From Cylindrotheca closterium (taxonomy: Eukaryota > Bacillariophyta > Bacillariophyceae > Bacillariales > Bacillariaceae): DNA of 64,000 bases. Both the position numbers and the translations under genes were made by a program. The notes under the pieces are model-generated. The model did not search any database. It was not told the DNA's origin and saw only the letters and a list, made by a program, of their open reading frames with translations. This document shows positions 1 to 64,000 of the stretch, in pieces (position 1 is the stretch's first letter; each line of letters opens with the position of its first letter). The stretch is from positions 1-64,000 of the forward strand of contig CAKOGP040001725.1 of NCBI GenBank assembly GCA_933822405.4, written 5' to 3'.

Positions 1-288
1 ACAACCAATGAAATGAATGAATCCGAATTTGTCAACTACTGATGAAATGTTTACTCATGTTCTCAATCTGCTTATCGCCTAGTACTTTCAAATCTGAAGT
101 GCTCATTTCTTTTCAATTGTTTTGGTACGAAGTCTGCGACACTGTTTGTAGTAAAAACAATGATAGCGCTACTATCAATTACCAGTGTAATGTTTGCTAA
201 AATATATTTAAAAATTGTGAAGTGTCCGCTATGTTCAATGATGTGGTGGACATTTTCTTCTCTATGTTCGCTTTTGTAATGGCTGTCA

Positions 289-597
289 TTACTGTCTTGG
301 AGGTCCAGTATGTTTCTTCTTATCCACTATCCTCTCCGCGGTGATCTCTGGACTTCCATCCCGTTGGAAAAAAGAATCATCTGCCAAGAAGTCGAGAGCT
401 TCCCCTAGGACATCAAAAGTGCTCCGTTGAGGCGACCCGTCACTGATAGAAAATGGTATCGCGGCAGTTTGATTGCCATCGAAGAAAGAACTTGAGCGCT
501 CCTGCTGGAAGGACGTTTGCAATGCTGCTACCAATGACATTTCAGGGTCATTGGAATCTTCCTCTCTTTGTTGCACACTTCGGGGCGGAGATACCAT
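289..597 (-). CDS. Small acidic protein, most divergent member (copy 1) of a local six-copy family
   Basis: Predicted 102 aa with no recognised domain. It belongs with the copies at 2251, 5226, 9437, 10680 and 11978: near its C-terminus it has LGEALDFLADDSFF where the others have LDEAIKIVxEDDLFF, and its last residues PPRQ match copy 2. The N-terminal MVSNTSNNSS block of the others is not preserved; only the initiating MVS is. I place the start at the ATG at 597 because it aligns with the conserved MVSN start. An in-frame ATG at 717 would add 40 residues that have no match in the family. No signal peptide or membrane segment is visible. Function unknown; this is the least certain copy and may be diverging or decaying. 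Confidence 0.5.
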   Translation of the reverse strand: MVSPPRSVQQREEDSNDPEMSLVAALQTSFQQERSSSFFDGNQTAAIPFSISDGSPQRSTFDVLGEALDFLADDSFFQRDGSPEITAERIVDKKKHTGPPRQ

Positions 598-2250
598 GAA
601 GCTGTCTTTGTTGGGTGTATGGTCTTGCATCCTGTCTCCTCGTGTTGCTCGTATCTGGTTGGGAATTTTCTGCGTCGTCGTTGGTTTAGAGTGCAACAAG
701 CCAGACATCTGTGGCATCTGTAGCTGCTCTCCTCATGTCTTCCGTCTTCCTTCAAACTTTGCGGCACTGTGGTTTGAATGCTTCCCGCCAGATCATGCGG
801 ACTATAGAGACGATATTCCAGTTTTATGATTTGTGGATCTTTGCGGTTTGAAATCTTCCCGCCAAAACGTGAAATTTCTCGTTTATGGTCTGCCGTTAGC
901 AGTTCTCACTTTTCAAATGAGATTCATTCCCTCAACCGTTATGACGCACGTTCTTCCTATCGGTGTGTATGTCATTTCTGCGATGACGCATGTTCTTCGC
1001 CATGCCAACAAATTGCGTCATGATATCGACAGTCATTGGAGCACGCCCGAAAGTGTTCCATTATCCAAATGCGCGCATCTCTCAAATCGAAACAACAAGT
1101 GGGCCTGCACTTCATACCAAACCAAGATAGTCCAAACTATCGGTATCCTCCATGATGGCATATTCAATATTAATAATATATAATATGTCAAAATCAACGC
1201 ATGCAACGATGATTAGTCCTACCAGTAGATTAAAAGAAGAAAAAGATCAAATCTTGCAATTGAGAAGACAATCATCGTTATAAAACGACCAAAATTTATA
1301 GTTTCTCACCTTCCCATCAAGCTCAAGATTGCTTGCAGTTTTAGCGTACTATAGTATGTTGTTCCTCGATGTCACCATCCAAGATTCTTAGGGAGTCGCT
1401 TCAACACAGTCGTGATATACTGTATTCTCTCCACGAGACCACAAACAAGAAAGGGAAACGCCTGTCTCACGCACCAGGGTACCGACCCCTGAGGTACGTG
1501 TACATTATATGTGGAATGTTACAAATAGACACAAAATGACCCGTCAGCTTGAAAAACTGCATCGAAAAGTGGCCGTGACGACCTTAGGACTTTGTGGTGG
1601 ATGATCCGAGCCCTCTACTATGTATCCTCTGAATAACATCATACCACGTGTGATATTAACTCATATATTCGAAGGTATTGTCGAGCTCGGCAAGCAATTA
1701 TTCTATGATGAACAGGGTGAATGTGATTTCTGGGACTCTTCAAAGCTCGACGAAGCTAACAACAGAGCCAGCCCATGAGTATTCAAACATGACGGAAAAA
1801 GGGATTGCGCACTACGAATGACTGGTCTTGGTCCGTTGAGTTGATGTTGGCAACCACTCTCGCTCTTCTGTGTATGTATCTGAAACGAGTGACATGTATC
1901 CGACAGCGCTATGGCCGTGGCGTTATTGTTAAAGCGTTCAGAAAACATGCCAAAAATCGAATATTCCTCTAAGAATTCATGTTGGGTACAGCGCACTGTC
2001 TTTTTGGGAACGGATACCACTAGACATCATGTCATAAAATAACCAAGAAGAATTGAAGTAGATTCTGAACTGAAAATGCTACTATCAGCACAGAGAGATA
2101 TCGGATGGTAGTATGGGTACAGCTATATCTGGACGATCAGCTACGCTTGTGTTGCTGTGGCACATAAGTGTCATGTATGATTTAAATGCTAATTGTTCGA
2201 CGTTAGCTATTGTTTTCCGTAAGTTGTGTATGGATGCTTTGAGTCGCAAT
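598..2250. other. Intergenic, decayed repeat DNA
   Basis: No convincing gene. Around 770-875 two degenerate units repeat the pattern 'gtttgaatgcttcccgcc' / 'gtttgaaatcttcccgcc', suggesting an old short tandem duplication upstream of the first small-protein gene. Short open frames on both strands (for example 1703-2020 minus) have no family resemblance and no consistent codon character. The stretch 2225-2250, just beyond the stop of the next gene, shares 'gatgctttgagtcg' with the 3' flanks of other family copies. Confidence 0.5.
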
Positions 2251-2556
2251 TTACTGTCTTGGAGGTCGATTGCTACTCCCATCTTGATCGGGAAAATGTG
2301 TCGACATGAAGATATCATTAGAAGGAAAGAACAAATCATCTTCTGTGACAATTTTGATAGCCTCATCAAGGATGCGAATCGTGTCTTGGGCTCTGAAATG
2401 GTTTGATCTGGGCGACGATTCCTGTGTGCTCGAAAAGGACGAGGAGCCTGTTCTTGCGGTGTTCCGACCTTGCATCAAATGAAGCAGCGAGTCATCGCCT
2501 GTGTTCATAGTCAATGTAGGGTCACAGATTGTGTTGCTTGAAGTATTTGAGACCAT
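2251..2556 (-). CDS. Small acidic protein, copy 2 of the six-copy family
   Basis: Predicted 101 aa, function unknown. It opens with MVSNTSSNT, has a DDSLLHLM block near residue 30, a Ser-rich middle, then IRILDEAIKIVTEDDLFF (the family signature) and ends in NRPPRQ. The start at 2556 is chosen because MVSNT is shared with copies 5 and 6; the frame stays open upstream to an ATG at 2724, but that 56-residue extension is not conserved in the other copies. The stop region 'ttactgtcttggaggt' on the plus strand is identical to the end of copy 1. The C-terminal helix alternates acidic and aromatic residues, which could be an interaction or activation motif, but that is only inference. Confidence 0.65.
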   Translation of the reverse strand: MVSNTSSNTICDPTLTMNTGDDSLLHLMQGRNTARTGSSSFSSTQESSPRSNHFRAQDTIRILDEAIKIVTEDDLFFPSNDIFMSTHFPDQDGSSNRPPRQ

Positions 2557-5225
2557 CTTGTACGGGTTCTTGTCTGTTTTGTTTGAGTGTGTGTACTGGA
2601 TTACTATTTGCATTTTGTGTGAACGAACTCGCGGACACTTGTTTTTATTGTAACGGTCGCAATTGCAATTTCTCAGTAAAATTATATCCACTCTTTTCGC
2701 ACTTTTGAGCAAAAGACTTAACACTCAATGGAAATCAGTGCAACCAAAGAACAGAGAACAGAGAGAAGCGTTTCGAGATTTTCATGTTGCCACGATAAGA
2801 TACCATTAAAAGTACTGGAACACACACTTCGGTATTGGTGCGACTTTTACAAGAAGATTCAATTCATTCTTTATCAACAAAGCCGAATGAACACCCACTT
2901 TTTTCTCGCAGCACTGAACCAACAGGCGCGACCGCAAGAACATACAGATTACGCAAAGAATTTTTTGTTCTCCGACATTAAGAAAAAAGTTTCGCTGAAC
3001 GGTTCAATTGAGCAACGTGCTCACAAATACTTGTAACGGTTCATATTCAACAGTTCCATCGAGGAACGCCTCCGGGGAACGAGTTCTCGATACTTCAACG
3101 ACCTGGAACAACATTATTCGATCAATCTCTGGAATGATTCTTTACTACTACAAGGGCTGGCGGTAGCAATCAACGCACACTGCTTAGGGTACTACTCCTG
3201 GGTCGATGATGAGCCACGGCAACGGACAGCACCGTCAATGTTGCCAGATTCAAACGGAGCATCTGAAGCTTTTGCCTAGGACGACTCAATAATGCCTAAG
3301 TGGCTGACGGGTTGCAAATCGTGCATGGAAGCCAGAAACCCTTTAGGTCAGCCTTTGAACTTAGACTGCTCGACCCGCAAGGTGATGGGACATGGAAACC
3401 AACCCTCAATTGAGGAAATTCAAGACCATTTTGTCTGTCTTTGTCAAACGAACTCTTATGTCAATCTAAATATACCATAGCTCATTTGATGTTTCATATC
3501 TGCTGATGATCATTGGTTTCCGGTTACTCTTCGCCGGATTGAGGAGTAAGAATTTGAGGTGACCTCCCGTTGTATAGCGTGACAGTGACCAGTACGACAC
3601 ACGCCCATGTAAATTAGCGCCTTAGTCCACAAATACTCGAAAACACTGGGAAGTTGGTCACCACCACTGTTCGAATACAGCCAGTATTCGATAGACCGAA
3701 ATCATGAATGGTTTTTTAATCCTGAGCATCAAAATAGTTCAATACGAGGGAGTCGTAAGAATTACTCAGTTGAGAGTAACTGTGACACCACAAGTATGAG
3801 GAATATGTTCGAGTGCTTTTGAACAAAGATCGGTTGCTAACGTCAATTGGATGATCCCACAAATGAAAATAGCACCCCAGCAAATCCAGGAGGAGCAGTC
3901 AGCGATGCCAACACAGGTAGCCCTTCAGACACTGGCATTACTTCAGTGTTCGAGAGCCAAAGAGATCCTAAGTCAACACAGCATCCTCATCTAGCTGAAG
4001 CAACGAGGACGGAGCTATCCAATGCCACTATGGGTGATATTGCAGAATGTTCTGCCTCCAAGTGATGTTCCCCAATTATGCAGGAGAACCAGAGCAGGAT
4101 CCACATAGCATATAACGTGGATGATTTGTGGCGTCTGTATCCTCTGGCTAAATCACATCATATTCGATGGATATCACTTCGTCCTTCTATGAGAGTAGAA
4201 GATCATACAACGTGTACTATACAATACAGGCGGGCTTCTAATGATAGTGGCATTGTCAGCGCGAGTAGCTACGAGCTAGATAGGAAAGTGTCTTGCCAAA
4301 TAATGATAAATCATTTGGTGAACTGTGAACCGCGGTCGTATTACTGCATATTTCTCTGATACTGAACTACCTACTGTACAAGTATTGCTATACGACTACC
4401 GGAAAGCAGACGGCGAAATCGGTACAGTACACACTACATTGCAGTACCTGGTACTGGTAGGGATGCTAAAGGACGAAGAACATGAGAAGGAGAAAAGAGC
4501 TCCTGTGGAATGCGTCAACATCGTACGCTTTGTGGGTCGCCAATCGCCATTCCGAAAAAATGTAAGAGCAAAGTTCCGAATTTGGAGCACACCAACACCA
4601 GCTCAATCTGTTTTTTATTTTTGCAATTAGGGAGTCAGATCAGGAGATCTATTTTATTGATCCCGCAGAAAGCCCGCCAGCTGGCATGGTGATCCTCCCT
4701 TGGACGGCCGGGAAAATCTAGGTAGTTTAGGAGTCATTTTCCGTTAATTGTCCGCGTGGCGGAAGAAGGCCAGACGGTTCGGGTGACTCCTAAAAGACCT
4801 TCAAGAATTGTGTGCTAAATTTCTATTTCCCGGCCGTTCTTCCTGGATGTGATTATTTTATTGCGAAAAGAAAAAGTAGTACAGTAGCAAGGATGCGAGG
4901 AGTGCATTCAACTTTCCATCATTTTGACTCTAGATCCATCAAATGGCTATTTTGACTATAGTATTATCAGCATTGCATTAACGTAGTAGTCAAATGTCGT
5001 CATGTATAAAGTACTGCTAGTACCAAGTTGTTAGCTATAGCAGTTTTTGTAGCTGTTTGTAAAAATGAAGTACAATAGGCCATGCCCGGTGCCTTCGTTG
5101 TCCACGTCTCGGCGGCGCGTTCAACTGCTTTTGCCGCTTCGTTGGCTGTTGCGCTTGGATTTTGATGTAAATCGTAATATGCTCTATCATATGTGTTGCT
5201 TGTGAATCGTCAAGAAGGATACACT
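2557..5225. other. Gene-poor spacer with one inverted-repeat element
   Basis: Contains no recognised gene in 2.7 kb. Short open frames at 2728-3036, 3292-3480, 3847-4065 (opens at TTG, acidic and Ser/Thr-rich) and 4078-4359 on the plus strand could be pieces of a decayed gene, but I cannot connect them by plausible splice sites or recognise them. A compact inverted-repeat element sits at 4704-4837. The last 140 bases before 5226 resemble the 3' flanks of the copies at 10680 and 11978, including the 'tcgtcaag' and 'ttactg' motifs, so the duplication units reach beyond the coding sequence. Confidence 0.5.
4704..4837. mobile_element. Short inverted-repeat (MITE-like) element
   Basis: The ends are near-perfect inverted repeats: 'acggccgggaaaat' at 4704-4717 and 'atttcccggccgt' at 4825-4837. 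A second inner pair, 'taggagtca' near 4728 and 'tgactccta' near 4784, lets most of the 134 bp fold on itself. It has no coding capacity. The right half, read on the minus strand, recurs at about 57503-57555, where it is interrupted by a GGTACC-type insertion. I see no unambiguous target-site duplication, so the mechanism is open. Confidence 0.6.
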
Positions 5226-5519
5226 TTACTGCCTTGTTGGAGCTCCTCCTTGAGACTGCACAATGAAGAGATCGTCGACATCATTGGTAGGAAAGAATAA
5301 ACCATCTTCTTGGACGATTTTTATGGCATCTCCGAGGATGCTGCTCAAGTCTCGATGACTGAAAGCGTTTGAGAGCTCGGCCAATGGCTGTTGTCCTGTG
5401 CTCGAAGAGGATAAACTTGTTGCCGTGGCGTCGTATACCAACTGAACAAGCGAGCCATCGAATGTGCTCGAGTTCACTGTAGGGGCGCAGCTTGAGTTGT
5501 TTGAATTGGTAGAGATCAT
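5226..5519 (-). CDS. Small acidic protein, copy 3 of the six-copy family
   Basis: Predicted 97 aa. Residues 1-20 (MISTNSNNSSCAPTVNSSTF) align with the MVSNTANNSSCGPMVNSNT block of copy 5; GSLVQL follows, then a Ser/Thr-rich stretch, DLSSILGDAIKIVQEDGLFF, PTNDVDDLF and a C-terminal APTRQ. The unique in-frame ATG at 5519 is the start. The 5' flank has 'ttggatgggtgctt' and a 'taccggtac' palindrome about 40 bp upstream; a similar Thr/Leu-rich leader sequence precedes copy 4. No targeting signal is visible. It is one of the best-preserved copies, so it is probably a functional gene despite the unknown role. Confidence 0.7.
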   Translation of the reverse strand: MISTNSNNSSCAPTVNSSTFDGSLVQLVYDATATSLSSSSTGQQPLAELSNAFSHRDLSSILGDAIKIVQEDGLFFPTNDVDDLFIVQSQGGAPTRQ

Positions 5520-6382
5520 GTTGGATGGGTGCTTTCTTTTGCTTGAGTTTTATTTTTATGTGTACCGGTACGTATAATTTTAGTTTGCAGTCTTATCACC
5601 GCAAACGCGGAGTGCGATCGAAACTTCAAATGCGAATTAGCAGCTGGTCGGCAACTTTGTCCCTTCTTTTGTCTTCGCAATAGATGTTGATACAGTTTGA
5701 TATATATATTGTTGTACAGTGAAAATTTTATTAGTAGAACAAAAGATTTATTACTCGGAGAGCCCGAAGGGAGTGTGTCACGAAACGCATTCGCATTTAT
5801 CGCATTTAATGGATTTCGATGAAAACGAAATAGAGAACACAGAATTTTTGCTCATGCAGATGTTTGCGAAGACATGGCGACATCACGTCTTCAATGCACT
5901 TCCGCAAATCCAATTTGAGACTCATCACTTCAACTCGCAAGTACCAGGAAGGGGCAGTTTCGTTCAATGGCGATTCCATGGAAGGAACTCAGTATGCATA
6001 AAACAGCTGCCCCGCAGGTAACCATGCAATCAGAAGGCTCAATTCCACGTTTTGCGAGTCCATGGAAGGAACTCAGCACGCACACAATGCAGGTACCGCA
6101 GGTACCAGTACCAGGAATGGGCAATTCCAAAGCCTCATTCAATAGCGGTTCAGCAGCTGTCCTGCAGATACAATTCCAAAGTCTCGTTCCATGGAAGGAA
6201 TTCCACCATCATCGAGGAGTCTGTGTTCTCCAAAGACATGATTCCTTGGAACGCATATGTATCAGTAGGTATTCGTATTGCTTCACTAGTTCAACAATCT
6301 ATCCACTGACAGAAAACATAAACTACCGTACTTTTCCAAGAAGAATGATTGATTCATTCTTTTGATAGCTAATTCTCGTACA
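5520..6382. repeat. Spacer with degenerate repeats around CCATGGAAGGAA
   Basis: Three units begin with 'ccatggaaggaactcag' or a close variant, at about 5978, 6060 and 6190. They are followed by GCAGGTA and 'ggtaccagtaccagg'-type sequence at 6090-6120. Units are 80-130 bp apart and diverged. Both strands are open over much of the stretch because of composition, but no recognisable protein is encoded. It lies between the start of copy 3 and the 3' end of the large membrane-protein gene. Confidence 0.5.
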
Positions 6383-8545
6383 TTACTCCGAAGAACTAAA
6401 ACTGCATGGCTCCTTGGAAGGAAAGCATCTTCTGCCTTGTTCCGCTGGACCAAATATGACACCAGTGCCGCTGTTGAGAGACATGATGGAGTAGGAAAGC
6501 AGTCGCTTGTGTTTTTCTCGTATCAAAGTGGCATTCAATTGCCGAACGTCCACAACCCTGTCGAACCCACATCCCCACCACCAAGTGCCACAGGGAATTT
6601 GCTTTTCCCCAAATTCTGCGCTTCTTCCAGGCCAGCCTTTGCCAGCATCACAGCAGTGGTCATCTCGATCCAAAAACGTAATGTTCGAAAAGGGATGAAT
6701 GTCTCCCGGAAGATATCGTCCCTTGTACCGTTTTGATAGATATTTGTTGCCTTTTGTGACATCCTGTTGTTGATTCGCGCCTTTTTTGGCGGGCGGAAGG
6801 TTGTATTCGTGTGGTATAGGTTGCAATCGATGTGGCATGTACATTATCCCTCGATCCAAGCCATCCCTAATCAATGACAATAAGTGTTTTTTGGTGTGCA
6901 AAATGGTATCCGGTTCGGTCAAGTAAAAATACTTCCAATAGGATCGATCATAAGTAGTCCCCAACCAATCCTCCGCCGATGCATTGTGAAATTGTTTGGT
7001 CAAGTTGCCTTTGATTGCCGCCTGTACGCCAAAGAGTGCTCCTTTCGGCACGTTGATCTCGTAGGCATTCGTTTTGACCCACGATTGGCTCGGGATTTGG
7101 ACGTAGGCAATTTCTGTATGGCCCACCTTCATGGAGAATGACGTGGTAGAAGTATTCGGGGCAGCAGTATTTGCCGTCGTATTGGTAGTAGTAGTAGTAT
7201 TGGTTGTTGTGTTGATGGCATTAATATTCTCCAAAATAGCTCCTGGAATCTTGGAAGCCACCAATTCGAGTGCACCCCAGGCATGTTTCCAATCATCTGA
7301 TTTGTATCCCACAATGAGAATTCTGCCAAACCCAACGTGTATGAGCGGCATGAGTGAGGCCGCGAGCGAATGAGGCGAGAGCAACCTTTCTCGTTCCTGA
7401 AAGACACTTGTGTAGGTTTGATAGGCTATCATTGCAACTGTCGGGTGCAACGGACTCTTGGGTAATTCTTCTTCCTCAGTGCGAGTAGTCCTAGTATTGG
7501 TATCAGCATTCGGTATTCTCGCACCATTTCGGGTACGAGCAGCAGTCGTGACAATTTCTCGAGCTTGTTTGTCAATGTACTGTTGCAAGAGATGTATCGT
7601 ATGATCAAACATGTGTTTGTCCATATCCACTGTCACTTTGAGTTCGCTCCACCATTTGCTCAAGTGTTCTACCATGAAGTCGGTCCAATCGAGCGTCATC
7701 CGAGCATCGTTACGGATCATGATTTGAAAACATGCCTGTTCCACATAATCAATGGTCGGCACGTTGATTCCCAACAAATTCTTTTTGGGAATGAGCCAGG
7801 AATCCGAAAACTTGTCCAAGAATTCGACTTGGTCTCGTGGAATCAAATGTAGAGTGGCGTTCGATTTATTTGTGTTTTGCTGTTGCTGTTGTTGTGCTAT
7901 TTCCCTTGGCCGTTTGGGTGCGGCAGGATGAAGAGTCACCAATGATTCCGCTTTGGATTCCTCTTCAGACTTATCTCGGCCATCCTCTACGGGTCCCATG
8001 GACGACGTTGGTGGAAACAACTGTGTTGGTGCTGGAGGTACTGTCGGCGGCGATAATCCATCAACCGTGATCCCTTCAAAGACGAACTTTATTTGCTTTT
8101 GCTTTTGCTGATGGTCTTGGTTTTGTTTTTTGCGTGACCAATTGTCATCGCCTCCAGGGTCCTCTTCTTCTTCTTCTTCTCCTCCTTTCCAAAAGAAGTC
8201 AGGTGGTGTGTCATCATCTGTGATAGCTTTGGGGTTTTGACCAGCCCATTTCTTTAATATGTAAGCTTGAGAAAGAGCAGCATAAAGAAAGGAGATAGCC
8301 AACCCAGCCTTTAGTAGTCTCGCAAACACCAATCGAGTGGGAGCCCTCGTTCGACGATGGTAATTCACGTGAAGTTGAACACCAAGACCTTCATTGTAAG
8401 TGGAATCCTCAGGGGGCAGCTGATTTTGATGCTGATGCTGATTCTGATTCATCATGGCAGGCTGATGCTGATTCTGATTCATCATGGCAGGCTGATGCTG
8501 ATGCTGATTCTGATTCTGATTCATGGCAGGCTGATTACGATTCAT
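6383..8545 (-). CDS. Type II membrane protein, putative Golgi glycosyltransferase-like
   Basis: 720 aa, one exon. Residues 1-42 are Gln/Asn/His-rich repeats of an MNQNQHQPAM-type unit. A single hydrophobic segment at about 76-96 follows basic residues, giving an N-in, lumenal-C topology. An acidic Glu run near 120 and a low-complexity stem reach to about 240. The folded region (about 250-700) includes GFGRILIVGYKSDDW, WKYFYLTEPDTIL (TEPDT at 543-547) and a Cys/Trp-rich segment (DDHCCDAGKGW, CGTWWWGCGFD). The architecture and the acidic TEPDT motif after a WKYFY strand resemble Golgi glycosyltransferases, but no family assignment is possible by eye. A frameshifted partial copy lies at 13846-14303. 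The gene interrupts the run of small family genes on the same strand. The open frame is secure; the function is inference. Confidence 0.8.
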   Translation of the reverse strand: MNRNQPAMNQNQNQHQHQPAMMNQNQHQPAMMNQNQHQHQNQLPPEDSTYNEGLGVQLHVNYHRRTRAPTRLVFARLLKAGLAISFLYAALSQAYILKKWAGQNPKAITDDDTPPDFFWKGGEEEEEEDPGGDDNWSRKKQNQDHQQKQKQIKFVFEGITVDGLSPPTVPPAPTQLFPPTSSMGPVEDGRDKSEEESKAESLVTLHPAAPKRPREIAQQQQQQNTNKSNATLHLIPRDQVEFLDKFSDSWLIPKKNLLGINVPTIDYVEQACFQIMIRNDARMTLDWTDFMVEHLSKWWSELKVTVDMDKHMFDHTIHLLQQYIDKQAREIVTTAARTRNGARIPNADTNTRTTRTEEEELPKSPLHPTVAMIAYQTYTSVFQERERLLSPHSLAASLMPLIHVGFGRILIVGYKSDDWKHAWGALELVASKIPGAILENINAINTTTNTTTTTNTTANTAAPNTSTTSFSMKVGHTEIAYVQIPSQSWVKTNAYEINVPKGALFGVQAAIKGNLTKQFHNASAEDWLGTTYDRSYWKYFYLTEPDTILHTKKHLLSLIRDGLDRGIMYMPHRLQPIPHEYNLPPAKKGANQQQDVTKGNKYLSKRYKGRYLPGDIHPFSNITFLDRDDHCCDAGKGWPGRSAEFGEKQIPCGTWWWGCGFDRVVDVRQLNATLIREKHKRLLSYSIMSLNSGTGVIFGPAEQGRRCFPSKEPCSFSSSE

Positions 8546-9436
8546 GATAGTATTTTCACGTGATCAGCGCTGAGATAATGTGTATGATATAGACAGTCTT
8601 CTATTGCATCGTCATTGCGTATAGGTAGTTGTTTGAACATACAGTATATACCTGCGGTACGATTGTTACAATTGCAATGATGAGAATAAATATCTTGGTA
8701 ATATGGGTACTGGTACTGCGGTACCGGTACAGCAACAAGTTCAAAGTGTGAAAATGACAGATGAGATCGAAGGTAGTACGAGTACGAGTGCGAGTATATC
8801 GGTAGTATTACGGCAAATTTGAAAATGAGGAAGGTCATCACAAAGCCAGTCCTTCGTCCGACGTACAGTCAAGAGTGTAGGCTGCTGCAGTTTTCAAATC
8901 GAGTGAGTCGTGATTTACTACAGCTTCTCATTCCGATTTTCCGGTGAAACATTTATAAAGTAAGAGGTACGTATTTTAATACTGTACACCACGTACCTAA
9001 GAGGTTATAGTACGTGTACCTACAGTCGAAAGTAACAATCTGCATGATATTCGATCGCAGCGTTTCCTGAAGCAGGGCTGAAGAAAATACCTAAAAATAA
9101 ATACTGAAGCATCAACAACAAAACACGTTAGTGGTGCATGGCTGCGATCTTTCTCTATCATCGCCACTATAATTCTACTCCAGAATATTTGCATTATTAC
9201 CGGAAGAATAGTATAGTCAAATGGCATGCATTATGTGTACTGTTACTGCTTTTATAATATTATAGCTGCTTATAAACATGAAGCACTCTCAGGGGCATTC
9301 TCCCTTGCTGAGCGGATACCCGTTCATTGCCTGCGGCTGGCTTGTTATTGCACCATAATGATTTAAAACGTGTAGGTTGTTCTATGTACAATAATGCTCT
9401 TGATTCATTGATAAAGAATATACTTTGCTTCCCATC
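8546..9436. other. Spacer upstream of the membrane-protein gene, GGTACC cluster
   Basis: Holds the likely promoter of the minus-strand gene starting at 8545. At 8702-8732 there is a dense palindromic cluster (gggtactggtac, gcggtaccggtac). At about 8840-8862 the sequence 'agtccttcgtccgacg' recurs as 'actccttcgtctgacg' near 14590, upstream of the partial copy of the same gene. Nothing coding is seen in 8870-9436. Confidence 0.5.
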
Positions 9437-9721
9437 TTATTGACCAGGAGACTGCATCGCCATGAAGACATCGTCGACTTTTTTGCTAGAAAAGAAGAAA
9501 TCATCTTCTTGTCTGACAATTTGTATAGCTTCATCCAGGATGCGGATCAAATCATGATGCCTGGAAAGGTTTGACGGTGAGGGAAATGACAAGCTTGTTG
9601 CTGACTTCCCGTCGAACCCCAACTGAGCAAGCAAGGCATGATTGGAGAGTGAGCTGTTCGAATTCACCATCACTCTTTGACCACAGTTTGAGGAGTTGTT
9701 TGAAGTGACAATAGAGGCCAT
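9437..9721 (-). CDS. Small acidic protein, copy 4 of the six-copy family
   Basis: Predicted 94 aa. MASIVTSNNSSNC aligns with the MVSNTxNNSSC opening of its relatives, followed by VMVNSNSSLSNHALLAQLG, a Ser/Pro-rich middle and the signature IRILDEAIQIVRQEDDFFF. Next comes KKVDDVF, matching NDVDxLF elsewhere. It terminates shortly after, at SPGQ, lacking the APTRQ-like tail of copy 3. The start at 9721 is chosen by alignment; an ATG at 9802 would add 27 residues. The 3' flank is less similar than those of copies 3, 5 and 6. Role unknown. Confidence 0.65.
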   Translation of the reverse strand: MASIVTSNNSSNCGQRVMVNSNSSLSNHALLAQLGFDGKSATSLSFPSPSNLSRHHDLIRILDEAIQIVRQEDDFFFSSKKVDDVFMAMQSPGQ

Positions 9722-10679
9722 GACTGCTGGATGAGAGTTTTGTTTTCTTTGAGTTTGCAATGGTTTTAGAATATTTCCAATTTGTGTGAACGCAAAAGGC
9801 ACTGCGGAGAAATGTTGTTTTTGTAGAAAGACTCCTTATTGGCCTCAACCGCGGGCACAGTTCCCGTATGCTGGGCTTCTGTTCTTTGATTTTGATGGCT
9901 GACGGCAAGCCGTTTTCGCAATTTCTCGCATTGTTGGATTAGTGCAACTAGGAGCTGCAGCCAGTACCAAAAGATTTAGAGTTAGCAGCTTTTCGTACCA
10001 TCTTCTGCATTTGTATTTCAAGGAACAGACTGAAAGTTTTTTTAAAAAATGAAACGGTCAAGGTATTTTAAATAACGAAAGAACGAATTTGTGTTTTCGC
10101 CCTGTTCTCTCCGGGGATTTAAAAAACTGTGTCAGGTCAACGAGCGACAATTGTTGAACACATAATATTACTACAGTATGAGGGAAAGGATTCTTCTCCA
10201 TCAAAGTTTCTCTGAGCGGTAAAATATGTTGGACAACTCAAGAATGAACGAATGGTCCGTCTGGTCCCAAGAACTGACACAGTCCCATCGACCTCCGAAG
10301 AAGTGCCGACGAATCGAATCATTCTTTCGCCATCTGATGTTGCTACTTCAATGAAGTGTAATTAGACTATTCCTCGTCCACCTCACTCGTGTTTTTTCAA
10401 GTGAGCCGTGAAATGTGCATCCAAATGTATTCTTCTCATGGTTCCATGGTATCTCGATTCAAGCCATAATAGATGATGCATTGCTAGTAGCAGAGAGAAA
10501 GCTAGCTATATAGTTTACTTTGGCTGAAATGAAAATGTAGTATTATAGTGGTGCTCTGGGCATCTTTTGATATCCTTTCGTTGTCCGGTATGCCGCTTGA
10601 CTCCGTTGCCTTTCGTGTGTAAAATTTAAATCGATATATGTTCTATGTAAGGATGCTTGCGACTCGTCAAGGGTGTATT
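9722..10679. other. Spacer with diverged upstream-repeat sequence
   Basis: No gene seen. The segment 10195-10330 ('gaatgaacgaatggtccgtc' and neighbours) is a diverged match to 13650-13690 ('catgaatgaatcgtccgtc'), so the upstream regions of the small-protein genes appear to have been duplicated with them. At 10580-10679 lies the conserved 3' flank of copy 5: 'gatgcttgcgactcgtcaa' then 'tgtattttactg'. Confidence 0.5.
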
Positions 10680-10979
10680 TTACTGAGCTGGAGCTCCACG
10701 AGAATGCACCGCGAAGAGACAATCGACATCATTGGTAGCAGCAAAGAGTAAGTCATCGTCTTCGGTCATTTTAATAGCCTCTTCAAGGACGCTATTCAAA
10801 TCCTGGTTGCTGAAAGCGTCTGAGGGCTGGGCAAATGATGGTTCGCGTGTTCTTGGAGAGGAAAAGTTTGTTGCAATGGTCGTGCAGCCGAATACCAACA
10901 ACTGAACAAGCGAATCATCGCATGTGTTCGAATTTACCATAGGCCCACAGCTTGAGTTGTTTGCAGTATTAGAGACCAT
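10680..10979 (-). CDS. Small acidic protein, copy 5 of the six-copy family
   Basis: Predicted 99 aa, and the clearest representative. Order of blocks: MVSNTANNSSCGPMVNSNT (1-19), CDDSLVQLLVFG (20-31), a Ser/Thr/Pro-rich linker, PSDAFSNQDLNSVLEEAIK (about 60-78), an acidic tail MTEDDDLLF, then TNDVDCLF and RGAPAQ. No signal peptide, membrane segment or zinc ligand pattern is present. The start at 10979 is preferred over an in-frame ATG at 11096, because the extra 39 residues are Lys/Gln-rich UTR-like sequence not shared by the relatives. The helix-like ILDEAIKI plus acidic/aromatic tail is the part under strongest apparent constraint across copies. Confidence 0.7.
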   Translation of the reverse strand: MVSNTANNSSCGPMVNSNTCDDSLVQLLVFGCTTIATNFSSPRTREPSFAQPSDAFSNQDLNSVLEEAIKMTEDDDLLFAATNDVDCLFAVHSRGAPAQ

Positions 10980-11977
10980 ATTGTTTTGTTTATTTTGTTT
11001 TTGTTTTTGTTTGCACTTCGACTTTTTGTGATCGAAATTATGGGAAGAATGAATCCGAATTTTGTGAACAAAAAAAAACGCGTGTAAACGCATCATCGCA
11101 GTTGGGTCATCCGAGCGGATTCAACTATATCATCGGTTAATTGGAAGGATTTCGAAGAACACATCTCACGTTTCCTGGTCACATGGCGGAGCTCGAAAAC
11201 CGACATCGGTGTACTTGTAGGTGAAGTCACTCACGTCCAATTAAGGACACACTTCACAAACTGTTTCCAAATTTTCTCAAATGTGGGTCCAATGGAATGA
11301 ATAACCAACCCTTGCAGATGTTCTTGAAAACATAGGCAGGGTCAGGGCTCAGCAACCGGCATCAGTGTACTTGTCGGTAGAGCCAATATCACTTCCAATT
11401 AAAGACGCAATTTGGAACATGGTAAGGAATTATCCGTGCTCGATAGCGCTACCACAACATGGCTCCTTCGCATGTCCTATCAGCAGTGGGGGTCCTCTAT
11501 TCGCCAAGTCTAGACACTGCATGCATGGTTGATATGAGAAGGAATTTGATATGAGAGGGGGAAAACTTCCGCTTGGCCTCCGATCAGAGCACAATCACCT
11601 CCTTTTGTTAGCTAAGTGTAAAAGGTTGGTAACGTGGAGACTCAACAACCGGCACCCCTGTACTATTGGGACTCGCATCCGGCGAAGCTTTGGAAGAGCT
11701 TCGTACAGCGCTTCGATCATGTCAGTAAGAGTTCATTGTGCTCACTGGAGCATCAGAGCGGAAGTTTTTCCTTCTCACGGATCATGCTTGCAGGGTCTTA
11801 CACTTTCAGGCTGGTGAGTATAGAGTCCTGTGTAGCTGATATGGAGAAAAAAATTATAGTATTACTATACGCTCCATCGCTTGTTCACATCGCGCTGCCT
11901 CCGTTGCACTTGTTTTGTCAAATGAAAATCGAAATATATCACATGCATGGATGCTTGGGACGCAGCAACGATGTATT
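10980..11977. repeat. Degenerate direct repeats upstream of copy 5
   Basis: Three related units occur at about 11191, 11346 and 11640, each containing a variant of 'ctcagcaaccggcatcagtg' followed by a 'gtacttgt' or 'gtactatt' box. The segment 'ttcacaaactgtttccaaa' at 11253-11271 is exactly repeated at 13516-13534. 'taaggaattatccgtgctcg' near 11424 matches 'taaggaattctccgaactcg' near 13553. These look like remains of several duplicated promoter regions. No coding frame is convincing. The last 100 bases carry the conserved 3' flank of copy 6. Confidence 0.55.
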
Positions 11978-12244
11978 TTACTGAGATATGGAGCTCCATG
12001 ACGAGACTGCGACATCAACGTTGGTAGGAGTGAAGGACAAGTCCTCCTCTTGGATAATTTGAATAGCCTCATCAAGGATACGCATCAAGTCTTGGTTGTT
12101 GAGAGGGGCTGAGGGCTGGAGACGTGGTTCCTGTGTTCTTGAAAAGGGCGAGCTTGTTGCAGGGATTATCCCCCCGCCGAAAGCCAACAACTGAACAAGT
12201 GAGTAGTCGTCTGTGTTTGAGATATTTGAAGTATTAGAGACCAT
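11978..12244 (-). CDS. Small acidic protein, copy 6 of the six-copy family
   Basis: Predicted 88 aa, slightly short. It begins MVSNTSNISNTDDYSLVQLLAFGGG, so it lacks the roughly ten residues between the SNNSS and DDSLVQLL blocks of copy 5. A linker with SRTQEP is shared with copies 2 and 5. The signature is MRILDEAIQIIQEEDLSF followed by TPTNVDV. It ends in SWSSISQ instead of the usual PxRQ tail. The ATG at 12244 is the only sensible start. The 3' flank, 'gatgcttgggacgcagcaa' and 'tgtattttactg', matches copy 5 closely, so copies 5 and 6 are probably the most recent duplicates. Confidence 0.65.
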   Translation of the reverse strand: MVSNTSNISNTDDYSLVQLLAFGGGIIPATSSPFSRTQEPRLQPSAPLNNQDLMRILDEAIQIIQEEDLSFTPTNVDVAVSSWSSISQ

Positions 12245-13845
12245 GTTGGATGTAAAATAGCTGGGTTGGGTTAATTGACAACCCCTTATATCTTCTATAT
12301 ACTTGTGCGTAAAATAAAAAAAAAGTGAAGGTTTTATCGAATTCTGTGAGTGGAGGAATCGTGTGTAAACTTATTCTTCGAACATAAATATATATGAACG
12401 GGTCATCGCAGAACAAAGCGAAGATTGATTCCCAGCATTTGAAAGAAAACAACATACGTTTTCGCCGCAGGTACCAGGTACTACCTACTGTATAGGAAGA
12501 ATGACTTCCAGTCTAAAAGCGACACACTTCACCAAACTTTCTCCGAAGCTGCGGATTATATATATATCGCAGCATTGAACAATAATATTGTACTCATCAA
12601 AACAGCTTGGATTCAGGCTTACTTTCTATATATTATATAGACCTGAATAGTCACGAGCGGTATTTGATAAAGTTCAATTTAAAATTGTTCTCGTCATTTG
12701 GTCATTTGTTGTGATCCATCATTGTTTTTCCGATCTGCCAATGAGCGTCATGATGGCATGATGCACACTATGAGAATGAATAGATGATGCGTTATTCTAA
12801 TCCGATGGATGTAGTGGTGGTGATGATCTAGGATTCTCCGGAGACTGCACTTCGCAAGACCACGGGAAATACCATGGATGGTGTCCCTTCCGATGAGATC
12901 CAATCATCCAGCCCAACGAAACGATGGATCGGGTCGCCCTCTGCGAACACTTCTCGAAACAGAACCTTTGGATTCAACAAGGATAGCAGAGAACTCTCTT
13001 CCGCTTCATCCGTGTTATTGGGTTACGACGGTGACATCAAGACATTTAGTTACGACTGTGAATTCAAAACACAAATTTATCAAGACAAATTTACTTGACG
13101 AATAGATGAAGGAAACTGAATAAGCTCTAGTCTAGACCATTGATTACTATTATCTTTCCCCTCTCCTTTTTCCTACTGCTATCATTGAATTAGCGACTGC
13201 GAATATCCTCATGCATGTTTTTCATATACAGGGTAACTGCAGCACGTTTCCCTCTAAAAATCGCTGGACTTGCGTTTTCACGATGTTTGACTTGTCACAA
13301 GCTGGAGAAGACACGCCAAGCATTTTCTGATTGGCAGGCTTTCCGATCTTGTTTGAAATAGGCTAGGCTGGCTCCATATTTGGTGAGATTTGGTGGGAAC
13401 TTTATTAGTGTTCAATGCTGCAGTATGTATTATCCGGAGGTCAGATCAGAAAAATCAAATCTTTTTGTTTAAAGGTTGGTACCACATGGAACTCGACAAC
13501 CGAGGATCCCAGCATTTCACAAACTGTTTCCAAACTTGCGAGAAACATGATAAGGAATTCTCCGAACTCGATATAGCGACACATGTCTCCTCTTTGGAAT
13601 GTGATACCACCCATACGATCATTTGCCAGCTCAAAAGTCTACAGCAGCAGCACTGGACCATGAATGAATCGTCCGTCAGAAGAAGGGCAAGACTACCCCT
13701 CTAGGTTTCTCGAATCAGAACATCAGACGTCTTGATAAAAGCTCCACCGAATGTAGTGCCCGACTTCTCCAAACTTCAAAGGACTGTCAACTTCGAATTT
13801 GCAAGTCAATGGGCTAACAGCCAGGAGGAGGAGCCTTTATTATCT
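12245..13845. other. Spacer with GGTACC motif and remains of duplicated promoter
   Basis: At 12468-12483 there is 'gcaggtaccaggtacta'. A plus-strand frame at 12874-13098 is listed separately. Sequence at 13490-13690 matches the upstream repeats around 11190-11430 and 10195-10330, so it probably marks the flank of a family copy whose coding part has been lost. Nothing else is recognised. Confidence 0.45.
12874..13098 (+). CDS. Possible small protein of unknown function
   Basis: 74 aa from an ATG in a reasonable context (accATGg). The composition looks coding: PSDEIQSSSPTKRWIGSPS, then SSASSVLLGYDGDIKTFSYD and a stop. No domain, signal peptide or homologue is recognised in the window. It could equally be a fragment of a larger lost gene, since adjacent sequence is remnant DNA. 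Low confidence. Confidence 0.3.
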   Translation: MDGVPSDEIQSSSPTKRWIGSPSANTSRNRTFGFNKDSRELSSASSVLLGYDGDIKTFSYDCEFKTQIYQDKFT

Positions 13846-14303
13846 TTATACTACTATAGCTCGGTAGTCTTTACGCTGCATGTTCGAGGGAAGAAAGCTA
13901 CCACCCACTTCTTTTGATACATTGACTGGTCTATGCTTGTCCTTTGATTTCTTTGATGTCTTTGGTGCGATTGCTGGTGCGTAGGTCCAAGTGGCTGCAC
14001 GAGGAAGTTTGTAGTATATATTCTGGTCATGACAAAGAAGACAATCGCCGAGGGGAGCATATAAATGGTGCCTTGTTTGATCTCCATAAAAATGGTAGCC
14101 GGGTATGTCATAAAAATATTTCCAACAGACTCGGTGGCCATAGGTACTGTAGTTGGCTGACCTTGCAGGGGGGTACCCACTTTGACCCACGATCGGCTCA
14201 GGGTTTTGAAAAAGGCGACTTCCGAACGACCCCATTTCATTGAGAATGTCACCGTAGTAGTATTGGTAGCAGCACTCCGGTATTTTCCCTGAAGTTCAGG
14301 CAT
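13846..14303 (-). pseudogene. Frameshifted partial copy of the 6383-8545 membrane-protein gene
   Basis: Reading the minus strand from 14303, the segment TTTVTFSMKWGRSEVAFFKT, then SRSWVK, matches TSFSMKVGHTEIAYVQIPSQSWVK of the 720-aa protein. The match continues in another frame as VCWKYFYDIPGYHF (parent SYWKYFYLTEPDTIL). It ends near MYQKKWVVAFFP, matching KYLSKRYKGRYLP. The fragment therefore covers roughly parent residues 470-620, with frameshifts and no N-terminal membrane anchor or C-terminal Cys/Trp segment. The acidic TEPDT motif is destroyed. A promoter-like stretch shared with the parent persists near 14590. This is a dead duplicate about 5.5 kb from the parent and on the same strand. 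Confidence 0.75.
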
Positions 14304-14895
14304 TTTAGCAGTATACTAGTTCCGATCATCCTTGTTGGTATTGTTGCTCGTCCTTCTTTACTACTATCCAAAAAACCGATTCATTCATTCGCCTTGCAAG
14401 AGCAGGACTTGTGAGGATATAGTTCAGTGAGGCAGGAGTAGGTATATTATTGCGACAGTTGAAATGTACCGGTACACAGCGTTATATGGGATGTCAGATG
14501 ATGACATGAATAAAATAATGCAAAAGATGTGACGACGATGATGATGCACATATAATATGCACTATACTCTAGTTCTTGGACAAAGTCACTCCTTCGTCTG
14601 ACGAGGCTATCCTTTATTTCAACGGGCGCGCAAGCCGCACGATGAATGTTCGCATTTGGTGGGTGAAGACGATGGAAACAATGCTAACACTAGAGCTCCT
14701 ACTGCGTCGCATCACAGGCAACGCAACAAGGATAGTCTGACACTTTGAGACTGTTACGTCCAAAGCACATAAAATCAAAACTGAATTGGCGAGACAACAG
14801 CAACAAGAATACCCACCAAATATCCATTCATCGCCATAAAACGCTAGAGTACGAAAAAAACATTAAGAATATACTCAGAATCAGTTTTCAGGAAA
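14304..14895. other. Spacer between pseudogene and prolyl-hydroxylase gene
   Basis: Contains 'tgtaccggtacac' at about 14467-14479 and the 'actccttcgtctgacg' segment near 14590 shared with the upstream region of the parent membrane-protein gene. The right half should carry the promoter and 5' UTR of the plus-strand gene at 14896. No coding sequence. Confidence 0.45.
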
Positions 14896-16974
14896 ATGTT
14901 AAGGTTGCGAGCATGCTGCAGACTTTCCGCCACCACCACCATCATTTGGCTCTTCACGATGATGATTATCCAATTGCCATTCGCACCAACATCGTTAGCG
15001 TATCGAGAAAAGGATGAGGAGATTCCAGACTGGGACCTGACGGCCAAACTGTGGGAATTGGTGGACCAAATGGATTTTTTGAATCAAGAGCACCCACCCT
15101 CCATTCCGTTTTCGGAACGAACCAAAAAGGGATCTTTTGGATTTTACTTCCCAAGCCTTGAAGCGCAAAACTGTCAGGCAGACGGCGATAAAGGACAATG
15201 CCCTAGTACGGATAGTAGTGATGATGAGGACGATGAGGAAGAAGAAGAATGCGTCGACAAACACGAACTCTGTGAAAAGCTTGCCCAACTGGGGGAATGT
15301 CTTTATGTCGAGTCGGATGACTGTCCAAAGTCTTGTTTGACCTGCAAAAATCCCCCAGCAGATGATGATTCGGCTACAACTTATTCCATTGGACGAAAAC
15401 AAACCATGTCGAAGGATTTCCTCAGTGGTGTACGAGAAGATATTGAGGAGGTCAAGGAAGAGTGGGAAAGCTTTTCCGGCGATTTGAGCGTCTTGAATCT
15501 GGAAATGCCTGTGGAAACGGATGAAGAATTGGTGGAGGCGGTCGCCAAACAAATTATTGGAACCCAAGAGTACATGGCTAATGTTGTAATGGTCGATCCT
15601 GAATACGAAGATGTTCGAAGGTCCTGTCAAAATTATCTCGGCCATTGTGAGATATATGCTGCCATTGGATATTGCGAAAATAATTTCATGGGAGGGGAAG
15701 ACTTTTTGATGATGCGACAGAAATGTGCACCCGCTTGTCGAGCCTGCGATGATTATGAATTACTCCAACCCTGTCTGGCCAATTTTGATCACAATTTCTA
15801 TCACGAAGGAGAATTAGATACTTTGTTTCGGAGGATGGTGGGGGAATTGGACATTTCCAAATCGGACTTGCCATACAAACCATCCATTCATGCTCGACCT
15901 GGTGGACAGTCAAAGGCAGACTATTTGGCGGAAAACGGGACTATTTCCTCGAATGAGCCAGTGGATGGAGCCTGGCTGGTAACTCTGGAAGATTTCTTGA
16001 CACCGGAAGAATGTGATCGCTTCATCGAATTGGGAGCACTCGAAGGATATTCACGTTCGGGATTGCAAGAGGGAGAGGACAAAAAAAAACATCGAACCTC
16101 GGTCAACGCTTGGTGTTCGGCAAAACATTGTGACAAGGACCCAATTGCCCAAAGTGTTGTCCAACGAATCAGTGAGACTACTGGAATGCCATCAGGATAT
16201 TCGGAACCCTTGCAGCTCTTAAAGTATACCGAAGGACAATACTACAAAATGCATCACGATGTGGACTTGCCACTAGAAACGTCCTGGCCTCAAGGGCCAA
16301 GAGTTCTCACATTCTTCCTTTACTTGAACGAAGTGGAAGAGGGCGGAGCTACTCGAATGGTAGACATTACTCACAAAAACGACGCATATGCTCCAGGGGA
16401 TCTCTTAGACGAATGTGTCAAGGAAGCCAACACCACGGCAGCCAAAGCAGCCTGTGCCTTGATTGAAATGGATATCAAACCCAAACGAGGCATGGCCTTG
16501 GTTTGGCCAAACGTAAACGATAATGATATGATGCAGAAGGAATCTGGTACTTGGCATGAAGCTTTGCCAGTCATTAAAGGGGTCAAATATGGTGCCAATG
16601 CTTGGTTCCGGCTGCGGAGATTTGACCGTGAATGCGATACCAAGGCGTATGAAACATGGTTGGAGAGTCACAACATGACCTATACCAGCGACGATGACGA
16701 CGACGACGACGATGAAGCTGTGCTATCCATGGAAACCCTACACGGAGGCGCAAACTCCACCACAACGGTCCAGTCGAAGAAAGAGAAAATGGAGCAAGGG
16801 GATGCTACCACCATCACCACGACCACGACAACTGTGAGCACGACGCCGACAACTGTGACGACTACAACCACGAAAGTAATCACGACGACTACAGTGACGC
16901 CAGTTGCGGAATTAGAGAATGACAGTAGTGACGATAGCGAGGATGATGAATGGGTAGACGGTTCCGTCAGTTAA
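14896..16974 (+). CDS. Prolyl 4-hydroxylase-type 2OG-Fe(II) dioxygenase with two ShKT modules
   Basis: 692 aa, single exon. Residues 12-35 form a hydrophobic signal or signal-anchor, so the enzyme should enter the secretory pathway. An acidic run (about 108-118) precedes a Cys-rich ShKT module at 119-150 (ends SCLTC); a second ShKT lies at 244-284 (CQNYLGHC...CAPACRAC). The catalytic P4H domain is at about 359-575. It contains HHD (453-455, giving H453 and D455 as iron ligands), a distal His in TWHEALP (H554), and K564 placed to bind 2-oxoglutarate before WFRLRR. The family hydroxylates prolines of secreted proteins using O2, 2-oxoglutarate, Fe(II) and ascorbate. ShKT plus P4H fusions are known in protists and plants, usually with one ShKT after the catalytic domain; here two precede it. 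The C-terminal tail is Asp- and Thr-rich, perhaps a glycosylated or cell-surface tether. Confidence 0.9.
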   Translation: MLRLRACCRLSATTTIIWLFTMMIIQLPFAPTSLAYREKDEEIPDWDLTAKLWELVDQMDFLNQEHPPSIPFSERTKKGSFGFYFPSLEAQNCQADGDKGQCPSTDSSDDEDDEEEEECVDKHELCEKLAQLGECLYVESDDCPKSCLTCKNPPADDDSATTYSIGRKQTMSKDFLSGVREDIEEVKEEWESFSGDLSVLNLEMPVETDEELVEAVAKQIIGTQEYMANVVMVDPEYEDVRRSCQNYLGHCEIYAAIGYCENNFMGGEDFLMMRQKCAPACRACDDYELLQPCLANFDHNFYHEGELDTLFRRMVGELDISKSDLPYKPSIHARPGGQSKADYLAENGTISSNEPVDGAWLVTLEDFLTPEECDRFIELGALEGYSRSGLQEGEDKKKHRTSVNAWCSAKHCDKDPIAQSVVQRISETTGMPSGYSEPLQLLKYTEGQYYKMHHDVDLPLETSWPQGPRVLTFFLYLNEVEEGGATRMVDITHKNDAYAPGDLLDECVKEANTTAAKAACALIEMDIKPKRGMALVWPNVNDNDMMQKESGTWHEALPVIKGVKYGANAWFRLRRFDRECDTKAYETWLESHNMTYTSDDDDDDDDEAVLSMETLHGGANSTTTVQSKKEKMEQGDATTITTTTTTVSTTPTTVTTTTTKVITTTTVTPVAELENDSSDDSEDDEWVDGSVS

Positions 16975-17777
16975 TCGTAGTAATGACGCTCCTCTCTATT
17001 GTTAGAGAGTTCCAAAGTGAGAATCAGTTTGCTTCTTTTTTCGAAACAATTTATCACCTTCACCAGATTGCGGCTTCTCGTTTCTTGTTGAATGACAAAT
17101 GACTTCTTCCCGTTTCTTTATTTGGGCTGGTAGTCGTCCAATAAATGAACACTGGACTGCTCAAAATAGTTCAATTTGTGCACTCATCTGATCAAGTTAC
17201 AACTGCTGTACCTGATCGCACGTTTTCTATTGTTCTCACAGCTTTCTCTTGAAGTTTTAAAAAAAATTATCCCAGAATCAATGTCCTACTGTATTCAGTT
17301 CTAGTAGCACTTTGCGGTACTGTCCAGCCAGCGACCAAAAGATTATCCTTCTGCTAAACATCAATACCATTTTATTTCCCGGAGGAGCTTTATGCCAGTG
17401 TTCATCGGGCCTTCTGTTTCTCTACACTATGGGTCATTCATGTTGCGGCTTTGTGGGGGAGCTTTATGCCACTGTTCACTGTTGGTTGTATTTTGAAATT
17501 ATTTCAATTCACTTTAGTCGATTGACGTGGCGGTTTTGACCGGGAGCTTTATGCCATTGTTCACCGCAGTTCTGCATGGCTTCTGGATCTCGATATAAAT
17601 ACGCCCAAAGGACTAGTCCAAGTGTTCTTTGGTCAGTATATATTCAAAAGAACAGCACTTGCGACGGCAAATCGCTGACGCGGAACAAATCTGACAAGGC
17701 TCAAAAACAGGAATGACTTGGTGTTATTCCCTGAGAAGAAATGGGAACACAAAAATCAAAACCAAGAAAAAGAAACA
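16975..17777. promoter_or_regulatory. Upstream region of the TPR gene with a three-fold repeated motif
   Basis: The motif GGAGCTTTATGCCAnTGTTCA occurs three times in the same orientation, at about 17384, 17457 and 17543 (spacing 73 and about 86 bp). The last copy is about 235 bp before the chosen ATG. The intervening bases are not conserved, which favours a binding site or UTR element over a simple tandem duplication. The 5' part (16975-17300) holds the 3' end of the prolyl-hydroxylase gene and otherwise AT-rich sequence. Confidence 0.45.
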
Positions 17778-19919
17778 ATGAACGCCAATTTCTCGATTGA
17801 GTGCACCAACCACCAAATGGTTGAGCACATCCAAATATACGATGCTCTCAGCAAAGCATCACCAAATACTCAGAGATCAATGGTCGATAGAATATCTACA
17901 TTCAACGAAATGGGGGCTTCCGAATTTCACTCAGGTCACTTTGAGACATCAGAAATGTGTTTCTGTCAAGCTGTCTCCGAACTTGGGATTGGTTCTAGTC
18001 TTGCTTCGAAAGGTCTGCGTTCTTCGCCCCAAAACGGCGATGTAACCATGATGGATTCCCGAGACGATGGGTTAGTCGTGAACCCCAGTCGGTATGATGA
18101 AGGCATGAACGTATACAATACTCCATTGAACCTGCTACGTGACTGTGGTGATGGCAAAGAACAAGACGGCTTTCAGCACATCACCGCAGCGGTTGTCGCC
18201 TACAATATGGCACAAGTCAAGATCAAATGCGGAAAGAGGAATCATGCTGAGCACTGGTTGCATCAAGCACTCTATTGGACCAAGGCAAACGATCATTTTT
18301 CCCAGACATTGGTTGTCAAGATTCTCCACTGCCTCGGATTTTGCAGATATGTCACTGGTGAGGCCGACATGGGAATGGAGTATTATCAGAAAGCATTTAA
18401 TACAAGCAAATACTTCAAACTTGGTAGGCAATACCTTGCAGCCAGCCTGAACTGCATCGGGGTCCTTCAATTCAGCATGGATGGTACATGCAACGTCGAC
18501 AAGTCACTCCAATCCTTTGAAGAATGTCTACAGATGTACCGATCGTGCAAAAGCTTTGATCCCTTGGCAGTCGCAACAGTTCACAATAATATTGGAAGAC
18601 TGCATTACCTCCGAGCTGACTACGTCCAGGCCCTTCAGAGCTACCAAGAATCGCTCAAGATTCGGAGGCACCTCCTTGGTGAAGAATCCATTGATGTGGC
18701 TGCTACCTTGTACAATGCAGGTCAAGCCTGTCAGCAACTCAAAAAGTTCGAAGAATCGATCAATCATTACAAGTCATTTCTCAGCGTTGCCAAGTCCGTC
18801 TTCGGTGAGAACTCGAAGGATGCCGCTCTGGCGCTGAAAGGAATTGCCGAGATTCATCAAGTACAAGGGAAGTTCGATACGGCTTTAGAATTCTTTCATC
18901 AAGCTTTGCAAGCTCAGACGGCGGCAAGTGGGAGACTTAGCACGGATGTTGCCACACTTTTGAACAAGATTGGCAATCTTTGCTACGAAATGAAGGAATA
19001 CGACACCGCCATGGCATCTTACACAGAAGGGCTCGAGATCGAATGTTCCATCCTTCCACCAGACCACCCCTACACAATTATTACACAGACAAATATTGCT
19101 CACATTCACAAGCAGTTGGATCAATGTGAGAAAGCTCTGGAAGCTTACGAACGAGTATTGAAGATGCAAGTGGGAGCCTTTGGAAGCAATGCCTTGGTTT
19201 TGGCGGAGACACTCTCCTTCATCGCCTTGATGCAATATCACTTGGGTGACTACGCGTCGTCCCTCGAAGCATATCAATTTGCTCTTCGAATCTACCGAGA
19301 GCACTCGTCCAACAACGATAACCCAAGAATTGCCTCCACGTTGAATTCCATTGGACTGGTATTCTTCAAGAAGCAAGCCTACGAACTGGCCAACATGTGT
19401 TTTTCGGAAAGTCTGAGGATACGAACCAAACTTCTTGGCCCCAATCATCGAGATGTGGCGATTCTGTGGTATAATCTTGCCACTGTATATTTCGAGCGAG
19501 GGGAAGAAGAGACAGCCGTCAAGATGTATAAGGAAACCTTGCGAGTGGAGGAGATGCACCTTGGAGCGGACCACCCCGATGTTGGCCTTACGCTGAGGCA
19601 TTTGGGACAGGTTCACCAACAGCTTGGCAAGCTTGAGGAAGCTGCCAAGTATTTCCAACAAGTTGTTGCTATTGAACGAAAAAGAGAGGTGGCGCCAAAT
19701 ACAAGAAGTTCCTTGTCCAAGGCATTGAATCTCCTCGGCAACGTGTACCTGCAGTTGAATCAAGTTCCAGAAATGATGGAGTGCTACGTGGAAGCTTCAC
19801 GACTAAACGAAGCTCCTCGAGAAACTAGTGATGATACAACATCTGATCGATTGGTCATTGCTGGATACAATTTGTACTGCCTGCAAAAAACAAATCCACC
19901 CGCTGCACCAATCGCTTAG
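17778..19919 (+). CDS. TPR-repeat protein, kinesin-light-chain-like
   Basis: 713 aa from the ATG at 17778; the frame is open 60 bases further upstream but without an ATG. After a variable N-terminal 120 residues the protein is essentially a string of about 12 tetratricopeptide repeats. They are of the 42-residue kinesin-light-chain/FGGY kind, with repeated patterns such as ALQSYQESLKIRRHLLGEES, ALEAYERVLKMQVGAFG and AVKMYKETLRVEEMHLGADH. Such arrays act as protein-protein scaffolds; they are very numerous in diatom genomes. No N-terminal coiled coil typical of true kinesin light chains is seen, so a motor-adaptor role should not be assumed. No enzyme domain or targeting signal is present. The ending NPPAAPIA is short and unstructured. 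Confidence 0.88.
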   Translation: MNANFSIECTNHQMVEHIQIYDALSKASPNTQRSMVDRISTFNEMGASEFHSGHFETSEMCFCQAVSELGIGSSLASKGLRSSPQNGDVTMMDSRDDGLVVNPSRYDEGMNVYNTPLNLLRDCGDGKEQDGFQHITAAVVAYNMAQVKIKCGKRNHAEHWLHQALYWTKANDHFSQTLVVKILHCLGFCRYVTGEADMGMEYYQKAFNTSKYFKLGRQYLAASLNCIGVLQFSMDGTCNVDKSLQSFEECLQMYRSCKSFDPLAVATVHNNIGRLHYLRADYVQALQSYQESLKIRRHLLGEESIDVAATLYNAGQACQQLKKFEESINHYKSFLSVAKSVFGENSKDAALALKGIAEIHQVQGKFDTALEFFHQALQAQTAASGRLSTDVATLLNKIGNLCYEMKEYDTAMASYTEGLEIECSILPPDHPYTIITQTNIAHIHKQLDQCEKALEAYERVLKMQVGAFGSNALVLAETLSFIALMQYHLGDYASSLEAYQFALRIYREHSSNNDNPRIASTLNSIGLVFFKKQAYELANMCFSESLRIRTKLLGPNHRDVAILWYNLATVYFERGEEETAVKMYKETLRVEEMHLGADHPDVGLTLRHLGQVHQQLGKLEEAAKYFQQVVAIERKREVAPNTRSSLSKALNLLGNVYLQLNQVPEMMECYVEASRLNEAPRETSDDTTSDRLVIAGYNLYCLQKTNPPAAPIA

Positions 19920-22625
19920 TTGCCAAACAACTACTAGCAGCCCAACAGGAACTGGAGATTTTGATTGACTTGCACTTGCATGGTGAAGTCTTTATTTTAA
20001 GACAATAAAATATGCGATTTTGTACAACACTACTCTTCATAAATTGATTCTCGATCATGACAACAGTATTGGTACCTGTACCTGGTACCTATTGTCCTCT
20101 TATTCTCCAAGAGTTCGGAGAGGGTAGCTTTCATTCGGATGGGTCGATTTTGTTTCGTCATTCACCATATTTCGTGGACTGCCAGAAGAGAGGAAACGCG
20201 TCGCGGTTTCACGTTCGCAGCTCCGATCAAGAATGCAATTTCAAATTTGAAATTGCACCTCTCATCACTTGAAAATATACCGGTACCGTACTGGTACCAG
20301 GCTGGTACCAGGTACTCGTATGAGAAATGGCCTCCTTCGCGGTGACACTATAAATGTAAAGGGTAAGGTCTGCAAATGGTGGGGAAGGCAGACATGACGT
20401 GCCGTAAGCTAAAAAACTAAGAAGAAATATTTAGTCGACTGAGTCGAGCATCAGAGTTGGTCGACAGAGTGTCAGTCTCAAGTCGGGAATGAATCAATCA
20501 GCTGCCATTCAAACGGTCGAATGAGTCGGAGCAAAAAGGAACCATTTTTGCTTGGTGGTCAAACTGCGACACGGTGCGACATGGAGCTACACGAAAATGT
20601 ATACTAAATAAATAGCTTAATTGTTGACACCCGAACACCAAACCCCACCGTACATCTCAGTTTTCACGTGCACACACGCAAAGTAGTAAGCAAAGCTGCC
20701 CGGGGAAAAGAAGACGGGCCACTTTGCAGATTAACAGCTACTGCAATCGTTCAAATTTGAAAATCCTTTCCAACTTCTTGGCAAGAACCAATGCCATGAT
20801 CCTGAGTACCGTTACAGCACCACCAGATAGCTACAGGAGGGGGTGTATTCTTGGACAACACTACTGCGGTACAGTAATACTAACAAGCTACTTCGGTCCT
20901 AGTATGATATTCGGCTTTCTGATGCTATGCTTTTGAATATCAGATGTATATTTTATAATATAAAACACACCTCCGGCGATGGAATAAAACCCAATCGGCC
21001 TTTTTGGCACGGATTGGTACACTGTACCCCGGATGTAGTCGAACAGTTTGACACTAGGACAAGCGGAGAAATGGATGCATGGGGCATTTAAGGAGCTGGA
21101 CAAAGATTCCCTACCGGTAGAAACACCACTTTCGCAAAAGGGAGTATACCGGGGGTAGCAGGTAGTGATTGTTGCCCATGATGGATGTACCGGTAGCACG
21201 AATGATGTAACGCGAACGATTTTGCTAGTGGATAGGAAGGCACCAGTTTTCTGGCTGGTATCCATGCTGGAACGCAACTAGCTACTAGCTACTATGGTAC
21301 AGTATGATGAAGGAATAATCGCCTTCTTCTGAAATAATCAGGGTTGGGGTCGACACTTTCCATTTGCTTGAAAATAGTGTTGGATGTCTGAATACCACGA
21401 ACGAATGTGCTTGTTTTTGATAGGAAGAAAGAAGGTATCTAGTTTCCTCAAGTGGTTGCCGAACCGTTTCTCAATGTTTGCTACTAGCGTGTTGGGTTAG
21501 ATATCGTCCATCCTAAACTGCAGTATTCGTTACAACACAATTCCTGGTGACACAATGGTGCTACTGGCCCCTTTATCCTTGCCTAAACCACTGGAGCTTT
21601 TCATCTCCATAATACCAGCTACAGTACGGTGTCATCATGTTTGATCAGAACAAACCTATTCGATTGGGATTCTTCCTCTACCGGTATGTGCACGTGTACT
21701 GCTTCACTTCAAGGTGAAGCTACTGGACCGATACCGATGTTGCAGGGTTGTTCTTCTACGTACCTATTTTACTTAGTGGTTTTGACTTCAATATACTCGT
21801 ATATATTGTACCGGAACAGAGATTCCAACGCCTGTTTATTACTTGGTGGCTCATGGCAATGTCGAAACACGATGTTCTAGAACAGTCTGGAGTCTCGTTC
21901 ATTCGGCTGCACGGTGTCATTGATAAATGCAAAATGTTGGAGCCTACCGTTTGCGTGTCCCGTCCATTTTCTCCTTTTTCTAGTCGTGACCATGAACGCC
22001 ACTGGCGACTGGGAAACATACGCGATCTGGTCAAAGGAGTGCGGGCTCAAAAATGACAAAAATGACATACAAGAAACACCTTGTTCCAAATCACTGTCCG
22101 TGATGAGATTCTTCGAAGGTCAAAGAACAGTGCGTTCCCACCCAAAATGTCAACCGTTTTCAAAGGATTCTTATTATTTCCGAACTCTACGATATTTCCT
22201 AACTTTTTGGATTATTTGGAGTTGGGCAAAAAGAGCATCTTCGAAAGTGGTGGAGCTAATTGTGTTTTGGATTTGACATGTGATGGTCGCAAGAACGAAA
22301 TCGAAATACTTCCAGAGCATTCGCGGCCTTTCCAACTAGAGATTTTGTACCAGCAATCCCGTACAATTACCCATTGAGACAACAAAAACCCTGTATGTGG
22401 TTTTTGGATCGGAACGAACTGCACCTTTTCAACGTTCGAATTGATATCCAGGCAGCAACAAAACAATACCTACTGCAAGCAAGAGACCACGCACACACCC
22501 ACCCACACACATTTTAACCAACCAATACCAATACAGTAGGCACCTAAACAAAATTGAACAGTAAGCCCAAGTAAAGCATTAGCGGCATATCAGAAGAAAA
22601 ACCTCATCAATAAAGCAAAGCAAGA
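19920..22625. other. 2.7-kb gene-poor region rich in GGTACC motifs
   Basis: Palindromic clusters occur at about 20068-20092 (ggtacctgtacctggtacc) and 20277-20315 (taccggtaccgtactggtac and following). Single 'taccggta' sites lie at about 21110, 21188 and 21679. Both strands have short open frames (for example 20888-21277 minus, 21914-22276 plus, 22081-22377 plus), but none shows recognisable domains, splice signals or a conserved partner in the window. A (CA)n-like run lies at 22488-22510. A lost or rapidly diverged gene cannot be excluded for 22081-22377. Confidence 0.5.
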
Positions 22626-23784
22626 ATGATGAACCATGATGATTCGTATCAGAATGGTCCCGAATTGAGAAGTATTCGTATGGGCGCTGTTGCTTCTGGC
22701 AATGAACCCGCCATCGCTTTTTCTAGCAGCATGCCCAGAGAAAGCAAAACGCTCGCACAAGAGCCCATTTCTGCAAACCAACCCCTTCATACACAAGAGT
22801 GGAATGTCCCTGAGGAACTTCCTGCGATTCCTGAGGACTATTCTCTTGGACATTCTCACGCTGTGGTGCACGGTGTTTCCCCCCAAACCGTTGCCAATCG
22901 CATTGCCAAGGCTCTAGCCCAACATTCCATCGCTGCGGTCCCCCACGACTCCCATGAGGTACGTTCATTCCCAGCTCGCGTTTCCTCCAGGAGCTTCGCC
23001 ACTCACTCACATTCTCCGCTTCTCTCCATCACAACTACTCCTCCTCCTTTTATAGAATTCGTTGTTCGCCGAAGCCACGTGCGGTCTCAAATTTGCCATT
23101 AACTTGTTTGCTTCCAACAGCGACGACAATGGTGTACTGGTGGAAGTAGAACGGCGCATTGGCTGTTCCTATGGGTTTCACTTGTGCTGCACTGCCGTTT
23201 TCAAGGCGGCCAAGGGCATTGCCACCAAAACCAGTATGCCTGCTAGTCTCAAGGTCCCCATGTGCATCCCCCAAGACGCCAAGCAAGAGCGCCAAAAGTG
23301 CATTCAATTTGATACCCAACAAGCCTTGGAACTTGTCAAATCGGAACGAACTGATGCTCAATTACTTGGTTTGGAATCCTTGGAACGTCTTTCATTGGAT
23401 GAATATGCAGCCTCCTTGCTGCATACCAATGAAAGCATTGCTTCCATTCAATCCTTTTTGGCCAATGATGCTCCTACTTGTGTCATGAAGCGCCGTGCCC
23501 TGGGCATTCTTGCCAATGTCATGCGCTACAAGTCGAATGAGCCCTGTGATCAATTGCAGTGCCAATACTTTATGAAGGCGTTGGTGGACCTATTTTCCAA
23601 TTCGTCCACAAGCCCTCACGAGGCATGTGCAGCCACCAAGTGTTTGCAATCGAGTTTGGATGCCCTGTCCCAGCAAAAGACGGAAGATTTGGCCGAAATT
23701 TTGCGGACCTTTAATTCCAATCATCATTTGCAACTAGCACAAGAAAGTAAGAAACTTCAAGATCGATTGCGGCAAACGCAATAA
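22626..23784 (+). CDS. Two-exon protein with KA1-like and ARM/HEAT-like segments
   Basis: Exons 22626-22958 and 23056-23784 give 353 aa. The 97-bp intron begins GTACGT, ends TATAG and is phase 0, joining ...DSHE to NSLFAEATCG. Residues about 75-175 include TVANRIAKALAQHSIAA and, across the splice, LKFAINLFASN and VLVEVERRIGCSYGFH. This pattern of helix, strands and LxVEVxRRxG resembles kinase-associated KA1-type folds, but the assignment is by eye. The rest (about 190-345) is helical, with repeated two-helix units such as LLGLESLERLSLD and MKRRALGILANVM, as in armadillo/HEAT proteins. No catalytic motif is seen. The composition and clean splice signals support a real gene. Probably a cytosolic adaptor; the function is unknown. 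Confidence 0.8.
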
Positions 23785-24175
23785 GAAGAAAGCTATACAT
23801 GATATATGTATGTACATATACATATGTATGATTGAACGGGGCATTTTTTACACATTTGATTGGGAAATAAGCAAGCAAACAAACAAACAAAACAAAACAC
23901 GATCCAACGGGATGGTCATGAATTATCATCATCTTCTGCTTCACGTTGAATGGTATACTATTACTTACGACGACTACTTTTTGTGTCTAAAGAGACATTT
24001 ACACAACAAGAAAGCTGTATCACTAGTATCACTTTTAGCTACACTACTAGACACGCATATACACACACCTACTGTAGCTATTGCTATGCAAACATAACAA
24101 ATACTCCCTACTTTCGTCGAGCGTGGATTATATGAAGATGAATAGGTGCAGCAGCTGATAATATTACAGCATCGC
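23785..24175. other. Convergent 3' regions
   Basis: This 390-bp stretch lies between the stop of the plus-strand KA1-like gene and the stop of the minus-strand membrane-protein gene. It contains 'catgatatatgtatgtacatatacatatgt'-type AT dinucleotide sequence and a (CAAA)n run near 23875. These are presumably both 3' UTRs; no coding signal. Confidence 0.5.
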
Positions 24176-25438
24176 TCATATCATAGGCATGCCTGGCTTG
24201 AGTGTCATAATAGCAAATAATACCAATACAAAGAGGCAGGATCCAATGTTGCTAACCTTGCGCCATTTCAATACTTGCTGCAACCTATTGGTTTTGTTGT
24301 TGTTCCTTTTGTTGTTGTTGTTTTTGCTGCTACTGCTGCCAGCATCATGATAATACTCCAAAACTTTGGATCGGGTTGTAATGTCCGTCACGATCCACCA
24401 TGCCATAAAGGCAAGTAAATGGGCAAACATGAGGGTAATGTGTTTGGGTGCCAATGCTAAGGACCCGCCACCATATCGAGAATGTGCCGTGGCCGTTCCC
24501 GATACCAACAATGTCACAACGCTGGGCAGTACCAATCGGGCATCCATTTGGGGAACTTGTTGAAACCAAAAGTGAATCAGCTTATTTTGGTCTTGGATTG
24601 TTGTTGCTGCCGTGTCATTCATATCATTATCAGTATCAGTACTATCATTATCAGTATCATTCTTGTTGAAAGTAGTCTTATTTACAATCATATTCTCCAA
24701 AATGGCCGACACGACAATCGTTCCAGCAAACATGGTCGCACTGAGATAATGGATCAATAGCCAGTAGGGTTCCTTCAAGGCTTGTAAAAAGGCAATGGGC
24801 CATGGACCGACAAATCGATTGATGAGGATAAAGATGGATACCGCAAATAAGTGTGCGCCCAAGACCACGTATTGTTTGGTCATCGATTTGGTCCTTCTGA
24901 TTGATGGATGGGATGATGATGATGATGATGCTGATGATGATGATGATGATGATGCCTTATTCTTATTATTGTCATTCTTACCATCATGATGATCACCAAA
25001 GTCATTATTTTGGTTCATAGCTGAGCCTTGTTGTTGTTGTTGTTGCTGTAGTGCTGTGATGGACGACCTTCGGTGAATGTGGCGATGATTGCTGTGAAGA
25101 TTACTATTGGTCATTGTTGATGATGAATGCATCAATTGTTTTGGATCGATTAGACTATACATGTATGTCGCTGCTGGTACTAAGAGAAGTCCCATCTTAT
25201 TCTTGTTGTTGACATCATTGTCATGGTAGTAAGAGTTCGTAGTAGGACGCATCAATCGATGACGCGGTAAATGAGCCTTGAATGCCGTAGCATAATATAT
25301 GAATGTGGAAGGGCCGTATGCTGGATCATTTTGATTTGGAAAAGATGTCATCGTCATCATCAGAAACAACAACAAGAACAACAACAGCAATAGTACTGTT
25401 GGAACATGGAATGTGGCATTTCGATGGCTTCTTGACAT
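24176..25438 (-). CDS. Multi-pass membrane protein of unknown function
   Basis: 420 aa, single exon. A strongly hydrophobic N-terminal segment (13-34, LLLLLFLLLFL) looks like a signal sequence, followed about 30 residues later by YYATAFKAH; ATAF resembles the diatom plastid-entry motif but is displaced from the signal. After a Gln run and a Ser run (poly-CAA and poly-TCA codons) come about five membrane helices. Helices include VVLGAHLFAVSIFILINRFVG, LLIHYLSATMFAGTIVVSA, LVLPSVVTLLVSGTATAH, LMFAHLLAFMAWWIVTDI and IGSCLFVLVLFAIM. Several His residues lie within or beside helices (GAHLF, IHYLS, TAHSR, FAHLL), so metal or heme binding is possible but unproven. It is divergent with the phosphatase gene at 25789, sharing a 350-bp promoter region. 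Length and start (single good ATG) are reasonable. Confidence 0.75.
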   Translation of the reverse strand: MSRSHRNATFHVPTVLLLLLFLLLFLMMTMTSFPNQNDPAYGPSTFIYYATAFKAHLPRHRLMRPTTNSYYHDNDVNNKNKMGLLLVPAATYMYSLIDPKQLMHSSSTMTNSNLHSNHRHIHRRSSITALQQQQQQQGSAMNQNNDFGDHHDGKNDNNKNKASSSSSSSASSSSSSHPSIRRTKSMTKQYVVLGAHLFAVSIFILINRFVGPWPIAFLQALKEPYWLLIHYLSATMFAGTIVVSAILENMIVNKTTFNKNDTDNDSTDTDNDMNDTAATTIQDQNKLIHFWFQQVPQMDARLVLPSVVTLLVSGTATAHSRYGGGSLALAPKHITLMFAHLLAFMAWWIVTDITTRSKVLEYYHDAGSSSSKNNNNKRNNNKTNRLQQVLKWRKVSNIGSCLFVLVLFAIMTLKPGMPMI

Positions 25439-25788
25439 TCTTTCCTTTATCGAACGATTGTGGAATGATAGGAACTTGTGTCAATGTGTCTTTGTTGCTG
25501 TTGTTGTTGTGTGTATTCTTTTTAGATATTATATGACATGATGCATTTTATGATGTATTATTGTGATGGAGTTCGGTTTGACATGAGACTAAGTCGTTCC
25601 CGTTTACGGACATTATTCTTTGTCCGATATGCGAAACATGGGCTACTAATAAAATGAAAATAAAGGTGAGGAACATACATGGCTGTCATTTTGTGTTTGA
25701 AAGCACACACACAGCCATTGAGAATCATTCCATAATACATACACTACTGTACCTCTGTAATAAAAGGCAACAAAGTGGCGCAAAATTA

Positions 25789-25836
25789 ATGAGCAGCAGC
25801 ATGAGCAGCATCATCAATCGCAGCAGTATGACCAAG

Positions 25837-25875
<39 letters not shown>

Positions 25876-26117
25876 CAACAACAACAGGATGAATTCTTGT
25901 CCGGCAATCCCACAACTCCAACAACTGCAACAACCACTACCACTACCACTGCTACTACCACTGCTACTACTACTCCACCTTGGGCTTGGATCAAGGCAGT
26001 CAATAACATTTTGTCCAATCCACCGTTTCAAGAATCAACGGAAATGCCCATCCAAATACTCCCATGGCTATACCTGTCGGATGAATATCATGCTCTTTTT
26101 ACTAGTAGTACGGCCAA

Positions 26118-26149
<32 letters not shown>

Positions 26150-26941
26150 TTGCTAGTTTGGGCGTGACGCACATTTTGTCCCTCAACAAAGGACCATCAT
26201 CATCATCATCACCATCACCGAATACTACTCCAGCAGCCTCCTGTTCACAAATCCAAGAACGATCATCATCATCATCATCATCATTGTTGCTGTTGGCCAC
26301 CAATCAATCGAATGATGTTGGGATTGTCCAGCACAATCATAAGGCCATTGCGGCCAAGGATACCAACGATTATGATTTGATTGGCCGACATTGGGAAGAC
26401 GAAGCCAAACCATTCTTGTTGGAGGCCAAGAATAGTGGTGGCAAGGTTGTGGTTCATTGTGGGGCGGGAACCAATCGAAGTGGTACGTGATTGTTTTCTT
26501 GTGTTGTTTGTATACATACATGAATTGTGATGTACCTATATTATGGATAATGCTTTGATTGATTGATCGATGGTTATGATTATGAGAACAGTACACGCAT
26601 GTATGCGCTCACTATTTTGATTCATGTAAGGTCTGATTGCGGCGGCGGCAATGCTTCTTTTGGACGATCATAACGACGACAACAACAAAGAGCAGCAAGA
26701 ACAACAACAACAGCAACAACAACCAGAACGATTCTTGTTGGATATAGTCAAGGATTTGAAACAAAAACGTGGCATGGTCTTGACCAATGTGTCCTTTCAA
26801 CAACAACTTTGCGAATTGGCGGCAAAGTACAACAAATTGGGACCTATGCCCAAGGGATATTCCAATGAGGAGGCACCAAGAAGGAGCAAATTGAAACAAC
26901 AACACCGGCAGACTGGTAACTTTGAGAGCATGTTTCAATAA
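25789..26941 (+). CDS. Dual-specificity protein phosphatase, two exons
   Basis: Exons 25789-26482 and 26631-26941 give 334 aa. The 148-bp intron (GTACGT...TGTAAG) splits a Gly codon inside the catalytic signature: HCGAGTNRSG is exon 1, LIAAAAMLL exon 2. The signature is HCx5R with C224 and R230, the PTP/DSP active-site loop that forms the phosphocysteine intermediate. Upstream of it are PIQILPWLYLSD and GVTHILSLN, the usual DSP N-terminal strand pattern, interrupted by long Ser and Thr runs encoded by TCA, AGT and ACT repeats. Downstream, VSFQQQLCELAAKY closes the fold. The substrate (phospho-Ser/Thr/Tyr protein) cannot be told. The start at 25789 is the ATG before the Ser-rich tail; an in-frame ATG at 25654 would add 45 residues. 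The low-complexity insertions inside the domain are unusual. Confidence 0.85.
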
Positions 26942-28235
26942 TACTAATATATTAATAACAATAACAATAATAATGTGTAGGAGGAGTCCTAGGAATAGTA
27001 ATAGGAGAACAGTTTTTTTGTTTTTTGACATAATAATTTACAACATTTTATTTCTATATACTCTTTCTCTATATGTTGGTATATCTGTCTTTTTGTATCC
27101 TTTTTCCCTTGTGTCTATAGACGAGGGTATTCTCCCTCGTCATTATTGTAGCAGCAGCATCTATTGTTGTACTTATTGTACATGTACATTTTGCGTTCGT
27201 TTTCGTTCCATTCGATTATCGCACCATGCAAGAATGACCAGGAGCCTCCATACTAGCATGAGAGGATGATGATGATGATGATGATTCCTTGGTGACGACG
27301 GCCGTACTGGTGGTTGCAACCACCGCTTCGATAGCAGGTGCGGTCGTGACATTAGCATTGGCATTGTTAGCATTGTTGGATAGCATGCGCTCAGAGGAGG
27401 AGCAAAGAATGCGAACCGAAAAGGAATAGTCTTGGTCTTGTTCTACCTTCTTCAATTCATTCAAATCCCTCTTGTTGTTGCTGTTGTTGTTGTTGTTGCT
27501 CTTGTTGTTGTTCACTGTAATATTGTGAATGCTGGGTGCTTCTTGTGCCGTTTCTCGTTTCAACTCCCGGACAATGTTTTGGGCTCGTTCCTGTGCCATC
27601 AAGGTTGCCGTTTTGGCAACAGTCGTACAGTTTTCACTCAAAAAGGAAATGTCAAAAAAGTTGGGATGCTGTTGGTGCCAATGTTGATGTTGCAATACCA
27701 ACTTGGTCATGCGTTTGCGAATGCTAATTTTGAATTGCGGATGAATGTGGGCCTCCAATCCAATTTTGGTACGTTCGTCCACTGCAACAGGAATCATCAT
27801 TTCGGAATCTTGGGGGGTTCGTGTGGCATATTCACGATCCGTGGAGAAAAAATAATGGTTGTGAGCGGAAGAACGATGGTAGGTTACCAATCGTTTGACA
27901 TCCAATTTCGCGCTCTTTTTGTCTTGCTTGTCATAAAACATGTCATGTTTCTCTTGTTGGGTCAATGCTGGAATGGGACGAACCTGAACATCCTCGCAAA
28001 ATGTAACCAACCTGGTCTGTTTGTTGTTCTTGTTCTTGCTGTTCTTGTTGGACAGCCTTGCTTCTGTAGTGACAGTGGCACTGCTGGTAGTAGTGACCTG
28101 ACTACTAGAAGAAGAAGAAGAAGAAGAAGAAGAAACAGGCATGTCACGATTATCAGTGATTGCTGCTGTGGATGATTCTGGTTCCATTTCCAACCACAAT
28201 GGTGGTGTCATACTGATACTGAGATTCTCCTTATT

Positions 28236-28270
<35 letters not shown>
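25838..28270. repeat. Trinucleotide runs within coding sequence
   Basis: Examples are (TCA)n near 25838-25876 coding poly-Ser, (AGT)n near 26118-26149 poly-Ser, (CAA)n near 26700-26725 poly-Gln in exon 2 of the phosphatase, (GAA)n/(TTC)n near 28109-28135, and (TTG)n at 28237-28270 coding poly-Gln on the minus strand. The runs keep frame in each gene. They are prone to length change and to assembly error. Confidence 0.8.
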
Positions 28271-28361
28271 CGGCCCCGGCGTGGAGGACATTCTGATCAA
28301 GTTCCTTGACGGAAAATGATGGCGACAACGCTCGTGCTTGATTCTTTGTAAGAGCTACCAT
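27216..28361 (-). CDS. RGLE-family protein of unknown function (member 1)
   Basis: 381 aa. Low-complexity N-terminus (poly-Gln at about 31-42, poly-Ser near 77-87), then a conserved region. Its blocks, in order, are RLVTFCEDVQVRPIPALT (about 140), MFYDKQDKKSAKLD, ATRTP, TKIGLEAHIHP (position of the RGLE block elsewhere), RKRMTKLVLQHQ and ENCTTVAKTATLMAQERAQN. The same block order (V-F strand, WYT/FYT plus charged helix, xGLE, KRR-helix ending in Q, then a final A-rich helix) occurs in the proteins at 29786, 37799 and 59458. I know of no functional name for it. No signal peptide; probably cytosolic or nuclear. A poly-Asn/Gln stretch follows the core. ATG at 28361; it converges with the phosphatase gene. 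Confidence 0.78.
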
Positions 28362-28895
28362 TGTGATTTAGTAGCTAGCTATGTGTGTGTGTGTGTATGA
28401 GCGTGTGTGTGTGTATTGGTTGTGCTTGCAGTGTGACTTTTGTTGTATGGGTGGGTGGGTGTCAAAGGATTACAGTATGCGGAACAATATAATCACGATA
28501 CTTCAAATGCTCGTCTCGGTGGTTCTCGCCCTTCCCCGTTTTTGTATTTGTATATTTTGTGACGTGAAAAACAACTTCCGAAAAAACGAAAAACACGACG
28601 TTGATTCAGTCTTGGATTCTATAGTGACACGGAACCCTTGTTCGATTGCCGTGCACCCTCTTTGAAAATCTACGTAGATTTCTACGACAAACACGAACGA
28701 AAACGTGATTGGCGACACGGAGAAAAAAGGGCCTCACTAGTAGCAGACGCGTTGAAACACGAGTGGAAGGTTCATCAACTGCGTCCGATCGTCGTACAGT
28801 GTACGTATGATACGAACGAGAAGCAGGCGATGCGATCACTCTTGATGATACATACGCTACGTGTACGATCGAATGAAGAATATAAAAAATAATGG

Positions 28896-29022
28896 TTCCA
28901 CCAGTTCTCGTTGAACGAAGAATAAAAAAAAGGAATGAGAAAAATGATATGAATTTATTCCACCAGTTCTCGTTGAATGGATGATGTTTTTTACTTTTTT
29001 TATTCCACCGGTTCTCGTTGAC
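28896..29022 (+). repeat. Three direct copies of a 20-bp motif
   Basis: TTCCACCAGTTCTCGTTGAA occurs at 28896 and 28958 and, with two changes (CACCGG, TTGAC), at 29003. Spacings are 62 and 45 bp, and the sequence between is A-rich and unrelated. The unit lies upstream of the 28361-start gene by about 550 bp. It could be a binding-site array or a decayed tandem repeat; I cannot decide. Confidence 0.6.
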
Positions 29023-29255
29023 ATACTGTACTGTACAGTACAGTGTATAATAATATATAATAGTTGTTTGGTTGGAGAGATTGCATTACTGTGACGTTGG
29101 TTCCGAAAGTGGACCACGATGACGTTTGTTCAGGAAGCGGATAAGGAGGCTGATTCATTTGTAGTATACATGTAGAAAGAAACAAAGAGTTTGATGACGT
29201 TGATCGAAAGGCAGTTGCCATTAAAAAAATAAAAATTGCCACCAGCATCGTCGCC

Positions 29256-29281
29256 AGTGGGTACTATAGTTAGTACCCACT
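29256..29281. repeat. Perfect 11-bp stem hairpin
   Basis: AGTGGGTACTA and TAGTACCCACT are exact inverted repeats separated by four bases (TAGT). It includes a GGTAC core like other palindromes of the window. No run of T follows on either side that would indicate a bacterial-type terminator, and this is a eukaryotic sequence, so no such role is suggested. Confidence 0.7.
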
Positions 29282-29785
29282 GTTACTACGACTACTACTA
29301 GGAACCAGCGTAGTACTACTACTATCCAGCAGGTACAGTAGCATCATCATGAGGCAATAGTGATGTATGCAAGAAGGTCGTAATGGTAAATTGGTCCGTT
29401 TGGCATCTTGCCTTTTGCCAAGTCAGTCATCATGCATAATATGTGCTCTACTCTTGAGGACTGGCTGCTGACTCTTGAGGCAAGTCTTCTTAGTTATTAC
29501 TAGCTGGTGACTACTTTGCTTTCTTCCTTCCTTCTGTAGCTTTGTTGATAATAACGTAAAGAAGTTGGTCTAGCTTTTATATATTTATTATAAAAATGGA
29601 TAGTTCTATTCTATGGCCATCCTCGCTTCTCCTCGCTTCCTTTTTTAATAGAGTACGTACTGTACGTACTAGCTAGTATTATAGCGGCTGTGTACTGTAC
29701 CTAGCATCATGATACAGTATTAGTAGTATAGTAGCAGCCCATACTGTAGTAGGCAACATCTCAGTTGCATCGCTTGCTGCTTCCA

Positions 29786-30897
29786 CTATGTTTGCCGCAA
29801 TCGTGGGATTCGTTCCACCAGGGAATGGAAATCCAACCATCGACCCGGAGTTCCAGGAGCAGGGCCCTTCGTATTTTGTGGTGGCAATGACGGTTCTTCT
29901 TCTTTTTCTTCTTCTTCTTCTTCCAACAAGTCATTGATTACATATTGGGCTCGTTCTCGTGCCAAATGTTCCGAGATGGTACTAATCGCGTGGCACTTGC
30001 GGGCCAAGGCTGGATGCGGATAGTTCTTCTTCNNNNNNNNNNTTCTTCTTCTTCTTCTTCCAACAAGTCATTGATTACATATTGGGCTCGTTCTCGTGCC
30101 AAATGTTCCGAGATGGTACTAATCGCGTGGCACTTGCGGGCCAAGGCTGGATGCGGATAGTTCTTCTTCTTCTTCTTCTTGTTGTTGTTGCTGCTGCTGT
30201 TGTTGGAAGAATCACGATTTTGTCGAACCACATGCTCCATCGCTCGACGCCGTTCAAAACGACCATCGTCCCATATCCGCCATTCCAAGCCAATGGTCGT
30301 GGACTGTTCGGCGGGGTCCATCCACCAAGCAGAAGATGCCAAGTCGGCCCGTTTGGGTCGGCCTTCCAACCAAAACAAACGACGGAAATACGTCACGGTA
30401 ACGTTCATATCCAATATCGTGGCCTCTTGCTCTTCGGCCGTAATGAACAAATACTTTTTACGGTCCCTCTTGCTGCTGGGCAGCTCTTCTGGTAAGATGT
30501 GAACAGTATTTTGATCCAATTGAAAACGGATAGACTGCTGTTTGGGAGCATCTTCCATCATCAACGTTGCAGGAGTAAACTTTGGAGTCATACTCGGAAG
30601 AAATGTCTTGCAACATGATTGGAAGAAGACTAAAGGGTGGTGCTGGTGGTGGTGGTGGTGCTGGTGCTTGTGATTAGCAGCATGATCATCACGATGACAA
30701 GGAGGATGCTGTGCCATGATCATTTCGTCTTGTTGTTTGTATGTTATACTATTTTCCGCTACTCGTCTAGTGGTTGCTGTCATTCTGTGATTGTTGCAAG
30801 AAGAAGAAGAAGAAGAAGGAGATGGGACCGCATTGTTAAGATTTTCTGGCTCTGCAAATGCCATGCGACCTTTCTTTTTTGTGTGTGTATCCATCAT
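29786..30897 (-). CDS. RGLE-family protein (member 2), interrupted by an assembly gap
   Basis: Starts at the ATG 30897 (MMDTHTK). Blocks matching member 1: SIRFQLDQNTVHILPEEL, KKYLFITAEEQEATI, TTIGLEWRIWDDGRFERRRA, MEHVVRQN, then HPALARKCHAISTISEHLA and RERAQYVINDLLEEE, ending with a Pro-rich tail and RIPRLRQT. A His-rich tract (HQHHHHHQHH) is in the N-terminal third. The reading frame is broken by 10 N at 30033-30042, and a 109-bp segment coding the last conserved helix is present on both sides of the gap. This is most simply a false duplication; only one copy is expected in the real gene. The total length is therefore uncertain (about 325 aa if one copy is removed). Function unknown. Confidence 0.65.
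29924..30169. other. Scaffold gap flanked by identical 109-bp copies
   Basis: Positions 29924-30032 and 30061-30169 are identical. Between them lie ten N and a TTC run. The shared sequence codes ARKCHAISTISEHLARERAQ and neighbours. Copies this identical, abutting a fixed-length gap at a TTC microsatellite, point to failed merging of two contig ends rather than a biological repeat. Confidence 0.85.
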
Positions 30898-31986
30898 ATT
30901 TTCAATCTCAACGGCGGAAGTTTCACAAATTTGCGTTGATGCCGATCCACGTCTGTCATATGTCCGTGTCCGCCCACTCCAAACTTCTTCTGTTGGACCT
31001 ACTGTACCTATACCGGCATGAAACTGATGGTTATATTACAGAGGCAAATGAATACAATTTCAAGTTAAATTTCAATATCAATATATATACGATCGAGTGA
31101 AATGCTACCCCACTACACTAGCTAGGTAAGAACTACAAGATACGACCACCCAGAAGATCTCGTGCTTTCCTATCCACTAACAAAACCGTTCGTGATAGGG
31201 TTGTAATATCCCAAATGGCAACAATAATCCATTGGCCCGTCTTATTTTTCATCGTTCACGATCATACATACCGGTACAGGTACTGCCATCTGACATTGGT
31301 ACATGGGTCATCCGTCTGCCATTTTCTCCGCTGGCCGTTTTCCGTGTGTCGTGTGTGTCGTGTGTGTACCGCTGGAAAACGGACGTATGACCGACCGTAA
31401 TCAACTGCCAACGAGACGCACTACTAACTAACCGTAATCGACTGGTCCTCCAATCAATCAATCGTATAGCTTTGGGGCTCGCTCCTTTTGGTGCCGCATC
31501 TTTCGTTTTTCGCAATTTCAGAAACGAAATGTCGAAGGTTTTCGCTACGCTCTAAAGGTCGCTCCAAATGTCAGTTGCGACGGAACAATTTATTAAGAGA
31601 TTGCAATCTGCAATCTCTAAATGACGTTCCCGGTGATCAAGATGCTATTTAAATGCCACAATACGTTGAAGATGTTTGAATTTTTGCCCTATTTCATCTG
31701 AATTAACAGATAGTTTGTGATCATAGTTAAGATTCCGAGTGCGTGGTGCCGTTTCTGCACCTTTTCTGCACCTTCTGCACCTTCAAAAAATGAAAAAAAG
31801 AGATGCCTTTGAAATACAAAACTACTCTAGACAACACGCGTTCCAAAATTCAACCTTGCCCAATTTTAATTTTGGACGTTCTAGCTATAGAGCAGCGTGA
31901 TACTGTAACCTATCCGCTCTTGTTGTACAAACGATAGTACAGTATAGTATTCACGGCAGAGCAGAATAATAATAATCATAATAACA
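30898..31986. other. Divergent promoter region before the receptor gene
   Basis: Lies between the minus-strand gene starting at 30897 and the plus-strand gene at 31987. It contains 'taccggtacaggtac' near 31268, 'gtgtgtcgtgtgtgt' near 31350, the inverted repeat AGAGATTGCA-ATC-TGCAATCTCT at 31596-31618, and three TTCTGCACCTT units at about 31750-31785. No coding sequence. Confidence 0.5.
31596..31618. repeat. Perfect 10-bp stem inverted repeat
   Basis: AGAGATTGCA and TGCAATCTCT flank a three-base loop (ATC). It sits about 370 bp upstream of the receptor start codon. It might be a dimeric-factor site; only the symmetry is seen. Confidence 0.6.
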
Positions 31987-34900
31987 ATGCAGTTCTCAGC
32001 CATTGACTTTACGGGAAATGTGTCTTCTGGCAATCTCTTGACCGCCAAAGACAAAACGAGAAGAGCAATAAGCCAAGAAACAGTCAAGGCCGATTTCCAT
32101 CGTCCTTCCATGCATTCCGGTAGTGCATCCACCTATCGGACGGCTTCCTTTTCCAGTGGCGGGAGTGGAAGCAGTGGTAATACTAGCGGTGGCGTGGTGG
32201 TAGGGAATGAAGAATTTCATCGATTGTTAAACGATCGAGATTCCCAATTGAAACGGGAAATGGATCGCCGAGCACGTGATCATCAAGAGGAAATTCGGTT
32301 GCTCAAAGAAGAGATTTCCTTGTTGAGAAATCAAGCACCTGCACCCATCACAGTACCCGCCGATATTGGAATAACAAGGGGAAACACCAAGCATAACAGC
32401 CATCATCATGCTCATAATAGTAATAATGGCCACCATGCAAATGCAGACAATAACAATCAAAGCCGGAGGTCCTTTGATAGTAGTGGTTCCGATGGAATGA
32501 TGAGCTCTGGACCATTGAACGATGTTATTCCAAATAAGCCAGGCTTGTATCGAGGCATATCCGGGGTGACAGAAGCGAGCAACGTGGGTGCTTCGTATCA
32601 TCCGCAGGGGAGGAAAATTCAGTTTGCGGATCATTTGCACCCGGTAATCTATGAACAAAACAATAACAGCCACAACAACAGCGATATGGAAAAGGGTAGT
32701 CTAACGATGAGGTCGAATGATAATGGCGCCGCCGATGATGATGATGATGAAGAAGAAGGTGTGGATTTGAATCTCTTGCCCGAAGACACCTTTAGTTATT
32801 TGGCATTCTCCAAGTGGCGTTCCACATCCATGTTTACTGCCCTTGCGGTGGTGGCCATCCAAGTCACTACTCTGTCGGTGTTGGCCTTGGACTTTGCATC
32901 CATTAAATACCCTGGCAATCGATTAGGAGTACCCGTCAGTGTGAATTCGCGAACGGCTACGATCCAAGTCATTGCGCTCTTTATCATTGTGATCAGTCAG
33001 GGCGATTTGCAGGATTCCCTAAACCTGTTGTTCATGGGGTACGACAAGGAAGAACTGGAAAAGAACTTGAATGCTAAAGTGACGTACCGGCGATGGTTGA
33101 TATCACTCTGTACACGGCTATTGGTTACTATTTTGGGTTTGTGCATCACATTTGTCATGATTGTGCGAGAGTCCGATGTGACTCAGCTACTTTTGGACTT
33201 TACATCGATTGAGTTCGTTACAAACATTGACAATATCTTCTTTTGGTTGACTGCATGGTACGAATGAATTATTGAGAGAAGAATGAATGCCTCACTAATG
33301 TGATTTTGTGGTGATTGTGCTAACATTGTTCTTCTTCTTCGTTCTAACTTAATATTATTGGACTATTGGATTATTTTGTAGGGGCTACCTTGGATTGAGT
33401 GCCCAACGTGACGCCACGGCTGTGATTCAAGCCAAGGCCCCCGTATTGGTGCAAGAAGAAGTGGAGGACGGCAAGAAGCCCTCTGCCGAAGCACCAGTCC
33501 GAGACTCGGTAGAGTTGAAACGAGTAACACGCAACCGACAACGTAAACGCATCAAGCAGTTGCATGTGAAGAAAAAGTCCAAAAAGATGATAAACCCCCA
33601 TGCGGCACTGGAAGGAGGGTTGGACCTGGAAACAGATCGAGATTTTGACATCCATTCCATCCACTCCTTTGCAACCTTTGCGTCGATGCGCGAAGAACTC
33701 AAGTTTGGAGAAGAACACCGCTGCATGTGCTACAGTCGTTTTCCTCGATTCGCGTTCCTAGCTGCCATTTACGTGACCATGCTGTCTGGATGGGCCATAA
33801 ATTATTATTGGCAGCGAACGGGCACCTTTGTTTGCGATACAGTCTTCGTGCAATTTAATGACATTTATCATCCTGGATTAGCCACCTTCAGTGGCCTCTT
33901 TGAAAAGAAATGTGGAGAAAACGGCTACTGCAAACGTGCGGCCTATGTGGAAGTTGGACATGGCAACTATTCTTCTACTGCTTCGTTCATCTTTTGCGAT
34001 GCGCTTTCGACGTGGGTCTTTGCGTTTGATGAAGGGGGTCGATTCAACTGTCAAAACTGGCTGATTCAATCGCCAAATCAAAACATTCTTTCGGAAGCTT
34101 CGTATAACATTTTGGAATCTGTCAAGGGTAACGAGCCGTGGACGATCAAATTGGGAGATAGAAGAGAATTGCCAATGCCGGAGTTCACCCTTACGTGTTA
34201 TGATTGCATGTACGATGATAGCTTCTGTGGCAGAGGAACTTGTGTGGTACGTATCATTATTTGGCATTACTACTGTGTATAGACAAATTGTACCTTACCT
34301 CGATTCTTTACAACAGAATAACCGATGCATTTGCGACGAGGGCTGGTATGGTTACCGCTGTGATTACTTCATGCCTTGCGGCGCCCTTGAGGTCAACCCC
34401 CTGCATAATCTTGGAGGATCCCGAACTTGGGCAGGTCAATACAAGCTACTAATGGCACCCGTCGAAGGAAATGAAACTGATGCGCCGCCCAAACTCCTAA
34501 CGAAGTACAATCGACCTACCTACATCGGCGGTGGTATCAAAAATGGCGTTGCAGTGCCTGTAGAAATCATTTTTTACAATGGAAGGCGGTGGGTCAATGT
34601 TGTACGAGACGCTCTTGTCACTGAAGAACAGGTACAGCATTTCTTGGTCGACTCGCATGGCTATTGGTCCGATTACAGAGTATCCTTCATCACTGGAGCT
34701 ATCGACATCAACACACCCGAAGATTCCACAGATCCGTCCCGAATTGATTGGCTTGAAGCGAACCCTCCCGAGACCGATCGTGGAAGAGTTCAAGGACCGA
34801 ATCTGCAAAACAACCAAATCGATCTGAGACTTCTCTGTTCCAGCTGTAACAACGAAACAAACCCTTGTTTCTACGGCGGCACCTGCATGGCTGGAGGTAA

Positions 34901-37264
34901 TTGCGTTTGCGAACAAGGAGAAAAAGACAAGGCGGGTACTCTGTGCCAGATCCCTCCAAGTGGCAATGGATTTTGCGATGTCACTTTCAACACTCCTCAG
35001 TTCAATTTTGATGGCGGCGACTGTGTAAGTGGTTTGCTTGAGCTATTTTCGTAATGAAAACTGGTTAATCTCTCATCTTCAGTTTGTTGGTCGACCTACA
35101 GTGTGAAGGGACGTGCGCGAGTACAGTCGAAAACGAGTGTGGAGTTGTTGAGCGAAGTACCAGTTTGGGCAACACGCTTGCTTACATTGGATTCCCAAAT
35201 TGTACTGATCCAGATGCAGTCAAGCAAATCTCGGGATCTCAAACACTATTCAATATCATGGAACGAGGGCAAGTTATCTGCGGAACATACAAGTCTGATT
35301 TCATGTCTGATTTCTTTGCAGCGCAGGTAAGTCAATTCTTCTCAATGTGGAAACCTATGCGGCTGAATAAACTTCTCACAACTAATTTGTGCTACAGTGT
35401 CAAGCAGTTGCGGCAGCAGTTCTTGGTGACAAAGATGCGTATTCCATCGATCTATGGGGTAGTGCAGTTGGGATAAACCGATTCCTTGCTATTAACGATG
35501 GAAAATACGACATCATCTTTGGCTCTGACTTTCTTGCGAATCGTGATGTTTATGAGGTACAGAAACAGACGATGCTAAGCACTGAATGTGGGTCATATGT
35601 ATTACATTGCGTTTCTAACAAACTGGTGGCATGACAATATTTCACAGAAAAAATCGAAATCGCCCTTTTCATACGCCGCCATGCCTTACTATTTTGCAGG
35701 TTTGACTTTTGCTGGCATTCCTCGATTTGTCGAATGTGCTGATAGCTATGATTTCATCTCTCCGGCATGTCAAGGTGTCAAGATTTGCGTCAGCCAACTG
35801 ACCTCTTGGTACGACGTGGTGGCAAACATTTTTCCTCCAGAAAACATCGTTGGAACAGAAGGTATTGCCTCATCAGTGCCCGCTCTCGGGAATGGACTCT
35901 GCAACGTGTTTGGAGCAACAAGATTTGAAGTTCTGGAAGAAAATGTTGTGCGCCTGGGATATGACTTGAGTGTCGGATTTGCTGTTGGCGAGCGCATGCA
36001 CTCGAAGAGTTTCGAGACGTGGATGACTCGATCGGCCGATCGGCAATGGACGAAAATGACTTCGTGGATCTTTGAAGCACTGGTTCAGGCTGAGGAATCC
36101 GGAATCACACAAGCAAGTGCAAGTATTATGGAGTCAACGATTGTATTCAATGATCCAAAATACAGCTTTGACGATATGTTTCGAAATGCCGTGGCGGCAA
36201 ATGGCAATTTTGGTGAGCTGTGGGACAAATCCATGCCCTTCTCCAGGCCTGCAATGAACACTGTATGCGACGGAACTAGTGGCCTGATTGTGGCGATGGA
36301 TTTCGGTGCATTTGGAGACCTCGGTGACCGACCAAGCCAAGGAGGACAGATCGAGCGAATCATTCAACGGGGTGCTTTGGTATGCTCCGTTTCCCCTGCA
36401 ACTGGCTTTGCCGAATTCAATGAACAAACAAACAGTTGGACAGGACTGGAGGTAGATATTTGCCGAGCGATTGCTGCCGCCATTTTCAACGGTCAGCCGA
36501 AGGTTGATTTCGTTACTGGGACTACTAGTGAGGTCTTTACTGCAGTGAAGGGCGGCAATATTGATCTTGCCGCCGGCAAGACTCGTACATTGGAACGAGA
36601 GATCAAACACTCCAGTAGTGGAGGCTTCGCATTCGACTTTTCACCACCATACTTTTATGACGGGATGATCTTTGCTGGTTACGAGCCATTTGGCCGATGT
36701 GCCGCAAACCTGATTTTCGATGGAACCTGTGAAGATACTCTCATTTGTGTTTCTGAAATCACAACGTGGTATGATGCACTTGTTGCACTTGGAGTCCCCG
36801 ACAAGAATATCCTTATGACCGAGTCGAACGCGGAAGGACTTCAGAAGCACCTGGCGAGCGAGTGCAACGCGTTGGTATACGAATCCAACAAGTTGAATCG
36901 AACATTGATGGAAATGGATGAGTATTTTGTCGGAACAAAAAGATACACTAAAGAACCCCTTAGTATGATGCATCGGTCTGATGATCAGCAGTTCTCAGAT
37001 TTGATTCGATGGATCATTTATGGCTTGTTCAATGCTGAAGAGAGAGGAATCACTTCCGAAACATCCATTCGGATGCCCACCACAAACTTGTTTGGAAGCG
37101 AGCTCACTGGAATGTGGCAGAACTCCGTTCGAGAAAGCGGAAGCTATGGCGATATATTTTCTCGCAACTTGGATGGACTCGTCGCTCGTGAGGGTTTGAA
37201 CTTGCTAAACAGGTTGGATGGACCTCAGCTTTGTGCCTCTCCTGGGACAGCCCCCTTCTTGTGA
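31987..37264 (+). CDS. Putative surface receptor: coiled coil, 5 TM, EGF, Notch-type LNR, two SBP domains
   Basis: Six exons: 31987-33257, 33382-34246, 34317-35024, 35102-35326, 35398-35556 and 35648-37264, all with GT-AG introns of 70-124 bp, giving 1614 aa. Residues 1-270 are disordered with a charged coiled coil (about 76-117). Membrane helices lie at about 279-303, 324-338, 371-393, 411-429 and 547-567. An odd number puts the C-terminal thousand residues outside the cell if the N-terminus is cytoplasmic. Outside are an EGF-like module spanning the exon 2/3 junction (CGRGTC, then CICDEGWYGYRC) and an LNR completed by splicing exon 3 to 4 (FNFDGGDCC). Two solute-binding-protein family 3 lobes pairs follow. 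SBP1 (about 995-1295) has ERGQVICGTY and FEALVQAEESGITQA. SBP2 (about 1308-1605) has QRGALVCSVSPATGFAEF, GLEVDICRAIAAAIF and IYGLFNAEERGIT. SBP1 and SBP2 resemble bacterial general amino-acid-binding proteins (AapJ type). No cytoplasmic kinase or channel pore was recognised. Role inferred: amino-acid or other ligand sensing at the surface. Confidence 0.88.
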
Positions 37265-37798
37265 TTTTCTCACGTTGTGTAACGGATTGTAGACCGATTT
37301 TGTAAATTTAGATATACTATTTGTTTATTCTACTACATTGTCTCCTAAATTCCCAGCTGCCAGTAAGGAATGATGGGGGAGTTGAAGTTACCAGCACAGT
37401 ACCGTACCCAGTTCGGCTACATGATTTCATTGCAGCTCTGCTATTGCGTGCGACCAGAATGCGGGAGCAAAATGTTTAGAAGCGAGAAAAAATACGCCGT
37501 TTACGATGCGTGCTGGGCTCTACAGATCGGAGCTTCATCAGCATTTCGATGTAATCTAGGTACAGTAGCTACTTGTAGTAGATCCCCTTCCACTCCACCA
37601 TCGTAGGCAGTCAAGGAATGCTATAGATAGTAGAGTCTCCAATGGGTAACTTCAAAATGTTGTATATGTAAATGCATTTTATATTATTCTAGTGAAAATT
37701 CCATGGGGCGGGAGTCAGTCGTCCCGCATTATTGTGCTTGCACCTAAATGCATAGACGCTGCTAACATATAACGTAGATACCGTCATCGTCTCTCTTT
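37265..37798. other. Convergent 3' spacer
   Basis: Between the stop of the receptor and the stop of the minus-strand gene at 37799. AT-rich, presumably 3' UTRs. The open frame at 37370-37606 has no recognisable content. Nothing further seen. Confidence 0.5.
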
Positions 37799-38434
37799 TT
37801 AACATTTGCAAGATCGGTCACCCTTGGTTGAAGCGTTCAAAATGGCTCGGTTGTCCGAAGCCCAGTCACGATATATACTGAAAGCAGCTAGTTGATCGCC
37901 AATTGCAGCACGAAGTGCCAATAGTGTACTTTCTGTCGAGTTGGACTGAGAAGCGGATGCAATTCGATAGCAATCGAACTCACGGAGTTCCAACTGATCA
38001 TCTTGCTCATTTAGGACGCTGTCGACGACTGCCCAAACACGCTTCTCTGATTGTACGCTTCCTTCTCTTGTCGAATTTTCCAAACCTCGTAGAGAAGAGT
38101 GCAGATGTTTTTTGTTCGGCTCTTTATTAAAACGTCTTACAAGGCGTTCCCTTTCGCATTCTATTCGATGTCGATCGTCAGGAGTGTAGAAGCATTCCCT
38201 CAGCTCTGAATTCGAGTAATCCCTTCGTGACAGCACGCTGACTACGGTTTTCATGTTGCGAGGAAAATGGACTTTTCTGCTAATGGTGTCCGAAAGCGCT
38301 GATGGCACTTGATGAGGAGTCTCTGCTGATATCATGGGGGGTTGCATGGGTGTTGCAACTGCTGTCGACATGGTCTCAGTTACAAAATCGGATGGAAAAT
38401 TATTGTGCGAAAATGTGGATGAATATTGTTTCAT
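37799..38434 (-). CDS. RGLE-family protein (member 3), short form
   Basis: 211 aa. After about 50 variable residues the family blocks appear: RKVHFPRNMKTVVSVLSRRD, YSNSELRECFYTPDDRHRIE, RLVRRF, LRGLENSTREGS and RVWAVVDSVLNEQDD. These give the clearest version of the FYT motif plus RGLE and the helix ending in NEQ. The tail REFDCYRIASASQ then ALRAAIGDQLAAF differs from members 1 and 2, which carry an Ala/Glu-rich helix there. The ATG at 38434 is used; ATG at 38371 (MSTAVATP) is an alternative. Soluble, no targeting sequence, function unknown. Confidence 0.75.
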   Translation of the reverse strand: MKQYSSTFSHNNFPSDFVTETMSTAVATPMQPPMISAETPHQVPSALSDTISRKVHFPRNMKTVVSVLSRRDYSNSELRECFYTPDDRHRIECERERLVRRFNKEPNKKHLHSSLRGLENSTREGSVQSEKRVWAVVDSVLNEQDDQLELREFDCYRIASASQSNSTESTLLALRAAIGDQLAAFSIYRDWASDNRAILNASTKGDRSCKC

Positions 38435-39106
38435 TTTCCTCTAGTGATAGTGGTTGCCAAAGAGCACTTTCTCAGCGCGGCGTTAAGTAGTCCTCTAGAT
38501 TGATGTCTTGAAGAACGAGAAGGGTACTTATCGACGCTCGGGATATTTCGACCTTTCTCGGCCGCCATGAGAAAATAGCACTTCCACCTACCGGTAGAAT
38601 GCATCAATTCCTCCATATTTTTTCTCGCGCGATAAACACTTAGCCTCACTGATAGGGTCGTCATAATAACAGGGTCGAGTTTGATGTTGAAATTGTGATA
38701 TTGGAAAAATTTCCACGTGTGTACTGTACCTATTATTGCTACCGCTCACAAGTGATCTGATCCTTGGTCTGATCAGAATATGACACATGACACGCCCTTC
38801 GAAGCGCGTTGTCAACATGAGTTCGACATTGACAGTGACAACACTACCGAAACCTTCAGTCGCCTTTGCTTGATTTCTGCGGGGGTCACCATATCTGCAG
38901 GAAAGATGAGCTTAGATGAGCACAACCATTAGAAATAAAACAAAACGTACCACAAACATATAGGACTAATACACGATACTTTGTTTCACATGAAGGGACA
39001 TGGCAATCCATTCCGACCACATACAACATGCACCAAGTAACGATGCTAAAAGATTTTGAATCGTTCAACATAGATTTGAACCCAAGAACTTGATCTAATT
39101 TTAGTC
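38435..39106. other. Upstream region of the RGLE gene and 3' region of the LIM gene
   Basis: No gene is recognised. A 'taccggtag' site lies near 38588. Short frames on both strands lack coding character. Confidence 0.45.
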
Positions 39107-40543
39107 TTACTCATCAATCAGGTCTATTGCCAGCACCGACTTTTGAAGGTCCAGCTGATCTTGTCCATGCTCCTTGACGATTGGTATGCGAATGCGAAGG
39201 GCATGGTGAAGCTCAAATCGCGACACCCGCATGCACCCAATCACATCCACATCTTCATTAGATTTTCGTGATATAGTACTGGTAGAATCTGCAAGCATAC
39301 CCTTTCCAAGTGGCTCCCCTACCAACTCAAAGGTATACAGATACCTAAGAGGTACCCATGGTCGCTTGGACGAGCCAGTGTTGGTATTCAAATTGATGGA
39401 ATACACCACTCGCAAGGTTCTGGTCCTTTTGGATTCGGCCACCATCGACTTAAAGTCTTCTAGCCGATTCTTCCATTCAAAGTACAAGGTGGTAATGGAC
39501 TCTTCACTACGAACGCGGAGAATCAGTTCGGTTGGAAGATACTTGACTGCCTGAATGAGTTCCAGCTTACGTTCTTGAACATCAACACTTGGCTTTCCAG
39601 TTTCCCAGCACTCATAGTGAAACTTCAAGGTCGGCCCCATCATTACCACCTTGTGTCCATCATATGATAGAAAATTGCCTCCGCAAATGGTGCAAGTCGG
39701 TACGTAATTGTGCATCATGACTTGCTCCAACTCGTCACCAATTTCATCCAACACACCATCTACGTCGCCAAACTCATTGTCGGTTGGCGCCACTCGTGTG
39801 CCAGCAATGGTGGAGAGGCGTTTCTCGGAGTATTCCGACTGAGAAGCCTGTTGACAAGGCTGGCATAAGAGAATGTGACGAAACGAACCCTCATCGGATT
39901 CATCAGGAATGCGTATGCAGACTTCTTGGCCGTGGTATCGCAGTTGTGAACTGCACAAGTAACACTTGAAACAGGTAGAATGAAACGTCCGGGTAGGAGA
40001 AAATGCTTTGGTGACACTATCAGTGGGGTATATTCGTTTCAGGCATCCATCACATGTTGGAAAATCCTGATTCGATAGTAAAGAATTGGGATTCCTCTTT
40101 AAGTGAAGCCTGTGGTCTTCCTTCTTTTCTTCTTCCGGAAAGGATCTAGTCGGAGAAGAGTGCTGGTGCAAGGCCCTTTTGACAGCTGTCTTGTGATGAA
40201 CATTAAAAAGAAGATCATTTTCGTCAGCGGTCGGAACGTAGCCACTATCACCATTTAAACAGGAGAATATTTTCCCGCCGACTCGCCCAATGGTTTCCCC
40301 AATAACGGTAGACGGTGATCGCATCGAATTGTTTGGGAAGGGCTGACTCAAGCGATATCGTTTCTCGGGCGTTTGCGCAATATAAGCTCTAGTCCGAGTA
40401 TGAGTAGTTTCGCCTGAAACGTTGCAAGTTACTTCAGTTACTGTGCTGGAGACTGTGCTATCTGTCGGTGCAATTTCCGGAGCTGAAGCTTCCCGTTGGG
40501 ATAGAGGCAAGGTACTTGTTGATGCAGATGCAGAATCGTCCAT
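39107..40543 (-). CDS. LIM zinc-finger protein
   Basis: 478 aa, single exon, ATG at 40543. The first 160 residues are Ser/Thr-rich and probably disordered. A LIM domain follows: C164-x2-C167, H188, C191, C194-x2-C197 and C227-x2-C230 (CDGCLKRIY, FHSTCFKCYLC, LLCQPC), which would bind two zinc ions. A second half-finger, C284-x2-C287 (CTICGGNF) with H309 and C312, suggests a diverged second LIM. The C-terminal 150 residues contain strands such as LRVVYSINLNTNTG and LRYLYTFELVGE, of unknown fold. LIM domains mediate protein contacts at the cytoskeleton or in the nucleus; the partner is not deducible. No membrane segment. Confidence 0.85.
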   Translation of the reverse strand: MDDSASASTSTLPLSQREASAPEIAPTDSTVSSTVTEVTCNVSGETTHTRTRAYIAQTPEKRYRLSQPFPNNSMRSPSTVIGETIGRVGGKIFSCLNGDSGYVPTADENDLLFNVHHKTAVKRALHQHSSPTRSFPEEEKKEDHRLHLKRNPNSLLSNQDFPTCDGCLKRIYPTDSVTKAFSPTRTFHSTCFKCYLCSSQLRYHGQEVCIRIPDESDEGSFRHILLCQPCQQASQSEYSEKRLSTIAGTRVAPTDNEFGDVDGVLDEIGDELEQVMMHNYVPTCTICGGNFLSYDGHKVVMMGPTLKFHYECWETGKPSVDVQERKLELIQAVKYLPTELILRVRSEESITTLYFEWKNRLEDFKSMVAESKRTRTLRVVYSINLNTNTGSSKRPWVPLRYLYTFELVGEPLGKGMLADSTSTISRKSNEDVDVIGCMRVSRFELHHALRIRIPIVKEHGQDQLDLQKSVLAIDLIDE

Positions 40544-40910
40544 CTCGTTTGGCTGCTTGGTGAAGTAAAGAGGGAGTCTAATACTTTACTTGGAGAGGAA
40601 GCTTATTTCCTGATGCGTTTTTTCTTTCAGGGCGCGGGATGCTACAGATTTTTGGCGCTCGCCGACTAGCACGAGTAAAAACTTTCTACATACGTGGTAG
40701 TACAAACGCTCTGGTGGCCGAATTTTCTCGCGCGGGACGGCCTCAACTGAAGACGCTTCCGATTATGCATTGGAGGAAGAATTTCAAATACAGTATGAGA
40801 GAGATGAGATGGGAGTGCCAACGACAAGAATGAATGCACTCATCATCAGTTTTGAAAGCTAAAGTAACTAGTTTATAATAGCACACTTTTGTTGTTATTA
40901 AATCAAAAAT
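40544..40910. other. Spacer between LIM gene and proline-rich protein gene
   Basis: Promoter side of the LIM gene and 3' UTR of the next minus-strand gene. No repeats or recognised motifs apart from AT-rich sequence near 40870-40905. Confidence 0.4.
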
Positions 40911-42983
40911 TTATTTACGAGCAGTACGCCTGTACTGACTTGTGGGGCTGAAACTACTTTCACGCAATCGCGTATCAGGAACCGAGGGAATTGAGGATGC
41001 ATTCCCCTTCGTCTTCCGGTCTTTGGGACTGCCGGGAAAGACCACATGCCGGAAGCTGTGCTGTAGCTTTTCTCGTAACAGCCTCACTGATTCTCGACGT
41101 TCGACAATCGACAAGTTACTTCCAGAAGACTTGGTAGCTCTCAATCGAGGACTCACACCAATGGCCGCGTTCATCTGGTCATTCAGACGTTCTAGATTCT
41201 TCCGATGGCGTTCTTTGACAGTTGGGGTGGTAAGAGCAGAATCGGAAGTGATCGTAGACAGCTTGGATAGTTCCCTCATGTTCACCATCGAAGGTCGTCC
41301 GTTGTTGCTGCTCCGGTTATCGGGAGTGTCAGGAGTACCCGGTGGCAGAGGCGGTGGCGGCGGAGGTTGGCTACGGGGGGTCCCATGCCGAGCAGGTGGT
41401 GGTGGAGGAATGTCCAACGAAACACCAGAAGCTCGGTTTCCTGGATGAAACGTAGGATTTTCAGGTGAAGATAGGGCATCCCTTCCTGAGCCTTCTGCCC
41501 CGTCCACTCTAAGTTTCTTGGTGCCCTTTGCAGTTCTTGGCGATGACATAATAGTACTGTCCCAACTTGATTCAAACGATCCTGTGGAGGAATGTTTCCT
41601 GAGATGTCTTGGGGTCACAGACTTTCTTCCTTCCATTGTAGGTGTTGACAGTGCCGAAACTTTGGATACTTTGGAACTGTATGATTGACTCCGTAGTATC
41701 GAATTTTTCTTGTTTTGTGATGGATGCGGTGGTGTTGAAGAGGGTGGTGGCGGTGGTGGAAGGGGCTGGTTTGGGATTCCATCGATTTCGCGCTGCACAT
41801 CAGGCTCGTGATTCCAAACTTCGTTCTGCCACGCATCCGCAGCCCGATTTCGTTTGCCTCCTCGTCTCGTGGCTCTATGGGAAGTTTGCCTACCTAGCCC
41901 TGAATGAAGTGTCAATCCGCTAACATTTCGTTGCATGTTGTGGTCCAATTCCAAAAGAAATGATGTGTGCTCGGAACCTGACCTGTATTCCAACACATCA
42001 GCGACGTTGCTTTTTCTTATTTCCTTTGCATCATTGCATGGAACAGCATGCTCATTTTCTTCGGCTACATAGTCATTTTCTTCGTCTACATAGTCATCAC
42101 CGTTGCCACGAATATAAACAAAGCCCCCGCCTCCAACACCACTCTTGCGATGGTCGTTCTCTTCATCTTCAGCAACTTGAACAAACAGGGAAGAGTTGGA
42201 AATCATTTCACTATGTGGCGCGAAGGGGTTTGACTTGAGACTTGGAGAGCTTTCCAAGGCGTTCCATCGCATATCAGGTCTCAATTCTGCCTTGTTTTGC
42301 TTCTCGTGCTGTGGAGATGTTGGCTCATCTCGTTCTGAAACGGAACTGTCTGAACTAGAAGAGTCGTCTGAACTGGAAGGTTCATCATCTAGTGACTCAC
42401 TGCCATGTCGCGCCTCGTCGAATTCTAGATCAAGGGAATCAAAGTCCGATGATAAGATGCTCTTGATTTCATCGTCACCATCTCGTGAATCGCCAGAATC
42501 GGTACTGGGTTGCAGACTTTCATCCTCTGAATCCATTTCACTGTCTGGTACTCCTTCTGAAAAACTGTCCAAATCTGAGGAATGATAGGTCGATGAAACC
42601 ATTGTGGTGGTGGTATGATTAGTAAACATGGATAGTCCTCCCCTATTAGAGGCTCCACGTCTGCTCGAAGTGGATCTGCGAGTTCCCGACCGAATGGATA
42701 CACTCGGTTCAGTAGAGAAGGCCGGGGTAAGTTGGGAAGCCTGAAGGGGGGCTATTGGACCGTCTTTGTCTCTGGTTAGATTGATACCCGCAAGTCCAAC
42801 AGCAGTGACCTTCACATCGTAGTCATCATCCTCAGCAATGCAATGAGCTTTCAATTCGGATGATGTACCAACTCGGCTCCCACTATCCACATCAACCTTG
42901 AGGTCGTCAAACTCTCCCCCAACACTACCAATCCATGGGGTACTTGATATCCGTTTAGATGCTACTTTCTTGGAAGCAAGCAT
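40911..42983 (-). CDS. Disordered Ser/Asp- and proline-rich protein
   Basis: 690 aa, one exon, ATG at 42983. Residues 1-330 are Ser/Asp/Glu-rich (DSEMDSEDESLQPSTDSGDS, DDEPSSSDDSSSSDSS). Pro runs lie at about 410-425 (PLPPPPPPSS) and 520-560 (IPPPPPARHG, PPPPPPLPPG), resembling the profilin- or SH3-binding FH1 tracts of formins and WASP-type proteins, but no FH2, WH2 or WH1 domain is present. The last 90 residues are basic, with a helix NLERLNDQMNAAIG and VERRESVRLLREKLQHSFRH. A cytoskeletal or signalling scaffold is possible. There is no known family by eye. Confidence 0.78.
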   Translation of the reverse strand: MLASKKVASKRISSTPWIGSVGGEFDDLKVDVDSGSRVGTSSELKAHCIAEDDDYDVKVTAVGLAGINLTRDKDGPIAPLQASQLTPAFSTEPSVSIRSGTRRSTSSRRGASNRGGLSMFTNHTTTTMVSSTYHSSDLDSFSEGVPDSEMDSEDESLQPSTDSGDSRDGDDEIKSILSSDFDSLDLEFDEARHGSESLDDEPSSSDDSSSSDSSVSERDEPTSPQHEKQNKAELRPDMRWNALESSPSLKSNPFAPHSEMISNSSLFVQVAEDEENDHRKSGVGGGGFVYIRGNGDDYVDEENDYVAEENEHAVPCNDAKEIRKSNVADVLEYRSGSEHTSFLLELDHNMQRNVSGLTLHSGLGRQTSHRATRRGGKRNRAADAWQNEVWNHEPDVQREIDGIPNQPLPPPPPPSSTPPHPSQNKKNSILRSQSYSSKVSKVSALSTPTMEGRKSVTPRHLRKHSSTGSFESSWDSTIMSSPRTAKGTKKLRVDGAEGSGRDALSSPENPTFHPGNRASGVSLDIPPPPPARHGTPRSQPPPPPPLPPGTPDTPDNRSSNNGRPSMVNMRELSKLSTITSDSALTTPTVKERHRKNLERLNDQMNAAIGVSPRLRATKSSGSNLSIVERRESVRLLREKLQHSFRHVVFPGSPKDRKTKGNASSIPSVPDTRLRESSFSPTSQYRRTARK

Positions 42984-44288
42984 CTTGGAAAGATGAGAGG
43001 ACAGGAAATGTCCTTGTATCTCTGACAGCTGATGAGAGTAATAATTTCGTTTACTCGTTTTTGTCCCTACCGGTACCTACAAGAAACACAATCAACCATC
43101 ACCCACGAGTACCGGCAAGGTGTAACTGAAGCGCCGGTGCTTTTAAATGAATATGTTCTTGTTTTTGCTGACGGTAACAGATACCGGGTAGAGCCCAACG
43201 AAACTAAACATCAGAGCATAAATAAATGAATGGTGACACATCGATGGGTACTTAAGTAGAATTATGCGGTTGATCTTGGAATCTTAGCATCTGATATTTA
43301 CTTAGTTAAAGCAATTCAGGAGTTTCTTTTGGCTGGAACAAGAGATACGATGCCTTCTTTTGAATAATTATTTTTAAGCTGAAACATGACCGTGTGATCC
43401 TCTTGCCAAAATGTTGCATAGTGACTTCCCGAGTACAAAACATGAGTCATCAGATCGTGGTGTCCTTTCTATCTTCTACCTACGAATACGAAAGAATAAT
43501 AAATCAATCTTTTTTAAAACAATCACATGCATGAGGTCATGATCCGATGGTGAAGAACTTTCATCATCCAGCGAAAAGTGGGATCAAGTTGAGGATAGCA
43601 AAAGTGGGTTCAGAAGACTAATAGCGTTAGCTTGGAGAAGGGAGAGACAAAATCAGTTGGCCCGCTGCCCCAGTTGTTAGTGGACGAGTTGCTGAAAGAG
43701 TCGTAGCTCCTATCATCATGCAACGGCGAAAACACATACCGGTACTACAGCTGTGACATTGAGGTAACCACGAGTCCAAGGCAAGTCGCAGCTGATTTCT
43801 CTTCCTCTTCGATAGTACTCGTACCAGTTGAAATTGTCGGATCCTATTCATGTAATGAGACTAGGTGCAAGGGTACTTTCAAAGTCCTGAAAACGCAACG
43901 GAAGAGGATTGTTTCTGCAGGTCTCGATGAATCATCGCAAGTCCTCCCATATCTACACAATCGTTGTGATCAGAGACAAAGATGATTGAATGGGTTGTTG
44001 CTTGGTGATTGACACTTGACATCGATCATCACCATAAAATCTGAAAACATGACGAAATCAACTGCAAAAACGATGCAACTCAATCAATCATATCCATGAA
44101 GCAGAACGCACTCTGCTGGTATATACATGACCAGATTTACTTGTTATGATGACATCCTGGAAAGACACGGATGGCGAAATCGATAGCTTTTTTCATGGAA
44201 TGATGGATGGAATGAAAAAGTTCGACGCTACCCAACATCCATCACCCAGTCAACACCATATAACTAGCAAAACCGAGATATGGTGTCG
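42984..44288. other. Gene-free 1.3 kb with GGTACC motifs
   Basis: 'taccggtacc' near 43069 lies about 90 bp from the start of the minus-strand gene at 42983, with 'gagtaccggcaagg' at 43099. Another 'taccggtacta' is at about 43738. Short frames (43627-43851 minus, 44146-44385 plus) do not look like genes. Confidence 0.5.
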
Positions 44289-44636
44289 TTACCATCTGGG
44301 GACCTTGCCATACGTAAAAGCTCGTCCGCCGGTGTCATTTTTCTCGTTCTTGCCCTTCTTGTTATTCTTCTCCTTCTTGTGCTGATTCTTGGTGAACCAT
44401 GGTCCATCCTTGTGCTTTCCAGGAAGCTCCACACGGTGCGTATTGTGGACTGCCTCAGGAATTGGCTTGGAAACAGGACCACGCCGAGAGTTGGGCTGAG
44501 CGTACTCATTTTGACGTCGCAGCAAGCGCTGAGGATCCGATTTGCGAAGACTCGAAGGTGTCACAAAAGATGGACGAGCATATCCTGCCACAGAAGAGAT
44601 GAGGAGTAGAAGGAGGAAGGCAATTGGAGATCTCAT
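44289..44636 (-). CDS. Small secreted basic protein
   Basis: 115 aa using the ATG at 44636, which begins MRSPIAFLLLLLISSVAGYA, a textbook signal peptide with a cleavage site near AGYA|RP. The upstream ATG at 44666 would add ten polar residues before it. The mature part is Arg/Lys/Asn-rich (SLRKSDPQRLLRRQNEYAQP and a Lys-Asn-rich stretch near HKKEKNNKKGKNEKN) with no Cys and no known domain. Lys-rich secreted proteins are frequent in diatoms, including silica-associated ones, but lack of the repetitive Ser/Lys motif means no such role is claimed. Confidence 0.65.
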   Translation of the reverse strand: MRSPIAFLLLLLISSVAGYARPSFVTPSSLRKSDPQRLLRRQNEYAQPNSRRGPVSKPIPEAVHNTHRVELPGKHKDGPWFTKNQHKKEKNNKKGKNEKNDTGGRAFTYGKVPRW

Positions 44637-45239
44637 GGCGAAGGTGTTAAAGCAGCTGCGTTGCAATTACAATACTATGGCGAAAGACTGACTTATTCCT
44701 GATGTTCTTGACACGGTTCTCGATTTCAAAATCGAAACAGATGGCTTTCAGTTTTGAGAATTTTGAAATTTTTATTCGATGTAATCCAATCTTCGTGACG
44801 TCATGTGTTCGTGCGTGTAATCAAAGCGGCTTTATACCGGTACTGGTACACTGTAGTCATGACTACCGGGTGGACGGTTTTGAGCGTTACATATTCATCA
44901 ATATCAGTATTGTACCTGCCGGTACAGCATGATACGAAAAAGTGTTACGCGCGCGCCAGTGGAAAATCTTACGCATTGATATTGTAGAAACCTGAATGGT
45001 CCCGTAGGTAGTAAGCGTACATGTACGTACAGTAAAATTCGCATCCCCAAATGCTGAAGATGTATCATCCGCATCTCCAACCATGCGAAGAATTGTTATT
45101 CCGGTCAGAATCATCCAACAAGGAACTAACTATCGTACTGGTAGCTTGGTTGAGGATCAACAAGTCAACTTCAACACAAGGCAACTGCAATCACTCATCA
45201 TAATACTCGAGCCGTTAGAGAGCCGCACTTAAAGGTCCA
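44637..45239. other. Divergent promoter with palindromic motif
   Basis: Lies between genes starting at 44636 (minus) and 45240 (plus). It contains 'taccggtactggtacac' at about 44838, 'gtacctgccggtacag' at about 44912, and 'catgtacgtac' at about 45018. No coding sequence. Confidence 0.5.
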
Positions 45240-46091
45240 ATGATTGTCACCACAATGGCAGTTACCGAATCCAACACTTTAGGGTGTGCCCAAACGTCTT
45301 CCAATGCAAAGCAAGATTATGTTTCAAAAAAGCAGGTTGCGCTGAAGCCAAACATTCGGAAACCAAACATCCCTACTCGGTCCTATTCTGAAATTGACCG
45401 ACTCTTGGATGCTTCCGAAGCAGGAGACGAGTCGGGGCATTCTGAAACCGAAGCCTATGATGAGACAATTGAACCAGTATCGTCTGCAGAGTTTATTGTG
45501 GACTTGTCCAGGCTAACACCAGAAGAAGTTGCAAGTCTGCTGAAACGCACCAAAGAAGATGGCGAGAGAAGAAGAGCAGAGAATGCAAACAACGTTAGGC
45601 AAATGCAAGTCAAGCTAACAAACTTGGAGAGCAAGCTGAAGAAAAAGTTAGCGATGACCAGCATGGCACCGTATACACAAGCAATGAAGACAGATATGCC
45701 GCTGCCAACTTATGTCACGGCGAACCAGAAGCAACTTTGTCGTGCCTTTCACGTGCATGAAGTCTATATGAATCAAACCAAGAAGATGCAGAAGAAGAAC
45801 AAGAAACTGCTGTCGTTCCTAAAGAAACAAATCAAGTTACTTCAAGAAGATAGCAAACGAAGGGAAGCCTCACTTCAGGACGAGGTGACAGAATCTCGAG
45901 CAGAAGTCGTCAAGATGTGCAGAGTACTAGAGATCAATCCTGAAGATTGGAAGAGACCAGGAGAAAACGAGCTGATGAAAAAGGTCTCAGAAGTATTGAG
46001 TGGGGTCCCAATGTTGGGTGAATGGGCCAGGTCATTTAGTGAAGGTAGCACTAGGTCTCTGAGCCAGTCCTGTAGCCAGGGCTCGAGTTGA
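45240..46091 (+). CDS. Coiled-coil protein of unknown function
   Basis: 283 aa, ATG at 45240 (a second at 45255). The N-terminal 80 residues are acidic and Ser-rich (SYSEIDRLLDASEAGDESG). A helix LTPEEVASLLKRTKEDG leads to a predicted coiled coil at about 97-137 (RRRAENANNVRQMQVKLTNL). A second charged coil runs at about 178-235 (MQKKNKKLLSFLKKQIKLLQ, then EDSKRREASLQDEV). The C-terminus is Ser-rich (RSLSQSCSQGSS). No catalytic domain. Presumably an oligomeric structural or adaptor protein; it converges with the gene ending at 46225. Confidence 0.7.
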   Translation: MIVTTMAVTESNTLGCAQTSSNAKQDYVSKKQVALKPNIRKPNIPTRSYSEIDRLLDASEAGDESGHSETEAYDETIEPVSSAEFIVDLSRLTPEEVASLLKRTKEDGERRRAENANNVRQMQVKLTNLESKLKKKLAMTSMAPYTQAMKTDMPLPTYVTANQKQLCRAFHVHEVYMNQTKKMQKKNKKLLSFLKKQIKLLQEDSKRREASLQDEVTESRAEVVKMCRVLEINPEDWKRPGENELMKKVSEVLSGVPMLGEWARSFSEGSTRSLSQSCSQGSS

Positions 46092-46224
46092 ACCCAACAG
46101 TTTTGGCTCTTTGCAATAATACATAACTATTTTTGTTTAATTAAAAAATACAAAACTACTTCTCCATGACTATGCGCCGTTGATGAGACGGACACTAAGT
46201 GTACCAGAATTTCAGTTCCAATCA

Positions 46225-47735
46225 TTACCGTTCCTTCCTACCAGACCTAAATCGTTGCCGTATCTTCTCGTCAGCTTCAGCGGAATTAGCGAGAACCCAG
46301 GTCCTCTTGCCATATTGCTTGAGAAATCGGGTGCCTTTGGAATGACACGCACGCTTGATGTTCTGGATCATTTGACGTTTCTCCAGTCTACCAATCGCAT
46401 CGTATTCTTCCTGGCATTCCTCAATCATTGCTCTTAACTGGATATTTCCAGGGTGATTATGAAGTGGTTTTCCACGTCCAAGTAGCACATCAGTAGGTTT
46501 GGGTTCAAGCAGAGCAATATGACCCATTCTATTCTGCTGAGAAGAGGCGGGGGTCGGAGGTATCACACCTGTCACTGCATTATTCGGCACCAAATCGAAA
46601 GATGGGTTTACTCTGTAGTTGGAAGCATCAATGCCGTAGTGCTTGAGACAGGAGCTATCAATCATATCTTGTCGAATGTTGCCATTGGAATCTATCGGGT
46701 AAGTGTCCATCGGAATACCATGACTCTGAAGGCTGTAACGGATCTCCAGTGCACTCCCATAATGAAGCTTTGTTCTCACCCTCGCGTAACTAGGAAGGGC
46801 CTTGATGAAGGTCTCAATAACATTTTTGTGAATCGCCACGTTCTTGCTGTTGGCGATATTGATACAGAAGTGCGAACTTGAGAACTTGATTGGAAGGCAT
46901 ACGATAAACTTGATCAATTTAAAGAACCAACTGAAGTATCTTGGACCCAGCTGTACGGATTCATCGGGTTCACCAATACCCATGTAGACGCCTACTAAAC
47001 CCTTCTTTTGTGCCTCTGGAAACGAAGAGAAGACCTGATTGGCATACAGACAAGATCGAATCTGCGGTGTATACAAGAGTGATAAATTTGCGATGAGATT
47101 GATGCCCATATCGCCCAATAGTGGAGTGACAAGATGATCGATTATATACGTACGATAGTTTCCACTGGGACACCAGCCAATAAAGTGTTGCTGAAGACAT
47201 AGGTCACATATCGACCATTTCTGTCTGTCTGCATAGAATAGTGATGTATTCCTCTTAGCATGAGCATCGCTTCTTCTTTCTTCAGCTCAGACAGAACAAT
47301 TTTACGGCCGAGCGTGTCGACGCCAAAGTATTCAGCTTGGTACTGCAACAGGCTAAGCATGTGTCGGACTGCCTTTTTTACGTCAAATATTGTCGCCCTG
47401 AGGAACCGAAGTCGATATTCAGAGTCTTCAACGTATGGATTTTGCTTCATCACTGCCAAGTTGTATGCAGGATGGTTTGCCATGAGAACCTCTTCTTCAA
47501 ATTTATCTAGTGCGCTTTGGATCATTTCCGGGTCGTCTTCTTCACCTTGGCCGACACAATGCAAGTCATCCAAGGCAGTGACTCTTTCCTGAATCGAAAG
47601 TCCATTCAATTCAGCCGCAATGATACCTTCTGCTATGTCCATCTCAGACGAAGCAGCCATTGGTTGTGTCACAGTTCGACCGAGGCAACCACAAGTGACT
47701 TTGCTTTCATGGTTTCTTGCAGGGATGGTAGCCAT
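46225..47735 (-). CDS. CRAL-TRIO-like plus DUF6824 fusion protein, paralogue A
   Basis: Two exons, 47735-47154 and 47061-46225; the 92-bp intron begins GTACGT and ends CCGCAG in phase 0, joining ETI to IRSCLYAN. 472 aa. Residues about 75-300 look Sec14/CRAL-TRIO-like: FLRATIFDVKKAVRHMLSLL, then AEYFGVDTLGRKIV, DRNGRYVTYVF and GLVGVYMGIGEP, a fold that carries hydrophobic ligands or phosphoinositides. The last 100 residues contain DVLLGRGKPLHNHPGN, LRAMIEECQEEYDA, EKRQMIQNIKRACHS, GTRFLK and ADEKIRQRFR, matching the diatom-expanded DUF6824 domain. Two such domains in one protein suggest lipid-linked regulation, but this is inference. The paralogue at 48130 is about 85% alike. No signal peptide. 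Confidence 0.85.
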
Positions 47736-48129
47736 TGCACTACTCGATTATGATTGTACGTTTGCACAGTGTTGCAGTGGTGTAGTTTCAACCTATGATG
47801 CTTTTTATATAGAGAGATCAACGGAGAATAATAAGATTACGCGGTACCACAATATTTTATATTACGGGTATACAGAGTGCGGTCCACCGCGCGGCACGGT
47901 TTTAGTACTTTGCAGATAATTCATCTGTCCAATAGGGGGGAGCAAAATAACTCAAACGGCATCCCCTCAAATATTTTTAAAACCATTAATAAACCCAAAA
48001 TGAATATTTTTGGTTCTTTGCAAGACCATGGGATGTCCTCCATGCCTAATTTTTTCAAACAATACAAAGCTTCATCTCTATGGATCTCCACCGTTTTTTT
48101 AGAGAGACATGAACTGTAGCATACTTTCG
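47736..48129. other. Spacer between tandem paralogues
   Basis: 394 bp holding the 5' flank of paralogue A and the 3' UTR of paralogue B, both on the minus strand. Contains AT-rich sequence and 'gcggtaccac' at about 47842. No gene. Confidence 0.45.
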
Positions 48130-49644
48130 TTACCGTTTCTTCCTAGCACATCTGAAATGTTGCCGTATCTTCTCATCAGCCTCAGAGGAATTGGCCACGA
48201 CCCAGGTATTCTTATTCCCTTGTTGCTTCAGAAATCGGGTGCCTATGGAATGACACGCATGCTTGATGTTCTGGATCATTTGACGCTTCTCCAGTCTACC
48301 AATCGCATCATATTCTTCCTGGCATTCCTCAATCATTGCTCTTAGTTGGATATTCCCAGGATGGTTCTGATTTGGTTTTCCACGCCCAAGAAGCACATCG
48401 GTAAGTTTGGGTTCCAGTGGAACAATATGGCCGCTTCTATTCTGCTGAGAGGAGGCGGCGATCGAAGGTATCACAGCTGTCGGTGCATCATTCGAATCTA
48501 AGTTGGGAGGTGTTTTTACTCCTCTGTAGTTGGAAGCATCAATGCCGTAGTGCTTGAGACAGGAGCTATCAATCATATCTTGTCGAATGTTGCCATTTGA
48601 ATCTATCGGGTAAGTATCCATCGGAATACCATGACTCTGAAGGCTGTAACGGATCTCCAGTGCACTCCCATAATGAAGCTTTGTTCTCGCTCTTGCATAA
48701 CTAGGAAGGACCTTTATGAATGTTTCAATCACACTTTTGTGAATTGCCACATTCTTGCTATTACCGACATTGATACAGTAGTGCGAACTTGAAAACTTGA
48801 GAGGAAGACAAAGCATAAACTTCATCAAATTGAAGACCCAGCTGAAGAACCTTGGACCCAGTTGTATGGATTGATCAGGTTCACCTATATCCATGTAGAC
48901 GCCTACTAAACCCTTCTTTTGTAAATCTGGAAAGGAGGTGAAGTACGAATTGGCATACAGGCATGAGCGAATCTGGAGTATAATAACATACAGTATTTGA
49001 TGAGATTGATTCAAAGGGGCAGTGACAAGAGCATCGACTTGACGCACCATTGTTTCGGCTGGAATACCAGCCAAGAAGACATTGCTGAAACAGTAGGTCA
49101 CGTATCTGCCATTTCTGTCCGTCTGTGTAGGATAGTGAAACATTCCATTTAGCATGACTCTGACTTCTTCTTCTTTTAGATCAGACAGAGCAATTCTGCG
49201 ATCAAGTGCATCGACGCCAAAATATTCAGCTTGGTACTGCAACAGGCTAAGCATTTGTCGGACTGCCTTCTTGACGTCAAATAGGGCCCCCCTGAGAAAC
49301 CGAAGTCGATATTCAGAGTCTTGGACGTATGGATTTTGCTTCCTCACTGCCAAGTTGTACGCTGGATGATTTGCGTTCCGAACCTCTTCTTCAAATTTCT
49401 CTAGAGCCGTTCGGATCACTTCTGGATCTTCTTCTTGACCTTGACCGACACAATGCAAATCGTCCAAGGCAGTGACTCTTTCCTGGATCGAAAGTCCCTT
49501 CAATTCAGCCGCAATAATACCCTCTGCTGATTTCATCTCAGACGAAGCAGCAACTGGTCGCGCCACACTTTGCCCGAAGCTGCCACAGTTGATACACTTT
49601 TTGTTGTTCCTTGGAGAGAGTCCTGATTCTGGGATGCTAGCCAT
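48130..49644 (-). CDS. CRAL-TRIO-like plus DUF6824 fusion protein, paralogue B
   Basis: Same domain order as its neighbour. By alignment with paralogue A it should also have an intron at the same place: 49047-48973 begins GTGCGT and ends CTCCAG in phase 0. Spliced exons 49644-49048 and 48972-48130 give 479 aa. That intron is 75 bp and has no stop, so an unspliced message would encode a 504-aa form with 25 extra residues, QVDALVTAPLNQSHQILYV among them. Key motifs: FDVKKAVRQMLSLL, AEYFGVDALDRRIA, DRNGRYVTYCF, GLVGVYMDIGEP, then DVLLGRGKPNQNHPGN, EKRQMIQNIKHACHS, GTRFLK and ADEKIRQHFR. Relative to paralogue A the DUF6824 region has one extra residue (GNKNTW) and a different linker. Tandem, same strand: a recent duplication. 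Confidence 0.85.
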   Translation of the reverse strand: MASIPESGLSPRNNKKCINCGSFGQSVARPVAASSEMKSAEGIIAAELKGLSIQERVTALDDLHCVGQGQEEDPEVIRTALEKFEEEVRNANHPAYNLAVRKQNPYVQDSEYRLRFLRGALFDVKKAVRQMLSLLQYQAEYFGVDALDRRIALSDLKEEEVRVMLNGMFHYPTQTDRNGRYVTYCFSNVFLAGIPAETMVRQVDALVTAPLNQSHQILYVIILQIRSCLYANSYFTSFPDLQKKGLVGVYMDIGEPDQSIQLGPRFFSWVFNLMKFMLCLPLKFSSSHYCINVGNSKNVAIHKSVIETFIKVLPSYARARTKLHYGSALEIRYSLQSHGIPMDTYPIDSNGNIRQDMIDSSCLKHYGIDASNYRGVKTPPNLDSNDAPTAVIPSIAASSQQNRSGHIVPLEPKLTDVLLGRGKPNQNHPGNIQLRAMIEECQEEYDAIGRLEKRQMIQNIKHACHSIGTRFLKQQGNKNTWVVANSSEADEKIRQHFRCARKKR

Positions 49645-50016
49645 TTTACTTTGCTCGATGATGATTGAATGTTTTATTGTATGTTTCCGCTGCTTCGCTT
49701 AGGTATAAGAAGTTCGTACAGTGCCAATTTTTGGGTTCGTTCTTTTAAATACAATCTGCATGATGGTGCGTCCGATACGGGTATGCGAATATTCACCGCG
49801 GTACGTAAAACCAAAGGGTCATTTGGAGACGCCACCACAAGCTCTGCCAGTCGAGAAAACGAGTGAGTCATTTGAGTCGTCACAAGAGGAGTTTGGAAGG
49901 TTGGCGAAGTCGAAGTCGTCTGAAATTATTTTTTCTCATCGTCTGATGAATGGATCGATCATAGGCAGTTCCATCAGTCGATTTGTTGTTGTCTACATTG
50001 AATTCTGGCTGGCAAA
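49645..50016. promoter_or_regulatory. Divergent promoter region
   Basis: Shared between the minus-strand paralogue B and the plus-strand UBX gene, 370 bp. Contains AT-rich stretches and 'gcggtacgtaaaacc' at about 49799. No coding sequence. Confidence 0.4.
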
Positions 50017-51324
50017 ATGGCGTCTTCTGTAGCTAGTAGGAAACCAATGCTGGATGCGGCACTCAGCAAGCTGCTGAATAGTAACTTCGATGCAGATTCC
50101 TTGACTTGCGTTCAAACCTGCCTTAAAGTCGTGGATAACATTTTGCAAAAGCCTGGAAATGAAAAAGTTCGTTCGATTCGATTTCAGAATCAAGCAATGC
50201 AAAAGAAGATCTTATCCAAACAAGGCGGAGTCGATATACTCTATAGTTGCGGATTTGTCTTGAAAGAAGAACAGCAGCTGTTGTCAAAAGCCGGACAAGG
50301 AGATTCATTCCTGGTGCTTCAGGATCAGAATGAAGATACAGATTGGCTGGTACATGTCCGGCATGCTCTAAGTCAAGTCGCAATTCATCAACTCAAATGC
50401 AAACCAGATATGTTGCCCAAGTTTCAGCCGCCCGTCACCAAAGTGGCCGTCGGAAATGGCACGTTTGGCCAAGGATTCAATGTGTATCAGGGCGCTAGGT
50501 TTGATGGACAATCGGCTGCAGTAGGACAATCATTGGGACCTCCCAAGGGTTGGAAAAGTGCCACGGAAGCCCATTTGGAATCGCTGGAAAAGAAGCAAGC
50601 ACAACTGGCCAAGAAGCATCAAATTGCCAAGGAACGAAATTGGGTGGCATTACGACCGGGCGAAGTATTGAATGCTCCTCCAGCAGCAGAAGCAACAAGA
50701 GGAGCCCAACAACTGCAATCTACAACTTCTTCAAGAGAAGATTCTGCATTGATTGCCAGTCACATCCAAAAACAACAAAAACGAGTACAAGAGGAAGCCA
50801 ATCGGGGCTTTACCACGAAAGCTATGAGAGATTTGGAAAAAATCAAGAAGCAAAAGGTGTATTCCCACACACTCTTGGCAATTACTTTCCCAGATGGCTG
50901 TTCTTGCAAAGGTCAATTTCTTCCAGCGGAAACGGTCAATTCTGTCATGGAATCAATACGGCACGAAGTACTCACCGAAGGCTTTCAATCGGAAGGATTT
51001 GAACTGTACATTACACCGCCACGAACCAAACTGTTGCCGCATCAGACCTTGACCGACTTGGACCTGGTCCCTGCTGCCAAGGTATTTGTAAGCTGGAAAT
51101 CGCCAGCCAAATTCAAGGGGACCATAGCCTATCTGAATGCTGACCTCTTTCAATCTTCTGTTGGACCTTCGATGCCATCAGGGGTGTCGGTTTCGTTGGC
51201 TGCAGAGGAATCATCAAAGTCGAAGGCGGCGGCGTCAGGCAACGTTGGAGCTACGGCTGTCAAGAAGAAGAAATCCAAGGCAGAACGACAAGCGGAAATG
51301 CTGAAACGAATGATGGGAAAATAA
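50017..51324 (+). CDS. PUB and UBX domain protein, UBXN6-like CDC48/p97 cofactor
   Basis: 435 aa. Residues about 24-110 form a PUB domain: CVQTCLKVVDNILQKPGNEK, VRSIRFQNQAMQKKI and GGVDILYSCGF. The UBX domain is at about 282-362 (YSHTLLAITFPDGCSCKGQF, FELYITPPRTKL and TLTDLDLVPAAKVFVSW). A conserved FTTKAMRDLEK stretch links them, as in UBXN6/UBXD1. Both domains bind CDC48/p97, an ATPase that extracts ubiquitinated proteins; UBXN6 is linked to endosomal and lysosomal sorting. The C-terminus is Lys/Ala-rich, KKKSKAERQAEMLKRMMGK. The N-terminal VIM-type motif of animal UBXN6 is not obvious. The ATG at 50017 is the only one near the PUB start. Single exon. Confidence 0.88.
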   Translation: MASSVASRKPMLDAALSKLLNSNFDADSLTCVQTCLKVVDNILQKPGNEKVRSIRFQNQAMQKKILSKQGGVDILYSCGFVLKEEQQLLSKAGQGDSFLVLQDQNEDTDWLVHVRHALSQVAIHQLKCKPDMLPKFQPPVTKVAVGNGTFGQGFNVYQGARFDGQSAAVGQSLGPPKGWKSATEAHLESLEKKQAQLAKKHQIAKERNWVALRPGEVLNAPPAAEATRGAQQLQSTTSSREDSALIASHIQKQQKRVQEEANRGFTTKAMRDLEKIKKQKVYSHTLLAITFPDGCSCKGQFLPAETVNSVMESIRHEVLTEGFQSEGFELYITPPRTKLLPHQTLTDLDLVPAAKVFVSWKSPAKFKGTIAYLNADLFQSSVGPSMPSGVSVSLAAEESSKSKAAASGNVGATAVKKKKSKAERQAEMLKRMMGK

Positions 51325-51399
51325 TTTTTGTATCTATTATCTGATAGCTTATTATGGGGTTCTCGCTCTCCAAAATGTATGTATGGATTCTATTTGTAT

Positions 51400-51987
51400 T
51401 CAGTCATAACTGTGTTCCCTTTCTCTCCTGGACGGCGAGAGTCGCCTTACATGGATGGGTGCATGGGTGCATGCCACTGGCGATGACCAACAGCGGCGGG
51501 GTCGCACTTTTGCAGCGTAGTCATCCTTTGCTTTAACCACAGTAGTAGTCGTAGTAGTATCATAGTCATCCGCAGAATTTCGTCGCGGAGGGCTCTTGTT
51601 GTTCGAAATGGCACGGGGCCGTCTTTTGGAACGTCGTTGTGTCAGCGTCAGCGATGACGATGATACGTTTTCACAAGATGACCAACGTTGATGAGCTCGT
51701 CCTCCTCGACGAGAGACCTCGATTTGATAGCAGTCAAACGTAGTATTGGAGATCATTGAAGGCGATCGGCAATACGCAGTTTCCATTGCACGATCCTTCG
51801 AATGGTAAGTTGCTTTCCATCGATTTTGCAAAATTTTGTCGCTACCGCGGCTTTTCACAACTCTTGAAACTGGTGAATGGCTTCTTGCATTGTCATTCAC
51901 AAGTTCTATGTTACAGGTACCCATAGACTTTCCGAGCTGTTTCATGAATGAACACAGTGGTGAGGGAGCTAGGATGATATCAGCCAT
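51400..51987 (-). CDS. Small basic protein of unknown function
   Basis: 195 aa from the ATG at 51987; the frame is open further upstream but not from an ATG. No domain. It has Arg/Ser-rich patches (RRGGRAHQRWSSC, RRSKRRPRAISNNK), a poly-Thr run near 145 and an FDCYQI motif (about 87) also present in the tail of the RGLE protein at 37799. That single match is not enough for membership. It could be nuclear given the basic charge. Expression and start are unproven. Confidence 0.5.
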   Translation of the reverse strand: MADIILAPSPLCSFMKQLGKSMGTCNIELVNDNARSHSPVSRVVKSRGSDKILQNRWKATYHSKDRAMETAYCRSPSMISNTTFDCYQIEVSRRGGRAHQRWSSCENVSSSSLTLTQRRSKRRPRAISNNKSPPRRNSADDYDTTTTTTVVKAKDDYAAKVRPRRCWSSPVACTHAPIHVRRLSPSRREREHSYD

Positions 51988-52984
51988 CTTTGATGCAAAT
52001 AACCTTGATTTTCGTTCCAACAAGGAAAATTATGAGAAGATTCAGGAACATGTAAAATATCCTACAGGTACAGTACTGATAGGTCCTACTCGAACTGATG
52101 AAAGTATTAAAATAGCGTTGCTTACATTTATCGCACCCACTTAATCAGAACGACCTTTTGCGTAAAAGATTTACGCCCTTGCCGTAATGTCAGTACTGGT
52201 ACCGTTCGGGGAGATGATTCTTGCAGCATCCAGGACAAAAGTATTTTCAAATTGCATTGCTTCATTTATCACCCACATTTTTATTTAATCGGAACGACCC
52301 ATTTCAGCGGAAAAGACTTGCGCCTTTGTCGTACAGTTCTATTTCAAAATATTCTGCTCATCTTTATTTCCCTAAGTAAAATCTCCGGAGAAACTCAGAC
52401 ACCTCATTTTCCCCTTCTGGTTTAACAGCCCTAGTGCAAGCTTTTTTGTTTTTAAAAAAAAATCAAAATGGTTAGCTGAAAATATCACACATCGTACGGT
52501 ACCAGTACCAGGTACCTGGTACCCAACAAAATCGGAACCACCCGTTGCATTGTACAGTATAAAACGCCCTTTTCGTAATTCTGGCGCGGCCCTGGTAATG
52601 GAGATGCTTCTGACATCACCATCATCCTGCCGGTAGTACTGTTTTGTGGGCTGGAGCTTTTACACATGCCGGTACCTATTCTGAACAAGAGATTAAACAG
52701 CTCCTCCCCTCGCCTCTATTTCACCGTGACTGTTCGACTAGATGGATTTTAAACATACTGCTGGAAGATCTTTTTGATAAAATACAAAATAGTTGCAGAT
52801 TTACCGGTACTTTACCCGTACCTGGTACCTACTGGTATGTACCTTGGACCGATGTATCAATTGATGTACGTGGAAAGATCTTTTCCATTCAACCGAGAGC
52901 GAAAACAAGGCCACAAAATGCCAAGAGAAAAGAGATACATCAAGTACTGTTTCATTTAAACATGTATGTATAATATGTTGTATT
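51988..52984. other. Spacer with the densest GGTACC clusters
   Basis: Clusters at about 52196 (ctggtaccgttc), 52495-52524 (acggtaccagtaccaggtac and continuing), 52668 (gccggtacctattc) and 52801-52845 (taccggtactttaccc, then acctggtacc). Two related segments, about 52080-52190 and 52230-52335, share 'gaacgacc' followed by 'aaaagattt/aaaagactt', and a third resembles them near 52530-52570 (aaccaccc, aaaacgccct), so a short region was triplicated. The 3' UTR of the 52985 gene is at the right. No gene. Confidence 0.5.
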
Positions 52985-55900
52985 CTAGTTGAATCTAATT
53001 TGGATCGCATCAAAGGCGATATCAAAAACAGATGTCGGTCCAGTGTTTTCAATCACAAATACGGCAACATTCTTGAATGCTGACAAATCGAGTTGATGCC
53101 ATCCAGTGCCAACATAGGGATAGGAGGCAAAATGAATCTGAGTCGTTCTATCCCCGGCATATCCAGTCAGAGTGAATGGAAAGACAGGGTTGTACACCCA
53201 CATTGAAAACAAATCAAAGGTTCTTTCCGTCGGGCTCTCAAAGGATGCTTTTCTTACAGTTGGACTGGTCACTGCAAATTTGACCGCGTTCGGACAGGAA
53301 GGCCCATAGCATCCAAAGCAAGTGGCATCCATCACTCCGAAATTGTTCCATCGGATGTTTTCGTAAGTACCAGATATTGCAGTTGGTGATCCACCGAGGC
53401 ATTCGCCACTATCAGTAGTTGGTAGATCGTCAAACTCCACGGTTATAATCTCTGCTGGAGGTTCCGTCGGCGAGGATAGACCACCTCCTCCCGGTAAACC
53501 TCCTCCAGACGATTCGGGAACCGGAGCGGGTGTAGGATTATCCGATACTCCCAAGGTGGGAGCTGACGATGGGCTCCAACTGGGTTCTGCAGATGGTGAC
53601 ATGGTAGGAATTGCAGTTGGTGGTTCGCTTTGGCTTCCAGACGGAACAGGTGACGGTGCAACACTGGGTTTGTCCGTTGGTGATGCCGTTGGCGAACGTG
53701 ATGGTAATGCTGAACCCATGGTACTGGGTTTGGAAGTAGGGACCTCCGATGGTGTTTCGGTTGGTTCCCTTGTGGGGGTTTGAGTTGTTGTCTGAATCGT
53801 TGGAGCGACAGATGAAGTTCGAGTTGGGGCGGCGGATGGAACCGGGGCGTCTGTGCTTGTCGGTGGAATTGAAATGCCAGCCGTCGGGCCTTGGGATGCA
53901 ACATTAGGTACTACTGGCGAAGAAGTAGTGGTATCCTTTACAACGAAAGGCGCATCACTGCTCGAAGGTTGTGCCGATGGCGATGCAGAAGGACTGCTGG
54001 ATGGCGCAGAAGTTGAAGGGGAGATACTTGGAACCATACTGGGTGCAGAGGATGCCGCGTTGGCTGATTCGATTCGCGCCAGAACCACACCCTTGAAGAC
54101 GTCGCTCAAGTTCCATCGCTCGGCCAACACTGGTGCTGCATCAACCTTTTTCTCCAATTTCCGGGCATTGCCCAACGAGACTCCCTTGAAGCCATCCAGT
54201 TCCACCACACCCACAATCAAGTTCAGTAGTTGGGCAATGCGAACATTCCCCTTTAGATAAACTTTGAGATTGACAACAACCCGAAAACATGGTTGCTCTG
54301 GTGTGGTGGTGCAAGATTCGTCAACGCTCACCTCGCCATCGACGTCGGCATTGGCCACAACGTACCGAAGAAGGGCCAATCTTCGCCGATTGCCATCATT
54401 GTCTTTAGTGGATGACATGATATCGTCACATCCAGCCAAGGATGGAACAAAGTAAGATTCAATCGCTTCCAGCAGTTCCTTTAGAACGGAATCGATTTCC
54501 ACTGCTTTGGCAGCATCCAAAACCACATCGAAATGCAAGTTGAAATTTCGATTGGTCATGTTGCCTTGACCAATTATCATTTCATCATTTTTCATGGCAA
54601 TGCAATCTTGAGGAGAAGGAGGATGGTACAGATAGGATTCTGTTGGTGGAAGGGTTTCCACGGCTGCGGATGGTGCGGCAGAGGGATGGCTGGTAGGATT
54701 CTGGTTGTTGTCCAAGTTGCTGTTGCTGGCAATGTCAGAGGAAGAAGAGTCATCCGTTTTATCCGGTCTTAAAAGAAGATAGATGGTGCCGCCGCCGACG
54801 ATCAATAAAAAGACAGCCACAAGACAATAGTTTCTCTCCCGTCGTTGCCGTCTTTGAATCATCTTTCGCTGAGATTGCTCTTTCTTGTTGCGTTTGTTGT
54901 TGCGGCGAAACTTGTTGGGCTTGACGATTTCCGTGACCACATCTTCTGAGATGGAACCGGTAGCCGTGCTTTCGCTGGCATCGGGTGATTCACACAAATC
55001 GGTTCTGTGGCTTTGAGAGGCCACGCTTGCTTTTTGAGATGATGAGAACATACTTGTTGTTTGATGGCTCATCTCTAGATCATCATTATCATAGTCATGA
55101 TCAAAGTATTCATCATTGACAATCTCCTCGCCAATGTCTTCTTCCGACTCGGATTCGCTTACAGCAGGTCGAATGGCAGTCGCAATGGCGATGTTACTGT
55201 TAGCACTGACACTCGGACTGGCGCTGTGTTGTCGCACCAACAGTCTTCTGCTACTTCGATTGCGCTCCGAAGCCGCTCGCATCATGCTGGATCGTCTCGA
55301 ATCCTTGCGAGCTTCTAAGGCAGACCGTTCCGCCGATGTCATGCTGGAGGATCCAGCACTGCTGCTATTGGAGTCCATTAGAGGAGGATCCAAGCCACCC
55401 ATACTCACTCGCATGTGGTTTCGGGATCTTCGAGCCTTGGACCTTCCATGGAGTCTGGAAAGGCGTAGATCGTCTCCCTCCAAATTGGAGGCATAGGCAC
55501 CGGGCAGCACAATCTCTTCGTCGTCCGACATGTCCTCTTGGTTAGAAGTCTCTGTCAGAACGGATGTAGGTGTGATGGGAATCTCCTTTTTCTTTGCAGT
55601 AGTTTTGGGGCAGTCCCCAAAGGCATCATCGTAGATTTTGGGTTCCTCGGGTTGGGGGGAACGTCGTGAGAATGATGTTTGTCTGGAATCAGGATCCGAG
55701 GGGGGTGATCGTCGAGACGAGGATGATAACTCGGATCGTCTTGGACTTCTTCGGCCAGTAGAACTGGAACGCCGCGAGGATTGTTTTGCCTTGACAGCTT
55801 CCGCATGATCATCGATATCATCGTAATACTTATAGGCTCCGGGCTGGTTTTGGGATTCACTTCGTCTCATTCGTCGAGGACTGGTCAAACTATTGGATGA

Positions 55901-56323
55901 CCTACGACCACCGGATCGGGACCTACGACCACCGGATCGGGACCTACGGTGCCGGGAGGAGGATCTGCTTCGTTGTCGTCGATTAGATGAAGCTGTGCTG
56001 TGGTTCGAGTTCTCCAAGGATTCATCCTGATCCGATCGCTTGGACGAACCGGAGCGTCTGTAATTGCTTCTACGACTTCCAGGGCCGCGCCGTGGACTAC
56101 GACTGCTACCGTTGGGACTACGTCTGGACGAGGATAAGGAATCGTTGTTGTTCGCTACAGCACTCCGCCGGGGAACCTGAGGAGACATGTCATAGTACCG
56201 GGTGCGGCTCGGTGGTTGCGGTGGCGTATCATGGCTGGAACGACGTGTGAGGGGTGGAGAAAATACTCCTTCTTGCACTCCGCCGCTGCTGCGATGCGAC
56301 ATATCCATATCAGTGCTCATCAT
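52985..56323 (-). CDS. Single-pass membrane protein with Ser/Pro-rich wall-type ectodomain
   Basis: 1112 aa, ATG at 56323. Residues 1-490 are an SR-dipeptide-rich, basic cytoplasmic region with tandem SGGRRSR units (DNA repeat near 55905-55945). A membrane helix (about 499-521, CLVAVFLLIVGGGTIYLLL) follows KRNKKEQSQRK-type basic residues. The ectodomain has a folded section (about 560-755, with ESYFVPSLAGCDD and CFRVVVNLKVYLKGN). A Ser/Pro/Thr repeat rich in PSxxPS follows, about 757-955. A C-terminal domain (957-1112) contains FDDLPTTDSGECLGG, ATCFGCYGP and FDLFSMWVY, jelly-roll-like. Ser/Pro tracts of this kind are frequent in diatom wall and adhesive proteins. The SR-rich tail on the cytoplasmic side is unusual. 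Probably a cell-surface or silica-compartment protein; unproven. Confidence 0.82.
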   Translation of the reverse strand: MMSTDMDMSHRSSGGVQEGVFSPPLTRRSSHDTPPQPPSRTRYYDMSPQVPRRSAVANNNDSLSSSRRSPNGSSRSPRRGPGSRRSNYRRSGSSKRSDQDESLENSNHSTASSNRRQRSRSSSRHRRSRSGGRRSRSGGRRSSNSLTSPRRMRRSESQNQPGAYKYYDDIDDHAEAVKAKQSSRRSSSTGRRSPRRSELSSSSRRSPPSDPDSRQTSFSRRSPQPEEPKIYDDAFGDCPKTTAKKKEIPITPTSVLTETSNQEDMSDDEEIVLPGAYASNLEGDDLRLSRLHGRSKARRSRNHMRVSMGGLDPPLMDSNSSSAGSSSMTSAERSALEARKDSRRSSMMRAASERNRSSRRLLVRQHSASPSVSANSNIAIATAIRPAVSESESEEDIGEEIVNDEYFDHDYDNDDLEMSHQTTSMFSSSQKASVASQSHRTDLCESPDASESTATGSISEDVVTEIVKPNKFRRNNKRNKKEQSQRKMIQRRQRRERNYCLVAVFLLIVGGGTIYLLLRPDKTDDSSSSDIASNSNLDNNQNPTSHPSAAPSAAVETLPPTESYLYHPPSPQDCIAMKNDEMIIGQGNMTNRNFNLHFDVVLDAAKAVEIDSVLKELLEAIESYFVPSLAGCDDIMSSTKDNDGNRRRLALLRYVVANADVDGEVSVDESCTTTPEQPCFRVVVNLKVYLKGNVRIAQLLNLIVGVVELDGFKGVSLGNARKLEKKVDAAPVLAERWNLSDVFKGVVLARIESANAASSAPSMVPSISPSTSAPSSSPSASPSAQPSSSDAPFVVKDTTTSSPVVPNVASQGPTAGISIPPTSTDAPVPSAAPTRTSSVAPTIQTTTQTPTREPTETPSEVPTSKPSTMGSALPSRSPTASPTDKPSVAPSPVPSGSQSEPPTAIPTMSPSAEPSWSPSSAPTLGVSDNPTPAPVPESSGGGLPGGGGLSSPTEPPAEIITVEFDDLPTTDSGECLGGSPTAISGTYENIRWNNFGVMDATCFGCYGPSCPNAVKFAVTSPTVRKASFESPTERTFDLFSMWVYNPVFPFTLTGYAGDRTTQIHFASYPYVGTGWHQLDLSAFKNVAVFVIENTGPTSVFDIAFDAIQIRFN

Positions 56324-57430
56324 GGTGATGATGATGAAAAAACAGCTGAATAGAAAATAAAGTAATAGAGCAAAAAATTTCGTTTCGCGTATCTTGCGGC
56401 GAGCGTCTTCGGGATGAGCTGGAGGCGAAACAGTATGTAATTTCGGACGTGATGTTATGATTTTCGAAATTAATGGATACGAGCGTTTCGAATAGGGATT
56501 TATTCAAACGAAGCGTTCCGCCCATTCGAATTAGCTAAAGCATAAACAATTAGAAGCTTCAAGTGTGTTTTAACGACTAAAAAAGTAATTCGTCTAAGTA
56601 AATCTGTGAATGGTCAGGCATAGATAAAAGGGCGAAAATAGTCATTTACATAGGAACCAACACAGAAATGAGGAGGAGGTCGATGATATATGTTCTCGCA
56701 ATTCCGATAACACTTTGCATACGCTTTTTCTTTCTATTATACATCCTATCCGGACTTTACTACCCTCCGATCTAGTGTTAAGTGTGCGCCTCATTCGAAG
56801 GAAGGCCCTATTGTACGATGAAGAAGTGTGTTGTTCGCCAATGGGATTTCGGTTTCCATTGATTGCATTACAAATCAGGAACGAACCACTTCCGCTTCGA
56901 ACCTTAGGTACTGTACCGTACCGGGTAGGAGGAACCTAACTTCAAAATCCCAATCCGATAGACAGAAGACAGACACAAGAATAACCACAGGTAAAATGAA
57001 AACCGGCATTGGAGACAAGAGGATACAAATTTCATTCTAAGCTAACGAGTGTGAACAAGAAATTGCACCCGCGTTGAGAAAACAATATTGTAACTCCATT
57101 GGATTTTGGCTATTGAATTGTTCGATCATCACGCAGTACGACTGGCTTTTTTTAAATCACTCGCTGTAGTCCTACCATGAGCCAAAAAGCGAAAGAGAGT
57201 CCAACTGAACAAGTATTCGTATTGGTAATAAGGAAGTTGTCCCTTGATCCAAGAAGTCAAATGGATCTTTATCGGAATGATTCTTGTGATAGTGGTTTCG
57301 TTGAAACCGTGTGCATTCTTCTGCAGTACCGGTACTTCAACTGTGTATCGGGTTCATGCTAGTGGTGCGATACACTCTCTATTTAGCCAGCTCACATCGT
57401 GAACATCAACTATACTCTTGCACCATTGAA
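56324..57430. other. Spacer before the inverted-repeat element nest
   Basis: Promoter side of the minus-strand surface-protein gene at the left. Contains 'actgtaccgtaccgggtagg' near 56910 and 'agtaccggtacttc' near 57337. Short frames have no coding support. Confidence 0.45.
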
Positions 57431-57660
57431 CATCGTCTTGCGGTCAACCGACACAGTCTGTCCGTCACACGTAGACGAGCGAAGGACTGCGCACTGACCA
57501 GGAACGGCCGGGAAATAGATATTTAGCATACGGTACCAGTACCGGTACAATTCTTGACAGTAAATATTGATTTTCCCGAAACTCTTCCAAAAGAGGGAAT
57601 TAAGGGTCAATCCATTCCGTCTGTCAGTCGCACGTAGACGAGCGAAGGAGTGCATACAAC
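57431..57660. mobile_element. Partial copies of two inverted-repeat element families
   Basis: 57431-57500 ('catcgtcttgcggtcaaccg', then 'cacgtagacgagcgaagga') and 57612-57652 ('cattccgtctgtcagtcgca' then 'cgtagacgagcgaagga') are diverged halves of the element found whole at 59013-59163. 57503-57555 ('aacggccgggaaatagatat') is a half copy of the 4704-4837 element, read in reverse. A 25-bp segment at 57577-57601 (cgaaactcttccaaaagagg and on) is repeated at 59206-59233 with a three-base insertion. The nest is therefore built of several mobile pieces. Confidence 0.65.
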
Positions 57661-57721
57661 AACGTCAAACGCACGCCCGAAATCTGTCCGTTTAGATTGT
57701 TTTGAGGATTTTTTTAGCTCT

Positions 57722-58982
57722 AAATAATTTTTATGTGTCCGTTAAAATGCTCTGCGACTTTGACGCGGGACGTTTCTTTTGACGCGGGAATGACGCGAGT
57801 TGCGTTAGTTTGACGCGGAGTTGCGTTGGTTTGACGCGGAGTTGCGTTAGTTTGACGCGGAGTTGCGTCAGTTTGACGCAGAGTTGCGTCAGTTTAACGC
57901 CGATTCCGCGTCAACTGACGCGGGTTGCGTCAATTTAACGCGGGCCTGCGTGTCTTCGACGCGGGACAAAACCCGCGTACTGGTATCAGTTCCAAAAAGA
58001 TTGGAGTGTGTGAATGAATGAGAGTTTGAGTTCCCACTCTCATTCCAATGAGAGTTGCCCATTTTTTGAACAATGGATCTGATGGAAATTGACAAAGCTG
58101 GGACACATAATGGCAATGATGCTATTTTCCAAGCAAGAAGCAACAACCTAATCAATGAGGAGTTTAAAGCCCTTGATGAAATTCACCAACAGATATCCCT
58201 GTCTTGCTCATCAACGGAATCCCCCAGGTATAGTACTGCTCAAAAATCTTGTAGAAAACATATTTGAGAATGGATTTGGCAATATTGGAACTGACCTTTC
58301 TTCCATAGGCATACTTGGCCAGGGATCTGGCAATGTCTCCTATTCCTTTCAGGATCTTTCTGCTCTCCTTGTCTCAATTGTTTAGGGACTTATTGCATCC
58401 AGCATTCTTGTTGAACACCAAAAAACGAGGTAGTATGTGTCTTTTGCAAGATGAAAAAGTTCCAATCATTGCAAGGTATTTGGATCCATAACTATGATAA
58501 GCATACACTTGCGGTACTAGGTGCTGTCCTGGAATCAACAATCCAAATTGGTTTAGAGCTTGGAACTGTGAAATTTTGGGATATGAAGCCAAGTACTCCT
58601 GATAAACGAATCCAGAACTGTAGCCCATAGCATAATGAAGTAGCTGATGTCAGAACCTGAACTGTGCTCTTATAACATTGTGTTTCTGGCCTCCCTTGAG
58701 TTTGACGCGGGATTGACGCAACTGCATCTGTTTGACGCGGGATTGACGCAATTTCTTGAGTTTGACGCGGGATTGACGCAACTTGCGTCAATTGGACGCA
58801 GTTTCGCATTTGCGTCAATTTGACGCAGATTTGCGTTAATTTGACGCGGGGCGTGCCCGTTTTTGCGTCAAATTGACGCACGGGGCATGCCCGATTTCCA
58901 CAGTGCGCCCGCGCTAAAATGGAAACGGACACTTAACGTTTTCCAATAAAACCATTTTTAACTATTAACGGACATTTAAATT
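57722..58982. mobile_element. 1.26-kb element with subterminal GACGCGG repeats and terminal inverted repeats
   Basis: The ends are imperfect inverted repeats: 'aatttttatgtgtccgttaa' at 57726-57745 and, reverse-complemented, 'aatttaaatgtccgttaat' from 58982-58964. Just inside each end is a tandem array of about 20-bp units: 'tttgacgcggagttgcgt' repeats at 57770-57930, 'gtttgacgcgggattgacgca' repeats at 58698-58860. The 700-bp centre has conflicting short open frames. On plus, 58073-58267 begins MDLMEIDKAGTHNG. On minus, 58374-58628 contains FGLLIPGQHLVPQVYAYHSY. Both look protein-like; neither can be named. It may be a defective derivative of a larger transposon. Confidence 0.6.
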
Positions 58983-59012
58983 GCGTGCGGCGTTGCACGT
59001 TGTGGTGCGTTC

Positions 59013-59163
59013 CTCTCTAGCCATCGTCTTGCGGTCAGCCCACCCTGTCTGTCGGTCGCACGTAAAACGACCGAAGGGTCTCCCTGAGACTATTGAGAGT
59101 CCTTCGCTCGTTCACGTGCGACAGACAGACGTAACGGACGACCCATAGACGATGGCTAGAGAG
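59013..59163. mobile_element. 151-bp foldback element with perfect terminal inverted repeats
   Basis: 'ctctctagccatcgtct' (59013-59029) and 'agacgatggctagagag' (59147-59163) are exact inverted repeats. Inside, 'ctgtctgtcggtcgcacgt' and 'acgtgcgacagacagac' continue the palindrome, so nearly the whole element folds. It has no coding capacity. Related halves lie at 57431 and 57612. Clear example of a MITE-like sequence; no target-site duplication is evident. Confidence 0.75.
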
Positions 59164-59457
59164 TGATACTGGCCAGCGTTGATTGTCCGGAATTGAAAAG
59201 GGGGTCGAAACTCTTAGTCCAAAAGAGGGAATTCAAAATATGATCACGGTTGACTCGTTCGATCCTTTGCAGAATCATTCTTCGTCTGGAGAACCCCATT
59301 GGAAACTTCTTGGGGGGCTACTACCGTATTACAGCTACCTAGTGTTCAAGCTATCACCCACTGAAATCATTTTGAACGTTATAAGAAATAATCATGATGT
59401 TTGCAAAAATAATCTCAAAAGTTATACATCCAAAATTGAAAATACGTATTTTGTCTC
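59164..59457. other. Spacer before the RGLE gene's 3' end
   Basis: Includes the repeat of the 57577 segment at 59206-59233 and then ordinary 3' flank of the minus-strand gene ending at 59458. The plus-strand open frame from 59183 is antisense and overlaps that gene. Confidence 0.45.
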
Positions 59458-60222
59458 TCAAGCCGCAAATGATGAGATGGCTCGGATCTTTGGGCAGATG
59501 GTAGGAGCTGCTACTCCAAACTCGTATCCAATGGGGGTCTGGTCTTGAGTAGTTGATTTGTAGGAAGGAGGGCAAATGTCCACCCAATCCTTCAATCCCC
59601 GTTGGATTGCCTCCCATTGGCATTCCAGTGATACCTGTTGGTAGCGACGAGACAACTCTTGTCCGTCCATGGGAATCACATTGCCATCCTCTAGAAGTTG
59701 GCGTTTTTGTTCCGTCAAGACTGCTAAGCAAGCACGCAATCGTGCCCGATTCTTGGCAGCCCTGGCATCTTCGAGGTGTGTTTCGATTCCTCTCATACAA
59801 TCAATGGTGTCATCGTCGTTGGACGACGACGATTCGTCTTCCATCATATGCCGAAGGAGGGTGGCTTTGATTTCCTTCTTCATCTTCTTGTACTCTTTCT
59901 CTGTGTAAAATAGTTCATCTGTGTTGGTGAGAGCGGAGCAGTTTACCACACGAATCTTGTAGTTGAAGGAAACTCTCCGTCTGCGTTTCTTTCCAAGAGA
60001 AGCATCATTGCTGCCGTGTGGTCTTCTTGTTTTAGTCGTAGCAGTACTATCTTGAGATTCTCGAGATTGTTCTCCTCCTCCGATGATATGTCTGTCTAGA
60101 GCAGTGGGTCTGGCATTATCCACAACGATTTGTACTGATGAATGCCCAACATTCAGCGTTTGTAGAAATTTTGCCAATGCCGAAGATTCGATGCTCGTTT
60201 GGCTGTTACGACTGGACACCAT
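59458..60222 (-). CDS. RGLE-family protein (member 4), canonical form
   Basis: 254 aa from the ATG at 60222 (MVSSRNSQ); the frame upstream to 60327 opens only at TTG. Family blocks in order: RRVSFNYKIRVVNC, LTNTDELFYTEKEYKKMKKE, IDCMRGIETHLEDARAAKN, RARLRACLAVLTEQKRQLLE, then LSRRYQQVSLECQWEAIQRG. FYTEKEY and RGIE (RGLE position) are followed by a helix ending in TEQ. The order and spacing match the members at 37799, 29786 and 27216. The C-terminal half has the SLECQWEAIQRGLKDW stretch that corresponds to the family's final Ala-rich helix. No targeting signal. An acidic insertion SSSSNDDD precedes the RG(L/I)E block. Function unknown. Confidence 0.78.
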   Translation of the reverse strand: MVSSRNSQTSIESSALAKFLQTLNVGHSSVQIVVDNARPTALDRHIIGGGEQSRESQDSTATTKTRRPHGSNDASLGKKRRRRVSFNYKIRVVNCSALTNTDELFYTEKEYKKMKKEIKATLLRHMMEDESSSSNDDDTIDCMRGIETHLEDARAAKNRARLRACLAVLTEQKRQLLEDGNVIPMDGQELSRRYQQVSLECQWEAIQRGLKDWVDICPPSYKSTTQDQTPIGYEFGVAAPTICPKIRAISSFAA

Positions 60223-60891
60223 GGTGATGTTTTGCAGATGGCTGTTTTGATGTGACTGTTCTGCAAGTTGTGATTTTTGGCTGTCAAGAAGCAAGCGAAA
60301 AGGTGATGGGCAATCATGGATTTCCAAAGAATAGGAGAAAGCTCTTCTTAGCGCAGGCTATTTAGTGTACGAGGTGAAAAAGCACTTTGCCTTAAGTCTA
60401 CTTCAACTCATTGACAAATCTGGTCAGAGTGCGAAAGCTCACATTGCAAACTTTCCTTTGTCAGCGCCATCAAACGACTCGTAATACAGCGTACAGAAGT
60501 GAAGGAGCCTTTGCCACTGATGGTGAGCTTTATCATCAGAGAATTGAATGCAATAAATCAAAGGTGGGATCTTTTCTTCCGTAACTGATACGCGCGGCCC
60601 CGCGTTTCGATTTACCCCGCCGGTCATGATTTTCGAAAATTCCTTTCAGCTCCGAGCGAATCAATCATCTTGAAACTTTTGAAACTTTTTCATGCTCCCG
60701 CTGCTAGCCGAGAGCGTAGCGGAGGATAGGGGAAGACACGGCCAGCTGCCAACTGCCGCGTGCGTACGCGACATGCGAATTCAATGAATCATCAGCGTCA
60801 CCACCCTATCCAAAAATAATGTCACAATATTCTTTCTCGAGACGAAGACGGCCACTTGTATTCGCTTCCCTTGTAAAGTCCGATCTTCTCT
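60223..60891. other. Divergent promoter, no gene
   Basis: The left part is upstream of the RGLE gene, the right upstream of the PhyH gene. GC content rises near 60710-60780 (gctagccgagagcgtagcgg). No repeat or regulatory motif could be named. Confidence 0.4.
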
Positions 60892-62142
60892 ATGCGCAGC
60901 CATCTAAGTTTCAACATCACCATGTCACATGCTTTGCAAGCCTTCTATTTTGTCTTTGCTTTAGGTAGCACAGCGATAGACGCCTTTACACCTTCGCCGT
61001 GTGTTTCGGCAACAACAACGAGAAGAACTTCAACCAAAAGACACATCCAGAATGAATTTGCCTCCTCGACCTCATTGCTTTCTTCCGCGAGTGAGCTCTT
61101 ATATCAAGACCAACAAGAAGCCATGCTTCGTCGAGCTCTTCATGAAGAGGAACTTTTATCTCAGAAAAGTATGCCCAAGGAACTGCAAGCCGCCACGATC
61201 AAAGCAAAACCCCCCAAGTCGGGAACTGGATTTGCCGACAAGGGAGCCATGGACCCTTCCACGAGACAGGCTGCCGAGCAAGCAAAGATTATGAAACGAG
61301 ATGGAGTGTTGCGAATAAATAATGTCTTGTCGCCAGATGTCTGTGACAAACTCAGACAGTACATGCTGGATCAGCAAACACTTGTCGAAAGCGAAACCGC
61401 AAGCAACCCACAAGCATCAAAGATATACTATGGTGTTGAACAAACACGAAAGAACCGAGCTGATATGCACTTGACTCTGACGAAGGGAGGAGTAAAGCTG
61501 ACAGATGGTAACAGTGATGACGAAAGTACGGCGGACGATGAAAATGTATTGGCGGAAGCTTTGCAAGAACTCTTGTCGTCGGATGGAACGTTGAGGCCAA
61601 TCTACGAAGCCTTGGTGTCTAAGGAAGGAGAATTCTATGAATTGGCCGGCATCATTACAAAACCGGGCAGCTATCGACAAATGGTTCATCCCGATTTGCC
61701 ATTCCAAGACAATGCTCCGCTGTACGTGATTTTCTTGGCACTTCAAGACGTCACTGAAGAAATGGGCCCAACTTCCTTTTTGCTCAAATCACATGTCAAA
61801 AAAGCAATCGAAATATTTGACGGCGGTGATATGGACGCCAAGGACGATCAACTTCGTAAGGCAGACTGTCGTTTCGCGACTCTGAGCAAGGGTGCCGCCG
61901 TCTTGTTTGACGCTCGCGTACTTCATTGTGGCGGTGCCAATGATATTGATAAGGGAGCAACCCGAGTCATGCTTAACTTTTCATTCCGCAATCCAAAGGT
62001 GCAAGGTGATATTGGATACAAGGGATCCATGATGCCGGGCTATGTTGGTGCCATGACGTTGGGAAATGTCAGCGACGCATTGGATCGATATAACGAAGGA
62101 GAGATAGATCCATTTGCTAGCTATGGTGATGGTACGATATAA
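60892..62142 (+). CDS. PhyH-type 2OG-Fe(II) dioxygenase, probably plastid-targeted
   Basis: 416 aa. The N-terminus has a hydrophobic signal segment (about 15-30, ALQAFYFVFALGSTAIDAF) ending in DAF|TPSP, the Ala-Phe pattern used by diatom plastid proteins, followed by a Ser/Thr/Arg transit-like stretch. ATG at 60922 (M11) may be the true start. A phytanoyl-CoA dioxygenase fold begins with MKRDGVLRINNVLSPDVCDK (about 134-153). Iron ligands: H266 and D268 in MVHPDLPF, and H345 in VLHCGGAN. R358 (TRVMLNFSF) should bind 2-oxoglutarate. The substrate is unknown; the family hydroxylates lipids and small molecules. Single exon. An acidic patch DDESTADDEN lies between the first helix and the core. Confidence 0.85.
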   Translation: MRSHLSFNITMSHALQAFYFVFALGSTAIDAFTPSPCVSATTTRRTSTKRHIQNEFASSTSLLSSASELLYQDQQEAMLRRALHEEELLSQKSMPKELQAATIKAKPPKSGTGFADKGAMDPSTRQAAEQAKIMKRDGVLRINNVLSPDVCDKLRQYMLDQQTLVESETASNPQASKIYYGVEQTRKNRADMHLTLTKGGVKLTDGNSDDESTADDENVLAEALQELLSSDGTLRPIYEALVSKEGEFYELAGIITKPGSYRQMVHPDLPFQDNAPLYVIFLALQDVTEEMGPTSFLLKSHVKKAIEIFDGGDMDAKDDQLRKADCRFATLSKGAAVLFDARVLHCGGANDIDKGATRVMLNFSFRNPKVQGDIGYKGSMMPGYVGAMTLGNVSDALDRYNEGEIDPFASYGDGTI

Positions 62143-62325
62143 TCATGTAGATTTGAAATAAATCCTTTTAGTTTCATTATACGGTTTAGATTTGCATCAT
62201 TGGGCATGCTAAACAGCTATTTACATGTCATGTCTTGCTGCCGATGCACATCATTCCTCGATTGGGTTGTTGTATCCATACCGACCATTGGGTTGAAAGA
62301 CCAGCATGGTACAATGAATGAGTTG
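62143..62325. other. Convergent 3' regions
   Basis: Short overlap of 3' UTRs of the plus-strand PhyH gene and the minus-strand plastid protein. AATAAA-type sequence 'gaaataaatcc' occurs near 62155. No gene. Confidence 0.4.
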
Positions 62326-62910
62326 TTACCAAAGTCCAAGATCAGCTCCATCCACAACCTTGTCTCGGTTCGCTTCAAGCAGCTCTTTGAATCGGCGACG
62401 CTCGTCACGGTCGTGACTTTTCTGAACATCTGATGCAAACAGGTTCTCTCCCTTCAGGTAGTCCATTCTATAGGTGTAGAAAAAATCAAATTAAATTAAA
62501 TCCAAGGAAAAGCATTAGTACACTGTTCATTGCACAGTATCACTACTGATTTTTTTCTGAACAAACGCAAAACAACGCGAGACTGACGCTTACCTCAGTT
62601 GCAATTCAATGCGCAATCGAAGCATGTGTGCGACATCCATGCGATCTCGAACCTCTCGCTCACAGTTTTCGATTCCTTCTTCGTATTGGGAGCCCAACAC
62701 ATTTTCCAAGTCAGTCGCTAGTTTCTCAAGCTCTTCTAGAGTCGAAGATGATCCTTCGGCACATTTGATGGCACGGAAGTACGTATCCGTTTCGCCTTCA
62801 GTGACCGCCAAGACAGAGGTTCTTGGTCGAATGCTGGGAGAAACAGGGGCAAAGGCTTGTGTTTGGCAGAGGAAGAGTGCCAAGGAAGAAGAAAGCAAAG
62901 TCAATTTCAT
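62326..62910 (-). CDS. Small plastid-targeted protein, two exons
   Basis: Exons 62910-62594 and 62467-62326; the 126-bp intron starts GTAAGC and ends TATAG, splitting an Arg codon (LQLR then MDYLKGENLF). 152 aa. MKLTLLSSSLALFLCQTQAF is a signal peptide ending AF|APVSP, with the diatom plastid-entry Phe at 20 followed by a Ser/Arg transit region. The mature part is helical and acidic (TLEELEKLATDLENVLGSQY, REVRDRMDVAHMLRLRIELQ, DERRRFKELLEANRDKVV) with no cofactor motif. Presumably a soluble plastid factor. Without splicing it would read only 106 aa and stop early; the consensus splice sites and continued open frame argue for the two-exon form. Confidence 0.8.
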
Positions 62911-63566
62911 GTTGTTGATTTGGAATCAAGTGGATGACGGCTTTGGATATTTTGTTGTGAGCACCGCAATGATTTTTGACATCTTACGGATTTTCAAACC
63001 ACCGGCAGATTCTCCTTCTCCTACTCCGCTTGATCAGATCAGACCGCAAATCCAGTCGTTGATGATGTGATTGTTCTTTTAGACTGCATTATTATCCATT
63101 AGTAAAACCATCATTTCTCCAATCTCCAATATTCCTTGACTCAATAAACTCTACTGTTGATTGACAAACAACCTCCATCCGTTCACAATCAAATATTAAC
63201 ACATCTTGGACAGCGCCAACTGCTACCCCTAAATGTCTATCTATTATCTAGGTTCTTATTTTAGTCTAGAGGCCTGTCACGAAATTGCATTGTTTTGACC
63301 GCCAGAGTGCTATGGTGCTGGGATCCACGATGATCCCACATTTTAAGACAATCGACGACTTGTCCTCCTCCTGCCTGCCTCTCCCTCGAGCGGGAACTCC
63401 AATATTTAGCCTGTGTTTGGCTCGAACGGCTGACAGAAGCGTTCCTATACATTCAGAGCATCATATTGTAGTACATTTCATGCCATGTAGCACCGCCGAA
63501 GCATGCATATGGATCCACACATGAGCGAATTGGCAATAGTATATAGTATCATCACCATGATCAACA
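62911..63566. other. Spacer, no gene seen
   Basis: 656 bp of AT-rich sequence between two minus-strand genes: the promoter region of the plastid protein and the 3' UTR of the 63567 gene. No repeats or motifs recognised. Confidence 0.45.
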
Positions 63567-64000
63567 TCAGTCAACTTTATTCTCCTTTGCCAATCCTTTT
63601 GCATCACGATGCCGCTCTGCTTTTTGGCTTGCTGTTTGACAGCTTTTGACATCAATCATACCCCAGAATATTGGGACGATTACGAAAAAGAGAAACAATC
63701 CACACGCTTGTTCTGCCACGACTTCCCAGTAGGTTCCTTCTTTCAGTCCAAAGTTGTCCACAATGTGCTGTAACATCAGTCAAGCTTGTCAGCGTCCGGA
63801 TAATAATAATAATAATAATAATAATAATCATAGTAATAGATTGTCCACTCGGATAAGTTCGAATCGCTCAAGCTCACCTTGGAATAGTACGGAATCACAA
63901 ATATATAAGTCAGCAAATTGACCAAAATTCTGCCAAAGATCTGAGCACTCGAGGCACTTAGGAAAATATCAAACTCTTCTCGATTGATCCCTCCACTGCC
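63567..64000 (-). CDS. C-terminal part of a membrane protein, incomplete at window edge
   Basis: Two exons are visible on the minus strand, 63878-64000 (continuing beyond the window) and 63567-63767, joined by a 110-bp intron with (TAA)n inside. The joined C-terminus has 41 residues of exon sequence (GSGGINREEFDIFLSASSAQ onward). Then comes HIVDNFGLKEGTYWEVVAEQ and a hydrophobic helix ACGLFLFFVIVPIFWGMID, ending KGLAKENKVD. LVNLLTYIFVIPYY is another hydrophobic stretch. GSGGINREEF resembles an EF-hand loop, too little to prove one. Function and start are unknown because the gene runs off the window. Confidence 0.7.
63801..63828. repeat. (TAA)n microsatellite
   Basis: Nine or so tandem TAA units, lying inside the intron of the edge gene. 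Length may vary between haplotypes or assemblies. Confidence 0.8.

Follow-up and report, generated by a model that had tools for sequence, protein, structure and literature searches.

A predicted Cylindrotheca closterium membrane protein with two bacterial-type SBP domains on a stem shared with leucine-rich repeat paralogues

Diatoms respond to pheromones and bacteria, but to our knowledge only a small number of their surface receptors have been identified. In Pseudo-nitzschia multistriata, MRP2 and MRM2 are described as leucine-rich repeat (LRR) receptor-like proteins with a transmembrane (TM) region and no recognisable kinase; a function in pheromone reception or adhesion is hypothesised for them (PMC6261938). 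Bacterial-type binding domains are used for sensing by BvgS/EvgS-type sensor kinases, which carry tandem Venus-flytrap domains outside the membrane (PMC4352136), and diatoms have class C GPCRs that carry PBP domains (PMC3727952). Here we describe a gene of Cylindrotheca closterium whose predicted product combines a membrane-anchored stem with two C-terminal SBP domains. Positions refer to the window, the 64,000-nucleotide stretch of DNA that was analysed.

Gene structure and membrane topology

The spliced open reading frame of 4845 nt is divided into six exons and encodes 1614 amino acids plus a stop, with no internal stops. All five introns (124, 70, 77, 71, and 91 nt) are bounded by GT-AG (Table 1). 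A C. closterium protein already in the databases (P0001) has the same length as the product and is 100% identical to it over the searched region, bearing out the six-exon model of the preliminary description. When the nearer AG was taken as the 3' end of intron 3, the frame was broken and many stops appeared. By contrast, the AG ending at 35101 restored the frame and formed FDGGDC|C; it is thus splicing that completes the LNR-like motif. The first EGF-like module is joined in the same way, since the stretch matched by Pfam (aa 699-727) contains the junction after aa 712. Both had been proposed in the preliminary description.

Splicing in the present strain is predicted from sequence, and transcript support comes from homologues. 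The MMETSP transcript ORF P0002 (1615 aa) was 81% identical over the searched region (560-1614). Its alignment together with P0003 had no gaps at any of the five exon junctions, a 3-residue gap lying six residues before the second. The same domain order was found in P0003, P0004 (an MMETSP entry from C. closterium), and P0005. Because the single P0002 transcript encodes the full domain order across all five junctions, the locus does not consist of two genes split in exon 2, the outcome that the preliminary description had named as refuting it. A gene-model artefact fusing two genes, which could draw on the sequence-predicted splicing, is therefore most improbable in the face of P0002 and the three similarly ordered homologues. 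Bacterial contamination was ruled out by the five GT-AG introns and the paralogues within the same assembly.

Table 1. Predicted features of the gene and its product (positions in the window)
Feature	Position	Strand	Residues	Remarks
Exon 1	31987..33257	+	1-423	N-terminus, coiled coil, TM1-TM3, bulk of TM4
Exon 2	33382..34246	+	424-712	TM4 end, basic loop, TM5, extracellular domain 1, first half of EGF-like module 1
Exon 3	34317..35024	+	713-948	Second half of EGF-like module 1, extracellular domain 2, EGF-like module 2, first part of LNR
Exon 4	35102..35326	+	949-1023	LNR end, FPNCTDP linker, SBP1 start
Exon 5	35398..35556	+	1024-1076	SBP1 with conserved Arg R1072
Exon 6	35648..37264	+	1077-1614 + stop	Remainder of SBP1, whole SBP2
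Coiled-coil helix	32209..32337	+	75-117	Based on model of homologue P0006
TM1-TM4 block	32833..33394	+	283-428	Hydropathy, invariant columns, P0006 model
TM5	33743..33811	+	545-567	Preceded by Lys/Arg-rich loop
Extracellular domain 1	33812..34195	+	568-695	Common to LRR-type paralogues
EGF-like module 1	34196..34364	+	696-728	Spans intron 2; EGF_2 below cut-off
Extracellular domain 2	34377..34835	+	733-885	Family motif G-R-R-W or variant
EGF-like module 2	34836..34946	+	886-922	Cys pattern invariant in 10/10 rows
LNR-like module	34953..35122	+	925-955	Spans intron 3; FDGGDC|C
SBP1	35240..36304	+	995-1295	Spans introns 4 and 5; degenerate pocket; model of homologue P0007
SBP2	36341..37234	+	1308-1605	Pocket residues retained
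R1393 codon	36596..36598	+	1393	Candidate ligand-carboxylate Arg; R in 25/25 domains
E1488 codon	36881..36883	+	1488	Candidate ligand-amine acid

The five membrane helices of the preliminary description differ in their evidence. TM1-3 were clear in the hydropathy plot, and TM5 was strong in homologues only. TM4, which straddles intron 1, was weak in hydropathy, its assignment coming from the P0006 model and the Lys/Arg-rich loop that follows. With four helices instead of five, both protein ends would lie on one membrane side. The TM1-TM4 block holds the conserved stretch LLLDFTSIEFVTNIDNIFFWLTAWGYLG. The N-x-S/T motifs were uninformative for topology (five of ten before TM1 and five after TM5). 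The structure models used are those of homologues P0006 and P0007, and their confidence is low on the whole (mean pLDDT, 57.0 and 57.1). In the P0006 model, residues 59-96 form a single helix (block pLDDT 66-76 at 61-90), supporting a predicted coiled-coil helix across the membrane helices from the stalk. No signalling domain was recognised in the N-terminal part, and a Pfam kinase was absent from P0001, P0005, P0010, and P0017, in agreement with the kinase-less cytoplasmic side described before. The topology suggests that the protein is located at the cell surface.

A stem shared by a multi-gene family

The Pfam profile search gave no match for extracellular domain 1. The EGF_2 profile scored 18.1 bits (cut-off, 22.1), and Notch/LNR scored 17.5 bits (cut-off, 21.2), the latter match occurring in the unspliced ORF and not in the spliced protein. 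Since both scores are below cut-off, the EGF and LNR assignments rest on motif and family conservation: the Cys pattern and DGGDC were invariant in all ten aligned rows. EGF-like module 1 is an insertion; in alignment A1, none of the eight LRR-type rows has it. The modules claimed in the preliminary description are thus recognisable by conserved pattern and not by profile, and their role as a stalk is supported. A Notch-type receptor crosses the membrane once and has three LNRs with a heterodimerisation domain; this class was rejected, as one LNR-like module, below cut-off, and several helices are present here.

The 22 loci examined account for every one of the 25 matches that exon 1 has elsewhere in the genome. 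Counted as tblastn matches within a stretch, which are not evidence of a single gene, the extracellular stem was matched in 18 of these loci, 13 of which also match LRRs and one SBPs. In the remaining four, the helices only were matched, and helices and extracellular stem may therefore not always travel together. One locus (L042) holds two stem genes; in another (L057) the stem was matched solely by the LRR-type query, and in a third (L049) at 7e-4 only. LRR matches in Pfam were obtained for 5/5 ORFs, and a 10-sequence stem alignment with LRR-type paralogues had 42 invariant columns. An LRR ectodomain, although common in the family, is not used to define it. At the protein level, a search that scored the 7994 candidates sharing the most words with the query gave 12 proteins. 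Such a modular surface-sensor family was not found described in the open literature searched on diatom stem/LRR/EGF/LNR/SBP receptors.

The preliminary description held that the design resembles no known receptor. This is only partly upheld: other genes of this genome form a family with the same stem, with LRRs in 13/22 loci. Nor is the SBP tandem unmatched: its domains are AapJ-like, and a Seminavis robusta protein and P0009 also carry tandem SBPs, together with one strongly hydrophobic segment. Because the stem belongs to a family that mostly bears LRRs and here bears SBPs, we read the protein, from its sequence, as a sensor swap on a common chassis.

Class, pocket, and origin of the SBP domains

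SBP2 matched the SBP_bac_3 profile at 33.5 bits (cut-off, 26.4; 36.0 bits with exon 6 alone), as did six of the eight domains of alignment A3. SBP1 had no Pfam match in the profile search of the whole protein; its homology to SBP2 is seen in 27% identity across 285 columns (E 4e-28). Similarity to the AapJ-like structure 4z9n extends over the full length, C-terminal extension included; we take the protein of that entry to be AapJ, and the entry title names a Brucella ovis protein with bound glutathione. The model of P0007, a homologue with a probable retained intron within SBP1, supports the SBP1 assignment. Sequence and model together thus identify the two C-terminal regions as predicted family-3 SBP (Venus-flytrap) domains closest to bacterial AapJ-like proteins, as had been proposed apart from the subfamily.

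Pocket residues were assigned by alignment, their roles presumably being those in HisJ/LAO. SBP2 retains the Arg, Ser/Thr, and acid in 6/6 stem-type homologues, and its identity between the two subfamilies is only 48-49%. At the E1488 position, all six stem-type SBP2 domains have E, and all ten bacterial rows have D or E. In SBP1, the Arg alone is kept; the acid and a loop of ~14 residues are lost.

The 15 diatom-side SBP domains formed one group in the tree, separate from 10 bacterial domains; P0002, P0003, P0007, and P0009 were counted as diatom-side by similarity, and the tree omits SBP2 of P0008 (incomplete), the SBPs of C146 (in pieces), and P0006 (ends within SBP1). Weak support (80/78 and 80/85) was obtained for a divergence of SBP1 from SBP2 that predates their joining to the stem. 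Two scans of genome contigs gave 0 and 2 relatives, and a plasmid scan gave 176 matching records. Eight plasmid relatives were picked for diversity among 40 of these, and an annotated ABC permease gene adjoins five of the eight (300-base flanks).

Proposed function and comparison with known systems

The reading that we moderately favour is a diatom cell-surface sensor built by domain exchange, in which a common stem, often bearing LRRs, here bears two AapJ-like Venus-flytrap domains. The stem would comprise the coiled coil, four membrane helices, the basic loop, a fifth helix, two extracellular domains, and the EGF-like and LNR-like modules. In the most likely mechanism, the distal SBP2 would close on an amino-acid-like or small-peptide ligand, and the membrane-proximal SBP1 may have turned from binder into relay. 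Closure would shift the arrangement of stem and helices, and the cytoplasmic coiled coil could pass the signal to a partner such as a kinase, cyclase, or scaffold.

Since the stem carries LRRs as well, it could serve for display or adhesion. An adhesion or recognition protein, whose SBPs bind protein or glycan like the paralogues' LRRs and have no small-molecule ligand, would fit the prevalence of LRRs among the stem loci and the degenerate pocket of SBP1; it is unlikely, as the SBP2 pocket is kept despite the divergence between subfamilies. Less probable still is nutrient capture, in which amino acids or peptides are concentrated at the surface and passed to a eukaryotic transporter. Bacterial SBPs do hand substrate to ABC importers, and the permease neighbours of the plasmid relatives point the same way. 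However, no transporter domain was recognised in the protein by Pfam, the stem is common to LRR proteins, and the bacterial-type ABC permease PF00528 had no match in the genome (control, 14/14) in a six-frame scan that ignores introns and that a heavily split gene could escape. An ABC importer component was rejected on the same scan, and the SBPs were classed as domain homologues. The ligand-binding part of ionotropic glutamate receptors (iGluRs) has the same fold as SBPs, the GluR0 core was among the structure matches, and PF00060 has ten matches elsewhere in the C. closterium genome. Such a receptor or its remnant is nevertheless highly improbable here: the channel pore PF00060 was absent from the protein at E <= 1, no 19-residue hydropathy window in aa 995-1614 exceeded 1.6 (a window of 1.44 at 1441-1459 falls within SBP2), and the closest relatives, aligned over the full length, are AapJ-like. 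The absence of a pore after the SBPs, noted in the preliminary description, was thus upheld.

If the domain-exchange sensor is correct, a eukaryotic membrane protein would, in a case apart from glutamate receptors, have recruited a bacterial nutrient-binding domain for its outer part. The stem family provides about twenty candidate receptor loci in one genome, recognisable by the stem, and ligand sensing is directly testable because a ligand class is predicted, and residues are named, for the SBP member. More broadly, and with even chances in our judgment, pennate diatoms of this lineage may have their own receptor chassis, a five-helix EGF/LNR stem that has expanded to about twenty loci in the present genome and whose outer sensor is swapped as a whole, be it LRRs, other repeats, or Venus flytraps that descend from bacteria, in a role like that of plant receptor-like proteins; with the SBP branch, the alga could detect amino acids or peptides in solution, or bacterial metabolites.

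Compared by description, the LRR-type paralogues fit MRP2/MRM2 (TM region, LRR, no kinase), and the present protein bears SBPs in place of the LRRs. Like BvgS/EvgS, both among the Foldseek matches, it has two tandem extracellular Venus-flytrap domains; unlike them, it has no kinase, more helices, C-terminal SBPs, and an EGF/LNR stem, and the tandem fails to superpose (rmsd above 13 A). With iGluRs and diatom class C GPCRs, it shares bacterial-type binding domains in a eukaryotic receptor, but it has no pore and no recognised seven-helix domain, and its binding-protein subfamily and domain order are different. The AapJ-like proteins (4z9n) share the fold, four Cys, the Arg, and the C-terminal extension GNYGEI(F/Y)ERN. 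Unlike them, the present domains are in tandem, membrane-anchored, and eukaryotic, with no ABC permease found in the genome, and two extra Cys are present in 15/15 diatom-side domains versus 0/10 bacterial ones.

Gene model and membrane topology

The six-exon model of the preliminary description was borne out in its start, end, exon number and length (1614 aa). The spliced receptor was the same protein as P0001, deposited for C. closterium as an unnamed product, and all five exon junctions were read through by P0002, a homologue from an MMETSP transcript ORF (1615 aa, 81% identity). At intron 3, the nearer 3' splice site was rejected because the frame would break; the site 19 bases beyond it completes FDGGDCC, consistent with the claim that splicing generates this motif.

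The loop before TM5 was rich in Lys/Arg (24 K/R versus 18 D/E), and seven Cys follow TM5 in aa 566-700, with none in aa 1-279. If there are five helices, these features place the solute-binding domains (SBP1, proximal; SBP2, distal) outside and the coiled coil inside. The ten N-glycosylation motifs were uninformative on topology, being split five and five between the two sides. The least certain element of this assignment is TM4, whose conserved stretch may be functional within the membrane. Ten of the 19 listed neighbouring ORFs in the window were scanned.

Coordinates of features in the window and at other loci of the genome, with the SBP architectures
Feature	Location	Description
Neighbouring ORF	window 14848-16974	2OG-Fe(II) oxygenase with ShK domain
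Neighbouring ORF	window 17679-19919	TPR-rich protein
Neighbouring ORF	window 60877-62142	phytanoyl-CoA dioxygenase-like protein
Ten N	window 30033-30042	in a minus-strand ORF; assembly gap or masked stretch
TM4	window 33196-33394	strongly conserved family stretch; weakly hydrophobic helix; invariant Asp
PF00060 matches	C190:354738-358085	ligand-gated channel family
Architecture 1		one strongly hydrophobic segment only; P0008 (Seminavis robusta), P0009
Architecture 2	window 31987..37264 (+)	tandem SBPs on the present EGF/LNR stem; receptor
Architecture 3	L010:3-2514	C146 gene; tandem SBPs after propeller-like, integrin-alpha-like repeats (by eye)

The stem as a multigene family

Exon 1 had 26 matches in the genome, its own locus included; the other 25 were covered by 22 loci (20 fetched stretches and two shorter loci). 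For the tblastn survey of these loci (E <= 1e-3), the queries were segments of either P0001 or P0010, an LRR-type protein. Helices were detected in 21 of the 22 loci, the extracellular stem in 18, LRRs in 13 and an SBP in one (C26, P0005), and a shuffled query gave no match in any of them. All five downstream ORFs tested matched LRR families, each with a best E of 1.3e-23 or lower. Complete LRR versions of the stem protein were P0010 (1413 aa) and P0017 (1371 aa). Neither contained a Pfam kinase, although one source labels P0017 a serine/threonine protein kinase. The names of the deposited proteins look automatic.

An alignment of ten sequences contained 42 invariant columns from TM4 through LNR, among them the Asp in TM4 (D415 in the receptor). 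EGF1 was limited to the two SBP-type rows. The shared sequence ended near 'GFPNCxDP', ~10 residues upstream of SBP1.

Judged by eye, the stem-helix paralogues at L045, L049 and L053 appear to have different repeats, containing Cys, where the EGF/LNR/LRR part would otherwise lie. A close receptor copy was also present on C556 (L001, L007), with 57-79% identity in the main matching pieces; because its frames are broken and about aa 768-1053 are unmatched in the stretch examined, it is probably a degenerate duplicate.

Putative ligand pockets and descent of the SBP pair

We aligned 15 diatom-side and 10 bacterial SBP domains. A candidate carboxylate-holding Arg was present in 25/25; from HisJ/LAO, we take this position to hold the ligand carboxylate in amino-acid-binding SBPs. 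In stem-type SBP2, the Ser/Thr position (T or S) and the amine-holding acid (E) were kept in 6/6, whereas both were lost in 6/6 stem-type SBP1 (D, and T, S or Y, respectively). In addition, ~14 residues of the first-lobe loop were missing from SBP1 of P0001 and P0005. Judged from these residues, the distal SBP2 looks capable of binding and the proximal SBP1 altered. At the same two positions, SBP1 of P0008 and of P0009 carried T and E, and P0009 SBP2 carried T and G.

Four Cys were common to all 25 domains, and two more occurred in 15/15 diatom-side and 0/10 bacterial domains. In the tree, all 15 diatom-side domains fell on one side of a branch (support 100/100); P0009 SBP1 grouped with stem-type SBP1s and P0009 SBP2 with stem-type SBP2s, both with weak support (80/85 and 80/78). 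The Cys pattern and tree grouping suggest a single SBP acquisition, then a tandem duplication, followed by deployment in at least three architectures. For the repeats of the C146 gene, a Pfam search of a 176-aa piece matched no family.

Function and relation to known systems

The bacterial ABC permease family (PF00528) had no match in the genome, with 14/14 control genomes positive; the receptor SBPs are therefore unlikely to be parts of a bacterial-type ABC importer. The receptor also lacked PF00060, in agreement with the earlier view that it has no channel pore. Elsewhere in the genome, PF00060 had ten matches, several of them clustered (C223, C485, C381, C425 and C190). The best reading of the receptor is a surface sensor, for which we infer a putative ligand class, relay via SBP1 and output.

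Diatoms are known to have LRR membrane proteins that lack a kinase; two of these, MRP2 and MRM2, have been proposed as pheromone receptors or as adhesion molecules (PMC6261938). Tandem duplication expanded LRR genes and iGluR-annotated genes in Seminavis (PMC7335047), and sexual cues elicit a response of LRR receptor-like genes in P. multistriata (PMC5485032). No description of the EGF/LNR stem or of the SBP version was found in the open literature searched. Membrane proteins with Venus-flytrap sensors are a known kind of system; in the receptor, the Venus-flytrap domains are borne by a chassis that otherwise carries LRRs.
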